Source: Aedoeadaptatus ivorii (lineage in GTDB: Bacteria > Bacillota > Clostridia > Tissierellales > Peptoniphilaceae). Taken from it: a stretch of DNA of 64,000 nucleotides. Made by a program: the position numbers and the translations under genes. The notes beneath the pieces were generated by a model. That model ran no database searches. It was not told the DNA's origin and saw only the letters and a program-made list of their open reading frames with translations. This document shows positions 1 to 64,000 of the stretch, one piece after another (within the stretch, counting starts at the first letter, position 1; the number at the start of each line of letters is the position of its first letter). Location: positions 522,001-586,000 of the forward strand of contig NZ_LR134523.1 of assembly GCF_900638585.1 (NCBI RefSeq), written 5' to 3'.

Positions 1-509
1 TCGGCGAGGGCGTCAGAATTCGCGGCGCCTCGCGCGTATCGGACAGCGTGATCGGAGACGAGGTGGTGATCGACAATTCCGTCATCGAATCCTCCCAAGT
101 TGCGGCGCGCGTGACCATCGGGCCTTTTGCCCATCTGCGTCCGAATAGCGTATTGGAAGAAGACGTGCACATCGGCAATTTTGTCGAGGTCAAAAAATCC
201 CACATCGGCGTCGGCACCAAAGCGGGCCACCTCGCCTATATCGGCGACGGCGAAGTGGGAGAAGGGGTCAACATCGGCTGCGGGGTGATCTTCGCCAACT
301 ACAACGGCAAGGAAAAATTCAAGACCGTCGTGGGCGACCATGCCTTTATCGGCTCGAACTCGAATTTGGTGGCGCCGGTAGAAGTCGGCAAGGGCGCCTA
401 TGTCGCAGCGGGCAGTACGATTACGGAAGAAGTGGCGGACAACGCCCTGGCGGTTGCCCGAGACAGACAGAGAAACATTCCCGGCTGGGCCGAAAGAAAG
501 GATAAATAA
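1..509 (+). CDS. glmU: Bifunctional N-acetylglucosamine-1-phosphate uridyltransferase/acetyltransferase, C-terminal part (partial)
   Basis: The 5' end lies outside the window; the reading frame is open from base 3. What is visible is the left-handed beta-helix acetyltransferase domain, with hexapeptide repeats (VTIGPFAHLRP, VHIGNFVEVK, VNIGCGVIFANYNG) and the AHLAYIGD-like and IGSNSNLVAPV stretches typical of GlmU. This half acetylates glucosamine-1-phosphate; the missing N-terminal half would transfer UMP, giving UDP-GlcNAc for peptidoglycan. It ends one base before prs, the usual Firmicutes order. Identification is confident although the uridyltransferase half cannot be seen. Confidence 0.95.
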   Translation, partial: GEGVRIRGASRVSDSVIGDEVVIDNSVIESSQVAARVTIGPFAHLRPNSVLEEDVHIGNFVEVKKSHIGVGTKAGHLAYIGDGEVGEGVNIGCGVIFANYNGKEKFKTVVGDHAFIGSNSNLVAPVEVGKGAYVAAGSTITEEVADNALAVARDRQRNIPGWAERKDK

Positions 510-510
510 T

Positions 511-1467
511 ATGCACAATCACGGAGATATCGTAATTTTTTCCGGAAACTCCAATCCGGAATTGGTGGACAAAATCTGCAAGCTCCTCAAGATTCCCTTG
601 GGCGACTGCAATGTCAACCAATTCAGCGACGGAGAAATTTCCATCGACATTAAAGAATCCGTACGCGGCAAGGACGTATTCGTCATTCAGCCCACCTCGG
701 CGTCGGTAAACGACCACTTGATGGAACTTTTGATCCTGATCGACGCACTAAAGCGCGCCAGCGCCGGCCGGATCAATGCCGTGGTGCCCTATTACGGCTA
801 CGCCCGCCAAGACCGAAAGGTGCGCGCCCGCGAACCCATTACGGCGAAGCTCGTCGCCAATCTGATCGCCACCAGCGGCGCCAACCGCGTGGTCTGTATG
901 GACCTGCACGCCGGACAGATTCAGGGTTACTTCGACATTCCCGTGGACCACTTGACGGCCATTCCCTACTTAGCGGATTACTTTAACGAAAATATCGACG
1001 TATCCAATGTCGTCGCCGTAAGCCCCGACCTGGGCGGCGTGACCCGCACCCGAAACTTCGCCGAAAAATTGGGCAGCGCCCCCATTGCCATCATCGAAAA
1101 GCGCAGACCCAAGGCGAATGAGAGCGAAGTTATGAACGTCATCGGTTCTATCGAAGGCAAGGACTGCATCCTGGTCGACGACATCGCCGATACCGCCGGC
1201 ACCATGTGCAAGGCGGCGGAAGCGCTGAAGAAATACGGCGCGAAGAAAATCTACGGCTGTGCGAGCCACGGCGTGCTCTCCGGCCCCGCCATCGACCGCA
1301 TCAACAACTCCGTGATGGAAAAATTCGTGATCACCGACACCATCCACCTGCCGGAAGAAAAGCGATCCGAAAAGATCGACATCGTCAGCGTGGCGCCGAT
1401 CCTCGCGAGCGCCATTCAGCGGATTAACACCGACAATTCCATCAGCAAGATTTTTGACGAAGAATAA
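511..1467 (+). CDS. prs: Ribose-phosphate pyrophosphokinase (PRPP synthetase)
   Basis: Makes PRPP from ribose 5-phosphate and ATP for nucleotide, His and Trp synthesis. At 318 aa it has normal family length. Visible signatures are the catalytic flexible-loop KRRP motif, the metal/ribose segment DLHAGQIQGYFDIPVDHL and the PRPP-binding loop VDDIADTAGT. The frame is open further upstream into glmU, but the ATG at 511 gives the proper N-terminus (MHNHGDIVIFSGNSNP) and has an AGAAAGGA SD, so the longer version is rejected. Its TAA shares a base with the ATG of pth, so the two are probably translationally coupled. Confidence 0.97.
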   Translation: MHNHGDIVIFSGNSNPELVDKICKLLKIPLGDCNVNQFSDGEISIDIKESVRGKDVFVIQPTSASVNDHLMELLILIDALKRASAGRINAVVPYYGYARQDRKVRAREPITAKLVANLIATSGANRVVCMDLHAGQIQGYFDIPVDHLTAIPYLADYFNENIDVSNVVAVSPDLGGVTRTRNFAEKLGSAPIAIIEKRRPKANESEVMNVIGSIEGKDCILVDDIADTAGTMCKAAEALKKYGAKKIYGCASHGVLSGPAIDRINNSVMEKFVITDTIHLPEEKRSEKIDIVSVAPILASAIQRINTDNSISKIFDEE

Positions 1468-2027
1468 TGCTGATCGTCGGTTTGGGAAATCCCGGAGATC
1501 GCTACCGACACACCCGCCACAATGTCGGTTTTATGGCATTGGACGCCATTGCAGACCATCTGAATATCTCCGTCAATTCCATACGCTTTAAGGGGCTCTA
1601 CGGCGAGGGGCGCATACAGGGCAAAAAAGTGCGCCTGCTCAAGCCGAGCACCTATATGAACGAAAGCGGACAATCCGTCAGGGAATGTATGCACTATTTT
1701 AAGATCCCGCCGGAGGAGGTGCTGGTACTGGTCGACGACATCGACATCGAATTTGGCACCATCCGCATCCGAAAGTCCGGCAGTGCCGGCACCCACAACG
1801 GGTTAAAATCGATTATCTATCAAATACGATCCGATCAGTTCCCCCGGCTCAAGATCGCCGTCGGCAAAAAGAATCCCCATATGGATCTCGCCGACTTCGT
1901 CCTCTCCGGTTTTTCCAAAGACGAGATTCCGGTGATGGAGGAGACGGTGGAAAAGGCAAAGCGCGCGGCCATCGCCTGGACGATTGACGGCGTCGACAGC
2001 GCCATGAATATGTGGAACGGAAAATAA
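1467..2027 (+). CDS. pth: Peptidyl-tRNA hydrolase
   Basis: Releases peptide from prematurely dropped peptidyl-tRNA. The 186-aa protein starts MLIVGLGNPG and has the catalytic-His segment TRHNVGFMALD, the substrate-binding KPSTYMNESG and the VLVDDIDIEFG and SGSAGTHNGLKS motifs, all canonical. The start overlaps the prs stop by one base (TAATG). The gene is followed directly by an intrinsic terminator before mfd. Confidence 0.97.
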   Translation: MLIVGLGNPGDRYRHTRHNVGFMALDAIADHLNISVNSIRFKGLYGEGRIQGKKVRLLKPSTYMNESGQSVRECMHYFKIPPEEVLVLVDDIDIEFGTIRIRKSGSAGTHNGLKSIIYQIRSDQFPRLKIAVGKKNPHMDLADFVLSGFSKDEIPVMEETVEKAKRAAIAWTIDGVDSAMNMWNGK

Positions 2028-2057
2028 AAAGCAGCCCAAGATTTTGGGCTGCTTTTT
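2026..2057 (+). terminator. Intrinsic terminator after pth, abutting the mfd ribosome binding site
   Basis: Near-perfect hairpin (AAAAAGCAGCCCAA / TTGGGCTGCTTTTT) with a four-base loop. Its 5' arm includes the last base pair of the pth stop codon and its T-run ends one base before the AGGAGG of mfd. See the related finding. Confidence 0.85.
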
Positions 2058-2067
2058 AGGAGGAAAT

Positions 2068-5000
2068 ATGTCCGATCTTTATAAAGCATTACTCAATCAG
2101 GACCACGCCTTTCAAGAAATCCTCGGCGGCCTCAAAGAAGGGGAGACACCCGTGGGCGCCTTTGGGTTGCCGGGGCAGGTGATCCCCCTATGCGCCGAGA
2201 CCGTGCGCGCCGCTTTGGACCGCCCGGTTTTAATCGTAACCCACGACCCGGTGCGGGCCAAAAAGCTCGCCGAAGACTTGAGCTATTACGCCGAGGGCGG
2301 CGTGTATAATCTCTCGGCCCGGGAGTTGTTTTTCTTTCATCGGGACGCCGGCAGTAACGATTTATTGATCGAACGGCTCCGCGCCCTGCACGGCATGGTA
2401 ACCGGGCGGGCGAAAATCGTGGTGACCACTTTAGAGGCGATGGCGGGGATTTTTCTTTCGCCCGAAACCATGCGGGCGGGAATTTTTACCGTGGAGAGGG
2501 GCGATGTCGTTGAGATCGACGCCTTGTCCGAAAAGCTCTTGCGCGCGGGCTATACGCGGGTCGATTTTGTCGAAGGCATGGGGCAGTTTTCGGTGCGCGG
2601 CGGCATCGTTGACATCTACGGGCCCGAGCCCTATCCGTACCGAATCGAGCTCTTCGACGTGGAGGCGGACTCGATCCGCCGGTTCGACCCTAATACCCAG
2701 CGTTCCATCGAGAATCTGGAGCGAGCGGAGATCTTTCCCGTCCGCGACATTCTGCCCGATGCGGCGCTGTCGGAAGAGATCGCCGATGCCATGGAGCGGG
2801 ATCTTGCCAGTGCCAAAAAACTCACGCGGGTGAGTTACGACCGGGCGCGGGAAAAATATTTGCCCTATATCGAAAAACTTCGCAGCGGCGAGACGATCTT
2901 TAATACGGACCTCTTGCTGCCCTATATTCCCGAAGAAAAGCGCGCGAGCATCAGCGAATACTTTTTTGCCCCGCCGGTGGTGATGATCGACGAGCCCCGG
3001 CGGATGGACGAGATTTCCGAAAAGCAGGCGCAGGCACTGGTAGAGACCATGACGGACCTCGCCGATGCCGGGGAGCTTTTGGAGACGCATTTACACATTC
3101 AACTGGACTACGCCGATGTAAAAGAACATTTGCGGTCCTATGATACGGTGGTATTCAGCAATATCGTGCGGAGTTTTCCTGAGTACCCCTTAAAGCGGAT
3201 TGCGAATTTTCGCGTAAAGACCGTCACCAGTTTCGGCGGCAGGCTTCGCTATTTTCGCGAAGAGATTCGCCGGTATCTCGACAGAAACTACACGGTGGTG
3301 CTCTTGGGCGGCACCGAGGAAAAGACGGAGCGGCTCCGAGAAACCCTCGAAGAGATGGACTTTCCCGTTACCCGAAAAAAAGACGAATTTACGGCGGGAA
3401 TCATTCAACTCGACGTGGGACATGTGCACGGGGGCTTCGAATTCGAAGAGCAGCGCTTCGTCTTATTGAATTCCACCGAGATCTTCGGCGACTTTCAAAA
3501 GCGAAAGCGCAAAAAAAAGAAGCGCCGCGCCTTTGACCCGGGCACCTTTCAGGTGGGGGATTATGTGGTCCACGAGATGCACGGAATCGGCCGCTTTTTG
3601 GGCACGACCAATTTGGAGGTTCAGGGCGTAAGCCGCGATTATATTTCGCTGCAGTACTCCGGCGGCGACAAGTTGTTTTTGCCCATGGATCAGATGTCTT
3701 TGGTGCACCCCTATATCGCGAGCGACGATGCGCCGCCCAAGATAAACCGCCTCAACACCCAGACCTGGAAGCGCACCAAGGCAAAGGCGAAGCGCAGCGT
3801 AGAGGAGATGGCGGAGGATCTGATCCGCCTCTATGCCAAGCGCGAAAACGTAAAGGGACACGCCTTTCGAGAAGATACGCCCTGGCAAAAGGAGTTCGAA
3901 GACGCCTTTCGCTACGAGGAGACTGACGGGCAGCTGAGCGCCATCGCGCAGATCAAAGAGGATATGGAAGAAGAGACGCCCATGGACCGCCTGCTCTGTG
4001 CCGACGTGGGATACGGAAAGACCGAGGTGGCGCTGCGAGCGGCCTTTAAGGCGATTATGGACGGAAAGCAGGTGGCATTTTTGGTGCCCACCACCATCCT
4101 CGCCCAGCAGCACTACAACACCATGCGCGAGCGGTTTTCGGATTTCCCCGTCGACATCGCCCTGCTTTCGCGCTTTCGGAGCAAAAAAGAGCAGGCGCGC
4201 GATCTCGAGGGGTTGCGGATCGGCTCGAAGGACATCGTCGTCGGCACCCACCGTATCCTTTCGAAAGACGTGGTATTTAAGAATCTCGGGCTCTTAATTA
4301 TCGACGAGGAGCAGCGCTTTGGCGTACGCCACAAGGAAAAATTGAAGCTCTTAAAGGAAAATGTGGATACCTTGACGCTCACCGCGACGCCGATACCCAG
4401 AACGCTTCAGATGTCTATGGCGGGCATCCGCGATATGTCGGTGATCGACGAGCCGCCGGAGGAGCGCTTTCCGGTGCAGACCTATGTGGTGGAATACAAC
4501 GACATTATGATTCGCGAAGCGATCCTCAAGGAGATCGAGCGGGGCGGGCAGGTCTATTTCGTCTACAATCGGGTACAGTCGATGGAAAAGATGCTCGCCG
4601 ATTTGATGGACCTGGTGCCCGAGGCGACCTTTGCCATGGCGAACGGCCAGATGAGCGAGCGGGAGCTGGAAGATACTATGCTCCGCTTTGTGGAACGGGA
4701 GGTCGACGTCCTCTTGTGCTCCACCATTATCGAAACGGGAATGGACGTCGCCAATGCCAATACCATGATCGTGTGGGAGGCGAACCGACTGGGCCTTTCG
4801 CAGCTCTATCAGCTGCGGGGCCGCATCGGCCGCAGCAGCCGCATCGCCTACGCCTATTTCACCTATCGTAGGGACGCGAGCATCTCTGAAATCGCCGAAA
4901 AGCGCCTGGGCGCCATACGGGAATTTACCGAATTCGGCAGCGGCTATAAGATTGCCATGCGGGATTTGGAGATTCGCGGTTCGGGCAATATTTTGGGCGA

Positions 5001-5556
5001 GAGCCAGCACGGGCATATGAACGCCATCGGCTACGATTTGTATATCAAATTTCTCAGGCAGGCGGTGGACAAGGCCAAGGGAAAAGAAGACGCCGAAGAG
5101 ACCGAGACCACTCTCGATGTCCTGATCGACGCCTATATCCCCAAGCACTATATTCGCGACGAGGCGCAGCGCATGGAGATGTATCGAAAGATCGCCATGG
5201 TCACCGACGAGGAGGAAGAGGCGGATGTGATCGACGAACTCATCGACCGCTTTTCCGATCCGCCGAAGCCGGTATTGCAGCTGATCCTCCTCTCGAAGAT
5301 CCGCCACAAGGCGGCGCGGCTGAAAGTCGAGTCGGTGACGCAGAAAAAAGACGAATATATCTTCCAATTCGTGCCGGGCTATGAACTGCCCCTTTCTCTG
5401 CTCAACGAACTCACCAGCGTCTTCGGAAAACGGCTCGTGTTTTCCCTTTCCGACCCGGCTTCCATTGCCCTTACGCCGGCGGAGGATGCGTTGGCGGAGC
5501 TGGAGCGGGTTTTGGATATGCTGAAATTACACAATTCCCACACACGCAAGGACTGA
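2068..5556 (+). CDS. mfd: Transcription-repair coupling factor Mfd
   Basis: ATP-dependent translocase that displaces stalled RNA polymerase and recruits UvrA. Length of 1162 aa is normal. Domains in order: N-terminal UvrB-like UvrA-binding region; CarD/RID RNA-polymerase interaction domain around residues 490-560 (FQVGDYVVHEMHGIGRF); SF2 helicase with Walker A (DVGYGKTE, about 645-653), DEEQ box, TATPIPRTL and motif VI region QLRGRIGRSS; and C-terminal TRCF domain. The frame opens earlier at a TTG within the preceding terminator, but ATG 2068 with AGGAGG at 2058-2063 is clearly the start. Confidence 0.97.
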   Translation: MSDLYKALLNQDHAFQEILGGLKEGETPVGAFGLPGQVIPLCAETVRAALDRPVLIVTHDPVRAKKLAEDLSYYAEGGVYNLSARELFFFHRDAGSNDLLIERLRALHGMVTGRAKIVVTTLEAMAGIFLSPETMRAGIFTVERGDVVEIDALSEKLLRAGYTRVDFVEGMGQFSVRGGIVDIYGPEPYPYRIELFDVEADSIRRFDPNTQRSIENLERAEIFPVRDILPDAALSEEIADAMERDLASAKKLTRVSYDRAREKYLPYIEKLRSGETIFNTDLLLPYIPEEKRASISEYFFAPPVVMIDEPRRMDEISEKQAQALVETMTDLADAGELLETHLHIQLDYADVKEHLRSYDTVVFSNIVRSFPEYPLKRIANFRVKTVTSFGGRLRYFREEIRRYLDRNYTVVLLGGTEEKTERLRETLEEMDFPVTRKKDEFTAGIIQLDVGHVHGGFEFEEQRFVLLNSTEIFGDFQKRKRKKKKRRAFDPGTFQVGDYVVHEMHGIGRFLGTTNLEVQGVSRDYISLQYSGGDKLFLPMDQMSLVHPYIASDDAPPKINRLNTQTWKRTKAKAKRSVEEMAEDLIRLYAKRENVKGHAFREDTPWQKEFEDAFRYEETDGQLSAIAQIKEDMEEETPMDRLLCADVGYGKTEVALRAAFKAIMDGKQVAFLVPTTILAQQHYNTMRERFSDFPVDIALLSRFRSKKEQARDLEGLRIGSKDIVVGTHRILSKDVVFKNLGLLIIDEEQRFGVRHKEKLKLLKENVDTLTLTATPIPRTLQMSMAGIRDMSVIDEPPEERFPVQTYVVEYNDIMIREAILKEIERGGQVYFVYNRVQSMEKMLADLMDLVPEATFAMANGQMSERELEDTMLRFVEREVDVLLCSTIIETGMDVANANTMIVWEANRLGLSQLYQLRGRIGRSSRIAYAYFTYRRDASISEIAEKRLGAIREFTEFGSGYKIAMRDLEIRGSGNILGESQHGHMNAIGYDLYIKFLRQAVDKAKGKEDAEETETTLDVLIDAYIPKHYIRDEAQRMEMYRKIAMVTDEEEEADVIDELIDRFSDPPKPVLQLILLSKIRHKAARLKVESVTQKKDEYIFQFVPGYELPLSLLNELTSVFGKRLVFSLSDPASIALTPAEDALAELERVLDMLKLHNSHTRKD

Positions 5557-5560
5557 GGAA

Positions 5561-5570
5561 TTGTTATAAT
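5561..5570 (+). promoter_or_regulatory. Probable extended -10 promoter for prsA
   Basis: TGtTATAAT with the hexamer at 5565-5570 lies just after the mfd stop; no good -35 is visible, fitting an extended -10 promoter. Confidence 0.5.
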
Positions 5571-5604
5571 GGAAAAAAACCGAGAGTCAAAAGAAAGGAA
5601 AACT

Positions 5605-6753
5605 ATGAAAATAAAAAACAAATTCGTAAAGATCGCCGTCCTCTCTACGGCCTTTGCCCTGGCGCTTACCGGCTGCAGCAGCAAGGATCCGAATCTCGCC
5701 GCCACGGTCAACGGCAAGGAGATTGCCAAAGAGGAATACGTACAGGAATATAAGCTCGCCGCCGAACAGGCCATGGCGCAATACGGCGACGACTTCTTAA
5801 CCCAAGAGGGCCTCGATGGGTCGGGCAAAAAAATGGGCGAAGTCCTGCGTGAAAACACCCTGAAGGGCCTGATCCAAATGGAAATCTTGAAGCAGGAAGC
5901 CGCCAAGGAAAAGATCGAGGTCACCGACGAAGAAGTGGACCAAAACATCTCGCAAATGGCCGAAATGTACGGCGGAAAAGAAGCCCTCGATGCGGCGCTG
6001 GAAGAACAGAATCTGACGATGGATACGCTGAAGGAATACACACAAAGAAATCTCCTGATGCAAAAATACACCGAAAAGAAGATGAAGGATCTCGAGCCCA
6101 CCGACGAAGAGATCCAAAAGCACTACGATCAGAACAAGGATAAGTTCAACACCGTAGAGGCGAGCCATATCCTGGTTGAAAAGAAGGAAGAAGCAGAGGC
6201 CATTAAAAAGCAATTGGACGAAGGCGGCGACTTTGCGGCCATCGCCAAGGAAAAGAGCAAGGATCCCGGTTCCGCGGAAAAAGGCGGAAGCCTCGGCACC
6301 TTTTCCAAGGGGCAGATGGTCAAGGAATTCGACGAGAAGGTATTTTCTATGAAGCCCGGCGAAATCAGCGATCCCGTAAAGACCCAATACGGTTACCACA
6401 TCATCAAGCTCGACAAGATCAACGACGATTTCAAGAGCGTAAAGGATGCGGTAAAGAGCGATTTGGTACAGACGAAATTCCAAAACTATATGCAAGATCT
6501 CGAAAAAAAGGCCAAGGTAAAGCGCATCGTCGACACCTCTGAAGAAATTTCCGTAGAGGCGCCCAAGAAGGCGAATGCCGACACAAAAGCGGACGGCGAC
6601 AAAAAAGCCGATACGAAAAACACGGCGGAGAACAAACAGACGGATGCCGCCGATACGAAGAAATCCGACACAAAAACAACCGATGCCAAAGCGGAACAGA
6701 GCGACAAAAAGGCCGCCGATACGACCGCCGATGCAAAGGACGAACAAGAATAA
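5605..6753 (+). CDS. prsA: PrsA-like lipoprotein foldase (parvulin-type peptidyl-prolyl isomerase)
   Basis: Extracytoplasmic chaperone that folds secreted proteins at the outer face of the membrane. The start at ATG 5605 (SD AAAGGAA) gives a lipoprotein signal peptide: basic MKIKNKFVK, hydrophobic core, lipobox LTGC. An N-terminal SurA-like helical domain is followed by a PPIC rotamase domain at about residues 185-280 (ASHILVEK, GGSLGTFSKGQMV, YGYHIIKL). The last 65 or so residues are a low-complexity tail rich in Lys, Asp, Thr and Ala, probably a disordered wall-spanning or tethering segment. An upstream ATG at 5569 would spoil the signal peptide. It occupies the place between mfd and mazG where spore-formers carry spoVT and spoVB-type genes. 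Confidence 0.9.
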   Translation: MKIKNKFVKIAVLSTAFALALTGCSSKDPNLAATVNGKEIAKEEYVQEYKLAAEQAMAQYGDDFLTQEGLDGSGKKMGEVLRENTLKGLIQMEILKQEAAKEKIEVTDEEVDQNISQMAEMYGGKEALDAALEEQNLTMDTLKEYTQRNLLMQKYTEKKMKDLEPTDEEIQKHYDQNKDKFNTVEASHILVEKKEEAEAIKKQLDEGGDFAAIAKEKSKDPGSAEKGGSLGTFSKGQMVKEFDEKVFSMKPGEISDPVKTQYGYHIIKLDKINDDFKSVKDAVKSDLVQTKFQNYMQDLEKKAKVKRIVDTSEEISVEAPKKANADTKADGDKKADTKNTAENKQTDAADTKKSDTKTTDAKAEQSDKKAADTTADAKDEQE

Positions 6754-6758
6754 TGAAG

Positions 6759-6780
6759 AAAGCGCCCGGTGCGCTTTTTT
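6759..6780 (+). terminator. Intrinsic terminator after prsA
   Basis: AAGCGC / GCGCTT hairpin with a five-base loop followed by a run of six T. Confidence 0.75.
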
Positions 6781-6856
6781 CTTTGTCGAGACGAAAAGAG
6801 CGAGACATAAGATACCGCACAAACGGCTGAAAACGGGCGGAAATGTCCGATTTTAC

Positions 6857-6885
6857 TAGACAAAGACTATCGAGGATAGTACAAT
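6857..6885 (+). promoter_or_regulatory. Sigma-A promoter upstream of mazG
   Basis: TAGACA (6857-6862), 17-bp spacer, TACAAT (6880-6885); the SD AAAGGAGG of mazG follows. It lies downstream of the prsA terminator, so mazG-hup starts a new transcript. Confidence 0.7.
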
Positions 6886-6908
6886 ACATTAGGTAAAAGG
6901 AGGACGGA

Positions 6909-8198
6909 ATGGGAAATATACGAATTGTCGGCCTCGGTCCCTCCGACGGATCGGATTTGACGGCCAAAGCGATCGAAGCGATTTCGGACGATTCCGAAAA
7001 GTTTCTGAGAACGGATCGTCACGATACCGTGTCGTATTTTCGCGCTCGCTCCATACCTTATACGAGCTATGACTACTTATACGAGACTATGGACGATTTC
7101 GACGCGATCTACCGCGCCATCGCGGACGATCTGTTGGAGAAATCGAAGACTCGTAGGATTAGCTATTTTGTTCCCGGCCATCCGATGATCGCGGAAAAGA
7201 CTGTCACCTATCTATTGGCGGCGGATCCCGAAATCGAGATCGTGGACGGCTTGAGTTTTCTCGAGCCCGTCTTGCGCCTGGTAGGCCGGGACCCGGTAAA
7301 GGGTTTGAAGGTCGTCGACGGAGACGACTTTTCGGATTTGGACCTGGACGTGCACACGGACACGATTCTCACCCAGGTCTACAATCGGCGCATTGTCTCG
7401 GAGGTAAAGTTAGCCCTGGCAAATTTGTACGGGGACACCCACGAGGTATACGTCTTGTCCCACGCGGGGAATCCGAAGAAGGAATTCGTCGAACGAAGAC
7501 CGGTATATACGCTGGATCGTTACGACGATTACGGCCATGAGACGAGCCTATACGTGCCCTGCACGGACCGCGTGAATGCGCTGAGAGATCTGATCGAATT
7601 GGTGCGCACGCTCCGGGGGCCCGAGGGCTGTCCGTGGGACCGCAAGCAAACCCATAAAACGATGAAAGCCAATCTTCTGGAAGAGGCCTACGAAGCTGCC
7701 TATGCTGTCGAATGCGACGATTACGCGGCTTTGGAGGAAGAACTGGGAGATGTCTTATTTCAAGTGGTCTTCCACGCGGAACTCGCGGCGAGCGAAGGGG
7801 ACTTTACCCTAAGCGACAGCATACAGCGCGTCGTAGAGAAGCTCGTGGATAGACACCCCCATGTATTCGGTGGGGAAAAATGCGATTGGGAAGATAAAAA
7901 AGCCGAAGAAACGGGTAACTATCTACTGTCGCAACAGCTTCGCCATCTCGTCGGCTTGCCGGCGCTGATGCGAGGGCAAAAGATCGCAAGACGCATGAAG
8001 GATACCGATTTTCTCGCCGAATGTATCGACCAAACGGATGTGGACGACGAAAGCACCGAGCTCGGCCTGTCTCTTCTACGTACGGTAATCGCCGCAGAAG
8101 AGAAGGGGATCGACGCGGAATCGGCTTTGGCCGAGGTCCTATCGAAGCTCACGGAGCGCGTCGCCGCAAGAGAAGGCGAAGGGAAGAACAATCTTTAG
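6909..8198 (+). CDS. mazG: MazG family nucleotide pyrophosphohydrolase fused to an N-terminal tetrapyrrole methylase-like domain (YabN type)
   Basis: The 429-aa protein has an N-terminal SAM-dependent tetrapyrrole methylase fold (IRIVGLGPSDGSDLT, FVPGHPMIAEKT) and, from about residue 225, a MazG NTP pyrophosphohydrolase domain (LRGPEGCPWDRKQTH, metal-binding EEAYE and EELGD). MazG cleaves NTPs to NMP and PPi and is linked to housecleaning of aberrant nucleotides; what the methylase-like half does is not established. YabN of Bacillus has the same architecture and the same place in the mfd-divIC block. The SD of hup lies on the mazG stop, suggesting co-transcription. Confidence 0.92.
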   Translation: MGNIRIVGLGPSDGSDLTAKAIEAISDDSEKFLRTDRHDTVSYFRARSIPYTSYDYLYETMDDFDAIYRAIADDLLEKSKTRRISYFVPGHPMIAEKTVTYLLAADPEIEIVDGLSFLEPVLRLVGRDPVKGLKVVDGDDFSDLDLDVHTDTILTQVYNRRIVSEVKLALANLYGDTHEVYVLSHAGNPKKEFVERRPVYTLDRYDDYGHETSLYVPCTDRVNALRDLIELVRTLRGPEGCPWDRKQTHKTMKANLLEEAYEAAYAVECDDYAALEEELGDVLFQVVFHAELAASEGDFTLSDSIQRVVEKLVDRHPHVFGGEKCDWEDKKAEETGNYLLSQQLRHLVGLPALMRGQKIARRMKDTDFLAECIDQTDVDDESTELGLSLLRTVIAAEEKGIDAESALAEVLSKLTERVAAREGEGKNNL

Positions 8199-8207
8199 GA
8201 GGAAACA

Positions 8208-8486
8208 ATGAACAAATCTGAACTTATTTCCAGCATCGCTGAAAAGAGCAACTTATCCAAAAAAGACGCGGAAAACGCATTGAACGGCTTCTTGAGCACC
8301 ATCGAAGAAGCCCTCTCCAAGAGAGAAAAGGTGCAATTGGTCGGCTTCGGTACCTTTGAAGTGCGCGACCGCAAGGCACGGGAAGGCAGAAACCCCAGAA
8401 ATCCTGAAGAAGTTATTAAGATTCCCGCTTCCCAGGCTCCCGTATTCCGCGCCGGAAAAGCGCTGAAAGAATCCGTCAATAAATAA
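8208..8486 (+). CDS. hup: HU family DNA-binding protein
   Basis: The 92-aa nucleoid protein carries the full HU signature: MNKSELISSIAEKS, GFGTFEVRDRKAREGRNPRN and the C-terminal PVFRAGKALKESV. It bends DNA as a dimer. The SD TAGGAGGAAAC overlaps the end of mazG, nine bases upstream, and a strong terminator follows, so it is the last efficiently transcribed gene of the mazG-hup unit. Confidence 0.97.
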   Translation: MNKSELISSIAEKSNLSKKDAENALNGFLSTIEEALSKREKVQLVGFGTFEVRDRKAREGRNPRNPEEVIKIPASQAPVFRAGKALKESVNK

Positions 8487-8488
8487 GA

Positions 8489-8513
8489 ACAGGGCTCCTA
8501 TGAGCCCTTTTTT
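8489..8513 (+). terminator. Intrinsic terminator after hup
   Basis: GGGCTC CTAT GAGCCC stem-loop followed by seven T. rqcP begins 14 bases further on, so its expression needs read-through or a promoter not recognised here. Confidence 0.8.
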
Positions 8514-8526
8514 TGCAGGTGAAATT

Positions 8527-8775
8527 ATGCGTATCGATAAATTTTTAAAAAATGCCAGGATTATTAAACGCCGTACGGTGGCCAAAGAGGCCTGCGACGG
8601 CGGTCGGGTCAAGATCAACGGCAAGACCGCCAAAGCGGGCGACGAAGTGGCCGTAGGCGATATTATAGAAGTACAATTCGGCAATCGCGGCCAAAAGTTG
8701 CGCGTACTGGATATTCGAGACAATGTGCAGAAAAAAGGAGCGGAAGCGCTCTACGAATTGATGGCGGACGATTGA
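8527..8775 (+). CDS. rqcP: S4-domain RNA-binding protein, RqcP (YabO/Hsp15-like)
   Basis: An 82-aa single S4 domain (MRIDKFLKNARIIKRRT, VKINGKTAKAGDEV) similar to RqcP, which binds 50S-peptidyl-tRNA complexes and works with RqcH in C-terminal alanine tailing during ribosome-associated quality control. ATG 8527 gives the standard N-terminus; the upstream in-frame extension runs into the hup terminator and is rejected. The SD (CAGGTG) is weak. Position between HU and divIC matches Bacillus yabO, whose yabP and yabQ neighbours are absent here. Confidence 0.9.
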   Translation: MRIDKFLKNARIIKRRTVAKEACDGGRVKINGKTAKAGDEVAVGDIIEVQFGNRGQKLRVLDIRDNVQKKGAEALYELMADD

Positions 8776-8800
8776 AAATATTGTGAAAACGTGCGATACT
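8772..8800 (+). promoter_or_regulatory. Possible promoter for divIC
   Basis: TTGAAA (8772-8777), 17-bp spacer, GATACT (8795-8800), with a second AT-rich TATACA at 8800-8805. Match is moderate. Confidence 0.4.
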
Positions 8801-8820
8801 ATACATGTCGAGGTGGTTAG

Positions 8821-9159
8821 ATGAAAAAGCACGGGAAGAGAAACACGATACCGAGAAAAACGGCATATATAACCTTTGCGGTGGTCGTCTTCCTCTGTGC
8901 GGCCATCTCCTTGAATACGTATAGGGAGGCGCGATCCCGAGAGGCGCTTTTGGAAGAAAACAGAAAACGCATTCAGACATTGTCGAAGGACATCAAGCAG
9001 ACCGGTACGGAAATTCGAAACAGCGACACCGCGGAATTCGCAGAAAAAGTGGCCCGGGAAGATCTGGGCATGGTCAAGCCGAGAGAAGTGATCTATATCG
9101 ACAAGGATCGGGATCGCGACAACTCTCGCGACAAGAATATTGAGGAGGACAGAAAATAA
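8821..9159 (+). CDS. divIC: Septum formation initiator, FtsB/DivIC family
   Basis: A 112-aa bitopic membrane protein: short basic cytoplasmic N-terminus, one membrane helix at about residues 14-30, then a coiled-coil (EALLEENRKRIQTLSKDI) and the family's C-terminal segment (EFAEKVAREDLGMVKPREVIYID). It should join FtsL and DivIB in the divisome. The charged tail, rich in Asp and Arg, is low-complexity. SD AGGTGG lies eight bases before the ATG. Context before the S1 protein and tilS supports the call. Confidence 0.88.
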   Translation: MKKHGKRNTIPRKTAYITFAVVVFLCAAISLNTYREARSREALLEENRKRIQTLSKDIKQTGTEIRNSDTAEFAEKVAREDLGMVKPREVIYIDKDRDRDNSRDKNIEEDRK

Positions 9160-9162
9160 CAT

Positions 9163-9573
9163 ATGGCAGTGGAAGTAGGCAGCATTTTAGACGGCGTGGT
9201 CACCGGCATCGTAAAGTTCGGTGCATTCGTTCAGCTCGACGACGCGCATAGCGGATTGGTACATATCTCGGAGATTTCCGACGAGTACGTCAAGGAGGTA
9301 TCCGATCACCTTTCCAAGGGCATGAAGGTCAAAGTCAAGGTTTTGAACATCGAGTCGGACGGAAAGATCGCCTTGAGCATCAAACAGGCACAACCGAAGT
9401 CGGCCAACAAAAGACCGCTTCCCCAGGCGGTTACCTTAAGTCGCGAAGTGCATAAATCCGATGCCACCAGCTTCGACGATATGCTGAACAAGTTTATGAA
9501 GGTCAGCAACGAAAAGATCGAAAGCGCAAAACAACGCAGAAATGTACGACAGGGCAAGACGAAGAGAAGATAA
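9163..9573 (+). CDS. S1 RNA-binding domain protein (YabR / general stress protein 13 type)
   Basis: 136 aa with one N-terminal S1 domain at residues 1-75 (VGSILDGVVTGIVKFGAFVQL, GLVHISEIS, KVKVKVLNIE, KIALSIKQ), then a linker and a basic C-terminal tail. Its gene follows divIC by three bases as yabR does in Bacillus. The protein probably binds ribosomes or RNA; its exact role is not known. The SD GAGGAGG lies within the end of divIC. Confidence 0.9.
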   Translation: MAVEVGSILDGVVTGIVKFGAFVQLDDAHSGLVHISEISDEYVKEVSDHLSKGMKVKVKVLNIESDGKIALSIKQAQPKSANKRPLPQAVTLSREVHKSDATSFDDMLNKFMKVSNEKIESAKQRRNVRQGKTKRR

Positions 9574-9576
9574 AAA

Positions 9577-9603
9577 GGCGCCGCGCTGCGGCGTTATTTT
9601 TTT
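9577..9603 (+). terminator. Intrinsic terminator after the S1-domain gene
   Basis: CGCCGC GCT GCGGCG stem-loop followed by TTATTTTTTT. tilS starts 15 bases downstream. Confidence 0.75.
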
Positions 9604-9617
9604 GAACGGGGGCGAAA

Positions 9618-10907
9618 ATGGACGAGATTTTTGCGAAATATATCGGGCCGGAGGATGCGGTCCTCGTCGCCCTCTCCGGCGGGCCGGATTCGGTATATCT
9701 GCTCGATCGCCTGCGGGCGTATCGGAGCGGCTGTCCTTTTTTGCTGGAGGCGGCACATCTGCATCACGGACTCCGAGAGGAGGCGGAGGAGGACCTCTCT
9801 TTCGTGCGCGATCTGTGCGATCGGTGGCAGATCCCCCTCTATGTCGAACGCGCGGATGTTTCGGCCTACGCCCGAGCGGCGCATTTGGGGATCGAAGAAG
9901 CGGGGCGCGTATTGCGCTACGATTTTTTGCGCCGGCACAAGCGCCCGGGCGGCATGATTGCCCTGGGCCATCACCTCGACGACCAGGCGGAGACGCTCCT
10001 CTTTCGGCTGATTCGCGGCACGGGACCGGAGGGCATGGTCGGCATGCGCGTGCGGGAAGGGGATCTCTTTCGGCCGCTGCTTTTTACCAGAAAAGCCGAG
10101 ATCATCGCCTATCTCGAGGCGGCGAATATCCCTTATGTCACAGATGCCACCAATGAAGCGCCGATCTATGCGAGAAACAAGATTCGGCTCGAGATTCTGC
10201 CGGCGGCGGAATCGATCAACGAAGGATTTGTCGAGAGCCTGGAGCGCTTTCGTCGCATGATACAGGCCGATGCGGAATACTTGCGCGCGGCGGCGCATAC
10301 AGAGTTTCATCGCCTCGCAATGTGTAAGAGAGAGGGATTGTTTCTTTCGAAGGCGGTCTTCGATCTGCCGGCCTCCCTCGCCGATCGCGTACTCAGAATG
10401 GCGGCCGAGAAAATGCGGGGCGATCTTCAGAATATCGGTTACGAACATATTCGCTCCCTTTACGGCCTAAGGGATGCCGAGAGCGGAAAGGGTATAGATC
10501 TACCGGGCGTGCGCATTCGCAGTTCCTACGACGCACTGGTCTTTGAACGGCAGGATCAATATGCAGCGCCGACACAAGTCGTGCCTTTGAAAGACGGAGC
10601 GGCGACCTTCGACGGGCACCGGTTTTTTATCACAGAAGATAGGCATCTGCCCTGTGTGTATATTCGCGATCCCGGAGATATTCGGATTCGCACCCGTCGT
10701 CCCGGCGACCGCATCGCCATACGGGGCGGCATGAAGAAAATAAAAGACGTCTTTATCGACGCAAAGATCGACCGAGGCCTGAGAGATCGCTGGCCTCTGG
10801 TCGTCGAAGGAGAAGAAGTGGTATGGGTCCCGGGACTCAGAAAGGCATATAGACAGGAGGAAAAAGGATGGAAAAAGCTCGCATGGCGTCCATCGAAAAA
10901 GGCGTAG
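9618..10907 (+). CDS. tilS: tRNA(Ile)-lysidine synthase
   Basis: Converts C34 of tRNA-Ile(CAU) to lysidine using ATP and lysine, so the tRNA reads AUA. The 429-aa protein has the N-type ATP pyrophosphatase P-loop SGGPDS near residue 20, the HLHHGLREEAEED and GHHLDDQAETLLFRLIRG motifs, and the C-terminal TilS domain (IRTRRPGDRI). The 3' end overlaps hpt by 40 bases. ATG 9618 is preceded by GGGGGC, a modest SD. The adjacent hpt and ftsH complete the conserved block. Confidence 0.95.
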   Translation: MDEIFAKYIGPEDAVLVALSGGPDSVYLLDRLRAYRSGCPFLLEAAHLHHGLREEAEEDLSFVRDLCDRWQIPLYVERADVSAYARAAHLGIEEAGRVLRYDFLRRHKRPGGMIALGHHLDDQAETLLFRLIRGTGPEGMVGMRVREGDLFRPLLFTRKAEIIAYLEAANIPYVTDATNEAPIYARNKIRLEILPAAESINEGFVESLERFRRMIQADAEYLRAAAHTEFHRLAMCKREGLFLSKAVFDLPASLADRVLRMAAEKMRGDLQNIGYEHIRSLYGLRDAESGKGIDLPGVRIRSSYDALVFERQDQYAAPTQVVPLKDGAATFDGHRFFITEDRHLPCVYIRDPGDIRIRTRRPGDRIAIRGGMKKIKDVFIDAKIDRGLRDRWPLVVEGEEVVWVPGLRKAYRQEEKGWKKLAWRPSKKA

Positions 10908-11431
10908 GCGAAGTGTTGGTCTCGAGAGAAGAGATCGACGAAGCGGTGGCGCGCATCGGCAAAGCGGTCACCGAAGACTTTCAGGGCGAAGATTTGGTGG
11001 TGATCGGCATCTTAAAGGGCGCGGTGGCGTTTATGGCGGATTTGATGCAGGCGATCGATTTGCCCCTCGAGATCGATTTTATGGCGGTATCCAGCTACGG
11101 CACCTCCACCACTTCTACGGGAGAAGTGCGCATCCTAAAGGATTTGGAGTGCACGGTAGAGGGCAGAAGCGTGTTGATCGTTGAGGACATCATCGACACG
11201 GGAATCACTTTGAGTTATTTAAGCAAGGTGATGGAAAGCCGCGGCGCAAAGCGGGTTTCCATCGCGGCCCTTCTTACCAAGCCCGCCCGCAGGGAGCGCG
11301 CCGTGCAGGTGGACTATGTGGGGTATGAAGTCGAGGACAAATTCGTCGTGGGCTACGGCATCGACTACGCCGAAAAATATCGAAATCTCCCCTATGTCGG
11401 TGCACTGAAACCTTCCGAATACGAAAAGTAA
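10868..11431 (+). CDS. hpt: Hypoxanthine phosphoribosyltransferase
   Basis: Purine salvage enzyme converting hypoxanthine or guanine and PRPP to IMP or GMP. The 187-aa protein has the PRPP-binding motif VEDIIDTGITL, the GILKGA loop, the SSYGTSTTSTG flexible loop and FVVGYGIDY. ATG 10868 with AGGAGG inside the 3' end of tilS gives a slightly long N-terminus; the in-frame ATG at 10883 (MASIEKG) is a possible shorter start. Overlap with tilS suggests translational coupling. Confidence 0.95.
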   Translation: MEKARMASIEKGVGEVLVSREEIDEAVARIGKAVTEDFQGEDLVVIGILKGAVAFMADLMQAIDLPLEIDFMAVSSYGTSTTSTGEVRILKDLECTVEGRSVLIVEDIIDTGITLSYLSKVMESRGAKRVSIAALLTKPARRERAVQVDYVGYEVEDKFVVGYGIDYAEKYRNLPYVGALKPSEYEK

Positions 11432-11448
11432 TAGAACTCCCCATTTTG

Positions 11449-11457
11449 TGGTATACT
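11449..11457 (+). promoter_or_regulatory. Probable extended -10 promoter for ftsH
   Basis: TGgTATACT with the hexamer at 11452-11457, 34 bases before the ftsH start; no convincing -35. Confidence 0.5.
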
Positions 11458-11490
11458 GTTTTTTAACGAACAAAAAGGAGGGTTCTTATA

Positions 11491-13398
11491 TTGAATAGAA
11501 AATGGAGCGGAGTCGCCTTTTATCTGGTGCTTCTCGCCATGTTGCTCTTCGGCATTTTTTACATGAAACCTTCTCAGAAATCGTCCGAAGAGATCAGCTA
11601 CACAAAATTAATTGAAGAAATCGACAACAAACAAGTCGAGTCCATAGATGTAAAGGGATCGGAAGCCGTGGTCTCGAAAAAAGGCGATACGATCGTGCGG
11701 GCGCAAATCCCGCCGATGGTTTGGGATTCATTTTATGAAAACCACCTGAAGGCGCCGGTGGAAGCGGGCGAGATCACCCTCTCCGCCACGCCGGTCTCCG
11801 AGGGCGGATCGACCATCGCCGGCTTTTTGCCGACCTTTTTGGTGATGCTCTTTATGGGCTATATCTTCTTCAGCATTATGAAGTCCCAGCAGGGCGCCGG
11901 CGGCCGCATGATGAATTTCGGCAAGAGCCGGGCGCGCGTCGTCGAAGAAAAAGACGGAAAGACTATCACCTTCGACGATGTGGCGGGATTGGAAGAAGAA
12001 AAGGAAGAACTTTCTGAGATCGTAGAGTTCTTGAAAAATCCCAAAAAGTTCACGACTATGGGCGCGCGCATCCCCAAGGGCGTGCTTTTGGTGGGACCGC
12101 CGGGAACCGGAAAGACGTATCTTTCCAAGTCGGTGGCGGGCGAAGCCAAGGTGCCTTTTTATATTATGAGCGGTTCGGACTTCGTAGAAATGTATGTTGG
12201 CGTCGGCGCGAGCCGCGTGCGGGATCTCTTTGAGACGGCAAAGAAGAATGCGCCCTGCATTATCTTTATCGACGAAATCGATGCCGTGGGGCGCCGCCGG
12301 GGCGCGGGCCTCGGTGGCGGGCACGACGAGCGCGAGCAGACCTTAAACCAGCTCCTCGTCGAGATGGACGGCTTCGGCACCAATGAAGGGGTCATCGTGA
12401 TGGCGGCTACGAACCGGGCGGACATTCTCGACCCGGCGCTGTTGCGCCCCGGTCGCTTCGACCGGCAGATCTACGTGGGATTGCCAGACGTGCGGGCGCG
12501 GGAGGAGATTTTAAAGCTCCACGGCCGCAAAAAGCCGTTGGCGGACGATGTGGATATGCGCATCGTGGCCAAGCGCACGCCCGGATTTACACCGGCAGAT
12601 CTGGAAAATCTGATGAACGAGTCCGCGCTATTGGCGGCGCGAGAAAATCATAAAAAGATTCCCATGTCCGTCATCAACGAAGCCAGCATCAAAGTCATAG
12701 CAGGCCCTGCTAAGAAGAGTTCCGTCATCCAAGAAAAAGAGCGCAAGCTCACGGCGGTACACGAAGCGGGGCACGCGGTGGTATCGCGCCTTTTACCGGA
12801 ACACGACCCCGTGCATATGATCACGATTATTCCCCGGGGACAAGCGGGCGGTTTTACGGCCTATTTGCCGGAGGACGACATTCTGCACTTCACCACCAAG
12901 ACCGAGATGACCCACCGATTGGTGAGCCTCTTGGGCGGAAGGGTCGCAGAGGCTTTGGTACTCGACGACATCTCCACCGGGGCGAGTAACGATATAGAGC
13001 GCGCTACGGCCATCGCCCGGGAGATGGTGACCAAATACGGCATGAGCGAAAAGATTGGCACGTTGAGCTACGGCAGCGATTCCGAATCGGTATTTTTGGG
13101 CCGGGATCTCAGTCATACCAAGGATTATTCCGAAGAGGTGGCGGCGGAAATCGACGAGGAAATGCGCCGCATTATCGGCGAAGCCTACGATAAGGCCTCC
13201 TCGCTCTTAAAATCCCATATGGATACCCTTCTGCGCGTATCCGATGCACTACTGGATCGGGAAACCATCAGCGGCAAGGAATTTGAAATCCTCTTTAACG
13301 GCGGTTCGCTGAAAGCTGACCCCTACGGAAGCGGAGAGAAAATCGAACAATCCGAACTTTCGGAGGAAGCGGAAGAAGCGCTGGAAGATAATAAATAG
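11491..13398 (+). CDS. ftsH: ATP-dependent zinc metalloprotease FtsH
   Basis: Membrane-bound AAA protease for quality control of membrane and regulatory proteins. The start is TTG at 11491 with AAGGAGGG nine bases upstream. The 635-aa protein has an N-terminal membrane helix (about 8-25), an extracytoplasmic region, a second helix (about 111-130), the AAA domain with Walker A GPPGTGKT at 202-209, Walker [12 protein letters not shown] and second region of homology [19 protein letters not shown], and the M41 protease with HEAGH zinc motif at 424-428. The last residues are acidic. A terminator follows. Confidence 0.97.
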
Positions 13399-13403
13399 AG
13401 CAT

Positions 13404-13440
13404 AAAAAAGAACATGCCGAAGGCGGTATGTTCTTTTTTT
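13404..13440 (+). terminator. Intrinsic terminator after ftsH
   Basis: AAAAAAGAACATGCCG / CGGTATGTTCTTTTTTT hairpin with an AAGG loop and a long T-run. Confidence 0.9.
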
Positions 13441-13496
13441 GTACAAAAAATGAGAACGCCGCGGACGAAGATAGATCAAAATATTTAGATTTGACA

Positions 13497-13525
13497 TTGA
13501 CAGAGAGGCGTAAAAATCGTATACT
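13497..13525 (+). promoter_or_regulatory. Sigma-A promoter of the ars operon
   Basis: Perfect TTGACA (13497-13502), 17-bp spacer, TATACT (13520-13525). A second overlapping TTGACA occurs at 13491-13496. The ArsR-type palindrome starts seven bases after the -10. Confidence 0.85.
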
Positions 13526-13531
13526 CATTAC

Positions 13532-13547
13532 ATCAATATATATTGAT
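13532..13547 (+). promoter_or_regulatory. Putative ArsR operator 1
   Basis: Perfect 16-bp palindrome ATCAATATATATTGAT between the -10 and the arsR start, of the ATCAA-N6-TTGAT form expected for an ArsR/SmtB-family dimer. Binding here would block initiation and give autoregulation. The same ATCAA-N6-TTGAT core recurs at 13878. Confidence 0.75.
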
Positions 13548-13560
13548 ATGAGGTGATATC

Positions 13561-13842
13561 GTGGAAGAATACAAGGAGATCGCCAAGATCTTTAAGGCAT
13601 TCTGTGACGAGCGCAGATTGGCGATTTTGGATTTGTTGCGCTCAGGGGAGGAATGTTCCTGCGTGCTATTGGAGCATTTGCCGCTCACCCAGTCCGGTCT
13701 TTCGTATCACATGAAGATTTTGACGGAATCCGGCATCGTCGTCGGCCGCCAAGAGGGCAGGTGGACCTATTACCGCATCTCCGAAGCGGGCAGAGAAGCT
13801 GCCATAGAGGTGCTGATGCAGTTGACGCAATCCGAGGAATAG
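13561..13842 (+). CDS. arsR: ArsR/SmtB family arsenic-responsive repressor
   Basis: A 93-aa winged-helix repressor starting at GTG 13561 behind GAGGTGATATC. The segment GEECSCVLLEHL places two cysteines in the helix where ArsR proteins bind As(III) (ELCVC-like), and the recognition helix LTQSGLSYHMKIL is typical. Directly followed by arsC and acr3, which defines the likely inducer. It should repress from the palindromes at 13532 and probably 13876. Sensing of As(III) rather than another thiophilic ion is inferred from context and the paired cysteines. Confidence 0.92.
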   Translation: MEEYKEIAKIFKAFCDERRLAILDLLRSGEECSCVLLEHLPLTQSGLSYHMKILTESGIVVGRQEGRWTYYRISEAGREAAIEVLMQLTQSEE

Positions 13843-13867
13843 CCATCCCAAAGGATGGCTGCTTTTT
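13841..13867 (+). terminator. Hairpin with short T-run between arsR and arsC (attenuator-like)
   Basis: AGCCATCC CAAA GGATGGCT stem overlapping the arsR stop, followed by GC and five T. It could lower expression of arsC-acr3 relative to arsR, or serve as a processing barrier. Confidence 0.55.
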
Positions 13868-13875
13868 CATCCGAT

Positions 13876-13895
13876 ACATCAAAAAACATTGATGT
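13876..13895 (+). promoter_or_regulatory. Putative ArsR operator 2, upstream of arsC
   Basis: ACATCAA AAAACA TTGATGT: seven-base arms with a six-base spacer, sharing the ATCAA-N6-TTGAT core of the first operator. AT-rich sequence follows but no convincing promoter was recognised beside it. Confidence 0.55.
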
Positions 13896-13920
13896 GTAAA
13901 TATATATATTGGAGGTAGCT

Positions 13921-14337
13921 ATGAAAACAAAAGTCGCATTTATCTGCGTACACAATTCTTGTCGAAGTCAAATTGCCGAGGCATTGGCCAAAAAATTCGG
14001 CGGAGATCGGTTGGAGGTATACTCCGCCGGTACCGAGGTCAAAGGATCGATCAATCCCGATGCCGTTCGCCTGATGCGCTCGGTCTACGGCATCGATATG
14101 CAAAAAGAACAGAGACCGAAGACGATTTCAGAAATCCCCGCCGTCGATCTCGTGATTACGATGGGGTGCAATGTCGTATGTCCCGTATTGGATTACGATT
14201 ATGTCGCGTACGATTGGGACTTGGACGATCCGACGGGCAAGGACGATGCCGCCTTTATAGAGACTATGCGGACGATCGAAAAAAAGGTGAAGGATCTCGT
14301 CGAAGCGGTGGAAACGGGGGCCGAATATGCAGGATAA
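13921..14337 (+). CDS. arsC: Arsenate reductase, low-molecular-weight phosphatase fold
   Basis: Reduces As(V) to As(III) for export. The 138-aa protein begins with the phosphatase-like loop CVHNSCR (C-x5-R) carrying the nucleophilic cysteine, followed by the TMGCNVVCP segment with two further cysteines and the DWDLDDPTGK motif, all seen in the thioredoxin-coupled ArsC branch. ATG 13921 is preceded by TTGGAGG; the upstream TTG at 13909 is that SD. The gene overlaps acr3 by 11 bases. Confidence 0.93.
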   Translation: MKTKVAFICVHNSCRSQIAEALAKKFGGDRLEVYSAGTEVKGSINPDAVRLMRSVYGIDMQKEQRPKTISEIPAVDLVITMGCNVVCPVLDYDYVAYDWDLDDPTGKDDAAFIETMRTIEKKVKDLVEAVETGAEYAG

Positions 14338-15361
14338 GGGTATCGGATTTTTTGAACGCCATCTCACCATCTGGGTCTTACTCTGTATGGCAATCGGCGT
14401 TGCCATCGGACGCTTTATTCCCGAAATCCCCGCCGCATTGGGTCGCCTGGAGTTCTATAATGTATCGGTGCCGACGGCGATTTTACTGTGGATTATGATC
14501 TATCCTATGATGTTAAAGATCGACTTTGGGAGTATTCGAGAGATCGGGAAAAATCCCCAAGGGCTTTGGATTACCTGGATCGCCAATTGGATCGTAAAGC
14601 CGTTTACCATGTATTTTATCGCAAAATTTTTTTTCTTCGGCATCTATCGCAACTTGGATCCGGCCGTCGCCTCCCAATACTTGGCGGGCGCGGTACTCTT
14701 GGGAGCCGCACCCTGTACGGCGATGGTGTTTGTCTGGAGTAAGCTTACGAGGGGAAATCCCGCCTATACCTTGGTGCAAGTGGCATCGAACGATCTGATT
14801 TTATTGTTTGCCTATGTGCCCATCGTGAGTTTTTTATTGAAGGTCGGCGATATCGCAATCCCCCGAGAAACGCTGATTCTGTCGATTCTTCTGTTTATCG
14901 TCGCGCCTCTGGGATTCAGCTACCTGACGCGCCGGTATCTGTTACGGCATAAGGGCGAGGATTATTTAAATGAGCGATTAATTCCCGCTTTTGACAAATA
15001 CACGATGGTGGGGTTGCTCCTCACATTGGTGATTATTTTTTCCTTCCAAGGGGATACGATTATCGCAGAACCGCTGAATATTCTGCGCATAGCCGTTCCG
15101 TTGATCTTACAGACTATTTTAATCTTCGGTCTGACCTTTTATGCCGCCTATCGGGCGAAGTTGCCGTATTCCGTCGCCGCGCCCTGCGGCATGATCGGGG
15201 CCTCTAATTTCTTTGAGCTCGCAGTCGCCGTCGCGATCTCGCTATTCGGCCTCGCATCCGGCGCCACGCTTGCCACCGTGGTGGGCGTCTTGGTAGAGGT
15301 GCCGGTGATGCTGTTGCTCGTTCGCATTGCCAACGCATTACAAGACAGGTTTGCCGCATAG
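14327..15361 (+). CDS. acr3: Arsenite efflux carrier, ACR3 family
   Basis: Exports As(III) across the cytoplasmic membrane. The 344-aa protein is strongly hydrophobic with about ten predicted membrane helices and carries the ACR3 hallmark GAAPCTAMVFVWS, whose cysteine is essential in the family, plus the GASNFFELAVA stretch. It overlaps the end of arsC, so the two are translationally linked. Although such genes are often called arsB, the sequence matches ACR3 and not the ArsB/NhaD type. Confidence 0.93.
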   Translation: MQDKGIGFFERHLTIWVLLCMAIGVAIGRFIPEIPAALGRLEFYNVSVPTAILLWIMIYPMMLKIDFGSIREIGKNPQGLWITWIANWIVKPFTMYFIAKFFFFGIYRNLDPAVASQYLAGAVLLGAAPCTAMVFVWSKLTRGNPAYTLVQVASNDLILLFAYVPIVSFLLKVGDIAIPRETLILSILLFIVAPLGFSYLTRRYLLRHKGEDYLNERLIPAFDKYTMVGLLLTLVIIFSFQGDTIIAEPLNILRIAVPLILQTILIFGLTFYAAYRAKLPYSVAAPCGMIGASNFFELAVAVAISLFGLASGATLATVVGVLVEVPVMLLLVRIANALQDRFAA

Positions 15362-15371
15362 ATCCCCACAA

Positions 15372-15407
15372 AAAAACGCCTCGATGTTTTCGCATCGGGG
15401 CGTTTTT
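15372..15407. terminator. Bidirectional terminator between acr3 and the M16 peptidase gene
   Basis: AAAAACGCC-T-CGATG / CATCG-G-GGCGTTTTT hairpin with a TTTTCG loop; A-rich and T-rich flanks serve both converging genes. Confidence 0.85.
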
Positions 15408-15415
15408 GTTTCGCG

Positions 15416-18292
15416 CTATCGCTTAATGGATTCGAATCGATCGAACAGATCGGTATTTTGTTTCAGTACATCGGAATTTCCCATGGCGACGACGTGGTTT
15501 TGCGCCATAACCTTTTGTATCATGGGACCGTAGCTTTTTAAATCTTGTACGGTCGTGGCGAGGGCCTCTTCTTTTCGCTTCTGAATCTCTTCGGCGGTGG
15601 TGCCGTTCAGATAGCGCTTAAAGTCCAACACGCCGTAGGCGGGAGGCGAAAGATGGGGATCGAAGGCGTTCATAGTGCCGATGATCATATCGTCGAGATC
15701 GCGCTTTTTCATCTCGAGGGTCGCGAGAAATTCCGCCATTTTGTCGTAGACCGCGATGGTCTCGGGCACGCGGGGGTCGCGGTAGGAATAGCAGGCGACT
15801 TCGCCCGCGCGGGTGATGCGCACGCCGGCGCCGTAGGCACCGCCTTTGGCGCGGATTTCGTTGTGCAAAAAGCGGTTACTCAGCACATTGGAAAGCACCG
15901 CGAGCCGGCCGTCGTAGTCGAAACCCGCCGCGTGAATGTCGCCGCCCTTTGCCACATAATTGACTTGGGAGCTGGCGAGAAAGGCTTCGTTTTCGCGGCG
16001 AACGGAAAAGGCGAGCGCCACATTATCGTAGCGGATCTTCGGGAATTTTTCGAGGAAGGGGGCGAGTGCCGTCTTTGCGGCATCCAGGTCCTTTTCCTCG
16101 GCGATCAAATTGATCTTTAGGCGGCTGGTCGTAAAGAGTTTTTCATATACCCCTTTGAGTTTTTGTGTCAAGGCTTTAAAGTCGCCTTTCTTTAGGAGAT
16201 CGGCGAGGAAGAAATAGAGATTGAGCCCGTTTAAGAGATCGTCCACATAGGCGGCCTCGTGAAAATGGGCGCGCACCCGGGCGGAGACGATTTGATGTCC
16301 CGATTGGAGAAGCGATGTGGCGATGTCCGCCTTTACCGACTCCAAGATGGTGCGAATGCGCGCCGCATCGTCGAAGCGGGAGCGCGTCATAATCTCGTGG
16401 AGCACGTCGTAGCAGCGCGTCAGCTGCCGGGGCAGGGCGCCGGTGGAGATAAAGAAATAGGGCGTATAGCCGTCGTCACTTTTTTCTACCGGGGTCTCGA
16501 AGGTGATGCCGCCGCCGGAGAGATAGATTTCGGTATCGAGGGCGGCGGGATCGTAGGCTTCGGTCTCCACTTTTGACAAGAGATCGCTTAGGATCGACGC
16601 GTAATAGAGTTCTTCTTCGTCGAGATGCCGCATATCGAAGGCGAGATTGGTATAGACGATGCCATTGGTCTCTAAGGCATTTTCCGTTCCCGATACGCCG
16701 GCGACTTCGATCGCTTTGCGGGGGATGGGGGTGATATTCGGCTCCACGTCCTCGGGTTCGAGTTTGGGGATGCTCGCCTTATCCTCGGGGGAATCGGGCG
16801 TCTGTTGGTAGAGAATGAGCGCTTCGGCTTCGGCGCGAATCCGCTCTTTTTCCGCTTCGGGAAGGACGCTGAGCGCTTCGCGTTCTCTTTCTCTTTGGGC
16901 GGCATCGAGGCGCTTTTGCTTGCCCGCTTCGGGATCGATCCGCATGGCGATCTGTTGCGGGGCGTTTAAGAAGTATTCGCGAATTTTTTCGGAGAAATAA
17001 TCGCTTCCGATTTTCAGACGAAGGGCATTGAGTTTCGGCAGCAGTTCGATTCCGTCCAAGGGATTTTTGTCGTAGAGCCAGGTATTCAGCGCGCCGATAT
17101 AGCTCAACAGATCCGCATGGGCGCCGCCGCCGCGACGAACCGAAAATTCGAATTTGGCGAGGGTTGCCCGCAGTATGTCCTCGTCGAAGCCGTTTTCGGC
17201 GAGATCTTCGAGGGTATTTGTCACGATCTCTTTAAAGCGTTCGTACTGCTCTTTTTCCGCGTGGTAGGCGACGATCGTAAAGTCCCAAGTATTGCCCGCG
17301 GAAAGCTCGGTATAGATGTCTTCGCCGATTTCCGCCTCGCGAAGCTTTCTCTTGAGTATGCCGTTTTCCGATTCCACCAAGAGCTCCTGAAAGAAGCTGC
17401 GCAACAGTAGGTCTTCGGCATCGGGATTTTCCTTTGCCGTATAGGCCATGGCGAAATACGATTTTCCGTGGCCGTCTTCGCCTTCTTCCAGGTCGTAGGT
17501 GTCGAAAAATTCCTGCGGTTCGGAATAAAAGTCGTGGCCCACGATTTCGGAGGCGGGATCGCGGCGGTTAAACTGCGAAAGATATTCGCGGTCCAAATAG
17601 TCCAACCGCTCCGCAAAGTCCATATCGCCGGCGAGGAGGATATAACTATTGGACGGGTGGTAAAAGCGCTCGTGGAAGGCGAGGAAATCTTCATAGCGCA
17701 GTTCGGGGATATGTTCGGGATTGCCGCCGGAATCGTGAGAATAGGTGCCGGCGGGGTGGAGGCGTTCCCGTACGATGTCCGATACCTGATTGGACGGGTC
17801 GGAGTAGACGCCCTTCATTTCGTTATAGACCACGCCGTTTTTAATCAGCCGGTCGTCTTGGATCTCAGCGTGCCAGCCCTCTTGGTAGAATATATTTTTG
17901 TTTTCTTTCATCGAGGGATAAAAGACCGCATCCAAATAGAGGTCCATCAGTTGCCGAAAGTCCTTGTCGTTTCGGGAGCTGATGGGATAGATCGTCTTAT
18001 CCGGATAGGTCATGGCGTTTAAGAAGGTCTGCAGACTGGAGCCGACCATATCCATAAAGGGTTCCTTGGTCTTGTATTTGCGCGAGCCCGACAGGGTGGA
18101 ATGTTCCACGATATGGGCGACGCCGGTCGAGTCCTCCGGCGGCGTGCGAAAGCCGATCGAAAATGTCTTGTTGTGGTTTTTATTGTCGATTAAGAGGAGG
18201 CGTGCTCCCGTTTTTTTGTGCTCTAAAAGGGAGACTTCCCCGTGTAGTTCGGGAATCTCCCGCTTGTCGATTTCGATATAGTTTTCGTTCAT
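15416..18292 (-). CDS. Zinc metallopeptidase, M16C family (presequence protease/insulinase-like)
   Basis: The 958-aa protein has the inverted zinc motif HIVEH near residue 80 (GVAHIVEHSTLSGSRKY) and the downstream catalytic glutamate region NGVVYNEMKGVYSDP, then the M16C-associated central domain and a second, inactive M16-like half. Members of this group degrade short peptides inside the cell; bacterial substrates are largely unknown. A region of about 30 charged residues near 475-505 (Arg/Glu-rich) forms the linker between halves. No signal peptide, so cytoplasmic. ATG at 18292 with AGGAGTG. It is a single-gene unit converging on acr3. Confidence 0.93.
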   Translation of the reverse strand: MNENYIEIDKREIPELHGEVSLLEHKKTGARLLLIDNKNHNKTFSIGFRTPPEDSTGVAHIVEHSTLSGSRKYKTKEPFMDMVGSSLQTFLNAMTYPDKTIYPISSRNDKDFRQLMDLYLDAVFYPSMKENKNIFYQEGWHAEIQDDRLIKNGVVYNEMKGVYSDPSNQVSDIVRERLHPAGTYSHDSGGNPEHIPELRYEDFLAFHERFYHPSNSYILLAGDMDFAERLDYLDREYLSQFNRRDPASEIVGHDFYSEPQEFFDTYDLEEGEDGHGKSYFAMAYTAKENPDAEDLLLRSFFQELLVESENGILKRKLREAEIGEDIYTELSAGNTWDFTIVAYHAEKEQYERFKEIVTNTLEDLAENGFDEDILRATLAKFEFSVRRGGGAHADLLSYIGALNTWLYDKNPLDGIELLPKLNALRLKIGSDYFSEKIREYFLNAPQQIAMRIDPEAGKQKRLDAAQREREREALSVLPEAEKERIRAEAEALILYQQTPDSPEDKASIPKLEPEDVEPNITPIPRKAIEVAGVSGTENALETNGIVYTNLAFDMRHLDEEELYYASILSDLLSKVETEAYDPAALDTEIYLSGGGITFETPVEKSDDGYTPYFFISTGALPRQLTRCYDVLHEIMTRSRFDDAARIRTILESVKADIATSLLQSGHQIVSARVRAHFHEAAYVDDLLNGLNLYFFLADLLKKGDFKALTQKLKGVYEKLFTTSRLKINLIAEEKDLDAAKTALAPFLEKFPKIRYDNVALAFSVRRENEAFLASSQVNYVAKGGDIHAAGFDYDGRLAVLSNVLSNRFLHNEIRAKGGAYGAGVRITRAGEVACYSYRDPRVPETIAVYDKMAEFLATLEMKKRDLDDMIIGTMNAFDPHLSPPAYGVLDFKRYLNGTTAEEIQKRKEEALATTVQDLKSYGPMIQKVMAQNHVVAMGNSDVLKQNTDLFDRFESIKR

Positions 18293-18355
18293 AGATTCAC
18301 TCCTATTCTGATGGTATATACCCGAAAGGGTAAGGGAATATCAAATTCCGGGCAA

Positions 18356-18384
18356 GGAACGGCAAATGCGTTCCCATCTTTTTT
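18356..18384 (+). terminator. Terminator-like hairpin in the divergent intergenic region
   Basis: GGAACG GCAAATG CGTTCC followed after CAT by CTTTTTT. It precedes the promoter of the next gene and no plus-strand gene ends here, so its use is unclear. Confidence 0.35.
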
Positions 18385-18400
18385 GCGCGGCCTGAAACTG

Positions 18401-18409
18401 TGCTATAAT
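18401..18409 (+). promoter_or_regulatory. Extended -10 promoter for the SAF-domain oxidoreductase
   Basis: TGcTATAAT (hexamer 18404-18409), 25 bases before the start codon; no clear -35. Confidence 0.6.
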
Positions 18410-18433
18410 TCTAGAGAATGAATGGAGGAAACT

Positions 18434-19723
18434 ATGAAAATCAAAGATGATTTGGAGCAACAGGGACCGATTCGCGTCGCCGTCGTCGGGGCGGGACTGA
18501 TGGGAACGGGCCTGGTCGCCCAATTGTTAAAGATAAAGGGCATGGAGCCCGTGCTGTGGGCGTCGAGAAACGCCGACGGACTGCAGCAAAAACTCGAGGA
18601 CCTCGGGCTCGCCTACGATGCATTTGTAGACGCCAAGACGATCGATGCGGCGAAGGCCGCCCGCAGCCGGGGCGAAATCGCCCTTACCACCGAAAACCGA
18701 CTTGCCTGGGAGTGGGCGGCGGTGGACGTGATCGTCGACTGCACAGGCAATACCGAGGCGGGGGCGGAAATCAACGAATACGGCCTGGAGAACGGAAAGC
18801 ATATCGTCTCTTTGAATGTGGAATGCGACGTTCTGCTCGGACCCTACTTTTTGAAGAAGGCCCGGGAAAAGGGACTCTGCTACACCGGCACCGCCGGGGA
18901 CGAGCCGGGTTCGATAATGGAACTCTATGAATTTGCCGACTTCCTCGGATTCGATATCGTCTGCGCCGGCAAGGGAAAGAACAATCCCCTCCGCACCGAC
19001 GCCACGCCCGAGGAGTTGGCGGAGGAGGCGGCGAAAAAGGGGATCAGCCCGCGTATGCTCACCTCTTTTGTCGACGGCACCAACACCATGATCGAGCTCA
19101 ATGCCGTATCCAATGCCACGGGTCTGGTGCCCGACGTCTTCGGCTGCCACGGCATCGAAGCGGATATCCACGGGCTAAAGCGCGAGGCGCGGCAAAAAGA
19201 AGACGGCGGCCGCTTTTCGAAAAAGGGCGTGGTGGAATTCGTCCACGGCATTGCCCCCGGGGTGTTCGTCGCCGTAAAGACCGACGACGAAGTGATTCGC
19301 CGGGAGATGCCCTATCTTTCGATGGGAGAGGGCCCCAGCTATATCCTCTACCGGCCCTACCACCTCACCAATATCGAGACGCCCATGACCATCGCCAAGG
19401 CGGTGTTGTATCAGGAGCCGACCATCGCGCCGACAAAAGGCTATATCGCCCATACGGTCGCCATCGCCAAGCGCGCCATAAAAAAGGGAGAGACCCTCGG
19501 CGGCATCGGCTCCGATGCGGTCTACGGCAAGATCACCGAGGCGGCGCATTGTTACGGCGAGGGGCTTGTGCCCGTGGGATTGATCACAGAAGGCGCCGTC
19601 GCCAAGCGGGATATCGCCGCGGGGCATCTGTTGACCTTTGCAGACGTCGTCTTAGACGAGGAAACGAAGCTCGTCGAGATGTTTCGGTGCGAGCACGAGG
19701 ATTTCTATTCTTTACCGAACTAA
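18434..19723 (+). CDS. Homoserine-dehydrogenase-like NAD(P)-dependent oxidoreductase with C-terminal SAF domain
   Basis: The 429-aa protein has an N-terminal Rossmann fold (IRVAVVGAGLMGTGLVAQL, GxGxxG), a DCTGNTEAG segment, a central alpha/beta catalytic-like part (GTAGDEPGSIMELYEFADFLGF, GKGKNNPL) and a C-terminal SAF-like region from about residue 340 (AIKKGETLGGIGSDAVYG, GAVAKRDIAAGHLLTFADV). This architecture is that of a group annotated as predicted homoserine dehydrogenases, whose true substrate is mostly unknown; I do not assign one. A thrC-thrB operon without hom lies 17 kb away, so a homoserine role is possible but unproven. SD GGAGG; own promoter. Confidence 0.8.
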   Translation: MKIKDDLEQQGPIRVAVVGAGLMGTGLVAQLLKIKGMEPVLWASRNADGLQQKLEDLGLAYDAFVDAKTIDAAKAARSRGEIALTTENRLAWEWAAVDVIVDCTGNTEAGAEINEYGLENGKHIVSLNVECDVLLGPYFLKKAREKGLCYTGTAGDEPGSIMELYEFADFLGFDIVCAGKGKNNPLRTDATPEELAEEAAKKGISPRMLTSFVDGTNTMIELNAVSNATGLVPDVFGCHGIEADIHGLKREARQKEDGGRFSKKGVVEFVHGIAPGVFVAVKTDDEVIRREMPYLSMGEGPSYILYRPYHLTNIETPMTIAKAVLYQEPTIAPTKGYIAHTVAIAKRAIKKGETLGGIGSDAVYGKITEAAHCYGEGLVPVGLITEGAVAKRDIAAGHLLTFADVVLDEETKLVEMFRCEHEDFYSLPN

Positions 19724-19730
19724 ACAAAAG

Positions 19731-19739
19731 TGTTATAAT
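19731..19739 (+). promoter_or_regulatory. Extended -10 promoter for the Rrf2 regulator and perhaps ileS
   Basis: TGtTATAAT (hexamer 19734-19739) directly after the previous stop codon. Confidence 0.6.
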
Positions 19740-19771
19740 TGATACTCAACCGGAGTAGAAGGAGGGCCAAA

Positions 19772-20203
19772 GTGAGACTGACGCAGGAAATAGACTATGC
19801 ATTTCGAATTATCGCCCATTTGGCAAGCAACGAGGGCAAAGTAATCGGCGCTCCCAAGATCGCCCGCGCTATGGACGTACCCGAACGGTTTACCCTGCGT
19901 ATCTTAAGAAAGCTGAACTTGGCGGGTCTGACCCGTTCCAAGAGGGGCGCAAACGGCGGCTATATCTTAAACAAGCCCGCCGCATCCATTACCCTCTACG
20001 ACATCATCCTCGCCGTAGACGGCCCCATCGAACTCAATCGATGTTTGCACGCCGACGATCCGCAGTGCAATCGCTACGAAGGCAAGGCCATTCAGGGTTG
20101 CAAGTTCCATCGCACCCTTTACGGCATACAGGAAGAAGTCATTCAGCAATTTCAAAACGTGCCAATTACAAATTTTATCGAAACCGTAGAAGCCGAAGAT
20201 TGA
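19772..20203 (+). CDS. Rrf2 family transcriptional regulator with three cysteines
   Basis: The start is GTG 19772 with AAGGAGG, giving the family N-terminus MRLTQEIDYAFRIIAHLA; the longer frame has no SD. The 143-aa protein has the winged-helix DNA-binding part (IARAMDVPERFTLRILRKLN, SKRGANGGYIL) and a C-terminal region with Cys at 91, 99 and 110, the place where IscR and NsrR hold an Fe-S cluster. The cluster and its signal (iron-sulfur status, NO, redox) are inferred. Its target is unknown; the ileS T-box begins within its last codons. Confidence 0.88.
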   Translation: MRLTQEIDYAFRIIAHLASNEGKVIGAPKIARAMDVPERFTLRILRKLNLAGLTRSKRGANGGYILNKPAASITLYDIILAVDGPIELNRCLHADDPQCNRYEGKAIQGCKFHRTLYGIQEEVIQQFQNVPITNFIETVEAED

Positions 20204-20384
20204 ATCTCCCTGTCCACAGAGAGGCGCAGTGGCTGAAAAGCGCCGTCATAGATTTGATCGCATCACCTTCTTCAGAGCCTCCGGGCCGTCTTACCGCGTT
20301 AAGGTATCGAGTGATAGTAACCTATAAGTAGGGTGGTACCGCGTATAATTGCGTCCCTTCGTCTTTTGACGAAGGGACGTTTTT
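20189..20384 (+). promoter_or_regulatory. T-box leader controlling ileS (tRNA-Ile sensing)
   Basis: The T-box AGGGTGGTACCGCG lies at 20330-20343, followed by a terminator (12-bp stem 20352-20379, TTTT loop, T-run). Upstream I can fold stem I: base GAAG (20189-20192) with CTTC (20267-20270), nine pairs between 20198-20206 and 20251-20259, AG-rich bulge, and a GGCGC/GCGCC distal helix with the loop AGTGGCTGAAAA. That leaves a specifier loop with ATC (20262-20264) followed by A, an isoleucine codon, fitting the downstream gene. Uncharged tRNA-Ile should favour read-through. Confidence 0.88.
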
Positions 20385-20413
20385 ATAAATTAAAAACAAC
20401 AAAGGAGTGTATT

Positions 20414-23400
20414 ATGGCAAAGTTTCAGACCTTATCGACCGATCCCGCCGATGTACGGGAACGTCGAATCGTGGACTACTGGCAAGAGATCGACCTGTTA
20501 AAGCGTTCGGTCGAGGCCCGAGAAGACAGCGAAGACTTTATCTTTTACGAAGGCCCGCCGACGGCAAACGGCAAGCCGGGCATTCACCACGTAATTTCCA
20601 GAACCTTAAAGGATTTGACCTGTCGCTATAAGACGATGCAGGGCTATAAGGTAAAGCGCAAAGCGGGGTGGGATACCCACGGGCTGCCGGTGGAAATCGA
20701 AGTGGAAAAGAAGCTGGGCCTAAAGAATAAGCAGGATATCGAGAAATACGGCATCGAAAAATTCAACCAAAAATGCCGCGAATCCGTCTTCGAATACGAA
20801 GATCTGTGGCGCAAGATGACCGCGCGCATGGGTTATTTGATCGACCTCGACGAAGCCTATATCACCCTGAACAACGACTATATCGAATCGGTCTGGTACA
20901 TCCTCAATAAGATGTTTCAGGACGGTTTGATCTACGAAGGCCATAAGATTCTGCCCTATTGTCCCCGCTGCGGCACGGGCCTCGCTTCCCACGAAGTGGC
21001 GCAGGGCTACCAAGAAGACAAGACGCCGACGATTACCGTCAAGTTCAAGGCGAAGGACGAAGACGCCTATTATTTGGCCTGGACCACGACCCCGTGGACC
21101 GTCCCTTCGAACGTGGCGCTTGCGGTGCATCCCGACGTGGAATACGCCAAGGTACGATACGCCGACGGCAATGTGTATTATCTCGCTTCGGCGCGGATCG
21201 ACGATGTGCTCAAAGACGAATACGAGATTCTCGAGACGATGCCGGGAAGCGCATTGGAGTACCGGGAATACGAGCAGTTGATCGATCAGGTCTCCATTGA
21301 AGGCAAGGCCTTTATGGTGGTCTGTGCGGACTATGTCACCACCGACAACGGAACCGGGATCGTGCATACCGCGCCGGCTTTCGGGGAAGACGACTACCAG
21401 ACCGGCCACCGCTATGGCTTAGGATTCGTACGGCCCGTGGACGAAGAGGGGAACTTTACCGAGACCCTGTGGAAGGGCCGCTTTGTACACGACGTCAACG
21501 AAGAGATCATCGACTTTTTGAAAAAAGAAGACAAGGTCTTCTCCAAAGAGACCATCGTCCACAACTATCCCCACTGCTGGAGATGCAAGACGCCGCTGAT
21601 CTACTACGCCCATCCGTCTTGGTATATCGCGGTGACCAAATACAAAGAAAAATTGGTCGAAAACAACGCCGGCGTCGACTGGTATCCGGATTTCGTCGGC
21701 GAAAAGCGATTCGGCAATTGGCTCGAAAACCTAAACGACTGGGCGATCTCCCGCTCTCGCTATTGGGGCACGCCCTTTCCCGTATGGCGCTGTCCGGACT
21801 GTGGCAAGATCGATTCGGTGGGCAGCCGCAAGGAATTGGCGGAGCGCGCCATCGAAGACATCGACGAAAACATCGAACTGCACCGCCCGTATGTGGACGA
21901 CGTGCATCTGCAATGCGACTGTGGCGGCGAAATGGTGCGGGAAAAAGACGTCATCGACTGCTGGTTCGATTCCGGCTCCATGCCCTTTGCCCAATGGCAT
22001 TACCCCTTTGAACACGCCGACGATTTCGACGAATTGTTCCCGGCGGCATTTATCAACGAGGGGATCGACCAGACGCGCGGCTGGTTCTATTCGCTGCTCG
22101 CCATCTCGACCTATATGACCGGACAATCTCCCTACAAGAGCGTCTTGGTCAACGACCTGATCCTCGACAAAGAGGGCAAAAAGATGAGCAAGAGCCGGGG
22201 CAATACCGTCTCTCCCGAAGCGCTCTTTAAGGAATACGGCGCCGATGCCGTGCGCTGGTACCTGATGTATGTCTCTCCGCCGTGGACGCCGACGAAATTC
22301 GACGAAGACGGCCTGCGCGAGGTAAAGGGCAAGTTCTTCCGCTCTCTGCGCAATCTGCACAATTTCTTTACCCTCTATGCCAACTTAAACGGCGTAGACC
22401 CTCGAGAAGAGATGGAAGTCGAATACGAAGAGATCGACCGCTGGGTTCTCTCCAAGTACAACAGCCTCCTGCAAAATGTAATCGAAAATATGGAAGCCCA
22501 CGAGATCACCAAAGTCGTGCGGGAAATCCAAGATTTCGTCGCAGAAGACCTGTCCAACTGGTATATCCGCAGAAACAGAAGGCGTTTCTGGGACGAGGCG
22601 GACAGTCCCTCGAGAAATGCCGTCTTTAAGACCACTTACGACGTCCTCTTGGGCGTCTGCAAGATGATCTCTCCCATCGCCCCCTTTGTCGCCGAGGAAT
22701 TCTACGAAACCCTCGTCGGCGGCGAGAGCATCCACTTGGAGCGCTATCCCGCCGTGGACGAGGAGGCCATCGATGTGCAGCTCGAGAAAAAGATGGACAT
22801 CGTGCGCACCCTGGTCACTTTGGGCCGCGCCGGCCGGGAAAATGCCAAGATCAAGGTGCGTCAGCCCTTGTCGCAGGTCTTGATCGACGGCGACTTAGAA
22901 GACCTCGTCGGCGACCTCACCGGACTGATCAAAGAAGAACTGAATGTCAAAGACGTCGTGTTCAAACAAGATCTTTCCGAATATATGCATTACAATTTGA
23001 AGCCCAACTTTAAGACCGTAGGCAAAAAATTCGGCTCGAAGATCCGCGACTTCAAAAAAGAACTCGCTACACGGGATGCCAAGGCGTTGTATGCCGAACT
23101 CAAGGAAAAGGGATCGGTCACCATGACCTTAGAAGGCGAAGAGACCGAAGTGCTCTTGGAAGACGTCTTGGTGGATATCACCGCGAAAGAGGGCTTTGAC
23201 GTCAGCATGGAGGACAATCTCTTCGTCATTCTCGATACGGAACTCACCGAGTCCTTGGTGGCGGAAGGCTATGTCCGCGAATTTATCTCCAAGGTACAAA
23301 AGCAGAGAAAATCCAACGACTACGAAGTCACCGACCGCATCCGCATCCGCTACAACTGCTCCGACAAGGTGGCGGAGGCGCTGGAAAATGTCAAGGACGA

Positions 23401-23509
23401 CATTATGGATGAGACTCTCGCCGAAACCATGGACAGAGCCGAACTCATTTGCGACGCCACGGAACTCAACGACGAAATGATTCAATTCGACCTCACCAAA
23501 GCGGAGTGA
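20414..23509 (+). CDS. ileS: Isoleucyl-tRNA synthetase, type 2 (IleRS2) with swapped HIGH signature
   Basis: Charges tRNA-Ile. The 1031-aa protein starts at ATG 20414 (SD AAAGGAG); the longer frame begins in the T-box and is rejected. Class I motifs are a HIGH counterpart reading GIHH at residues 56-59 (NGKPGIHHVISRTLKD) and KMSKS at 590-594. The CP1 editing domain (AWTTTPWTVPSN) and anticodon-binding domain are present, and the C-terminal part resembles the eukaryote-like IleRS2 branch. IleRS2 enzymes are known for tolerance to mupirocin; for this one resistance is inference. It is controlled by the T-box just upstream. Confidence 0.95.
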   Translation: MAKFQTLSTDPADVRERRIVDYWQEIDLLKRSVEAREDSEDFIFYEGPPTANGKPGIHHVISRTLKDLTCRYKTMQGYKVKRKAGWDTHGLPVEIEVEKKLGLKNKQDIEKYGIEKFNQKCRESVFEYEDLWRKMTARMGYLIDLDEAYITLNNDYIESVWYILNKMFQDGLIYEGHKILPYCPRCGTGLASHEVAQGYQEDKTPTITVKFKAKDEDAYYLAWTTTPWTVPSNVALAVHPDVEYAKVRYADGNVYYLASARIDDVLKDEYEILETMPGSALEYREYEQLIDQVSIEGKAFMVVCADYVTTDNGTGIVHTAPAFGEDDYQTGHRYGLGFVRPVDEEGNFTETLWKGRFVHDVNEEIIDFLKKEDKVFSKETIVHNYPHCWRCKTPLIYYAHPSWYIAVTKYKEKLVENNAGVDWYPDFVGEKRFGNWLENLNDWAISRSRYWGTPFPVWRCPDCGKIDSVGSRKELAERAIEDIDENIELHRPYVDDVHLQCDCGGEMVREKDVIDCWFDSGSMPFAQWHYPFEHADDFDELFPAAFINEGIDQTRGWFYSLLAISTYMTGQSPYKSVLVNDLILDKEGKKMSKSRGNTVSPEALFKEYGADAVRWYLMYVSPPWTPTKFDEDGLREVKGKFFRSLRNLHNFFTLYANLNGVDPREEMEVEYEEIDRWVLSKYNSLLQNVIENMEAHEITKVVREIQDFVAEDLSNWYIRRNRRRFWDEADSPSRNAVFKTTYDVLLGVCKMISPIAPFVAEEFYETLVGGESIHLERYPAVDEEAIDVQLEKKMDIVRTLVTLGRAGRENAKIKVRQPLSQVLIDGDLEDLVGDLTGLIKEELNVKDVVFKQDLSEYMHYNLKPNFKTVGKKFGSKIRDFKKELATRDAKALYAELKEKGSVTMTLEGEETEVLLEDVLVDITAKEGFDVSMEDNLFVILDTELTESLVAEGYVREFISKVQKQRKSNDYEVTDRIRIRYNCSDKVAEALENVKDDIMDETLAETMDRAELICDATELNDEMIQFDLTKAE

Positions 23510-24111
23510 TCGAGCTGTATATTCTCCGCCACGGCCAGACGGAGTGGAATCGGGAAGATCGCATCCAGGGCCGACAGGACTCGCCCTTAACCGAGGCGGG
23601 GATAGAGGAAATCGAAAAAATGGCGAAAACCCTCGCCCATCTGCCGTTTCGATCCTGTTACTGTTCCGACCTGGGGCGGGCAAAAAAGACCGCCGAGATC
23701 TTGCGTAACGACAGAAAATTTCCCATAATAGAGGTAGAAGCGCTACGGGAACTCCCGCTGGGTCCCTGGGAGGGGAAGCTCTTTTCAGAGATCCAAGACG
23801 ACCCGATGTGCAAGATCTACTTCGAATCGCCGGAGGCTTTCGGTTTTTCGGGGACGGAAAACTTTCACGATCTGTACCGAAAGATCGAATCCTTTCTTCG
23901 GCACATCGAGACCGAAGAGACGGGCCCGATCCTCGTCGTGGCACACGGCGTCAGCATTCGGGCGATGCTCAACTGCATGGAAGGCGTTTCGATCGAAAAC
24001 TTTTGGCACCGGCCCATCCCCGAAAGCGCCGGACTCTCTGTGGCGCGCTACGACGAGAAGCGATGGGAAGTGCTGCAAACCGCCGACAAAAAAGACGGAG
24101 TATCATATTGA
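23506..24111 (+). CDS. Histidine phosphatase family protein (phosphoglycerate mutase-like)
   Basis: 201 aa from GTG 23506, overlapping the ileS stop by four bases (GTGA). The catalytic LYILRHGQTEWN near residue 5 (RHG), the second-half histidine VVAHGVSI and an acidic ELPLGPWEG segment mark the branch-1 histidine phosphatase fold. The start choice excludes the longer frame inside ileS. Members include cofactor-dependent mutases and many phosphatases of differing substrate; this small form is more likely a phosphatase. Coupled to ileS, with no obvious functional tie. Confidence 0.88.
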   Translation: MIELYILRHGQTEWNREDRIQGRQDSPLTEAGIEEIEKMAKTLAHLPFRSCYCSDLGRAKKTAEILRNDRKFPIIEVEALRELPLGPWEGKLFSEIQDDPMCKIYFESPEAFGFSGTENFHDLYRKIESFLRHIETEETGPILVVAHGVSIRAMLNCMEGVSIENFWHRPIPESAGLSVARYDEKRWEVLQTADKKDGVSY

Positions 24112-24120
24112 GGTGATCCC

Positions 24121-25107
24121 ATGAAAAAATTGACTTTGGCGAATACGCCGACGCGCATCGAGCAAGTACAGTTGATGGATGCGGATTTACCCGCCAATCT
24201 CTTCGTAAAACGAGACGATATGACCGGTATATCCGTAACCGGAAATAAGATCCGTAAGTTGGAATATATATTGCAAAAAGCGTTGGACGACGGCATTACC
24301 GACATCATCACCACCGGCGCCGCCCAGAGCAACCATTGCCGCGCCACGGCGATGGCCTGTGCGCGAATGGGCTTCGACTGCCATCTGCTTTTGGGCGGAA
24401 GGGAAGATGTGCCGCCGGAGGGGAATGTGTTTTTGGACATCCTCGCCGGGGCGAAACTGCGCTTTATCAGCGGAGAAGACTACAACAACCGCCGGGACGA
24501 ACTGATGGAAGATTGGAAGGCGGAGCTGGAGGCCGAGGGGAAAACGGTCATGATCATCCCCATGGGCGGCGCCAACGGCCTGGGGAGCTTCGGCTATGTG
24601 GACTGCTTCGACGAGATCCTCGCCCAGGAAAAAGAGATGGGGATCGAGTTCGACACCGTGATCTCCACCACCGGATCCGCGGGGATGTTGGCGGGCCTTT
24701 TATATGCCGATGCCCTGCGAAAAACGAAGAAAGATATTATCGGCATCAGCATCTTTGCCCCGGCAAAGAACATCAAAGAAGTCATGTTGCCGCCGATTCT
24801 CGCCGAAATGAACGAGATCGCCGCAACCGACGTCGTCGTCGAAGATCCCCACGTCATAGACGGCTACCAGGGCATCGGCTACGGCATCAGCCGGCCCGAA
24901 GAATTGGAGTTTATCCGCGACTTCGTCTCCCAAACCGGGATCATCCTCGATCCGGTCTATACGGGAAAGGCGATGTACGGCACGATTTCCGAGCTGTTGA
25001 GCGGCAACTGGAAGGACAAAAAGAACGTGCTCTTTATCCATTCCGGGGGCGCCTTCGGCTGGACCCGATCCAAGATCGACCAAATGCTGGGCGACAATCC
25101 CTATTGA
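24121..25107 (+). CDS. PLP-dependent D-cysteine desulfhydrase / ACC deaminase family enzyme
   Basis: The 328-aa fold-type II PLP enzyme has the cofactor lysine in GNKIRKLEY, the QSNHCRA substrate loop and the glycine-rich STTGSAGMLAGLL phosphate-binding loop, followed by PVYTGKAMYG. The family covers D-cysteine desulfhydrase (to pyruvate, sulfide, ammonia) and 1-aminocyclopropane-1-carboxylate deaminase; in an anaerobic Bacillota the former is likelier, but residues alone do not settle it. SD GAGGTGATCCC nine bases after the preceding gene, so probably co-transcribed. Confidence 0.85.
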   Translation: MKKLTLANTPTRIEQVQLMDADLPANLFVKRDDMTGISVTGNKIRKLEYILQKALDDGITDIITTGAAQSNHCRATAMACARMGFDCHLLLGGREDVPPEGNVFLDILAGAKLRFISGEDYNNRRDELMEDWKAELEAEGKTVMIIPMGGANGLGSFGYVDCFDEILAQEKEMGIEFDTVISTTGSAGMLAGLLYADALRKTKKDIIGISIFAPAKNIKEVMLPPILAEMNEIAATDVVVEDPHVIDGYQGIGYGISRPEELEFIRDFVSQTGIILDPVYTGKAMYGTISELLSGNWKDKKNVLFIHSGGAFGWTRSKIDQMLGDNPY

Positions 25108-25112
25108 TTTTG

Positions 25113-25141
25113 AAAAGACGAGCGAGGGCTCGTCTTTTTTT
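25113..25141 (+). terminator. Intrinsic terminator
   Basis: AAAAGACGAGC GAGG GCTCGTCTTTT hairpin followed by more T; closes the rrf2-ileS group. Confidence 0.85.
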
Positions 25142-25255
25142 AGTTGCAGTGGCGAACCTTTTCCCGAAAGCGATCCGTAAATTTTTTAAATACACTGCGC
25201 GGCATAAACGGCATGTGAGATCATCGGTTCGAATGGTGAAATTGTTATCAATAGA

Positions 25256-25284
25256 CTGAAAAAAATGCGCGTTTATGGTATAAT
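25256..25284 (+). promoter_or_regulatory. Promoter of the EF-G-like gene
   Basis: CTGAAA (25256-25261), 17-bp spacer, TGgTATAAT (hexamer 25279-25284). A small hairpin (GTTTCC GCAA GGGAAAC, about 25299-25316) lies in the leader before the SD AGGAGG. Between the preceding terminator and this promoter I see nothing else. Confidence 0.75.
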
Positions 25285-25338
25285 CGTACACATAAAAACG
25301 TTTCCGCAAGGGAAACCGCACGATAGGAGGAATTACAC

Positions 25339-27396
25339 ATGAAAGTCTATAACACCAGTCAGGTCCGTAACTTGGCCCTCGTAGGCCACAGCGGTTCCGG
25401 GAAAACGAATTTAACCGAGGCCATGCTCTTCCAATCGGGAGCGACCAAAAAGATCGGCCACGTGGACGAAAAAAATACCGTCTCCGACTTCTCCAAAGAG
25501 GAGATGGAGAGAGGGACGTCCATCGGTACGAGCATTATTCCTATCGAATGGCGGAAGATGAAGCTGAACATCATCGATACGCCCGGCTATATGGATTTTA
25601 TCAGCGAATCCATCGGCGCACTGCGCGCCGCCGAAGCGGCACTGATGATTATCGATGCCACCGCCGGGGTGCAGGTGGGAACGGAACGGATGTGGAAATA
25701 CACCGAAGAGATCGGATTGCCGCGGATTATCTTCGTCAATAAAATCGACGGCGAGAACGTAAATTTCCGCGCCTTGATGGAACAGATCGAGAGCCTTTTC
25801 GGCAAAAAGGTCATTCCCTTCTCCGTGCCCATCGGAGAGGGCGAAGAGTTCGTCGGCGTTACCGACGTTATCTTCCAAAAGGGATTCCGTTATACCGATG
25901 CGGCGCCGGCGGAAGTCGAACTCAACCACGACCAGATCAAGGCGACCGAGCGGATGTACGAAGAGATTGCGGAGGTCGTCGCCGAGTCCGACGAGGTCCT
26001 GATGGAAAAGTATTTCAGCGGCGATAAATTCACCCGCGACGACCTGCTGCGCGGCGTAACGACGGCGCTTTTGGAAGGGGACGCCGTGCCGCTATTGGTC
26101 GGCAGTGCCGAAAAGGGAATCGGGATCGACATTCTCTTGAACACCATCGTCAACTATATGCCCGCACCCGACGACGAGCGCGCCCATACGGGCTTCCGCT
26201 ACGAATCCGGCGAAGAGCGCGAAATCGGCGATGCGGATCCCTTCTCGGCGGTGGTATTTAAGACGATTACCGACCCTTATGTGGGAAAAATCTCGATCTT
26301 TAAGGTGCTGAGCGGCGTATTCAAAAAGGATATGGGACTCTATAATGCCTCCCAAGGCGTCGAAGAGAAAAACGCCGGGGTCTTTGCGATTCGCGGTAAG
26401 GAGCAACTCCCCGTAGACGAGATTCACGCCGGAGACATCGGCGCCGTCGCGAAATTGACCCATACCAAGACCGGCGATACCTTGGCGGATAAGGCGCATC
26501 CGGTTATCTACAAAAAGGTAAAGATGCCGCAACCGGTATATTTCTACGCCATCGAAGCGGCGTCGAAAAACGACGAAGAAAAGCTCTCGACGTCGCTCCG
26601 CAGACTCCAAGAGGAAGATCCGGGCATCGTCATCGTCAGAAATCCCGAGACCAAACAACTTACCGTGGGCGGACAGGGCAATGTCCACCTGGACGTGATC
26701 CTCGAAAAGCTTAAAAATACCTTCGGGGTGGCGGTCAACAAAGTGCCCTTTATCATTCCCTATCGCGAGACGATCCGAAGCACCGCCTCGGTACAAGGGA
26801 AGCATAAAAAACAATCCGGCGGCGCCGGCCAGTACGGCGATGTGTGGATTCGCTTTGAGCCCACGGACGAGGACTTCGTATTCGACGAAGAAGTCTTCGG
26901 CGGCAGCGTCCCCAAAAACTACTTCCCCGCCGTAGAAAAAGGCCTTGCCGATGCCATGGAAAAGGGCGTCCTCGCGGGCTATCCCGTGGTCGGCGTCAAG
27001 GCCGTGCTCTATGACGGCAGCTACCACGATGTGGACTCCAACGAAATGAGCTTTAAGATGGCGGCGTCCCTCGCCTTTAAGAAGGGGATCCCCGAGGCGA
27101 ACCCCGTGCTGCTCGAGCCCATTATGCGGGTAGAAGTCACCGTACCCGACGACTATATGGGCGATGTCATGGGAGACATGAACAAACGCAGAGGTCGCAT
27201 TCTGGGTATGGACCAGCAAAAGGGCGGCGGCCAGCTGATTATCGCCGAGGCGCCCCAGGCGGAAATGTTTGAATACGCCATCGATCTGCGGGCGATGACC
27301 CAGGGTCGCGGCGCTTTCACCATGGAGTTCGAGCGCTATGAAGAAGTGCCCGCCCAACTGGCGCAGGAAATTATCGAGAACGCGAACAAAGAATAA
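25339..27396 (+). CDS. Elongation factor G-like translational GTPase (EF-G2 type paralogue)
   Basis: The 685-aa protein has all EF-G domains: G domain with GHSGSGKT, DTPG and NKID, then domains II-V (domain IV segment KKQSGGAGQYGDVWI, domain V EAPQAEMFEYAIDLR). It differs from canonical EF-G: switch I reads ERGTSIGTSI instead of ERGITI, and the switch II histidine is Tyr (DTPGYMDF). These mark the EF-G2 paralogue common in Clostridia, whose job is uncertain. It is monocistronic, with own promoter and terminator, and away from the str operon, where the main fusA would be expected. Confidence 0.88.
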   Translation: MKVYNTSQVRNLALVGHSGSGKTNLTEAMLFQSGATKKIGHVDEKNTVSDFSKEEMERGTSIGTSIIPIEWRKMKLNIIDTPGYMDFISESIGALRAAEAALMIIDATAGVQVGTERMWKYTEEIGLPRIIFVNKIDGENVNFRALMEQIESLFGKKVIPFSVPIGEGEEFVGVTDVIFQKGFRYTDAAPAEVELNHDQIKATERMYEEIAEVVAESDEVLMEKYFSGDKFTRDDLLRGVTTALLEGDAVPLLVGSAEKGIGIDILLNTIVNYMPAPDDERAHTGFRYESGEEREIGDADPFSAVVFKTITDPYVGKISIFKVLSGVFKKDMGLYNASQGVEEKNAGVFAIRGKEQLPVDEIHAGDIGAVAKLTHTKTGDTLADKAHPVIYKKVKMPQPVYFYAIEAASKNDEEKLSTSLRRLQEEDPGIVIVRNPETKQLTVGGQGNVHLDVILEKLKNTFGVAVNKVPFIIPYRETIRSTASVQGKHKKQSGGAGQYGDVWIRFEPTDEDFVFDEEVFGGSVPKNYFPAVEKGLADAMEKGVLAGYPVVGVKAVLYDGSYHDVDSNEMSFKMAASLAFKKGIPEANPVLLEPIMRVEVTVPDDYMGDVMGDMNKRRGRILGMDQQKGGGQLIIAEAPQAEMFEYAIDLRAMTQGRGAFTMEFERYEEVPAQLAQEIIENANKE

Positions 27397-27411
27397 ACCC
27401 AATATAGAGAA

Positions 27412-27444
27412 AACGCACGGACCGCGCGGTCGGTGCGTTTTTTG
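27412..27444 (+). terminator. Intrinsic terminator after the EF-G-like gene
   Basis: AACGCAC-G-GACCG / CGGTC-G-GTGCGTT hairpin followed by T-run. Confidence 0.85.
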
Positions 27445-27463
27445 TTTGCTCCTCGTCGGGGTC

Positions 27464-27506
27464 TATGCAATGGCTCTTCGGCTTCGCCAATGGATTGCAT
27501 TTTTGG
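27464..27506 (+). other. Second hairpin with T-run downstream of the terminator
   Basis: ATGCAAT (27464) and ATTGCAT (27493) enclose GGC/GCC and a loop, followed by TTTTT. May be a back-up terminator. The rest of the 280-base gap before ldh holds only two short direct repeats of CGGTCAACAA. Confidence 0.35.
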
Positions 27507-27648
27507 TCAAATCGGTCAACAACGGGCAACGAGATGCCTGAAAAACGGCAACCCTACAAATTCGGGAAAACGCGGTCAACAAGTGCCCAACGCATTTCAT
27601 AGACGGAAACAAAGTGGCTATGATATATTTTTTCTAAGCTCAAGCATA

Positions 27649-27657
27649 TGGTATAAA
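27649..27657 (+). promoter_or_regulatory. Extended -10 promoter for ldh
   Basis: TGgTATAAA (hexamer 27652-27657) 21 bases before the start; SD AAAGGA. No clear -35. Confidence 0.5.
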
Positions 27658-27678
27658 TATTTATGAAAGGATTGGAAT

Positions 27679-28632
27679 ATGTCGAAAGAACATGTAAAGA
27701 TTTCCGTCATCGGGGCAGGCGCCGTGGGTGCCTCCACCGCTTTCTCTTTGACCATGGCAGGCCTCGCCAACGAACTCGTCGTCGTCGATTTGAACGAAGA
27801 ATTGTCCGAAGGCGAGACCATGGACCTCAATCACGGGGCCAGTTTTATCAATCCCATGACCATTACGGCGGGGGATTATGCCAAGACCGCAAACTCCGAT
27901 ATCGTCGTGATTACGGCGGGCGCCGCCCAAAAGCCCGGAGAATCGCGGATCAATTTGGTGGGAAGAAATATTAAGATTTTTGAATCCATTATTCCGCAAG
28001 TCACCGCGTATAGTCCCGATGCGATCCTCTTGGTCGTATCGAACCCGGTAGACATTCAGTCGCTTTTGTCGCTCAAATTGTCGCACTTTCCGAAGGAGCG
28101 AATCATCGGCTCCGGTACGGTTCTCGACAGCTCCCGCTTAAAATACGAAGTGGCGCGCCGCTTGGATGTCAGCCCCCACGACGTACAGGCCTATGTGCTG
28201 GGAGAACACGGAGACACCTCTTTTGTATCCTGGGATCTGATGACGATTCAAGGCATTCCGATCGAGACCTTTGCCGAACAAAAAGGGATCGAGTTCACCC
28301 CCGCCCTTCGAGAAGACATCGAAAACGACGTGCGCAATGCCGCCTATGAGGTCATTCAGCGCAAGGGCAACACTTCGTATGCCATCGCCATGTCCGTAAC
28401 GCGGATTGTAAAGGCGATCCTCAAAGACGAACACTGCATTCTACCGGTCTCTACCTTCTTAGAGGACAACAACGGCATCAGCAATGCTTATCTGAGTTTG
28501 CCCGCCATTGTGGGGAGAGAGGGCGTCGTACAGACCTTAAATATCGAACTGAAGGGCGAAGAACGCGAAAAGTTCAACCACTCCGCGAGCGCGCTCCAGG
28601 ACGTCATCGCCGCCCATGGCGCCTTGGCATAA
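27679..28632 (+). CDS. ldh: L-lactate dehydrogenase
   Basis: Reduces pyruvate to L-lactate with NADH. The 317-aa protein has the Rossmann motif VIGAGAVGAST, the AAQKPGESR active-site loop (Gln before KPGESR fits lactate rather than malate dehydrogenase), SNPVD, and the catalytic histidine at about residue 177 in GEHGDTSF. ATG 27679 has the SD AAAGGATTGG. It stands alone between its own promoter and a strong terminator. Confidence 0.95.
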   Translation: MSKEHVKISVIGAGAVGASTAFSLTMAGLANELVVVDLNEELSEGETMDLNHGASFINPMTITAGDYAKTANSDIVVITAGAAQKPGESRINLVGRNIKIFESIIPQVTAYSPDAILLVVSNPVDIQSLLSLKLSHFPKERIIGSGTVLDSSRLKYEVARRLDVSPHDVQAYVLGEHGDTSFVSWDLMTIQGIPIETFAEQKGIEFTPALREDIENDVRNAAYEVIQRKGNTSYAIAMSVTRIVKAILKDEHCILPVSTFLEDNNGISNAYLSLPAIVGREGVVQTLNIELKGEEREKFNHSASALQDVIAAHGALA

Positions 28633-28673
28633 CGAGAAACACATCGGGCATTGTCCACACCCCTTATGCGACA

Positions 28674-28722
28674 TAAAAAATTGTGCCGGCGAGATTCGGT
28701 TCTCGCCGGCACGATTTTTTTG
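28674..28722. terminator. Bidirectional terminator between ldh and the XRE-type gene
   Basis: GTGCCGGCGAGA / TCTCGCCGGCAC stem with a short loop, flanked by AAAAAA and TTTTTTT; serves both converging genes. Confidence 0.9.
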
Positions 28723-28748
28723 CGAAGAAAATTCGATCGACGGAATTT

Positions 28749-30206
28749 CTAGTCCCTCGAAGGGTTAAAGATCTTCTCGTATTTGGTCAGCAAAGATTCC
28801 AAACTGTCCGCGTCGTAGGCGATATAGGCATTGTTGGCTTCTAATTCTCCGAGAAGGCTTTCAAAGAGATCCATCAATCGGGGATCGGTCACGACGGAGA
28901 TCTCTGCGGTCTTCGCCAATTTGCTATTTTTTAAGAAACACTGCGTTCCGTTGTAGTGGAAGTTAAATTCCTTGTAGTTCTTTAGATTCCTCGTGGCGAA
29001 ATCGTCGATCAGATAAAATTGAATCTTGGGGTTGTTGCGCATACATTCGATGATATGGGCATAGTGGCGGGATCGCTGTTCGGGGCGCAGCCGGTAGTGA
29101 ATGCCGCAGTGCATGATATAGCCGTGTTCCATATATTCGAAGAGGGAGGAACGGGGCATAAAAAAATCGATCTCCGCGTTGATAAAGAGCTCTTCCCAGA
29201 TCACTTCCAATTTCTTGATCTCTTGGATTTCCGCCGAGGTGCCGTCCCCGTTTTGATTGCTCTCGACGATGTCGGAGACGACTTCGGGCGGCAGGAGGAA
29301 CTCGAATCCGTAGCCGTTTAAGAATTTGAACTGGCTTCCGGTGTAGAAGTTTGTGCGGAAATTGCTGCTCGCCACCTCTTCCGAGTCGATGGTCTTGAGC
29401 GCATAGTCGGGATTGGGTACCTTGGCCGTGATAAAATCCGAAAATTCCCGCACGAGATCCAGATCGAAGCTATAGGTGACGGTCTCAAAGTTTCCTTCGT
29501 TGTCGATGGTAAAGTTGGAAAAGAACTTGTCTTCAATCACGATAAATTTAAAGCCGCTGAGGGGACTCGTATCGTAGAGCTCAATCGAAAGATTGCTGTA
29601 TGCGCTCATCAGTCGATAAAGTTGTAGGGAATTTGCCGTCTCGTCGAATGTGTAGCCCGCCGCTACGGTAATCTGACGATCGTTCAGCTGGTACTCTTTG
29701 ATAATGTCCAGGATAAACTTCATCTGCGGCGAAAACACGTCAAAATTCGTCCAAATATAGAGCGGTTCCGCATCGCCCAGGATTATCAAGTCCTTTAAGA
29801 TTTCCGCAATCTGTTTTTTCACTTTGTAGGTTCCCGCGTGAAAGGCGAGCTCGTTGCCGCCCACTTCGACAAAGGGCTCCGGCGCCGCTTCGTAGTAGGC
29901 GTCGTTTAGAATTTGTGTGATCTTTTTTGCGAGCTGGTCTTCGGTAAGATCTTGAAGACCCCGGCGGTCGATATGGAAGGTATGGTAGAAAAAGGGGAGC
30001 GCGTCCTCTTCTATAATGGCTTCGGCAAAGATCGCACCGAGGGTGTCGTTGATCTCGTGGATCGCCTTTGCCGTGGGCAATTTAGTGCCGGAACACCATT
30101 TGCTGATATACGAGGTGTCGTAGCGCAGGGCATTGGCGAGGACGATCAGTTTGGTATCTGTAAAATCGATGAAACGCTTTAATAGTTCGGAATAGCTTCG
30201 AATCAC
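28749..30206 (-). CDS. Uncharacterised protein with N-terminal XRE-type helix-turn-helix
   Basis: I do not recognise the full family. The GTG at 30206 behind AAAGGAGAATACATA gives 485 aa; the longer frame has no SD. Residues about 15-45 (KLIVLANALRYDTSYISKWCSGTKLPT) match an XRE helix-turn-helix. The remaining 410 or so residues form a mixed alpha/beta region rich in Phe, Tyr, Asp and Glu without a motif I can name, no membrane helix and no TPR pattern. Probably a cytoplasmic transcription regulator with a large sensory part; target and signal unknown. It has its own promoter and is divergent from nothing: the MFS-PLC unit lies upstream on the same strand. Confidence 0.75.
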   Translation of the reverse strand: MIRSYSELLKRFIDFTDTKLIVLANALRYDTSYISKWCSGTKLPTAKAIHEINDTLGAIFAEAIIEEDALPFFYHTFHIDRRGLQDLTEDQLAKKITQILNDAYYEAAPEPFVEVGGNELAFHAGTYKVKKQIAEILKDLIILGDAEPLYIWTNFDVFSPQMKFILDIIKEYQLNDRQITVAAGYTFDETANSLQLYRLMSAYSNLSIELYDTSPLSGFKFIVIEDKFFSNFTIDNEGNFETVTYSFDLDLVREFSDFITAKVPNPDYALKTIDSEEVASSNFRTNFYTGSQFKFLNGYGFEFLLPPEVVSDIVESNQNGDGTSAEIQEIKKLEVIWEELFINAEIDFFMPRSSLFEYMEHGYIMHCGIHYRLRPEQRSRHYAHIIECMRNNPKIQFYLIDDFATRNLKNYKEFNFHYNGTQCFLKNSKLAKTAEISVVTDPRLMDLFESLLGELEANNAYIAYDADSLESLLTKYEKIFNPSRD

Positions 30207-30249
30207 TATGTATTCTCCTTTGGAATTTCTGTCAAATGGGTGTATGGGT

Positions 30250-30278
30250 ATTATATAGTACATTCGGCGCGGCGTCAG
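30250..30278 (-). promoter_or_regulatory. Promoter of the XRE-type gene
   Basis: Reading the minus strand: CTGACG (30278-30273), 17-bp spacer, TATAAT (30255-30250), 43 bases before the GTG. Confidence 0.65.
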
Positions 30279-30299
30279 GACCTCCTCGCATTCGGAGAT

Positions 30300-30331
30300 C
30301 AAAAAAACGAGCGAACCGATGTCCACTCGCT
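30300..30331 (-). terminator. Weak terminator after the MFS gene
   Basis: On the minus strand AGCGA and TCGCT form a short stem with a long loop, followed by CG and seven T. Confidence 0.4.
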
Positions 30332-30351
30332 TGGGGTTTTGGCGGGGTCGT

Positions 30352-31581
30352 CTACTGATCGGTTTTACGCATTTCGCGAACGGAGGCGAGGAATAAAAAG
30401 AGTCCGATCAAAAACATTATCACCAGCGAAAAGATCGCCCGGGATTGGCTGCCCAACAAGGTCGTGAGCGTCGAGATCATAAGCGTGCCGATGATCGATG
30501 CGCCCTTGCCGAAGATGTCGAAGATGCCGAAGTATTCGCCGCTTCGTTCCGGGGGGATCAGGCGGACAAAGTGAGAGCGGCTCAAGGACTGGATCCCGCC
30601 CTGAAAGAGGCCGACGGCGACGGCGAGGAACCAAAATTCCGCCAAGCTGTCGAGCTGTACGGCAAATAGGGCGATGCCCGCGTAGCAGACGATACAGAGG
30701 GCGATCAGCCGGTACGCGGGGTATTTTTTGGAGAGCCGCGCAAAGAGCAAAGAGGCGGGGAAGGCGACGATTTGGGTCACCAAAAGCGCGAGCAAAAGAC
30801 CCGAGGAATCGAGCCCCAGCGATTCGCCGTAGGCGGTGGCCATATTGATAATGGTATAGACCCCGTCGATGTAGAAGAAAAAGCTCAATAAAAACAGATA
30901 GAGCGCCTTGTCCCTGCGAATGTGTTTCAGGGTCTTCGCCATATCGGAAAACGAGGCGGCCTCTGTCGAAAAGTGGGTTTGCCGATAGGTCTTTAGGACC
31001 GGCAGCGTAAAGAGGAGCCACCAAAGCCCGTTGATAAAAAAGACGATTCCCATGGCGACTCCGGTATCGAGGCCCATCTTGGGAAAAAGCAATATCACCG
31101 CCAACGAGAGGACAAAGGGAATGCAGCTTCCGATATAGCCCCATGCAAAGCCCGTGGCGGAGACGCGGTCCATATTTTCGGGGCTCGTCACGTCGACGAG
31201 CATCGAATCATAAAAGATCAAAGAGGCGTTATAGCCCGCCTTCGCCAATATAAAGGCGATCAGAAAACTGCGCCAATCGGGGAAAAACGGAAATAGCAAT
31301 GAAACCGTGACCGCAAAGGCGACGGAGACCAAAAAGCTCCTGCGCCTGCCGATCTTTCCGTCGGCGATGCGACCCAGAAAGGGGCCCGCCAAGGCGATCA
31401 ATACGGTCGAGATCGTCATTCCCAGCCCCCAGTAGCTGAAGTAGTCGGTGGCGGAGATGCCCGCCCGATCGGTAAGGCTTCGAAAGTAGATGGGGAGAAT
31501 GGTCGTCACCAAGAGGACGAAGGCGGAATTGCCGACGTCGTAGAGCATCCAATTGCGTTCGGAAACGGTAAAGTTTTTCAT
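30352..31581 (-). CDS. MFS transporter, UMF1/Atg22-like family
   Basis: The 409-aa protein has about 12 predicted membrane helices and the UMF1-family N-terminus (NWMLYDVGNSAFVLLVTTILPIYF), the loop GRIADGKIGRRR after helix 2-3 and the GGIQSLSRSHFVRLIPPERSGEYFGI stretch. Relatives include yeast Atg22 and bacterial YxiO-like proteins; bacterial substrates are unknown. The start at 31581 follows GGAGTG, and one base separates it from the stop of the upstream PLC-like gene, so the two form an operon. Confidence 0.88.
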   Translation of the reverse strand: MKNFTVSERNWMLYDVGNSAFVLLVTTILPIYFRSLTDRAGISATDYFSYWGLGMTISTVLIALAGPFLGRIADGKIGRRRSFLVSVAFAVTVSLLFPFFPDWRSFLIAFILAKAGYNASLIFYDSMLVDVTSPENMDRVSATGFAWGYIGSCIPFVLSLAVILLFPKMGLDTGVAMGIVFFINGLWWLLFTLPVLKTYRQTHFSTEAASFSDMAKTLKHIRRDKALYLFLLSFFFYIDGVYTIINMATAYGESLGLDSSGLLLALLVTQIVAFPASLLFARLSKKYPAYRLIALCIVCYAGIALFAVQLDSLAEFWFLAVAVGLFQGGIQSLSRSHFVRLIPPERSGEYFGIFDIFGKGASIIGTLMISTLTTLLGSQSRAIFSLVIMFLIGLFLFLASVREMRKTDQ

Positions 31582-31582
31582 G

Positions 31583-32374
31583 TCACACTCCACTGAAATT
31601 CAGATCAAAAAACGGCGGATAGGCGTCCTCGCCTTCATACAGCGCCTCGATCGCCTCGACGGCGACGGGATAGGCGAGGCGCATGCGTGTCATTAAGGCG
31701 GGGGTGGTGATATAGCGGGATTCGAAAAATCCTTTGTCGTGCATCAACTTGCCGCCGAAGGATTTTTGCATGCCCAACAGGCGCAGTAGTCGCATCTTTC
31801 GATCGTACGCGCCGGGGGAGGAGACGTGAAAGAGCATCTCCACGAGGCGAAAGGAAAACAGGGCACTGCGTACGGCGTGGATGTCGCCGCCTTCGTAGCG
31901 GCCGTAGACCGGCACGATGGCATCCGCCACCTTATCCGGATGGGGAAGAATGTCGCGGCTAACGAACCGAAGCGGATCGATGCCTTCTTCTTCGAGCACC
32001 GCGCGGTCGTGCTCCCGCTCCATGGTCATATGGTCCAGGGCGACTCTGTCTTCGATGCGATCGATAAAGGGGTGCAGGGAGATGTCCAAAGAAAAATGGC
32101 AGAGCAGGCCCAAAAGATAGGCCCAGGTAGGATTGTTGCGATCGGAATAGCGGATCCAACCGCGATTTTGCCGCAGCAGTTTTGACAGGCTCTCGGCGTG
32201 AATGCGGCTCCCGAGATTGTCCGCCCGATAGGGTAAGGCAAAGAAAAAAATATCGGGTCCCTGATTGCCGATTAAAAAATGCGCTTCGTACTTTTGGGCG
32301 ACCGCTTGCGCGGCATCCGGCAATAGGGTAAGGATACGCTTTCCGAAAAAATAATGGGCGATATGACTTGCCAT
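31583..32374 (-). CDS. Zinc-dependent phospholipase C-like family protein
   Basis: 263 aa from ATG 32374 (SD AAGGAGATGTT). The sequence SHIAHYFFGKRIL at the N-terminus, GNQGPDIFFF, and the conserved histidines LGLLCHFSLDISLHPFID match the zinc-dependent phospholipase C/S1-P1-like fold found in many Clostridia. There is no signal peptide, so it differs from secreted toxins such as alpha-toxin and is better seen as an intracellular hydrolase of unknown substrate. It lies directly upstream of the UMF1 transporter. Confidence 0.82.
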   Translation of the reverse strand: MASHIAHYFFGKRILTLLPDAAQAVAQKYEAHFLIGNQGPDIFFFALPYRADNLGSRIHAESLSKLLRQNRGWIRYSDRNNPTWAYLLGLLCHFSLDISLHPFIDRIEDRVALDHMTMEREHDRAVLEEEGIDPLRFVSRDILPHPDKVADAIVPVYGRYEGGDIHAVRSALFSFRLVEMLFHVSSPGAYDRKMRLLRLLGMQKSFGGKLMHDKGFFESRYITTPALMTRMRLAYPVAVEAIEALYEGEDAYPPFFDLNFSGV

Positions 32375-32394
32375 AACATCTCCTTTCGTGCTTT

Positions 32395-32410
32395 TGCTAT
32401 ACTGGGTATA
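32395..32410. promoter_or_regulatory. Compact divergent promoter region with palindrome
   Basis: TGcTATACT (hexamer 32398-32403) faces the TPR gene; the overlapping TATAC TGG GTATA (32398-32410) is an inverted repeat, so a -10-like box faces the PLC gene too. Only 46 bases separate the two start codons. Confidence 0.45.
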
Positions 32411-32420
32411 GGAGGTACAC

Positions 32421-33680
32421 ATGGACAAAAAAACAATCGATTTTATAGAGAGCCTCTCCGGGGACTATGCGGAGGATCTGAACCGCATATCCGACGAAGT
32501 GGAGCGACTCCACGCCGCCGGGGAGACCGAGCGCGCCGAAGCCCTACTGGAATACGGCAAGCGTCGCATACGAGAAAGGGACGCCGGAGAAGAGGAGTTT
32601 CGAAGCGTAGCGGCATCCGAAGGGGATCTCGGCCGCTTTTACATCCTGTTGGAAGGCGTCTTTGAAAAGATTTTACAAGAAGATTTTGCTGCGGCCGACG
32701 CGATTGCAGAAACCATCGCCGAAGAATCGCCGGTGATTGCCGTCGCGCTGGCGGCATTGGAAGACGACGAGCCGCTGCGTTCCTTTCAATCTTTGGTCGA
32801 AGAAGTGTTATACCGCGTGGCGCATACGGACGAGAGCGTGCCTATCGCGGGCCCCGAGATCGAAATCTATTTGAGCGTGCGGGGCGGTTTGGCGCTGGAG
32901 CTGAAGGCCTTTGACCGGGCGGAGCGCTATTTGAACGACGCGCTGGCGGTCAATCCCGCATCGGTCACCAATAGGCTGACGCTTTCGAAGCTGTATCGCA
33001 TGACCGGCCGAGAGGACGAAGCGAAGGCGATGAATCGAAAGGCATTTCAAAACGCCTACCGCGCCGCCGACTTCGCCGAATGTTTTGCCAACGAAGGCTA
33101 TTTCCTCTATAAAGAGGGCCGCGCGAATTTGGCCCTCGCCTGTTCGATGATCGCGCTGGATTACGACGAAGAAAATAGCGAGGCGGAGGGCAATCTCATC
33201 CTCCTGCGCCAAAAATATCCGGAGGTAGAGCCGGCGTCGGAAGACGAATTTGCCGACTATCTGCAGGCGAATGGGATTACCGGCACCCTATCGGAGGGGC
33301 GTGCGGAGATCCTCAAAAAGCTCGCCGAGCGCGCGGAATCCGACGAAAATTATGAACTCGCCGCCGATATCTGGATCGATCTGGAAACCATCCTCGGAGA
33401 CGATGCGATCCACGAACATATTCACGAACTGATGCACAAGATGGAGCAAGCCCCCTCTATCTTTGCAGGCGATGCGGACGGCGGCTCCTGTGGCCATCAC
33501 GACGAAGGGCACCATCATGCGTGCCGCCACGGGGAAGGCCATCACCACGGGAAAGGGCATCATGCGTGCCGCCACGGGGAAGGCCATCATCATGGGGAAG
33601 GACATCACGGTTGTCGCCACAGCGAGGATTCGAAAAAGGGCGACTGCTGCGGCGGCGAATGCGATTCCGAGAACGTATAG
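32421..33680 (+). CDS. TPR-repeat protein with C-terminal His/Cys-rich metal-binding tail
   Basis: 419 aa, SD AGGAGG. The first 345 or so residues are helical with tetratricopeptide-like repeats (RAERYLNDALAVNPASVTNRLTLSKLYRMTGRED; ANLALACSMIALDYDEENSEAEGNLILLRQKYPE), acidic overall. From about residue 353 the chain becomes extremely His-rich with a 15-residue unit (HHACRHGEGHHHGKG) repeated, then a CCGGEC cluster at the end. The tail should bind zinc, nickel or copper; whether it stores, buffers or delivers metal is not known. Cytoplasmic (no signal peptide). I do not recognise a named family for the whole protein. Confidence 0.8.
   Translation: MDKKTIDFIESLSGDYAEDLNRISDEVERLHAAGETERAEALLEYGKRRIRERDAGEEEFRSVAASEGDLGRFYILLEGVFEKILQEDFAAADAIAETIAEESPVIAVALAALEDDEPLRSFQSLVEEVLYRVAHTDESVPIAGPEIEIYLSVRGGLALELKAFDRAERYLNDALAVNPASVTNRLTLSKLYRMTGREDEAKAMNRKAFQNAYRAADFAECFANEGYFLYKEGRANLALACSMIALDYDEENSEAEGNLILLRQKYPEVEPASEDEFADYLQANGITGTLSEGRAEILKKLAERAESDENYELAADIWIDLETILGDDAIHEHIHELMHKMEQAPSIFAGDADGGSCGHHDEGHHHACRHGEGHHHGKGHHACRHGEGHHHGEGHHGCRHSEDSKKGDCCGGECDSENV
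33513..33624 (+). repeat. 45-bp in-frame tandem repeat encoding the His/Cys tail
   Basis: Two nearly identical 45-base units starting at 33513 and 33558 (each beginning CATCATGCGTGCCGCCACGG) and a shorter diverged third copy from 33603. The unit is a multiple of three, so copy-number change keeps the frame. Confidence 0.85.
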
Positions 33681-33773
33681 ATATGCACATCCGCCGTCTT
33701 CCTTTATAGAATATGGCGCATGCGATCGTATATATTAGATCATAAGTTTGTAAAATCGAGATCAGGATATAAG

Positions 33774-33803
33774 AAAAGGCAGGTCAATTTTGACCTGCCT
33801 TTT
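33774..33803. terminator. Bidirectional terminator between the TPR gene and nfnB
   Basis: AAAAGGCAGGTCA / TGACCTGCCTTTT perfect hairpin. The 90 bases before it hold no other feature I can support. Confidence 0.85.
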
Positions 33804-33815
33804 GCCGTCCTGTGA

Positions 33816-35204
33816 TTATTCACCGAATTTTTCTTTGATGTATTTGTCGATGCCTTCTGCGGCTTGTTTGCCCGCGCCCATGGCGAGGATAACCGTCGCC
33901 GCACCGGTGACGGCGTCGCCGCCGGCGAAAATATCATCGACGGAACTTTGTCCCAATTCGTCGACGATAATGCCTTCGCGTTTATTGGTTTCGATATCGG
34001 GGTTGGTCGAGGTGATCAAGGGGTTGGGGTTGGTACCCAGCGCCATGATGACGGTGTCGACTTCCAATTCGTAGTCCTGTCCTTCGAGAGGGATGGGGCG
34101 TCTTCTGCCGGATTCGTCGGGTTCTCCCAATTCCATGGGACGCACCGTCATGCTCTTGACCCAGCCGTCTTCGTCGGCGTGGATTTCTACGGGGCTGGCG
34201 AGGAAGCGGAATTCGATGCCCTCTTCCATGGCGTGGTGCACTTCTTCCAGACGAGCGGGGAGTTCTTCCTGCGTTCTTCGGTAGACGACGGTGACGTCTG
34301 CGCCCAATCGCTTGGCGACGCGGGCCGCGTCCATGGCGACATTGCCGCCGCCGATGATGGCGGTCTTTCGGCCGGCGATAATCGGGGTGTCGTAGCCGGC
34401 TTCGTAGGCGTGCATCAGATTGGTACGGGTGAGGAACTCGTTGGCGGAGAATACGCCGTTGTAGTTTTCACCGGGGATATTCATAAAGCGAGGGAGTCCG
34501 GCGCCGGTTCCCAAGAAGATCGCATCGTAGCCTTCGAGGCGAATGCCGTCTACGGACATGGTGCGGCCGACGATGGTGTTGGTTTCGAATTTGACCCCGA
34601 GGTCCTTCAGTTTTTGGACTTCGCTGTCGACGACCTTGTCGGGCAGACGGAATTGGGGAATGCCGTAGACCAATACGCCGCCGGCGTTTTGCAGAGATTC
34701 AAATACGGTGACGTCGTAGCCTTTTTTCACGAGTTCGCCGGCGACGGTAATGCCCGCGGGGCCCGCGCCGACCACGGCGACTTTGTGGTCGTTGGGAGCT
34801 TCGACTTCCATGGTCTGAATATTATTTTCACGGGCGTAGTCGGCGGCAAAGCGTTCCAATTTGCCGATACTGATCGCATCGCCTTTGTTTTTCAATACGC
34901 AGTGCATTTCGCATTGGCTTTCCTGAGGACATACCCGTCCGCATACGCCGGGGAGGGCGGTGTACTTGGATAATTCCCTGGCGGCCTGTTCGTGATTGCC
35001 TTCGGAGATTTCGTGGATAAAGGCGGGAATGTCAATGGAAACCGGGCATCCGGTGCGACATTGGGGATTTTTACAGTTCAGGCAGCGTTTTGCCTCGGTC
35101 ATCGCCTCTTCTTCGTTGTATCCGTAGCAAACCTCTTCAAAGTTTTTGTTTCTCTTGTCGGGTTCCTGTTCCCGTACGGGAACTCTCTTAAAGCGATCCA
35201 TCAT
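33816..35204 (-). CDS. nfnB: NADPH-dependent ferredoxin:NAD+ transhydrogenase, large subunit (NfnB)
   Basis: Flavin-based electron-bifurcating transhydrogenase subunit that couples NADPH, NAD and ferredoxin pools. The 462-aa protein has N-terminal cysteine motifs for two [4Fe-4S] clusters (RCLNCKNPQCRTGCP; GVCGRVCPQESQCEMHC), then FAD- and NADPH-binding Rossmann motifs (VAVVGAGPAGITVAGEL; TAIIGGGNVAMDAARVA) and the C-terminal IFAGGDAVTGAATVI. The ATG at 35204 overlaps the nfnA stop (ATGA) and follows GGAGG; the much longer frame is spurious. GltD-like glutamate synthase small subunits look similar, but the partner gene settles it. Confidence 0.9.
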   Translation of the reverse strand: MMDRFKRVPVREQEPDKRNKNFEEVCYGYNEEEAMTEAKRCLNCKNPQCRTGCPVSIDIPAFIHEISEGNHEQAARELSKYTALPGVCGRVCPQESQCEMHCVLKNKGDAISIGKLERFAADYARENNIQTMEVEAPNDHKVAVVGAGPAGITVAGELVKKGYDVTVFESLQNAGGVLVYGIPQFRLPDKVVDSEVQKLKDLGVKFETNTIVGRTMSVDGIRLEGYDAIFLGTGAGLPRFMNIPGENYNGVFSANEFLTRTNLMHAYEAGYDTPIIAGRKTAIIGGGNVAMDAARVAKRLGADVTVVYRRTQEELPARLEEVHHAMEEGIEFRFLASPVEIHADEDGWVKSMTVRPMELGEPDESGRRRPIPLEGQDYELEVDTVIMALGTNPNPLITSTNPDIETNKREGIIVDELGQSSVDDIFAGGDAVTGAATVILAMGAGKQAAEGIDKYIKEKFGE

Positions 35205-36049
35205 GCATTCCTCCAAACTTGTTGGCCTTTCGTCTTTTCCACGTCGATATATTGTCTTTGCCGCTTCATCGCCAAATCGAAGTCTACCTTGTGGCCGTCG
35301 AATTCCGGGCCGTGTACGCAGGCAAATTTCGTCTCGCCGTCGATCATAATTCGGCAGGCGCCGCACATGCCGGTGCCGTCGACCATGATCGGGTTCAAAG
35401 ATACGATGGTGTGCAGATCGTATTTCTTCGTGGTGAGGCAGACGAACTTCATCATAATCATCGGTCCGATGGCGACGCATACGTCGTATTCGTTGCCTTC
35501 GGCGATCAATTCGTCGATCTTTTCGGTGACCATGCCCTTAAAGCCGTAGCTGCCGTCGTCGGTACACACATAGAGATTGCAGTCCAGATCTTTGAATTCT
35601 TCTTCGTAGATGACCGCGTCTTTGTTCTTAAAGCCGATAATGACATCGCAACGGATGCCGCGTTCGGAGAAATAGCGAACTTGGGGATACACCGGGGCGG
35701 CGCCGATGCCGCCGCCGACAAATAAGTACTTTTTCGTCTTGAGCTCTTCATCGTCGATATGGATAAATTCCGAGGGAACGCCTAACGGGCCGACGAAGTC
35801 CTTCAGATGATCGCCGACTTCCTTGGAAGCGAGCTTTTTCGTGGAGGGACCGGTGGCCTGCACGACGAGGTCGACCCAGCCTTCTTTGCGGTCGAAGTTG
35901 GCGATGGTGAGGGGAACTCTCTCGGCCGTCTTGTCTGCGATAACGATTACAAACTGTCCGGGTTGTGCCGCTTTGGCGACGCGGGGGGCGTCGATGCGCA
36001 ACAGAAACACATTTGGCGCCAAGTCTTTCTTTTCTTGAATCTTAAACAT
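35201..36049 (-). CDS. nfnA: NADPH-dependent ferredoxin:NAD+ transhydrogenase, small subunit (NfnA)
   Basis: 282 aa. An N-terminal FAD-binding ferredoxin-reductase domain (ERVPLTIANFD), an NAD-binding domain (LFVGGGIGAAPVYPQV) and a C-terminal [2Fe-2S] site DGTGMCGACRIMIDGETKFAC with the C-x2-C-x11-C spacing match NfnA/SudB. It overlaps nfnB by four bases and heads the operon. Pyrimidine-type PyrK proteins are related but shorter in this context and not paired with a GltD-like subunit. SD GGGAGG before ATG. Confidence 0.9.
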   Translation of the reverse strand: MFKIQEKKDLAPNVFLLRIDAPRVAKAAQPGQFVIVIADKTAERVPLTIANFDRKEGWVDLVVQATGPSTKKLASKEVGDHLKDFVGPLGVPSEFIHIDDEELKTKKYLFVGGGIGAAPVYPQVRYFSERGIRCDVIIGFKNKDAVIYEEEFKDLDCNLYVCTDDGSYGFKGMVTEKIDELIAEGNEYDVCVAIGPMIMMKFVCLTTKKYDLHTIVSLNPIMVDGTGMCGACRIMIDGETKFACVHGPEFDGHKVDFDLAMKRQRQYIDVEKTKGQQVWRNA

Positions 36050-36079
36050 ATTTTCCTCCCATATATTCTCCTTTTCTCC

Positions 36080-36108
36080 ATTATAATAGATAGGGAGAAG
36101 AATTTCTA
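36080..36108 (-). promoter_or_regulatory. Promoter of nfnA-nfnB
   Basis: Minus strand: TAGAAA (36108-36103), 17-bp spacer, TATAAT (36085-36080), 30 bases before the nfnA ATG. Confidence 0.65.
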
Positions 36109-36154
36109 CCGATTAGTGAAAATATTATCGAAATATGAAAACCTATTCTCGCCC

Positions 36155-36183
36155 TTGATTCCGACCATCAAGTGGCGTAAACT
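36155..36183 (+). promoter_or_regulatory. Promoter of thrC-thrB
   Basis: TTGATT (36155-36160), 17-bp spacer, TAAACT (36178-36183). No leader peptide or attenuator was found before thrC. Confidence 0.55.
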
Positions 36184-36228
36184 GTTTTCTAATAAATTAA
36201 GAAAGGCATTGAACGAGAGGAGAGAGCG

Positions 36229-37665
36229 ATGCAGTATTATTCCACCCGAGACCGATCCCAAATCGCAGACGAGAAAGAGGCGATTTTTCGCGGTCCCGCG
36301 CCCGACGGCGGGCTCTATGTGCCCGAAACCCTGCCGAAGTTTTCCTATGCGGATTTTCTTGACGCGCCGTACCCGGCGCTCGCCGCGGCGGTGCTCGCGC
36401 AGTTTTTCCCGGCTTTCGATTACGATGCGCTAAGTTTCTGGACGCAGGCGGCCTATGGCGATTTTCGCACGCCCGGCGTCGTGGGGTTTTGCGATCTCGG
36501 CGAATGTACGGTGGCGGAGCTCTTTCACGGGCCCACGGCGGCGTTTAAGGACTTCGCCCTTCAGATGCTGCCCCGCTTGATGTCCGCCTCGGCAGAGGGG
36601 CGCCGGGTGCGCATCCTTACCGCCACCAGCGGCGACACGGGAAAGGCCGCTTTGGCGGGATTTCAAGACGTGGAAAACACCGATATTTTCGTATTTTATC
36701 CGGCGGGCGGGGTAAGCCCCATGCAGATGCGGCAGATGGCGACGCAGCAAGGGAAGAATGTACACGTCTATGCCGTGCGGGGCAATTTCGACGACGCCCA
36801 GCGCACGGTCAAGGAGATCTTCGCCGACGAAGGAATTCGGCGCCGAGGAGAAGAAGCGGGGATCGCGTTTTCCTCGGCGAATTCCATCAATATCGGCCGA
36901 TTGGTGCCGCAGATCGTCTACTATATCTACTCGTACTTGGAACTGGTGCGCCGCGGCACGATCGAGATGGGAGAGAAGGTGGATGTGGCGGTGCCCACGG
37001 GAAACTTCGGCAATATTTTGGCGGCCATGTACGCAAAGGAGATGTCTCTGCCCATCGGAGATTTTATCTGCGCCTCCAATCGAAACAATGTACTTACCGA
37101 TTTTATTCGCACGGGCGTTTACGATGCGAATCGCCCCTTTTACAAGACGACTTCGCCGTCGATGGATATTCTGGTGGCGAGCAATATAGAGCGGTATCTG
37201 CACCGCATACTCGGTAGGGACTACAAGATCCGCGAGCGGATCGACGCCCTGAAAGAGGCGGGGAAATATAGCGTACCCATAGACGCGATTCGCCGCTCTA
37301 AGCTGGTCGGCTACTGGTCCGGTGATGCGGAGGCGGAGGCGCGAATTCGCGAGGTCTTTGAGAGGGACGGTTATTTGATGGATCCCCATACCGCCGTGGC
37401 CTACGACGGGATGAAAAAGCACGGTGCCGCGCGCCACGTGTTGGTAATGGCGACGGCGAGTCCCTATAAATTCCCCGACACCGTAGCGCGAGCTCTGGGC
37501 ATCGACGAAGACGACGAGCGCGCGCAACTGGAAAAGATCGAAGCGCTAAGCGGCGTCCCGATCCCCGCGCCCTTGGCGGCGGTCTTCGACCTGCCCCTGC
37601 GCTTTGAAGATACGATCGATGTAGAGGAAATGCGTACAGTCGTACAGGAGGGTTTTTATGATTGA
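36229..37665 (+). CDS. thrC: Threonine synthase
   Basis: PLP enzyme converting O-phosphohomoserine to threonine. The 478-aa protein belongs to the longer form (N-terminal MQYYSTRD and GLYVPE), with the cofactor lysine in GPTAAFKDFA, the TATSGDTGKAAL loop, FSSANSINIGRLVPQ and VPTGNFGN. SD AGAGGAG. It overlaps thrB by eight bases, so kinase and synthase are coupled. Confidence 0.96.
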   Translation: MQYYSTRDRSQIADEKEAIFRGPAPDGGLYVPETLPKFSYADFLDAPYPALAAAVLAQFFPAFDYDALSFWTQAAYGDFRTPGVVGFCDLGECTVAELFHGPTAAFKDFALQMLPRLMSASAEGRRVRILTATSGDTGKAALAGFQDVENTDIFVFYPAGGVSPMQMRQMATQQGKNVHVYAVRGNFDDAQRTVKEIFADEGIRRRGEEAGIAFSSANSINIGRLVPQIVYYIYSYLELVRRGTIEMGEKVDVAVPTGNFGNILAAMYAKEMSLPIGDFICASNRNNVLTDFIRTGVYDANRPFYKTTSPSMDILVASNIERYLHRILGRDYKIRERIDALKEAGKYSVPIDAIRRSKLVGYWSGDAEAEARIREVFERDGYLMDPHTAVAYDGMKKHGAARHVLVMATASPYKFPDTVARALGIDEDDERAQLEKIEALSGVPIPAPLAAVFDLPLRFEDTIDVEEMRTVVQEGFYD

Positions 37666-38518
37666 GGTAAGGGTGCCGGCGACGACGGCAAATATGGGGC
37701 CGGGTTTCGACGTGATCGGCATGGCGCTAAATCTACACAATACCTTTACGTTTTCTATGGACGGCGGCGAAGTGGATCGGGATTCGATGATCTACCGTAG
37801 CGCCGAGGTCGTATTTCGACGGGCCAAGCGGCCGATGGACGGCTTTGTCTATGCGGTAGAAGCCGAGGTGCCCATGGCGCGGGGGCTGGGAAGCAGCGCC
37901 ACCTGCATCGTGGGCGGTATGGCGGGGGCGAACGCGCTTTTGGGCTCTCCCTTTTCTCGCGACGAGATCCTCGAGATGGCGTCGGATTTCGAGGGGCATC
38001 CGGACAATGTGGCACCGGCGTTGTTGGGCGGCTGTGTCGTAAGCGCCCCCGGACCGGACGGGGTGTTTTACCGCAAACTGAAGCGGGCGTCGGACTTTAC
38101 GCCCATCGTCGCCATTCCGGATTTCGATCTGTCGACGGAGAAGGCGCGGGCGGCGCTCCCCGAGGCGTTGGCCTATGGCGATTGCGTCTATAATATCGGC
38201 AATATGGCGTTTTTGGTCTACGGCTTGGAGACCGGAGATTTCGAGGCGCTCCTACGGGGTGCGGGCGATCGCATCCACCAGCCTTACCGGGGGCCGCTGA
38301 TTCAAGGCTATGATGCCATGGCGGCGATCGAAGAGACGAAAAAAGGGAAAATGCTGATCAGCGGTGCCGGTCCGACGCTTCTGTTTTTGACCGCGGCGAC
38401 CGAGGACGCGGAAGCGATTCAAAGCGCATGGGAGCGCATTGCCGCTCCCCTCGATGCGCATTGGGAGATCCGCACCCTCGCGGTGGACGATGCCGGCGCC
38501 GTCGTTCGGAAGATCTAA
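37658..38518 (+). CDS. thrB: Homoserine kinase
   Basis: GHMP kinase that phosphorylates homoserine. The 286-aa protein has the ATP-binding PMARGLGSSATCIVGG, the N-terminal VPATTANMGPGFDVIGMAL and the C-terminal GKMLISGAGPTLLFL, all typical. The SD CAGGAGG lies inside thrC. No hom or asd gene is beside the pair. Confidence 0.96.
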   Translation: MIEVRVPATTANMGPGFDVIGMALNLHNTFTFSMDGGEVDRDSMIYRSAEVVFRRAKRPMDGFVYAVEAEVPMARGLGSSATCIVGGMAGANALLGSPFSRDEILEMASDFEGHPDNVAPALLGGCVVSAPGPDGVFYRKLKRASDFTPIVAIPDFDLSTEKARAALPEALAYGDCVYNIGNMAFLVYGLETGDFEALLRGAGDRIHQPYRGPLIQGYDAMAAIEETKKGKMLISGAGPTLLFLTAATEDAEAIQSAWERIAAPLDAHWEIRTLAVDDAGAVVRKI

Positions 38519-38526
38519 AACGGGCA

Positions 38527-38556
38527 CAAAAAAATCGGCCGAATAGCCGATTTTTT
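38527..38556. terminator. Bidirectional terminator between thrB and the AlaX-like gene
   Basis: AAAAAATCGGC CGAATA GCCGATTTTTT hairpin; its right end reaches the stop codon of the minus-strand gene. Confidence 0.85.
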
Positions 38557-39697
38557 ATTGCGCCGATGCCAGTTCGCTTTGGATTCGCATCAAAAATGCC
38601 TCCATAATATGCGCCATATCGCGATAGGCGACATTTAATTGGACGCGGTACATATTGCCCGTGCCGTCGATGCCGTCTCTTTCTTTTTCCAGATCGTTTA
38701 AGATCTTCTTCAGATCCACATGGGTATCCTGACTGCGGATCACGTGGATCTGAGCCTCGCTGCCGTTGGGAATGCCGTAAATCTGTACGGTGCGGGGTTT
38801 TCTTTGGATGGCGCCGGTCAAATTTTTGAAGTTCTTAAAATTGATGTTTTCGAGGGTCAGATAGATATAGCCGTAGCCGTTGATGCTCCGGCGGCGGTCC
38901 ATAAATTCCTGTACCTGCTCCAGTCCGAGGCGGGATTCCAGTTCCTGTTTTTCCTGCTTTAGGGTGTCGATCTGTCCCTGTAATTTTTTGACCGCCTGCC
39001 AAATGCCGGCGGGGGCGTCTTCCTTAAGATATAAGGACAGATTGTTTTTCAGGTAGCGATGCTTCCGATAGTCCTCGAGCGCTTCCGCGCCGCAGAGGAA
39101 ATAGAGGCGAATGCCGTCTTCGGTTTTTTCGGCATCGGTGATCGCAAAGAGCGCCAACTCGCCGGTGGCGCTCGGTGCGGGGGCATAGGAGACTGCGGAT
39201 TCTACGCCCGAGACCGAGAGCTTTCCGTCTTTTTCTACTACGGGCAGATTCGATTCGATCAGGTGATTGACCAGGTTTTCCAGCTTTTCCAAGGTCATAA
39301 AGCCCACATCTTGGGTATCAACCAGAAGATAGCATTTGTCTTCGGTTTCGGCGCCCAGCACGTCCGCGTGCAGCAGCGTCGCCGCCGCATCGGCAAAGAG
39401 GATGCGTGCCAAATTGTTCTGCATATTCTGCAGTCTGCGGGACCAATCTATGGACAAAGTTCCCGTCTCGCCGGCGGAGATGTCCTTTATGCGGTATTGA
39501 ATCCTGCCGTTTTCATCGACGGAGTACGAGATGGGTTTATCGTTATAATAGGCGAGATCGCCGCGGGTATAGCCCTCCACCGGGGGTTGAACGATGCTGT
39601 CTTCCAGTAAAAAGTGCTCATATCCCTTGCTATGTACCGTCGGGGGGATGGTGATTTCCATCTTCTTCCGATAGGGATCGGTCATATATAATGCCAT
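38555..39697 (-). CDS. Degenerate AlaX-like (alanyl-tRNA editing homologue) with DHHA1-like C-terminus
   Basis: 380 aa, SD AAGGAGG. The layout follows long AlaX editing proteins: N-terminal beta-barrel part (LEDSIVQPPVEGYTRGDL), a segment SIDWSRRLQNMQNNLAR where AlaX has DW.RR...HTxQH, a GIRLYFLCGAEALEDY stretch, a coiled-coil of about residues 240-275 and a DHHA1-like end. The zinc ligands are missing: HxxxH is replaced by NNLAR, and no CxxxH occurs before GIRLYF. It is therefore unlikely to deacylate mischarged tRNA in the usual way. Family assignment is from pattern only; function unknown. Confidence 0.6.
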   Translation of the reverse strand: MALYMTDPYRKKMEITIPPTVHSKGYEHFLLEDSIVQPPVEGYTRGDLAYYNDKPISYSVDENGRIQYRIKDISAGETGTLSIDWSRRLQNMQNNLARILFADAAATLLHADVLGAETEDKCYLLVDTQDVGFMTLEKLENLVNHLIESNLPVVEKDGKLSVSGVESAVSYAPAPSATGELALFAITDAEKTEDGIRLYFLCGAEALEDYRKHRYLKNNLSLYLKEDAPAGIWQAVKKLQGQIDTLKQEKQELESRLGLEQVQEFMDRRRSINGYGYIYLTLENINFKNFKNLTGAIQRKPRTVQIYGIPNGSEAQIHVIRSQDTHVDLKKILNDLEKERDGIDGTGNMYRVQLNVAYRDMAHIMEAFLMRIQSELASAQ

Positions 39698-39723
39698 AGA
39701 TGCCTCCTTCGCAGTTTTCCTCT

Positions 39724-39732
39724 ATTTTAACA
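39724..39732 (-). promoter_or_regulatory. Possible extended -10 promoter of the AlaX-like gene
   Basis: Minus strand TGtTAAAAT (hexamer 39729-39724), 26 bases before the start; no -35 seen. Confidence 0.4.
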
Positions 39733-39760
39733 CAAATACTCGGTTTAGGAGAGTGTAGCC

Positions 39761-42130
39761 GTGAAACGACCGTGGTTTCTCCTGTGTTCGGCGTTCGCCG
39801 CGGGATGCCTTCTCGCCGATTGCGTCTCGAGCGATCTGTTCTTTTTAATTTTTCTGTTTGCCGTCGGCGGCGCCGCCTTATGTAGGCGGGGCGGGCTTGT
39901 TTTGGGTGCGCTTTTGATGGCGGCGTCGTTTGCGTGGTGTATGCACGAGACGGCATCGGTTACAGCGGGGCCGTATCGGTTTGCGGCGCGGGGACGGGTG
40001 GTGAAGAGCGAGGCGCATTACTATGATCTTTCGGCGGGGATCGGCAAGAGGACACGGGTGCTGTCGGAATCCATGCCGCCGGCGGGGACGGAGATGGTCG
40101 TGCGGGGACCGGTGCGCTATCCCGAGCGACCAAAAAACCCCGGGCAGCCGGACGATGTGCGCTACGCCCTCTCCCGCGGCATAGTGCGTACGATACGGCC
40201 GGTGGCGGAAGAGACGCTTTCTAAAGCGGAAACAGATCCGCCGGGATCTCTATTGGCGGGGCGCGAATCGCTCGTGCGGCGACTGCGGGGCGTCTTCGAT
40301 CGGCATTTGCCGCCGCGGGATGCCGATGTGCTTTCTGCCATGGTGTTGGGTACCCGCGCGGAGGCGAAGAGCACGGACAGTTTGCGAACGCTGGATCTGG
40401 TACATATCCTCTCGGTGTCGGGGCTGCATATCGGCGTGTGGATCCTGCTTTGGGAGAAGGTGCTCCGCCGCCTCACCGCACCCGTCGCCTTTCGCGTACT
40501 CTGGATCCATCTGTTTTTGGCGGCCTATCTCTTTCTCGCAGACTTTCCCGTGGGCGGCATGCGGATTTGGGCGATGGTCCTCTTTCGCGATCTCGCCCGG
40601 GCAAAGAATGTGCCGGCGGATCCGATGTATGCGCTCTTTTTCAGCGCCGGCGTATTTTTGCTGTGCAATCCCTTTTACATATTCCATAGGGGCTTTTTGT
40701 TCAGTTTCTTTTCCGTATACGGTCTGTTTTTTCTGTACCCGAAACTCCGACCGCTGCTTCCCACCGGCGGCGTCCTACGCGACGGACTCGTCGCCTCTGT
40801 CTCGGTAACGGCACTGATCGCACCGCTGTTGCTTGAGACCGCCGGCGGCATCTCGTGGGCGGGTATTCTCGCCAATGTCGTGGTATTGCCCGCGGCATCG
40901 ATCGTTTTGATCGGCGGCATACTGTTGCTTGGATTTGCGGCGATCGCACCGCCCCTCGCTTTGGGGACGGCATTTTTCCTGCACCTCGTGCTGAGCGCGC
41001 TGTTCGGCTTTACCGATGCGATCGCTATGCTTTCCTCGAGCTGGGTGCTCCCCGCTTTTTCGCTTCCGGAAAGCGCGGCGTATATCGCGGCGATCCATGC
41101 GGCGGTGCTCTTTCCGTGGCGCCGGCTTACGCAACGGGCGGGGCGGGTGCTCATTCTGCAGGCGGTGGGGGTCGCATTTGCGGCACTCAGTACAACCTAT
41201 ATCCTGTCGCCGCCGCTTACGATCACCCAGCTCTACGTCGGCCAGGGCGACTGCGCCTTTGTGCGTAGCGGGGATTTTTGCGCGCTGATCGACACCAGCG
41301 GAAGCGCGGGTGCGAACGATCCGGCGCGGCGCTATGTGCTGCCGTTTCTTAGAAACCAAGGCGTAGGGCGCCTCGATGCGGTGGTTCTTTCTCACCACGA
41401 TATGGACCATGCACAAGGCATATTCTCTATAAAAGATGCGGTGCCGATCGATGCCGTATATGGGCCGGCAGCGGATGGAAACGACGCGTTGTTTCGAGAA
41501 ATCGAGCGCGTAGCGGGTCGCGTGCACACGGCGCCGGGTATGTATAAAGCGGGGCAGGGTCGAATTCTGCTCTACCCGTCGGTGGGGCGGGGCGATAACG
41601 CCGCATCCATGGTGGCGGAGGTATTTTACGGCGAGAATGCCGCGCTTTTTATGGGCGATCTTCCCCAAAGAGAAGAGGAGATTCTGTTTCAAAGGCCCGG
41701 CAAGCGCGGGATCGTAAAGCTCGGCCACCACGGTTCCCGCACATCGACCGGGGAAGCGTTCCTGATAAACACTCGGCCCGATTTGGCATTGATCTCGGCG
41801 GGAAAAGACAATCCTTACGGCCATCCCCACGAAGAAGTGTTGGAACGCCTGAAAGAGCATAGAATTCCCTATAAAAAGACCGAGGACGGGGCGGTGCGCA
41901 TGGATTTTTACGGCGATAGCATCGCGGTCGATGCCTTTCGCACGACGCGGATTTCTATGGCGCGCGGTATGATTTTTTTCCTCTTCATGGTACTCTGTAT
42001 AGGCATCGTCCGAATGGGCGCCGAATATTGTAAGAAAAGAGAAGAGATATGGACACAATGGACTATAAGGGGGCCTATCTCCTCCACGGGCCGGAAAAAT
42101 ACGGTATGGAGGAGCGGCGCCGAAAAATAG
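39761..42130 (+). CDS. comEC: DNA internalization-related competence protein ComEC/Rec2
   Basis: Membrane channel for single-stranded DNA uptake. The 789-aa protein starts with GTG 39761 (SD TAGGAGAG). In order: two to three N-terminal membrane helices and an OB-like loop; the competence domain with LVHILSVSGLHIGV (about 205-220) and about eight further helices; and a C-terminal metallo-beta-lactamase domain from about residue 480 with SHHDMDHAQG and LGHHGSRTSTGEAF. The end overlaps holA by 82 bases. comEA was not found beside it. Presence alone does not prove competence. Confidence 0.93.
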   Translation: MKRPWFLLCSAFAAGCLLADCVSSDLFFLIFLFAVGGAALCRRGGLVLGALLMAASFAWCMHETASVTAGPYRFAARGRVVKSEAHYYDLSAGIGKRTRVLSESMPPAGTEMVVRGPVRYPERPKNPGQPDDVRYALSRGIVRTIRPVAEETLSKAETDPPGSLLAGRESLVRRLRGVFDRHLPPRDADVLSAMVLGTRAEAKSTDSLRTLDLVHILSVSGLHIGVWILLWEKVLRRLTAPVAFRVLWIHLFLAAYLFLADFPVGGMRIWAMVLFRDLARAKNVPADPMYALFFSAGVFLLCNPFYIFHRGFLFSFFSVYGLFFLYPKLRPLLPTGGVLRDGLVASVSVTALIAPLLLETAGGISWAGILANVVVLPAASIVLIGGILLLGFAAIAPPLALGTAFFLHLVLSALFGFTDAIAMLSSSWVLPAFSLPESAAYIAAIHAAVLFPWRRLTQRAGRVLILQAVGVAFAALSTTYILSPPLTITQLYVGQGDCAFVRSGDFCALIDTSGSAGANDPARRYVLPFLRNQGVGRLDAVVLSHHDMDHAQGIFSIKDAVPIDAVYGPAADGNDALFREIERVAGRVHTAPGMYKAGQGRILLYPSVGRGDNAASMVAEVFYGENAALFMGDLPQREEEILFQRPGKRGIVKLGHHGSRTSTGEAFLINTRPDLALISAGKDNPYGHPHEEVLERLKEHRIPYKKTEDGAVRMDFYGDSIAVDAFRTTRISMARGMIFFLFMVLCIGIVRMGAEYCKKREEIWTQWTIRGPISSTGRKNTVWRSGAEK

Positions 42131-43029
42131 AAGAAAAATATATCGACGCGGCCATGCGGGATTTGAACTACGACGTGGCGGCCCCCGTCGCAGAGGAGAT
42201 TATCGCTAAGGCGAACACCCTGCCTTTTATGAGCGAAAAGCGCATGGTGGTGGTAAAAGATAGCGGCGTGCTCGCCGGGGCACCGGACATCGACGCGTTT
42301 TTGGAGGCGGTCTTCGAGATTCCCGATTCTACGATCCTCCTCCTCTTAGAGGGGGAGACGGCGATTCGGAAGAATCAAAAGCTCTACACCCGCTTCAAAA
42401 AACGCGACCGCCTAATCGCCATGGAGCGGCCGAAGGGCCGGCAACTCAGAAACTATATCGCTTCGTACTTGGCCGGCTACGGCCGAAAAATTCGCCCGGA
42501 GGTTATGGAGCGTTTTATCCGCCAGTCGGGTTACGAAGAGCGTCGTTACGAGGGCGATTTGCGAGAATTGGTCAATACCTTGGATCAGATTGTCAGCATT
42601 TCCGGCAAAGAGGTGACGGCGGAAGCCGTAGACAGCTTTATGGTGCTCTTTTCGGTCGAGACCATATTCGATCTATTGGATGCCGTCGCCAAAAAGGATG
42701 CCCCGCGTATGCTCCGCCTACTCGACGAATTCGAGGCGAAAGAAGAGCCGGCGCCCCGCATCCTCTATATGATCGCGCGGCAGACGGGCAATTTTTTGTT
42801 CTATAAGTATATGCGCGCCACCGGTCTGAACGATGCGGAAGTGTTTCGCTATATGGGCGTAAAGCCCTATGAGGGAAAAAAGATCGCCGCCAACAGCCGC
42901 GGCCTTTCCGAAGCACAGCTCAAGCGACATTATGCGCTGATTCTCTCGGCGGAGCGGAAGATGAAGACCTCTTCGGGATCCGATCGCGCGGTGATGGAAG
43001 GTTTGCTCTTGGATATGCTTCGAGTATAG
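42049..43029 (+). CDS. holA: DNA polymerase III subunit delta
   Basis: Clamp-loader subunit that opens the beta clamp. The 326-aa protein has the HolA pattern: YLLHGPEKYGMEE near the start, ANTLPFMSEKRMVVVKD, IASYLAGYGRKI and the C-terminal QLKRHYALILSAERKMKTSSGSDRAVMEGLLL. Either ATG 42049 or ATG 42058 could be the start; SD GAAGAGAT is weak. The 82-base overlap with comEC is unusually long but the order comEC-holA-rpsT is standard in Firmicutes. Confidence 0.93.
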   Translation: MDTMDYKGAYLLHGPEKYGMEERRRKIEEKYIDAAMRDLNYDVAAPVAEEIIAKANTLPFMSEKRMVVVKDSGVLAGAPDIDAFLEAVFEIPDSTILLLLEGETAIRKNQKLYTRFKKRDRLIAMERPKGRQLRNYIASYLAGYGRKIRPEVMERFIRQSGYEERRYEGDLRELVNTLDQIVSISGKEVTAEAVDSFMVLFSVETIFDLLDAVAKKDAPRMLRLLDEFEAKEEPAPRILYMIARQTGNFLFYKYMRATGLNDAEVFRYMGVKPYEGKKIAANSRGLSEAQLKRHYALILSAERKMKTSSGSDRAVMEGLLLDMLRV

Positions 43030-43034
43030 AGGCA

Positions 43035-43072
43035 TAAAAAAACCCGATCCGTCGCGGATCGGGTCATTTTTT
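43035..43072. terminator. Bidirectional terminator between holA and rpsT
   Basis: ACCCGATCCG TCG CGGATCGGGT hairpin flanked by AAAAAAA and CATTTTTT. Confidence 0.9.
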
Positions 43073-43334
43073 AGTTGGCCATGCCGAGTTTTTTGGACAG
43101 GCGGCTCATTTTGCGCGCCGCTGCGTTCTTATGGATAATGTTCTTAGAAGCGGCCTTCTTCATCTTCTTGTCGACAGTGCGGAGGAGTTCTCTCGCTTCG
43201 TCGACATTGCCGTTTTCAAGAGCATCTTCAAACTTGCGGATGGAAGTCTTGATACCGGTTTTAATGGTTTTGTTGCGCAAGGTTTGCTTTTTCGTAACGT
43301 CAATTCGCTTAATCGCGGACTTGATATTTGCCAT
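43071..43334 (-). CDS. rpsT: 30S ribosomal protein S20
   Basis: 87 aa, strongly basic, with the typical start MANIKSAIKRI and the helical pattern of S20 (KKMKKAASKNIIHKNAAARKMSRL). SD GGAGGTG. Opposite in orientation to holA, as in Bacillus. Confidence 0.96.
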   Translation of the reverse strand: MANIKSAIKRIDVTKKQTLRNKTIKTGIKTSIRKFEDALENGNVDEARELLRTVDKKMKKAASKNIIHKNAAARKMSRLSKKLGMAN

Positions 43335-43382
43335 GGTTCACCTCCGACTGTGAAATTATCCCTACGGACCTTAACTTGTAAA

Positions 43383-43411
43383 ATTTTACCACAGCCCCTT
43401 TGAATTTGCAA
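43383..43411 (-). promoter_or_regulatory. Promoter of rpsT
   Basis: Minus strand: TTGCAA (43411-43406), 17-bp spacer, TGgTAAAAT (hexamer 43388-43383). Confidence 0.55.
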
Positions 43412-43466
43412 GAACACAGTGGCTTTCGCGAGATTTTTGCTGCATCTGTGGGAAATCGGGATTTTA

Positions 43467-43475
43467 TGATAAAAT
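43467..43475 (+). promoter_or_regulatory. Extended -10 promoter of lepB-lepA
   Basis: TGaTAAAAT (hexamer 43470-43475), 30 bases before the lepB start; an overlapping TATGAT sits at 43465. Confidence 0.5.
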
Positions 43476-43505
43476 GAATAGTCAGATTAAGAAAGGGGAA
43501 ATGGT

Positions 43506-44060
43506 TTGAAACGTGAAGAAAAGTCGCAGTCGTTCGCCATGGAAGCGATAAAACTGGTCGTAACCGCCATTGTATTGGCCTTACTCATTCGTACATTTAT
43601 CTTTAATACCACCATGGTGATCGGCCAGAGCATGGAGCCGACATTGCACCAAAACGAGCGGTTGATATGTTTGGTATTCCCGAACTACTACTCCGACCCC
43701 GCCCGGGGCGAAGTGGTGATTATCGACGCGCCGGACGGCTCCGGCAAGGAATACGTAAAGCGCGTAATCGGCTTGCCCGGGGACACGGTCTCGATCGAAG
43801 GCGGAAAAGTCCTCGTCAACGGCGTGGCCCTCAAAGAGCCGTATATCCATCCCGGTATCGAGACGGAGATCTATCGGGAGAGCAGCTGGCGTTTGGGAGA
43901 AGGGGAATTTTTCGTCTTGGGAGACAATCGACAACCGGGCATGTCCGTCGATAGCCGCTATTTCGGACCGGTTCAGAAAGAACATATCCGTTCGCGCGCT
44001 GCGCTCCGCTACTACCCCTTTCAGAAATTTGCGTTATTTCGCTCCGGTGGAACGGAATAA
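43506..44060 (+). CDS. lepB: Signal peptidase I
   Basis: Cleaves secretory signal peptides at the outer membrane face. The 184-aa protein starts with TTG 43506 (SD AAAGGGG). One N-terminal membrane helix (about 13-33) is followed by box B with the catalytic serine GQSMEPTL, box D with the catalytic lysine YVKRVIGLPGD and box E GDNRQPGMSVDSRYFG. It stands between rpsT and lepA, where spore-formers have gpr and spoIIP. Confidence 0.95.
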   Translation: MKREEKSQSFAMEAIKLVVTAIVLALLIRTFIFNTTMVIGQSMEPTLHQNERLICLVFPNYYSDPARGEVVIIDAPDGSGKEYVKRVIGLPGDTVSIEGGKVLVNGVALKEPYIHPGIETEIYRESSWRLGEGEFFVLGDNRQPGMSVDSRYFGPVQKEHIRSRAALRYYPFQKFALFRSGGTE

Positions 44061-44069
44061 GGAGGATCG

Positions 44070-45881
44070 ATGACAGACAGACAGACATTTATTCGAAACT
44101 TTTCTATTATCGCGCATATCGACCACGGAAAGAGCACCTTGGCGGATCGCTTGATCGAAAAGACGGGGATGCTCACCGAACGGGAGATGGACACCCAGGT
44201 GCTGGATTCCATGGCGCTGGAACGAGAGCGGGGCATTACCATTAAACTCAAGGCGGTGCGCCTGATTCACCAAAGCGCCGACGGCGACGAGTATATCTTC
44301 AATTTGATCGATACGCCCGGCCACGTCGACTTTAACTACGAAGTCTCGCGTTCCCTTGCGGCGTGTGAAGGGGCATTGTTGGTGGTCGACTCTACCCAGG
44401 GCGTGGAGGCGCAAACCCTCGCCAATGTGTACTTAGCCTTGGATCAGGATCTCGAGTTGGTGCCGGTCATCAACAAGATCGACCTGCCCTCGGCCCGCAC
44501 CGACGAAGTGAAACAAGAAATCGAAGACATTATCGGGCTCGACGCCGAAGAAGCGCCCCTGATCAGCGCCAAAAAAGGCATCGGCATCGACGAAGTTCTA
44601 GACGCCATTATCCGCGAAGTGCCTGCCCCCACCGGCGATGCGAAGGCGCCGCTTAAGGCCTTGATCTTCGATTCCTTCTACGACGCCTACCGGGGCGTGG
44701 TCTGCTATGTGCGCATCTTCGACGGCACCGTAAAGGCCGGCGATGCGATCAAGATGTGGGCGACCCAAAAGGAATTCGAGGTCGTGGAGGTCGGCGTAAA
44801 TGCCAACGGCCACATTCCGCTGGAGAAGCTCTCGGCCGGGGACGTCGGCTATATCACCGCGAGCATTAAAAATGTAAAAGAGGCGCGGGTCGGCGATACC
44901 ATTTTCGACCCCGCCAACCCGCCGGCGGAAGCGCTGCCCGGCTACAAAAAAGTGGTGCCCATGGTGTATTCGGGAATCTACCCCGCGGAAGGGGAGTCCT
45001 ATACCGACGTGCGCGACGCCCTGGAAAAACTCCAGGTCAACGACGCAGCGCTGGTATTCGACGCGGAGACTTCCGTCGCCTTGGGCTTCGGGTTCCGCTG
45101 CGGGTTCTTGGGGCTCTTGCATATGGAGATTATTCAGGAGCGCCTGGAGCGCGAATTCGACCTGGACATCATCACCACGGCGCCGTCGGTTATCTACCGC
45201 GTCTATACCGTAGAGGGAGAGATGCTCGAGATCCAAAATCCGTCGAATCTGCCGGATCCTACCGAGATCGAATATATGGAAGAACCCTTTGTGCGGGCGG
45301 AGATTATGTCGCCCACCGACTATGTAGGCACAATTATGGAGCTCTGCCAGGATCGACGGGGGCGCTATATCAGCATGGATTATCTGGAGGAAACGCGGGT
45401 AACTATCACCTACGAACTTCCTTTGAACGAAGTCATCTACGATTTCTTCGACGCGCTGAAGAGCCGAACCCGGGGCTATGCTTCCTACGACTACGAGCTG
45501 ATCGGCTACGAACAGGGCGATTTGGTCAAGATGGACATCCTGATCAATGGCGAATTGGTCGATGCCTTTTCTTTGATCGTGCACCGGGAGAAGGCGTACG
45601 AGCGCGGCAGAAAAATCTGCGAGCGCCTCACCGGCGTCATTCCCCGGCATCAATTCGCCGTGCCGATTCAAGCGGCCATCGGCTCCAAGATCATCGCCAG
45701 AGAGACCATTCGCGCCGTGCGCAAGGACGTCCTGGCGAAGTGCTACGGGGGAGACATTTCCCGAAAGCGCAAACTGTTGGAAAAGCAAAAGGAAGGAAAA
45801 AAGAGAATGCGCTCTATCGGAAACGTAGAAGTGCCTCAGGAAGCCTTCCTCGCGGTATTGAAATACGACGAAGACCAATAA
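44070..45881 (+). CDS. lepA: Elongation factor 4 (LepA)
   Basis: Ribosome-binding GTPase that acts in initiation or back-translocation. The 603-aa protein has G-domain motifs [17 protein letters not shown] and NKIDLPSA, domain II and the LepA-specific C-terminal domain ([36 protein letters not shown]). SD AAGGAGG nine bases downstream of lepB. A terminator follows, but hemW starts just after it. Confidence 0.97.
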
Positions 45882-45883
45882 GA

Positions 45884-45911
45884 CGAGCGGATCCTCAGGG
45901 TCCGCTTTTTT
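45884..45911 (+). terminator. Intrinsic terminator after lepA
   Basis: AGCGGA TCCTCAGGG TCCGCT hairpin, with extra inner CC/GG pairs possible, followed by TTTTT. Confidence 0.75.
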
Positions 45912-45927
45912 CATAGGAGAAAACAGT

Positions 45928-47070
45928 ATGCAACCACTGTCCGTATACATTCACATTCCCTTTTGTGCCGCCAAATGCGGCTATTGTGACTTTTATTCCC
46001 ACCGGCCCCGAGAAGGGGAGGCGGATCGCTATATTCGCGCCCTCAAAAACGAGATTGCGCTCTATCGAAATCTCTTGGACGCGCGGGGCATCTACACGGT
46101 CTATATCGGCGGGGGAACGCCGTCGCTATTGGGCACGGATCGACTGCTCGCGGTTTTGGGCGCACTTATGCCGCAAATGGCCGATGCGAAGGAGATAACA
46201 ATAGAAGGAAATCCCGAAAGTATGCTCGATTTAGATATATCGACGCTGATCGATGCCGGCGTAAATCGCTTCAGCATGGGCGTACAGAGTGCAAGCGACG
46301 CGCTTCTTACCCGCATGGGACGCATTCACGACGCCGAGACGGCGATGCGCGCCTTTCGCCACCTAAGGAGCGGGGGCGCCGACAATATCAATCTCGATTT
46401 TATCTCCTCGGTGCCGGGGGAGAATGCCGCCGATGTAGAAGCGTCTCTCGCGATGATTCGTGCGCTTCAACCCGAACACGTAAGCCTCTATAGCCTGATT
46501 TTGGAAGAAGGCACGCCCTTTTACGAACGGTATTTTGACAGCAGGGATTCGGCCTCCGAAGAACGTGACCGCCTTCATGTGCATGCCTACGCCCGCGGCC
46601 TTTCGGAGATGGGCTATGGGCAATACGAAATCTCGAATTTTGCAAAGCCTGGGCGCGAATGCCGCCACAATCTGCACTACTGGGATCTGGGCGAGTATAT
46701 CGGCATCGGCGCCGCCGCCTGCGGAAATCTGGGGGATACGCGCTATGGCAATCATCGATCGATGCGTGCCTACTTTGCGGCGACAGAGGCGAAAAGATCC
46801 CCCAGGGAATATACCGAGCGGCTTAAGCCCATCGATCGGGACAACGAATATATCGTCCTGGGGCTTCGAAAAAACGTGGGAATCGCCTTCGATGCCGTGC
46901 TTCCCTCCGGCGCCACATTCGGCGCCGCCTATACAACGGAAATCGAAGAGTTTACGAAAAGCGGACTCCTGCATACACACAAAGGGCGCATCGCCCTTAC
47001 GGACCGGGGACGGGATCTCGCCAATATCGTCGAGCTGGGATTTTTCCGCCTCGAGGAAGACGCAAAGTAG
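45928..47070 (+). CDS. hemW: Radical SAM heme chaperone HemW
   Basis: The 380-aa protein has the radical SAM motif CAAKCGYC (C-x3-C-x2-C) at residues 13-20, the GGGTPS segment, and the heme-binding signature RHNLHYW that separates HemW from coproporphyrinogen dehydrogenase HemN. HemW delivers heme to respiratory proteins; its role in a fermenting anaerobe is unclear. SD TAGGAGA. The gene lies between lepA and hrcA as is usual in Firmicutes. Confidence 0.93.
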   Translation: MQPLSVYIHIPFCAAKCGYCDFYSHRPREGEADRYIRALKNEIALYRNLLDARGIYTVYIGGGTPSLLGTDRLLAVLGALMPQMADAKEITIEGNPESMLDLDISTLIDAGVNRFSMGVQSASDALLTRMGRIHDAETAMRAFRHLRSGGADNINLDFISSVPGENAADVEASLAMIRALQPEHVSLYSLILEEGTPFYERYFDSRDSASEERDRLHVHAYARGLSEMGYGQYEISNFAKPGRECRHNLHYWDLGEYIGIGAAACGNLGDTRYGNHRSMRAYFAATEAKRSPREYTERLKPIDRDNEYIVLGLRKNVGIAFDAVLPSGATFGAAYTTEIEEFTKSGLLHTHKGRIALTDRGRDLANIVELGFFRLEEDAK

Positions 47071-47076
47071 AGAATT

Positions 47077-47103
47077 TTAGCAATCGGACTTGACAAGTGC
47101 TAA
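47077..47103 (+). promoter_or_regulatory. Degenerate CIRCE element overlapping the -35 of hrcA
   Basis: TTAGCAATC-N9-AAGTGCTAA, each arm one mismatch from the CIRCE consensus TTAGCACTC-N9-GAGTGCTAA and with the correct nine-base spacer. Confidence 0.6.
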
Positions 47104-47118
47104 TAAGGGACCTATACT
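47090..47118 (+). promoter_or_regulatory. Sigma-A promoter of hrcA-grpE-dnaK
   Basis: TTGACA (47090-47095), 17-bp spacer, TATACT (47113-47118), a near-consensus promoter flanked by two CIRCE elements. Confidence 0.9.
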
Positions 47119-47132
47119 ATAACTGTAAGCGA

Positions 47133-47159
47133 TTAGCACTCATTCGAATCGAGTGCTAA
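47133..47159 (+). promoter_or_regulatory. CIRCE operator for HrcA
   Basis: Perfect TTAGCACTC-N9-GAGTGCTAA, 14 bases after the -10. HrcA binds CIRCE and is kept active by GroEL, giving heat-shock control. Confidence 0.97.
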
Positions 47160-47180
47160 AAACGATGGGGGAAGGAGCAT

Positions 47181-48203
47181 ATGGACCAGAGAAAGACGGA
47201 CATCTTAAATATCATCATCGAGTCCTATATCGGCTCTCCCGTACCCGTCGGCAGCGGTACCATCTCCAAGGAATCCGACCTCAAGATCTCGTCGGCCACC
47301 ATCCGAAACGAGATGAGCGATTTGGAAGAGATGGGCTTTTTGACGAAGCCCCATACCTCTGCCGGCCGTATTCCTTCGGAAAACGCTTATAGATTTTATG
47401 TCGACGAATGGATTTCCGAGATCGGCCATTCCGACGCCCTCGTGGGCCTCTTTCGAGAGGCCATGCCGCCGTCTCTGTTGGGGACGGAGGAATTTTACGA
47501 ATCGGCGATCGGTGCATTGGCGGATCATACAAAAAGCATCGCATTTATGCTGATGCCCAAGCGGGGCGATCGGACCATAAAATATATGGATCTGATCCCG
47601 GTTTCGGAACACCTCGTCATGTTGCTCGTGGTGGGGGACCGAGGCGTGGTCGTTAAGCGACTGCTCCCGGTGGAGTTTCCCGCCGACGAAGAAGAGCTTC
47701 GTTATATTCGCGAGGTGTTATCCCGAGCCTTTGTAGGCATTTCTTTTACGGAATTCGACGGCGTGAAATTCGTCTTATCGGGCGGGCTGATCCGCTATGA
47801 AGACTTTGTCCTTCGGGTGACGGAGGTACTCTCTCGGGTCGCTTCGGCGGTCGAAGAAGTAGAGGTCATCACCGGCGGCATCAGCAATCTGTTCCGCTAT
47901 GAGGAATTTCGCGATTCCTTCAAAATCCGATCCCTGTTGGAGTATTTGGGAGAGAAGAGAAATCTCTTGCGGCTTGCGGCGAATATGCCCGACACGCCGA
48001 GGATACAATTCATCATCGGCTCCGAAAACAGCGACGAAATCATGCGAGAGTATAGCGTCTCGGGGCAGAGCTATCCCATAAACGACTCTGATTTTGCAAA
48101 GGTGGGATTGATCGGTCCTTTGCGTATGAACTATAAAAAATCGGCAGAGGCGCTGGGCGCTTTTACCCAAGCTTTATCCGAGAGACTTTGGAAAGAACGT
48201 TGA
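47181..48203 (+). CDS. hrcA: Heat-inducible transcription repressor HrcA
   Basis: The 340-aa repressor has an N-terminal winged helix (RKTDILNIIIESYIGSPVPVGS, ISSATIRNEMSDLEEMGFLTKPHTSAGRIPS) and the HrcA GAF-like and C-terminal regions, ending VGLIGPLRMNYKKS. SD GGAAGGAG. It is the first gene after the CIRCE-controlled promoter, so it represses its own operon with grpE and dnaK. Confidence 0.97.
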   Translation: MDQRKTDILNIIIESYIGSPVPVGSGTISKESDLKISSATIRNEMSDLEEMGFLTKPHTSAGRIPSENAYRFYVDEWISEIGHSDALVGLFREAMPPSLLGTEEFYESAIGALADHTKSIAFMLMPKRGDRTIKYMDLIPVSEHLVMLLVVGDRGVVVKRLLPVEFPADEEELRYIREVLSRAFVGISFTEFDGVKFVLSGGLIRYEDFVLRVTEVLSRVASAVEEVEVITGGISNLFRYEEFRDSFKIRSLLEYLGEKRNLLRLAANMPDTPRIQFIIGSENSDEIMREYSVSGQSYPINDSDFAKVGLIGPLRMNYKKSAEALGAFTQALSERLWKER

Positions 48204-48217
48204 GGTGGAATGTGGTA

Positions 48218-48760
48218 GTGGAAAATAACGAACAAAAACCCGTAAATCCGGACGAGACCCCCGAAGAGGAGCGCCGTCCGGAAGAAGAAGCACAGCGGGA
48301 AGAGGACTCCCGCGAAGCGGAGGTCGAACAGATCGAAAAGGAAAAATACGACGAGCTGGAAGACCGCTATATTCGCCTTCAGGCGGATTACAGCAACTTC
48401 CGGCGCCGCAGCACCGAACAAAGCGTTCGGCTCCGCGAAATGGGCATGGAAAAACTCGCCCTGGACATCCTGCCGGTGCTCGACAATTTTGAACGGGCGC
48501 TGGAGACGGAAGACGTGGGCGATGAAAAGTTTTACGAAGGCATGGCAATGATCGCCGACCAGTTCCGAAAAGAACTGGAGAAAAACGAGATCGTTGAGAT
48601 CGACGCGTTGCATGCGCCCTTCGACCCCAATCTGCACCACGCCGTTATGCTCGAAGAAAAGGAGGGCGTGGAACCCGACGTGGTCGTGGAGGTGCTCCAA
48701 AAGGGGTATACCCTCAAAGAACGTGTCATCCGACCGGCCATGGTCAAGGTCTCGAAATAA
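48218..48760 (+). CDS. grpE: Nucleotide exchange factor GrpE
   Basis: Releases ADP from DnaK. The preferred start GTG 48218 follows GAGGTGG by nine bases and gives 180 aa; GTG 48212 is also possible, while the ATG/TTG further upstream lies in hrcA. An acidic, Glu-rich N-terminus and long coiled-coil (YDELEDRYIRLQADYSNFRRR) precede the beta-domain with FDPNLHHAVM and VLQKGYTLKERVIRPAMVKV. Confidence 0.95.
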   Translation: MENNEQKPVNPDETPEEERRPEEEAQREEDSREAEVEQIEKEKYDELEDRYIRLQADYSNFRRRSTEQSVRLREMGMEKLALDILPVLDNFERALETEDVGDEKFYEGMAMIADQFRKELEKNEIVEIDALHAPFDPNLHHAVMLEEKEGVEPDVVVEVLQKGYTLKERVIRPAMVKVSK

Positions 48761-48802
48761 GCATAGAGTAAGCGCAACTATATATATTCAGGAGGAAACA
48801 GA

Positions 48803-50632
<1,830 letters not shown>

Positions 50633-50641
50633 GCTATGGGC

Positions 50642-50668
50642 AAAAAGGGCGCTGCGGTGCCCTTTTTT
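50642..50668 (+). terminator. Intrinsic terminator between dnaK and dnaJ
   Basis: AAAAAGGGC GCTGCGGT GCCC hairpin followed by six T. Confidence 0.75.
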
Positions 50669-50679
50669 ATTTTGTCGTC

Positions 50680-50708
50680 TTTTCAAAGCCCGCATTTTGC
50701 GATATGAT
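50680..50708 (+). promoter_or_regulatory. Possible promoter of dnaJ
   Basis: TTTTCA (50680-50685), 17-bp spacer, TATGAT (50703-50708). No CIRCE is nearby. Confidence 0.4.
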
Positions 50709-50742
50709 TATCATTTGATCAGAGTGGAAAGAGATGGTGTGT

Positions 50743-51867
50743 ATGAGAGATTTTTACGAAATTCTGGAGATCGAACGGGACGCTTCTATGACAGAAGTGA
50801 AAAAAGCGTATCGCAAAAAGGCGAAGCAATATCACCCCGACCTCCATCCCGGCGACGAAGAAGCCGAGCATAAATTTAAGGAAGTGAACCTCGCCTACGA
50901 AGTCCTTTCGGACGAGTCGAAGCGACAGACCTATGATCTGTACGGCGAGGACGGCCTGCGCAACGAATATGCCGGCGGCGGTGGTGGATTCGGATTCGGC
51001 GATATTTTCGGCGACCTGTTCGACATCTTCGGCGGCGGTTTCGGCGCGAATTTCAGCAGCGGCAATACGGCGAAGGCCCCCAGAGACGGCGGGCATATCC
51101 GCTACGACTTGAACCTTACGTTCAAAGAGGCGGTCTTCGGCACCGAAAAGGACATTCAGATCCGGCGGACCGAAACCTGTTCCCGCTGCGGTGGCACCGG
51201 TGCCGAGGAAGGAACCGACATCCATACCTGCGACAAATGCGGCGGCAGCGGCCAAGTGCGCGAAGGCACCAATTCCGCCTTCGGCCGGTTTGTGCGCGTG
51301 GTTCCCTGTGACGAATGCGGCGGTACGGGTAAGATTATCGAAGAACCCTGCAAACACTGTAAGGGCGCGGGCAGAGAGACCATCAACCGCAAGCTCCACA
51401 TCCGAATCCCCGCCGGGGTCGACGATCGCAGCGTGATCACCATGACCGGCGAAGGACACGCCGGCGAAAACGGCGGACAGCCCGGTACGGTGTACGTCTA
51501 TCTGCATATCGAAGAGGACGCGATCTTTAAGCGCCTGGGGCAGGATCTCTACGTGGAGATCCCTATCCGCTACGAAGACGCGGTTCTGGGCGGTACGATT
51601 CAAGTGCCCACCCTAAAAGAAATCATCGACTACGAGATCCCCGCCGGCACCCAGGGCGGCGAGACCTTCCGCATCGAAGGCGAGGGCGTGCCCTATTTGC
51701 GCCGCGAAGGAGCGGGGGATCTCCTGTTTACCGTCAATATCCTGGTACCCAAAAAGATTTCCCGGGAGTATCGGGAACAACTGGAGTCCCTGCGGGCGGT
51801 CGCCGGCGGCAAAAAGTCGGAGGACGAAAAGGGATTCTTACAAAAGATTAAGGACTTTTTCGAGTAA
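50743..51867 (+). CDS. dnaJ: Chaperone protein DnaJ (Hsp40)
   Basis: 374 aa from ATG 50743 (MRDFYEIL); an in-frame ATG nine bases upstream is a less likely start. Domains: J domain with HPD in YHPDLHPG, Gly/Phe-rich linker (GGGGGFGFGDIFGD), four zinc-finger repeats (CSRCGGTG, CDKCGGSG, CDECGGTG, CKHCKGAG) and the C-terminal substrate domain. Stimulates DnaK ATPase. The last base is shared with the prmA start (TAATG). Confidence 0.96.
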   Translation: MRDFYEILEIERDASMTEVKKAYRKKAKQYHPDLHPGDEEAEHKFKEVNLAYEVLSDESKRQTYDLYGEDGLRNEYAGGGGGFGFGDIFGDLFDIFGGGFGANFSSGNTAKAPRDGGHIRYDLNLTFKEAVFGTEKDIQIRRTETCSRCGGTGAEEGTDIHTCDKCGGSGQVREGTNSAFGRFVRVVPCDECGGTGKIIEEPCKHCKGAGRETINRKLHIRIPAGVDDRSVITMTGEGHAGENGGQPGTVYVYLHIEEDAIFKRLGQDLYVEIPIRYEDAVLGGTIQVPTLKEIIDYEIPAGTQGGETFRIEGEGVPYLRREGAGDLLFTVNILVPKKISREYREQLESLRAVAGGKKSEDEKGFLQKIKDFFE

Positions 51868-52778
51868 TGGACTACATTCTATTGGAAATTCAGGGACCCG
51901 ACGCCGAGGAAGCCACCGCCGCTGCCGTACTCCACGGCGCGGGAATCGACGCCTTCGAGATCATTTCCCGAAACAGCGTGGAAGAACTGAATAGCAGCGA
52001 ATTTACTTGGGATTTGGTGGACGAGAGCCTGCTCGCGGATGCGCAGGAAGGCTTTACCATCAAAGCGTATTTTGAACGCGGAGACGAAGCGATTGATGCG
52101 GTAAAGGCGCGGCTCGATGCGCGCGGCTTTTCGACGCGCATCCTTCCCGTAGAGGCGCGGGATTGGGCCAACGACTGGAAGCGGTATTTTCGCCCCATCG
52201 CCGTGGACCGGAGCCTCGTCATCGTGCCGAGCTGGGAAGACTACACGCCCGATGCCGACGAGGCCGTATTGTATATGGATCCGGGCATGGCATTCGGCAG
52301 CGGCAATCATGAGACGACGCTCTTTTGCGCCCGCTATCTGCGCCAATACGTGCGAGAAGGGGATCTAGTATTGGACATCGGCACCGGGAGCGGGATCCTT
52401 TCCTTGGTCGCCCTAAAGAGCGGCGCGGCGCGCGCCATCGCCGTGGATATGGACCCGCAATCAGTGGCCTCGGCCAAAGAGAACGCCGCAAAAAACCGCC
52501 TCGACGACCGAATCGACGTGCGACAAGGCGACCTGTTCGGCGTGGTGGAGGAAGTGGCGGATCTCGTGGTGAGCAATATCTTTGCGGAGATCATTATCGG
52601 CATGATCCCCGCACTCACAAAACACATCAAGCCCGGAGGCGTATTTATCGCCTCGGGCATACTCAAGGAAAAGCGAAAGAACGTAGAATCGGCGCTTATA
52701 GAATCGGGTTTTGAGATCCTGGATTCCGACGAAAAAGGCGACTGGGTCGCGATTGCGGCGAAAAGAGGAGTGCATTGA
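51867..52778 (+). CDS. prmA: Ribosomal protein L11 methyltransferase
   Basis: SAM-dependent enzyme that trimethylates L11. The 303-aa protein has an N-terminal L11-recognition part, the linker with WANDWKRYFRP and PGMAFGSGNHETT, and the class I methyltransferase motif VLDIGTGSGILSL plus VVSNIFAEII. The order dnaJ-prmA-rsmE-mtaB is common in Firmicutes and the overlaps suggest one transcript. Confidence 0.96.
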   Translation: MDYILLEIQGPDAEEATAAAVLHGAGIDAFEIISRNSVEELNSSEFTWDLVDESLLADAQEGFTIKAYFERGDEAIDAVKARLDARGFSTRILPVEARDWANDWKRYFRPIAVDRSLVIVPSWEDYTPDADEAVLYMDPGMAFGSGNHETTLFCARYLRQYVREGDLVLDIGTGSGILSLVALKSGAARAIAVDMDPQSVASAKENAAKNRLDDRIDVRQGDLFGVVEEVADLVVSNIFAEIIIGMIPALTKHIKPGGVFIASGILKEKRKNVESALIESGFEILDSDEKGDWVAIAAKRGVH

Positions 52779-53500
52779 GACATTTTTTTGTAAGCGAACG
52801 ACCGATACCGAAAAAACACGTCGCCCTGTCCTCGGCGGACAGCCGGCATCTCTTGCAGGTGCTCCGGGCGAAGAGCGGCATGGAAATTCAAGTCGCCTAC
52901 GACGGCAGCTTATACCGGGGACGTCTGGTGGCGATCCGGGGCGACGCCTTTGTCGCCGTAGAAGAAGAGATTCCCATGGAGGGTCCTTTGGCCAGCGTGG
53001 TCTTGGTACAGAGCGTGGGCAAAGGCCAAAAGTTGGAAGCCGTCATTAAACACGCGACCGAATGCGGCGTCGATGCCTTCCTGCCCCTGCAGGCAAAGCG
53101 GAGTGTGTCGGACCTTACGAAGAAATACGAGTCCAAGCGTATTCGCTACGAAAAAATCGCGCAAGAGGCCGCCAAGCAGTCTAATCGCCGCCACATTCCC
53201 GAGATTTTGGACCTGGCGGACATGGAGTCCTTTCTCGCGTGCACTAAAGAAAACGACGAGATCCTCGTATGTTATGAAGAGGAGCGGCAGCAGGACATCC
53301 TCGACGTGGAGCTGCGCCTGCAGGGAGATGTGTACGTGGTCGTCGGGCCGGAAGGGGGATTCGATCCGGAGGAAATCGCGCGCTTAAAAGAAGCGAATGC
53401 GAAATTTGTGAGCCTCGGAGATACGATTCTCCGCACCGAGACCGCCGGCGTTATCGGGGGCTATATCGCCGCCCGATTGGTAGAAAGGCGGACGCGTTGA
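52775..53500 (+). CDS. rsmE: 16S rRNA m3U1498 methyltransferase
   Basis: SPOUT-fold methyltransferase. Start TTG 52775 overlaps the prmA stop (TTGA) and has AAGAGGAG seven bases upstream. The 241-aa protein has the N-terminal PUA-like domain (MRHFFVSERP, HLLQVLRAKSGMEI), ATECGVDAFLPLQAKRS, and the SAM-binding knot VVGPEGGFDPEEI with GDTILRTETA. Confidence 0.95.
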   Translation: MRHFFVSERPIPKKHVALSSADSRHLLQVLRAKSGMEIQVAYDGSLYRGRLVAIRGDAFVAVEEEIPMEGPLASVVLVQSVGKGQKLEAVIKHATECGVDAFLPLQAKRSVSDLTKKYESKRIRYEKIAQEAAKQSNRRHIPEILDLADMESFLACTKENDEILVCYEEERQQDILDVELRLQGDVYVVVGPEGGFDPEEIARLKEANAKFVSLGDTILRTETAGVIGGYIAARLVERRTR

Positions 53501-54795
53501 TGCGTTTCAGCACATATACACTGGGATGTAAAGTCAATCAATACGAGACCGAAGCCGTAGAGGAGATGCTCGAGGCCGCGGGATACATTCGGGATCAAAG
53601 CGACGAGGCGGACATCGCCCTTATCAATACCTGTACCGTCACCAATACCAGCGATCAAAAGAGCCGCCAGATCATTCGGCGGCACAAGAGAAAGAGAAAA
53701 GATTGCATCGTCGTCGTACTGGGTTGCTACGCCCAAGTCTCCCCCGAAGAAGTGGCCGCCGTCGAAGGGGTGGATCTGGTTTTGGGCACCAAAAACCGGG
53801 CGAATCTGCTCGAAGATTTAGAGGCCGTGCGCCGGGGCGAAGGGCCGATCGTCGACGTGGAGGAACACGAACGCACGGATCCCTTCGAAGCCCTGCATGT
53901 GGAAGATGCCGAAGCGCGCACCCGCGCCTATATGAAAGTACAGGACGGTTGCAATCGCTATTGCAGCTATTGCATCATTCCCTATGCCCGCGGGTTTATC
54001 CGTTCCCGCGCCATTGATGACGCCGTAAAGGAAGCGCGGCGTCTCGCGCAAAACGGCTTTCGCGAAGTGGTGCTTACGGGAATCCACATCGGCAGTTATG
54101 GCAAGGATCTCGACGAAGCGGTCGAACTCATCGATCTGATCGAGGCGATCGGCGCCGTCGATGGGATTCTGCGCATACGCCTCTCGTCGGTGGAGCCGAT
54201 GACGATTACGGACGAATTTCTGCAGCGCGTACAAAAGATTCCGAGCTTTATGCCGCACTTTCACCTCTCGTTGCAGAGCGGTTCTAAAAAAGTGCTCGAA
54301 GAGATGAATCGAAAATACACCCCGGCGGAATACAAAGAAACGGTAGAAAATATACGCCGCTACTTTCCCGACGCCGGCATAACGACCGATGTGATCGCGG
54401 GCTTTCCCGGCGAGACGGAAGAAGAATTCGAAGAGGGCCTCGCCTTTGTCCGAGACATCGGATTTTCGGACCTCCACGTGTTTCCCTATAGTATGCGGAA
54501 AAACACGCCGGCGGCAAAGCGAGAGGATCAAATTCCCAAGGCGATTAAAAATCGGCGCGCGCAGCGTCTGATCGAAGCCGGTAAAGAAATGCACAAAAAG
54601 TTCGCCGAATCCATGGTCGGCAGACGCTTCTCTGTTCTTTTTGAGGAAGAAAAAGACGGAAAGTACTACGGCTTTACGCCGAACTACCTGCGGGTTTTCG
54701 TCGAGAGCGACGAAGATCTTCATAACGCCGTGCGATGTGTTACAATACAGGGTATAAGGGAAGAGGAAATCATCGCTGTACTCGGAAAGGAGTGA
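53500..54795 (+). CDS. mtaB: tRNA t6A37 methylthiotransferase MtaB
   Basis: Radical SAM enzyme that converts t6A37 to ms2t6A37. The 431-aa protein has the MTTase N-terminal domain with conserved cysteines (TLGCKVNQYETE, INTCTVTN, LGCYAQ), the radical SAM cluster motif CNRYCSYC and a C-terminal TRAM-like segment. The GCKVNQ start fits the MtaB branch over MiaB. ATG 53500 shares a base with the rsmE stop; a TTG one codon earlier is possible. Confidence 0.94.
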   Translation: MRFSTYTLGCKVNQYETEAVEEMLEAAGYIRDQSDEADIALINTCTVTNTSDQKSRQIIRRHKRKRKDCIVVVLGCYAQVSPEEVAAVEGVDLVLGTKNRANLLEDLEAVRRGEGPIVDVEEHERTDPFEALHVEDAEARTRAYMKVQDGCNRYCSYCIIPYARGFIRSRAIDDAVKEARRLAQNGFREVVLTGIHIGSYGKDLDEAVELIDLIEAIGAVDGILRIRLSSVEPMTITDEFLQRVQKIPSFMPHFHLSLQSGSKKVLEEMNRKYTPAEYKETVENIRRYFPDAGITTDVIAGFPGETEEEFEEGLAFVRDIGFSDLHVFPYSMRKNTPAAKREDQIPKAIKNRRAQRLIEAGKEMHKKFAESMVGRRFSVLFEEEKDGKYYGFTPNYLRVFVESDEDLHNAVRCVTIQGIREEEIIAVLGKE

Positions 54796-54797
54796 CC

Positions 54798-55136
54798 ATG
54801 GACTGTTTGTTCTGTAAGATCGCGGCGGGAGAAATTCCGTCCGATTGCATCTACGAAGACGAGAAGATCTTTGCCTTTCGGGATATCGACCCCCAAGCGC
54901 CCGTACATTTTCTCGTCATCCCGAAAGTGCATATCGAATCGCTGGATGCCCTAAAGGATTCCGACGCCGGGCTGATCGGCCATATCTTTACGACCATTCG
55001 CGACCTGGCGAAAAAAGAAGGCCTCACCGGCGGCTACCGCGTCGTCAACAATATCGGAAAGGACGGCGGGCAGTCGGTCGCACACCTGCACTTTCACGTT
55101 CTCGGCGGCAGAAGCCTGCAATGGCCACCGGGTTAA
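54798..55136 (+). CDS. hit: HIT family nucleotide-binding protein
   Basis: 112-aa histidine-triad protein, two bases after mtaB, with SD AAAGGAG. It has the N-terminal CLFCKIAAGEIPS, the VNNIGKDGGQSVAHLHFHVLGG segment with the HxHxH active site and a Trp-containing C-terminus (LQWPPG) as in HinT proteins, which hydrolyse adenosine phosphoramidates. Confidence 0.95.
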   Translation: MDCLFCKIAAGEIPSDCIYEDEKIFAFRDIDPQAPVHFLVIPKVHIESLDALKDSDAGLIGHIFTTIRDLAKKEGLTGGYRVVNNIGKDGGQSVAHLHFHVLGGRSLQWPPG

Positions 55137-55160
55137 ATCTTTGAAAACTCTTTGCCGTTA

Positions 55161-55189
55161 TTGAATTCACCTCCCGAATCGTGTATAAT
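55161..55189 (+). promoter_or_regulatory. Promoter of rpsU
   Basis: TTGAAT (55161-55166), 17-bp spacer, TATAAT (55184-55189). Confidence 0.75.
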
Positions 55190-55201
55190 TGTAAGGAATT
55201 T

Positions 55202-55237
55202 AGCCAGACTCCTGGCTAATCACTCTTTTCTAAAGAG
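55202..55237 (+). promoter_or_regulatory. Two small hairpins in the rpsU leader
   Basis: AGCCAG ACTC CTGGCT (55202-55217) and CTCTTT TCT AAAGAG (55223-55237). The second ends directly before the GGGAGGG SD and could affect ribosome access. Confidence 0.45.
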
Positions 55238-55249
55238 GGGAGGGAAATT

Positions 55250-55429
55250 ATGTCGGAAATCCGCGTTGGAGAAAATGAGTCTTTGGAATCCGCCCTTAAG
55301 CGATTTAAGAGACAATGTGCTTCCAGTGGCGTTTTAAAGGAAGCGCGCAAAAGAGAACACTACGAAAAACCCAGTGTTAAGCGCAAGAAAAAATCTGAGG
55401 AAGCACGCAGAAAAAAACGTAAATACTAA
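55250..55429 (+). CDS. rpsU: 30S ribosomal protein S21
   Basis: A 59-aa gene, small and very basic. It begins [20 protein letters not shown], has the [15 protein letters not shown] segment and ends RRKKRKY, a clear S21. SD GAGGGGAGGG. It has its own promoter and a leader with two hairpins; yqeY follows after 16 bases, the usual Firmicutes pair. Confidence 0.96.
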
Positions 55430-55445
55430 TTGAGAAGGTGTAATT

Positions 55446-55889
55446 TTGTCTTTAAAAGAAACCTTGATGCAGGATCTCAAGACTGCGATGAAGGAAAAGA
55501 ACAAAAAAACGAAAGATACCATCACCTTAGTGCGCGCGGCGATCAAACAAAAAGAAGTTGACGAACGCATCGAACTGGATGATGAGGGCGTTTTAAAAAT
55601 CCTTTCGAAACAAATCAAGGAAAGACGCGGAAGCATCGAAGAATTTGAAAAAGCCGGCCGGGATGACCTGGTCCGGGAAACCGAAGAGGAAATTCAAATT
55701 CTCATGCGCTATATGCCCGAACAATTGTCGGAGGAAGAGCTCGAGAAGCTGGTACGCGAGGTTATGGCGGAACACGACATCACCGAGAAGAAGCAGATCG
55801 GCCTTCTGATGAAAAATATTATGCCCAAAGTGCAAGGGCGTGCCGACGGAAAAGCCGTCAACGCAATAGTAAATCGCATCTTAAATTAA
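55446..55889 (+). CDS. yqeY: GatB/YqeY domain-containing protein
   Basis: 147 aa from TTG 55446 (SD GAAGGTG). The helical sequence LMQDLKTAMKEKNKKTKDTITLVRAAIKQKEVD and the C-terminal LMKNIMPKVQGRADGKAVNAIV match the YqeY family, which resembles the tRNA-binding tail domain of GatB. Function is not firmly known. Co-transcribed with rpsU, then terminated. Confidence 0.92.
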   Translation: MSLKETLMQDLKTAMKEKNKKTKDTITLVRAAIKQKEVDERIELDDEGVLKILSKQIKERRGSIEEFEKAGRDDLVRETEEEIQILMRYMPEQLSEEELEKLVREVMAEHDITEKKQIGLLMKNIMPKVQGRADGKAVNAIVNRILN

Positions 55890-55891
55890 GA

Positions 55892-55922
55892 TAACCCGGG
55901 GATTCATCTCCGGGTTACTTTT
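55892..55922 (+). terminator. Intrinsic terminator after yqeY
   Basis: TAACCCGGGGA TTCA TCTCCGGGTTA hairpin (one G-T pair) followed by CTTTTC. Confidence 0.75.
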
Positions 55923-55945
55923 CGATTTGCCCGAAATTTCGAGGG

Positions 55946-55951
55946 TATAAT
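55946..55951 (+). promoter_or_regulatory. -10 box of the nfeD-floA operon
   Basis: TATAAT 19 bases before the start codon; the -35 is unclear. Confidence 0.45.
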
Positions 55952-55969
55952 ACAAAAGGAGGTTTGTGT

Positions 55970-56653
55970 ATGAAAAAGCGTATCCTTCTCTTTGTATTCT
56001 CTCTTGTCCTCTTGCCGCAAGCCGTCTACGCACGGGGCGTAGAAATCGCACCGTTTCTCTATTTGGTGCGCGCACTTCTCGTGATCGCGGGGCTTTCGAG
56101 CCTGGTCTACGGCTTGTTTTCCCGAAAGGGATCGGCCAGTTGGATTTTCGGTCTATTTTGCATCGTTTTGTACTTCGGACTGGGGCTTTACATCGGCATC
56201 GGCTCGGCCATTCCCTTTGTATTGTTTTTGCTGAGCGGCATACTCTTTGCCGTGGAGTTTGTGGTGCCCGGTTTCGGCATTGCGGGCATCAGCGGCATCG
56301 CCTTGATGGCCTATTCCCTCGCCGCTTCTATGGGGAATCCCTCTGTGGCGGCCGGCACATTGGGGCTATCGGCGCTGGTGCTGTTCGTCTTGATCCGCAA
56401 TTTGATCGAGCGCGGCGAAGACATTGCCTTTCTCGAAAAGCTGATCTCGCCGGAAAAGCAATATACGCAGTTTCCCGCGGCCTGTGCCGTCGGCGATCGG
56501 GGAAGGAGCGTTTCACCCCTTCGGCCTTCCGGCACCGCCGAAATCGACGGAAAGCGCCTATCCGTGCAATCCGTTACGGGTTTTGTCGATGCGAATCGGC
56601 CCTTAGAAGTCGTATCCGTTACAGGCAATCAGATATACGTCAAGGAGGTTTGA
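55970..56653 (+). CDS. NfeD family membrane protein
   Basis: 227 aa from ATG 55970 (AAGGAGG). A probable signal peptide ([21 protein letters not shown]) is followed by about four membrane helices containing [14 protein letters not shown] and a soluble C-terminal OB-fold-like domain ([14 protein letters not shown]). It is one base from floA; NfeD proteins accompany flotillins or stomatins and are thought to help assemble membrane microdomains. Confidence 0.88.
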
Positions 56654-56654
56654 C

Positions 56655-57653
56655 ATGTTTCAAGCAGCAGGCGCCGTTTTGGGGACCATATTAATGTTCG
56701 TCCTGATCGTCGTCCTTATCGCCATCTTTACCATGGTTCCCGTCGGGCTGTGGGTGACCGCATTTTTCTCGGGCGTCAAGGTACGCCTTTCCGATTTGAT
56801 CGGTATGCGACTGCGCAGGGTCAAGCCGCGCAGAATCGTAAATCCCATGATCAAGGCCACCAAGGGCGGCATGCATATCAACATCGCCGACTTGGAAGGG
56901 CACTACCTCGCCGGCGGCAATGTGGATACCCTGGTAGATGCGCTGATCGCCGCCGAGCGCGCGGATATCGAATTGAATTTTGAGCAGGCTGCCGCCATCG
57001 ACCTCGCCGGGCGCGACGTCTTGGAAGCGGTACAGGTAAGCGTCAACCCGAAAGTGATCGAAACGCCGAATATCTCGGCCGTCGCCCAAGACGGGATCGA
57101 GGTCGTCGTCATCGCCAAGGTGACCGTGCGCGCAAATATCGACCGCTTGGTCGGCGGTGCCGGCGAAGAGACGATTATCGCCCGCGTCGGGGAAGGGATT
57201 GTCACCACGGTCGGTTCTTCCAATAGCTACAAAGAAGTGCTCGAAAATCCCGACAATATTTCTCGCATGGTACTCAGCAAAGGGCTGGATTCCGGCACGG
57301 CGTATGAAATCCTCTCTATCGACATCGCCGATGTGGACGTGGCGAGAAACATCGGGGCACGCCTGCAAACCGACCAGGCGGAAGCCGACAAGCGCATCGC
57401 CGAAGCAAAGGCTTCGGAACGCCGCGCTATGGCGATCGCCCGCGAACAGGAAATGCACGCCGAAGTCGAAGCGATGCGCGCCCGCGTGGTAGAAGCGCAG
57501 TCTCAAGTGCCCCTCGCATTGGCGGAGGCCTTAAAGAACGGCAATCTTTCGGTGGACGGGTACTACCGGCTCGAGAACTTAAAGAGCGATACCTCTATGC
57601 GGGAGGCCATTGCCAAGGGTTCCGAGTCGACCGACGAAGAAAAGGACATCTAA
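56655..57653 (+). CDS. floA: Flotillin-like protein FloA
   Basis: 332 aa. An N-terminal hydrophobic membrane hairpin (about 5-38) precedes an SPFH domain ([40 protein letters not shown]) and an Ala/Glu-rich helical region ([27 protein letters not shown]). Organises functional membrane microdomains in Gram-positives. SD AAGGAGG lies at the end of the NfeD gene, so coupling is likely. Confidence 0.95.
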
Positions 57654-58160
57654 ATGTTGGGTTTTGCCTTTTCCAATGCCGTGCTGATCGTGCTGATCTT
57701 CGCGCTGATACAGGCGAAGGAAAAGAAAGCGCGGCAAAAACAGCATAGCGGCCGCAACGCTTCGGCATCGAAGAAGGCTTTTTCAAAAGGGACGTCTGTG
57801 GCAGAAAAAATTCGAGAGGCGCAGGCGGCCATCGGTGCGGCCGTTTCCGAGAACAGGGCCGAAGGAAGCAATGCGAAAGCCGCCAATTCCCTAAGAAAAT
57901 CGGCACAACACACGAGTTCGCCTTCGAAGCGGAATCCTTCGAATTTGCAGGAGGCTTCGGCACAGGCGGCCAAGCGCGTTACGCAAAAAAGCGACCCGTA
58001 TTTTTACGAGAAGAAGAGCGAATTCGACGATTATGAAACGCCGAAAGCGGCTGTGCCCAAGCGGAAGCATCCCTTTTTCGCCATCGAGGCAAAGGATCCC
58101 GCCCAACGGGCGATGCTGTACCGGGAAATTTTAGACAAACCGAAGTGTATGCGGAAGTAA
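57654..58160 (+). CDS. Hypothetical protein with one N-terminal membrane helix
   Basis: 168 aa, ATG immediately after the floA stop. I do not recognise the family. Residues about 2-20 are hydrophobic; the middle is low-complexity, rich in Ala, Ser, Lys and Asn and likely disordered; the C-terminus (HPFFAIEAKDPAQRAMLYREIL) looks more conserved. Its place in the floA-phoH interval suggests a membrane-associated partner of FloA, similar in position to Bacillus yqfB, but this is inference. Confidence 0.75.
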   Translation: MLGFAFSNAVLIVLIFALIQAKEKKARQKQHSGRNASASKKAFSKGTSVAEKIREAQAAIGAAVSENRAEGSNAKAANSLRKSAQHTSSPSKRNPSNLQEASAQAAKRVTQKSDPYFYEKKSEFDDYETPKAAVPKRKHPFFAIEAKDPAQRAMLYREILDKPKCMRK

Positions 58161-58170
58161 AGGAGACGTT

Positions 58171-59187
58171 TTGCAAGGAGATTTGGTCATAGAAGTGAAC
58201 GAACCCCGAATCGTAAAGGAACTGTTCGGGCATCTCGACGAAAACATCGCATTGGTGGAAGCGGCATTCGGCGTGAAAATCCGTTCCGCCGAAGACGGCC
58301 TTACGGTCGAAGGCGAGGACGAAGCCGTTCGAAAGGCCCAACTGGTGCTTCGCAATTTGATCGAGGCGATTCGAAAGCAAAAGCGCATCGATAAGAAGGA
58401 CATTCGATATAGCATCGAGTTGGTGCGGGCGGGGGTCGAAGACAGCTTTACCGCCCTTTTAGACGATGTCATCGTCTATACGGAAATGGGGCGGCCTCTG
58501 CGGCCCAAGACGCTCGGGCAAAAGCGCTATCTCGACGCCATCCGCGGAAACGACGTGGTATTCGGCATCGGCCCGGCGGGTACAGGAAAGACCTATATCG
58601 CTATGGCGAATGCGGTAAAGGCCTTTAAGGAAAAGGAAGTCAACCGCATCATCCTCACGCGACCCGCCGTCGAGGCGGGGGAAAGCCTGGGCTTTCTGCC
58701 GGGGGATTTGCAGATGAAGGTGGATCCCTATCTTCGCCCGCTCTACGATGCATTGTTCGAGATTCTGGGGCAGGAAGCTTTTCAGAAGTATCTCGAAAAG
58801 GGCATGATCGAAGTGGCGCCCCTCGCCTATATGCGGGGGCGTACCCTCGACAATGCCTATGTGATCCTGGACGAGGCGCAAAACACCACCAACGAGCAGA
58901 TGAAGATGTTCCTTACCCGCCTGGGCTATGGATCCAAGGCGGTAATCACCGGCGATGTAACCCAGATCGACCTGCCCCGTGGCAAACAATCGGGTCTGAA
59001 AACCGTAATGCGGATCTTAGAAGGCGTGCGGGGAATCGAGATCATCCGCATGGGCCGAAACGACATTGTGCGCCACCCCTTGGTGCAGCGCATTATCGAC
59101 GCCTACGACCGCTACGAGACCAAAGAAGAAGAAGCGCGCAAAGAAAAAGCGCAGGCACGGAAGGAAAAAGGCGATGCGGCGTCTTAA
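58171..59187 (+). CDS. phoH: PhoH family ATPase
   Basis: 338 aa from TTG 58171 (SD AAAGGAG). An N-terminal KH-like part is followed by the PhoH ATPase with Walker A GPAGTGKTYIAMA and Walker B VILDEAQNTT. Likely an RNA helicase-type factor linked to YbeY, which it overlaps by 14 bases. The charged tail is rich in Lys and Glu. yqfD, normally just upstream in spore-formers, is absent. Confidence 0.94.
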   Translation: MQGDLVIEVNEPRIVKELFGHLDENIALVEAAFGVKIRSAEDGLTVEGEDEAVRKAQLVLRNLIEAIRKQKRIDKKDIRYSIELVRAGVEDSFTALLDDVIVYTEMGRPLRPKTLGQKRYLDAIRGNDVVFGIGPAGTGKTYIAMANAVKAFKEKEVNRIILTRPAVEAGESLGFLPGDLQMKVDPYLRPLYDALFEILGQEAFQKYLEKGMIEVAPLAYMRGRTLDNAYVILDEAQNTTNEQMKMFLTRLGYGSKAVITGDVTQIDLPRGKQSGLKTVMRILEGVRGIEIIRMGRNDIVRHPLVQRIIDAYDRYETKEEEARKEKAQARKEKGDAAS

Positions 59188-59638
59188 TCTCTATATCGAC
59201 GATCGCCAGACGGCACTTCCCGTTTCCGACGAAGAGCGAGCGCTCCTCAAAGCGCTCTTTCACCATGCCGTCTTCTGCCTAATCGAAGAAGATGCGGCGG
59301 AACTCTCGGTGAGTTTTGTCGACGGTACAGAAATCCGCCGATTGAACCGCGACTACCGCGGCATCGATCGGGAGACCGACGTGCTCAGTTTTCCCCTCGA
59401 CGAATCTGTGGACGGGATGCGGCTTTTGGGCGATATCGTCATCAATACCGAGCGGGTGCGCAGCCAGGCGGAGGAATTCGGCCATAGCTACCGCAGGGAA
59501 CTGACGTATCTCGCCGTACACAGCCTGCTCCACCTGACGGGCTACGACCATATGGAAGAAGAGGAGAAAAAGCGCATGCGACGCGCCGAGGAGGCGCTGC
59601 TCGCATCCTTTGAAGGAGCGGAAGATGAAGCGCGGTAA
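59174..59638 (+). CDS. ybeY: Endoribonuclease YbeY
   Basis: 154 aa from ATG 59174, within the end of phoH; the longer frame is a shadow of phoH. The zinc site HSLLHLTGYDH (H-x3-H-x5-H) and the DVLSFPLDE segment are characteristic. YbeY acts in 16S rRNA 3'-end maturation and late-stage 70S ribosome quality control. It overlaps the next gene by 14 bases; yqfF/pgpH, often found between phoH and ybeY, is missing. Confidence 0.95.
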   Translation: MRRLNLYIDDRQTALPVSDEERALLKALFHHAVFCLIEEDAAELSVSFVDGTEIRRLNRDYRGIDRETDVLSFPLDESVDGMRLLGDIVINTERVRSQAEEFGHSYRRELTYLAVHSLLHLTGYDHMEEEEKKRMRRAEEALLASFEGAEDEAR

Positions 59639-60329
59639 TTTCATTCAATCCTTTAACTTCGCCGTACAGGGCATCATCAGCTCCATCCACTCGGAGCGCA
59701 ATATGAAGTTTCATTACGCCGCCGCCCTGGGCGTCATCGTATTCAGCTTGCTCTTTAATCTGTCGCGCATCGAATTTATCGCCTTGCTCTTCGCCGTTAC
59801 CTTTGTGGTGGTTTCGGAGCTGTTCAATACGGCGATCGAGCGAACGGTGGATATGGTGACGCAGGAATACCACCCCATGGCGAAGCTCGTCAAGGACGTC
59901 AGTGCAGGCGCCGTGCTGCTCGCCGGCATAAACGCTGCCGTTACGGGCTATCTGCTGTTCTTCGATCGGATCCTCTCCTTCTCCGATGTGGTCTTGATTC
60001 GCATCAAGAATTCCGGCCCGCACTTGACCTTTGTCGCCATCCTCATCGTATTGATCCTCACCGTGGGCTTCAAGCTCTACAATCGGGACAAGGGCGGCAG
60101 CTACTTTCAGGGCGGTGCGGTCAGCGGCCACTCCGCCCTCGCCTTTTGCATGGCGGCGTCGATTTCTTTTATTTCCATGAACGGATTTATCGCCGCGCTT
60201 GCCTTCGGCCTCGCATTTCTCGTGGCGGAAAGCCGGGTGGAGGGAGAAATCCACAAGCCCATAGAGGCCGTGGCCGGCGGCGTGTTGGGTGTTGCGATCG
60301 CAGTGATTATATTTGTATGGATGGGATAA
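59625..60329 (+). CDS. Undecaprenol/diacylglycerol kinase fused to a PAP2 phosphatase-like domain
   Basis: 234 aa from ATG 59625 (SD AAGGAGCGG). Residues 1-110 are the small DgkA/UdpK kinase with SERNMKFHYAAA and the catalytic ELFNTAIERTVD. Residues about 125-234 form a second membrane domain with GGAVSGHSALAF, resembling the PAP2 SGH motif. If active, the two halves would have opposite directions on lipid phosphates, perhaps tuning undecaprenyl phosphate. The standard single-domain kinase has about 120 aa, so this is a fusion. Confidence 0.85.
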   Translation: MKRGNFIQSFNFAVQGIISSIHSERNMKFHYAAALGVIVFSLLFNLSRIEFIALLFAVTFVVVSELFNTAIERTVDMVTQEYHPMAKLVKDVSAGAVLLAGINAAVTGYLLFFDRILSFSDVVLIRIKNSGPHLTFVAILIVLILTVGFKLYNRDKGGSYFQGGAVSGHSALAFCMAASISFISMNGFIAALAFGLAFLVAESRVEGEIHKPIEAVAGGVLGVAIAVIIFVWMG

Positions 60330-60333
60330 AGAC

Positions 60334-60750
60334 ATGAACAGAGAAGAGAACATAAAACAATTAATACGCGCGGCCATCGAAGCCAAGAAGCGCGCTTATG
60401 TGCCGTATTCCGGGTTTTCGGTGGGCGCCGCTCTCGAAACTGAAGACGGTTCGATCTACACGGGTTGCAATATAGAAAACGCCGCCTATACCCCTACGGT
60501 CTGCGCGGAGCGGGTGGCGATATTTAAGGCGATCAGCGAAGGCAAAAAATCCATCGCGCGCATCGCCGTCGTCGCCGGGGAAGAGATGAGCTTTCCCTGC
60601 GGCGTCTGCCGGCAAGTGATCCGAGAATTCGGCGCCGATGCGGAAGTGATCGTCGCCAAGGACGCCGAAACCTATTCGATCTATTCCGTAGCGGAACTGT
60701 TGCCCCATAGCTTCGGGCCCGAGGATTTAGGAGGAGACTACGATGTATAA
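60334..60750 (+). CDS. cdd: Cytidine deaminase
   Basis: 138 aa from ATG 60334. Zinc-binding catalytic motifs are TVCAERVAIFKA (C-A-E) and FPCGVCRQVI, with the substrate loop GCNIENAAYTPT. Deaminates cytidine and deoxycytidine for salvage. Weak SD; it overlaps era by eight bases, and its place between dgkA and era is conserved across Firmicutes. Confidence 0.96.
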   Translation: MNREENIKQLIRAAIEAKKRAYVPYSGFSVGAALETEDGSIYTGCNIENAAYTPTVCAERVAIFKAISEGKKSIARIAVVAGEEMSFPCGVCRQVIREFGADAEVIVAKDAETYSIYSVAELLPHSFGPEDLGGDYDV

Positions 60751-61639
60751 ATCCGGATTCGTATCTGTCGTCGGCAGACCCAATGTGGGTAAGAGCACGC
60801 TCTTAAACCGCATCCTTAAAGAAAAAATCTCTATCACCTCGAACAAGGCGCAGACGACGCGCAATACGATCACGATGATCCATTCGGAAGATCGGGGACA
60901 GATCGTATTTCTCGACACCCCCGGCATACAGTCGCCACGCAACAAATTGGGCGACTATATGTTAAAGGCCAGCGTATCCTCGATGGAGGGGGTCGACTTA
61001 ATTTTGATGGTCGCCGATATGAGCAATTATATGGGACCCAAGGAAAAGATGATCTTAAACGCCCTCGAATCCTATAAGGGCGAGATTCCGATTTTTCTCG
61101 CCATCAATAAGATCGACGCCGCCCCCAAAGAAGAGATCCTCCCGATCCTCGACAGTTTTGCGAAGACCGGGCTCTTTCAGGAGATTATTCCCATCTCCGC
61201 AGCAGAGGGAGAAAACGTAGACCATCTGATCGATACCATCTTCGAATACCTGCCCGAGGGGCCGCAGTATTTCCCCGAAGATATGATCACCGATCAACCG
61301 GAAAAATTCGTCGTCGCCGAGATGATTCGCGAAAAGGGACTTACCTATCTGCGCGAGGAGGTGCCCCACGGCATCGCCGTCGCCATCGAAAAAATGAAGC
61401 ACTTTGACGACAAAGAGATGACCGCGATCGACGCCACCATCTATGTGGAACGCGACAGCCACAAGGGGATCATTATCGGCCGGGGCGGGCAGATGCTCAA
61501 GAAGATCGGCACCGAGGCGCGCAAAGAAATCCAAGGACTTTTGGGCGAGAAGGTGCACCTTAATCTATGGGTCAAGGTAAGCAAGAACTGGCGGGAAAAA
61601 GACGAGAAGGTCTCTTCCTTTGGCTACCGAGCGGATTGA
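60743..61639 (+). CDS. era: GTPase Era
   Basis: 298 aa. GTPase motifs GRPNVGKST, DTPGI and NKID, then a C-terminal KH domain (IIIGRGGQMLKKIGTEARKEI). Binds the 3' end of 16S rRNA during 30S assembly. SD TTAGGAGGAG inside cdd. It overlaps the recO start by 20 bases. Confidence 0.97.
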   Translation: MYKSGFVSVVGRPNVGKSTLLNRILKEKISITSNKAQTTRNTITMIHSEDRGQIVFLDTPGIQSPRNKLGDYMLKASVSSMEGVDLILMVADMSNYMGPKEKMILNALESYKGEIPIFLAINKIDAAPKEEILPILDSFAKTGLFQEIIPISAAEGENVDHLIDTIFEYLPEGPQYFPEDMITDQPEKFVVAEMIREKGLTYLREEVPHGIAVAIEKMKHFDDKEMTAIDATIYVERDSHKGIIIGRGGQMLKKIGTEARKEIQGLLGEKVHLNLWVKVSKNWREKDEKVSSFGYRAD

Positions 61640-62333
61640 TTGCCTGGGCGTGGTCCTTTCCGCTTCGATCTACGGCGAAAGCGACCGCATCGTGCGTATG
61701 TATACCGACCGAAAGGGCAAGATCAGCGTAATGGCAAAGGGCGCAAAGTCCGTGCGCTCCCGCACGCTGCCCTTGACGGAGGTCTTTACCTACGGGCGGT
61801 ATCGCCTGAGTGCGGGAAAGACTTTTTATTATCTAAACGGCGGCAAGATTCTCGAATCCAATCTCGCCATGCGCGAGGAGTACGACCGCCTAATCTATGG
61901 CTCCGCCCTGGTAGAAATCGCGGATCGAAGCAGTTTGGAAGGGGAAGGCACGCCGCGGATTTTTTCGCTGCTCCGAAAGTCTCTTCATATTTTGGCGCAT
62001 GCGGAAGAGCCGCTGTGGATTTTTCTCGCCTTCGTCATTAAATACGTATCCTATATGGGCTATCGACCGTTGATTCCGAACGCTATCGAAGGGGAGTATA
62101 TCTTTCTTCCGGATAAGGGCATCGTCAAAAAAGAAGACGGCGGGCCGCATGGTACGGAAATCGATTCGCAGGTTATTTACACTTTTCGGCATTTGCTATA
62201 TACTTCCTTAGATAAGATCGATCTCGGGGAGATTTCCCCAGCGGCCATAGAAACGGTCTATCGATGCCTCACGGAGTACGTCGTCGTCAATTTGGAATTG
62301 GAAAGAATACAGTCTCTACAACTCAGGATGTAG
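61620..62333 (+). CDS. recO: DNA repair protein RecO
   Basis: 237 aa from TTG 61620 (SD GAAGG within era). The N-terminal OB-fold ([35 protein letters not shown]) is typical. The C-terminal region where many RecO proteins bind zinc with four cysteines (after GYRPLIPN) has none here. Loads RecA on SSB-coated DNA with RecR. Position between era and glyQ is conserved. Confidence 0.92.
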
Positions 62334-62346
62334 AGGGGAGGAAAAT

Positions 62347-63234
62347 ATGCATTTTCAAGCAATGGTGCAGAAATTACAGGAATATTGGAACGAACAAGGC
62401 TGTACGGTTCTCGAACCCTATGACACCGAAAAGGGCGCGGGTACCATGAGCCCCCATACCTTTTTGCGTACCTTGGGGCCGGAACCTTGGAAGACTGTCT
62501 ATGTGGAACCGTCTCGCCGCCCGGCGGACGGCCGCTATGGGGACAACCCGAACCGGTTGTATCAGCACCATCAATTACAGGTGATCTTAAAGCCGTCTCC
62601 GGAAAATGTGCAGGAGCTGTATCTGGACAGCTTAAAGGTCTTGGGCATCGATCCCTTGGAACACGACATCCGCTTTGTAGAGGACAACTGGGAATCGCCG
62701 ACTTTGGGCGCGTGGGGCCTGGGTTGGGAAGTTTGGCTCGACGGTATGGAGATCACACAATTTACTTATTTTCAACAGGTCGGCGGCATCAACTGCGATC
62801 CGGAAAGCGCGGAGTTGACCTTCGGCCTGGAGCGGATCGCCATGTATCTGCAAAAGGTCGAAACGGTTTACGACATTCAGTGGAATGAACATATAAAATA
62901 CGGAGATATCTTTAAGCGCGGCGAATACGAGCATTCCAAATACAGTTTCGAAATCGCCGATATGGATATGCTCCGCCATCTCTTCGACATCTATGAAAAA
63001 GAAGCGAGCCGCGTCCTCGAAGAGGATCTGATTCTGCCGGGTTACGACTATGTACTAAAATGCTCCCATACATTCAATGTACTGGACGCCCGCGGCGCGA
63101 TTTCCGTATCGCAACGGGCCGCGTATATCGCGCGGGTTCGCAATTTGGCACGATTGGCGGCACAAAAGTATATCGCACAGAGAGAAGCGTTAGGATATCC
63201 TCTCCTAACAGAAGCGGGGGATCATCATGAGTAA
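62347..63234 (+). CDS. glyQ: Glycyl-tRNA synthetase alpha subunit
   Basis: Class II synthetase catalytic subunit of the bacterial heterotetramer. The 295-aa protein has [38 protein letters not shown] and the motif [19 protein letters not shown]. Only 13 bases follow recO, so no T-box leader is present. It overlaps glyS by eight bases. Confidence 0.97.
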
Positions 63235-64000
63235 TCAAGAAAACACATATCTAATCGAGATCGGCGTCGAAGAGCTGCCTTCTTCCTATGTACGGGACGC
63301 GCTGGAAGATTTTCAGAATCTGGTGGAGGTCGCTCTCGAAAAGGAACAACTCGACTTCGACCATATCGACGCCTACGCGACGCCGCGCCGCCTGAGCCTG
63401 ATGATCCGCGGTCTTGCGGAGGCACAGAAAGACGTCGAGGATTGGGTAAAGGGGCCGGCCGAAAAAATCGCCTATCGGGAGGACGGCACCGTCAATAAGC
63501 CCTTGGAAGGGTTTATGAAGAGCCAAGGCGTCACCGAAGACGATCTGGAGGTGCGCGAAGTAAAGGGCAATCGCTATATTTACGCCCACATCCACAAAAA
63601 AGGAGAAGGCGCAGAGGAAATCTTACGCCGCATCATTCCCGATGCCATTCGCCATATCGCCTTCCCCAAGACCATGCGTTGGGGCGGAAAGAATCTGCGT
63701 TTTGCGCGGCCCATCCGCTGGTTGGTCTCTATGCTGAATGCGCGCGTCGTAGACTTTGACCTCGAGAAAATCCCCGTCTCCAATCGAACCCGCGGTCACC
63801 GCTTTTTGGGCAAATCCGACATTCCCCTCGCCCACGCAGAGGCGTATGAAGAGGCGCTGGAGGAAAATTATGTAATCGTAGATCACGAAAAGCGAAAGAC
63901 CGACATTCGCTATCAGATTCGTCAAATGGCGAAGTCCAACGGCGGCGAAATCCGCCCCGATGAAGATCTGCTCGAAGAGCTGACCTTTATCGTCGAGTAC
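63227..64000 (+). CDS. glyS: Glycyl-tRNA synthetase beta subunit, N-terminal part (partial)
   Basis: The gene runs off the right end of the window; 258 codons are visible from ATG 63227, which overlaps the end of glyQ. The start ([58 protein letters not shown]) is typical of GlyRS beta, the tRNA-binding subunit. Confidence 0.96.

Follow-up and report, generated by a model that had tools for sequence, protein, structure and literature searches.

A zinc-less homologue of long AlaX proteins is maintained beside comEC in Aedoeadaptatus and related genera

Introduction

The accessible part of PMC3158927 describes AlaX proteins as a back-up, present across the whole tree of life, against the mistaken use of serine for alanine, and states that the C-Ala domain holds the outer corner of the tRNA and brings the editing domain there. 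In the part of PMC10485164 at hand, C-Ala is reported to contact the tRNA D-loop and G18, and a lysine beside the GG motif matters in C-Ala of C. elegans. The closest printed case that we found is the AlaX-like domain without zinc of Plasmodium TrpRS, for which the available sections of PMC3680381 propose tRNA binding. Inactive or zinc-less bacterial AlaX was not found in the open-access literature, subscription papers having mostly been outside the scope of this search, which is weak evidence that a zinc-less, free-standing bacterial AlaX-L would be a new form.

Here we analyze such a gene in a window of 64,000 nucleotides, the whole stretch of Aedoeadaptatus ivorii DNA under study, from a genome assembled as one contig of 1.59 Mb. 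The original prediction, made from the letters of the DNA, was of a protein with the layout of long alanyl-tRNA editing factors that had lost all zinc ligands and was maintained for a non-editing function.

Results

The gene occupies 38555..39697 on the minus strand, a whole open reading frame including its stop codon that starts with ATG and encodes 380 aa. A ribosome-binding site AAGGAGG lies 5 bases before the start codon (39703..39709, minus strand); an intact frame and a good Shine-Dalgarno sequence had been predicted. At the place of the predicted terminator, two perfectly matching 11-bp arms of an inverted repeat (AAAAAATCGGC-CGAATA-GCCGATTTTTT) with A/T runs start inside the stop codon (38529..38556); the repeat is likely a bidirectional terminator shared with convergent thrB, but this hairpin is not among the calls of a consensus terminator scan, we think because the stem absorbed the T run. 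The flanking genes, all named from likeness, are convergent thrC and thrB and, divergently on the plus strand, comEC (39761..42130) and holA (42049..43029). Comparison of gene neighbourhoods identifies comEC as a neighbour conserved across the family and holA as the next conserved one. No Rfam family reached its gathering score anywhere in the window, and an RNA control element such as a T-box was rejected accordingly.

Over its full length the window protein is homologous to AlaX of the long kind that carries C-Ala. A profile-profile alignment (hhalign) of 12 zinc-less with 13 zinc-bearing long AlaX rows covered 376 columns at a probability of 100% (E 9.2e-54), in agreement with the predicted long layout. 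Residues 2-153 match the NCBIfam AlaXM model (E 1.6e-5; 24.7 bits against a curated cut-off of 300) and residues 177-338 match alaS (E 9.5e-13, likewise far under the curated cut-off); a PDB sequence match is 3kew (E 3.3e-4). The protein is thus related to the editing (SAD) part of AlaRS and also has the C-terminal C-Ala domain of the long (type II) layout. Residues 1-200 (39098..39697, minus strand), delimited by alignment and an N-half fold search of low model confidence, make up the N-terminal barrel and a SAD/editing-like domain devoid of zinc ligands. They are followed by a coiled linker (residues 201-257, 38927..39097, minus strand) and the C-Ala (DHHA1-like) domain (residues 258-380, 38558..38926, minus strand), which matches 2zvf and 3g98. 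Pfam assigned no family to the window protein and gave a weak tRNA_SAD match alone in 5/12 members; DHHA1 (PF02272) matched none of these 12 members and nothing at the AlaX-like locus in the genome search, yet DHHA1 folds do match. Two AlphaFold models built from 5-row alignments are poor (mean pLDDT 54 and 53), and their fold matches serve as support only. The full-length model retrieved AlaRS 3wqy at the top (E 1.7e-13), followed by the C-Ala structure 2zvf and by AlaX-M, with RecJ and NrnA chains also among its matches, and the first ten matches of the N-half model were all AlaX or AlaRS. A structure unrelated to the AlaRS editing domain had been named as grounds for rejecting the prediction; both low-confidence models place AlaRS or AlaX first.

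Alignment to zinc-bearing rows confirms that all four ligands are gone: where the zinc rows have H, H, C and H, the window protein has N, I, S and A, and none of the four is retained in any of the 8 genus genomes. At the lost HxxxH position (residues 91-99, NMQNNLARI; 39401..39427, minus strand) MQQHTGQH of the zinc rows is replaced by MQNNLARI. The motif is lost as predicted, but its reading as NNLAR was off by one, the first histidine corresponding to the second N and the second to the following I, not to R. The CxxxH pair, rightly described as absent, has given way from PCCGTH to SYAPA (residues 168-180, AVSYAPAPSATGE; 39158..39196, minus strand). The GGQ loop, unchanged throughout the 13 zinc rows, reads GYT at residues 42-44 of the window protein, and a 21-residue stretch preceding the CxxxH position is missing from the zinc-less form, the spacing from SN to TGE being 27 residues in 30/39 zinc-less rows and 15/15 short rows (genera g24 and g54), compared with 48-49 residues in 13/13 zinc rows. 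A new conserved signature, GPxLxxTGE, stands at the lost CxxxH position; the window protein deviates from it at two positions (A172, P175), and P173 occurs in 100% of the zinc-less rows having that column.

Ligands supplied by shifted residues had been put forward as a second way in which the prediction might fail. Among 40 zinc-less rows, the only His or Cys column reaching at least 35% is a Cys at residue 356 (47% of 34), in the C-domain; shifted zinc ligands were not found, no His or Cys column in the N-half being able to replace the lost ones. The protein might still be a deacylase that does without zinc and relies on other residues of the remodelled pocket, whose sequence is newly conserved rather than random, with P173 fixed. 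We regard this as very improbable: zinc ligands, GGQ loop and the 21 residues have all gone, there is no new His/Cys set, and the conserved acidic residues D47, E140 and E180 are common to zinc-less and zinc forms and hence not new.

Full-length orthologues are present in 8/8 Aedoeadaptatus genomes, all zinc-less; four named relatives were identified, A. pacaensis, P. rachelemmaiella, A. urinae and A. coli. The family sample comprised 130 genomes, of which 67 had a homologue by profile and 40 further ones were examined beside comEC, with 23 left out of that examination. In 21/40 of the further genomes a homologue was located beside comEC. Among the 88 family genomes with a homologue, 79 are without the zinc set, a few of these keeping one or two His; six carry HHCH (G034, G105, G125, G127, G032, G033), two QHCH (G121, G123) and one HLCL (G017). 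Outside the family HHCH was found in 14/14 loci of one reading and 11/11 of another, counts that share some genomes and cover the loci read rather than all order-level matches. In 19/40 further genomes an AlaX-like gene was not found beside comEC, some of the stretches ending at contig ends, and in two genomes (G091, G092) it is gone and a thrB-sized frame lies next to comEC; the gene is therefore dispensable.

The form of the protein varies across the family. In genera g22, g13 and g4 insertions of variable length, located in the linker, join the two halves, most whole frames measuring 429-634 aa and some being split; g22 (L049-L060, e.g. L052:4620-6521) reaches up to 634 aa with a long insertion before C-Ala. 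Forms of 203-251 aa consisting of the N-half and devoid of C-Ala occur in g24, g54, g3, g12 and g30, and in G140, G143 and G014. The short zinc-less forms of g24 (L076-L091, L120-L133, L140; 203-250 aa) lie beside comEC, and many were missed by the profile. Two further observations concern the zinc site. The QHCH AlaX of genus g23 (L081:4291-5445, L085:4396-5505) is not beside comEC and has a very long branch, and odd forms reading HLCL, NYHF or none (L071:1015-2067, L073:4184-5299, L092:4216-5397) might record stepwise or independent zinc loss.

The AlaX-like gene lies divergently beside comEC in 62/67 genomes, with gaps mostly below 100 bases; the exceptions are G093, G094, G032, G121 and G123. 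The 62 include the zinc forms G034, G105, G125, G127 and G033, and zinc-bearing long AlaX in other families of the order (L014, L015, L017) is also found beside comEC, an old gene neighbourhood. As zinc-bearing and zinc-less genes share this position, the loss of zinc took place at the original locus, which was passed on vertically. An acquired unrelated paralogue was considered and is ruled out by the comEC-side position together with full-length homology.

Phylogenetic analysis united 37 zinc-less rows from 11 genera in one clade (SH-aLRT 99). In a 104-row tree with ligand and deletion columns masked, a single branch (support 97) separated 75 zinc-less from 29 zinc rows; this tree omits the split frames G145 and G134, G023 (pieces both below 200 aa), a second copy of the window row and four rows of odd form, G017 (HLCL), G106, and G121 and G123 (QHCH). 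The masked tree gives a single change, of which the clade of 37 rows from 11 genera is the firm part. A holA+comEC tree took in 52 rows, from those among the 67 genomes in which both genes were of sufficient length. There G017 and G024 fall together with the zinc-less G035 and G022, a placement that makes a second, independent zinc loss possible.

The gene is under purifying selection. In the two closest same-genus pairs its dN/dS is 0.122 and 0.086, lower than that of comEC (0.137, 0.175) and higher than that of holA (0.037, 0.069), with thrB at 0.069 and 0.043. Closer same-genus pairs gave 0.09-0.17, and all same-genus pairs with a defined value 0.086 to 0.236, dS being saturated in many. 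Among the short g24 forms dN/dS is 0.045-0.211 in the 8 of 9 pairs that have a defined value, and for G140/G143 it is 0.333. Purifying selection on the short forms indicates that the N-half has its own use in those lineages, and C-Ala therefore cannot be the whole function everywhere.

Mean pairwise identities of the editing and C-Ala regions are 45% and 48% in nine zinc-less rows versus 54% and 26% in 14 zinc rows. Because these row sets differ in breadth, matched identity bins allow a fairer comparison: in the 40-50% overall bin, C-Ala identity is 48.9% in zinc-less (6 pairs) versus 28.9% in zinc-bearing proteins (15 pairs). Constraint has moved to C-Ala in the zinc-less form. Positions invariant in 34 full-length zinc-less rows include P173, Y279, G308, S322, K330, G347, N348 and F368, of which Y279, G308, S322, K330, N348 and F368 are new C-Ala invariants.

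These data bear on whether the gene is on its way out. Its absence beside comEC in 19/40 genomes and the lost C-halves or split frames of others might be read as decay, a reading to which we give hardly any credence, since the gene is intact in 8/8 genus genomes with dN/dS about 0.1 and its C-Ala is conserved better than in zinc-bearing homologues. Decay is ruled out by purifying selection and conservation. That the gene is maintained, as the original prediction had proposed, accords with the 8/8 orthologues, the low dN/dS and one clade of 11 genera; the conservation of the zinc-less form in relatives, which it had suggested examining, extends over the genus and that clade.

Remaining editing capacity was assessed by a SAD search. 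The A. ivorii genome contains two SAD matches only, AlaRS and ThrRS; its AlaRS retains the editing motifs HSVTH and CGGTH, and the ThrRS editing site is also kept. A separate intact alaX, for which the original prediction had advised a search, was not found among SAD-type genes of this genome. At E 0.001 the number of SAD matches is exactly two in each of the 38 genomes of the zinc-less clade, with positions known for part of these matches. Genome G080 (L127), whose zinc-less homologue is short, has a third SAD match at another place, which may be an AlaX with zinc.

Discussion

In our view the window protein is very probably a pseudoenzyme that arose in place from a trans-editing factor of the long AlaX type. 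As the gene is kept under selection in the same place without an active site, its job is most likely non-catalytic. A maintained non-editing function had been anticipated and is supported by conservation, selection and the lack of replacement ligands.

What this function might be is a matter of more graded judgement. Hydrolysis of Ser- or Gly-tRNA(Ala) would have been lost, with AlaRS itself presumably doing the editing. C-Ala may still bind nucleic acid, most likely tRNA at its outer corner, the remodelled N-domain may provide another surface of contact, and the protein would act as a non-catalytic tRNA-binding factor in escort, sequestration or regulation; the hydrolase would be gone and binding would remain, as proposed for the Plasmodium domain. 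On the evidence of the C-Ala domain, tRNA binding or regulation is plausible. We hold this reading as a whole tentatively, as our preferred one, at somewhat short of even confidence. Three features speak against its simple version, namely charge (the N-half is acidic, with pI 4.66 and charge -13, and the C-domain carries only +1), the Lys beside the GG motif, which is not constant in the zinc-less alignment, and the forms that lack C-Ala.

The acidic N-half would suit a scaffold or modulator that works by protein contact, for instance by pairing with AlaRS or with a second copy of itself through the dimerisation surface of C-Ala, any RNA binding being secondary. The C-domain of the model matches 2zvf, the C-terminal dimerization domain of A. 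fulgidus AlaRS (E 6.4e-7 to 2.6e-5), and the new invariants of the C-domain include hydrophobic and glycine positions. Such a role is nevertheless rather unlikely, as a single fixed complex is hard to reconcile with the long variable linkers of g22, g13 and g4 and with the several lineages that have lost the C-half.

The position beside comEC raises a further explanation, that the C-domain has turned to another nucleic acid, such as an mRNA or incoming single-stranded DNA at ComEC, in DNA uptake or comEC-holA control. The close divergent arrangement in most genomes is in favor of this, as are the RecJ and NrnA chains among the fold matches and the DNA binding described for RecJ DHHA1 and several C-Ala domains in the accessible parts of PMC3158927 and PMC10485164. 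We judge it improbable, because the zinc-bearing AlaX of the order is already beside comEC, so that the neighbourhood is older than zinc loss, and because comEC is present in 108/108 good family genomes, with or without an adjoining AlaX-like gene. A bolder proposal, which we regard as a long shot, sees a domesticated ex-editing enzyme as a new kind of free-standing nucleic-acid factor, with GPxLxxTGE marking an old active site turned into a surface for recognition and with a retuned C-Ala, perhaps sensing or holding a particular charged tRNA or handling the strand imported by ComEC, with editing left to AlaRS alone.

In this anaerobic family the AlaX activity seems to have been abandoned and the protein kept (79/88 without the zinc set). 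One locus offers a natural series from zinc enzyme through pseudoenzyme to half-length form, in which one can ask what an editing protein does besides editing.

Among known systems, AlaX-M (3kew, 9iuw, 2e1b) matches the N-half of the window protein in sequence and fold; AlaX-M carries the zinc site and has no C-Ala. The C-terminal half of AlaRS has the same two domains, editing and C-Ala, whereas the window protein is without the aminoacylation domain and the editing ligands. The Plasmodium TrpRS AlaX-like domain (AXD) has likewise lost both zinc motifs, and its authors favour tRNA binding over editing in the accessible part of PMC3680381, which also describes 2e1b; as far as that text goes, AXD is apicomplexan, fused to TrpRS and devoid of C-Ala, whereas the window protein is bacterial, free-standing and C-Ala-bearing. 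Long AlaX/AlaXp with C-Ala (type II) shares with it full-length homology, domain order, the IDW..R...MQ and TGE surroundings and the position beside comEC, and differs in possessing HxxxH, CxxxH, GGQ and 21 further residues, constraint having moved to C-Ala in the zinc-less form.
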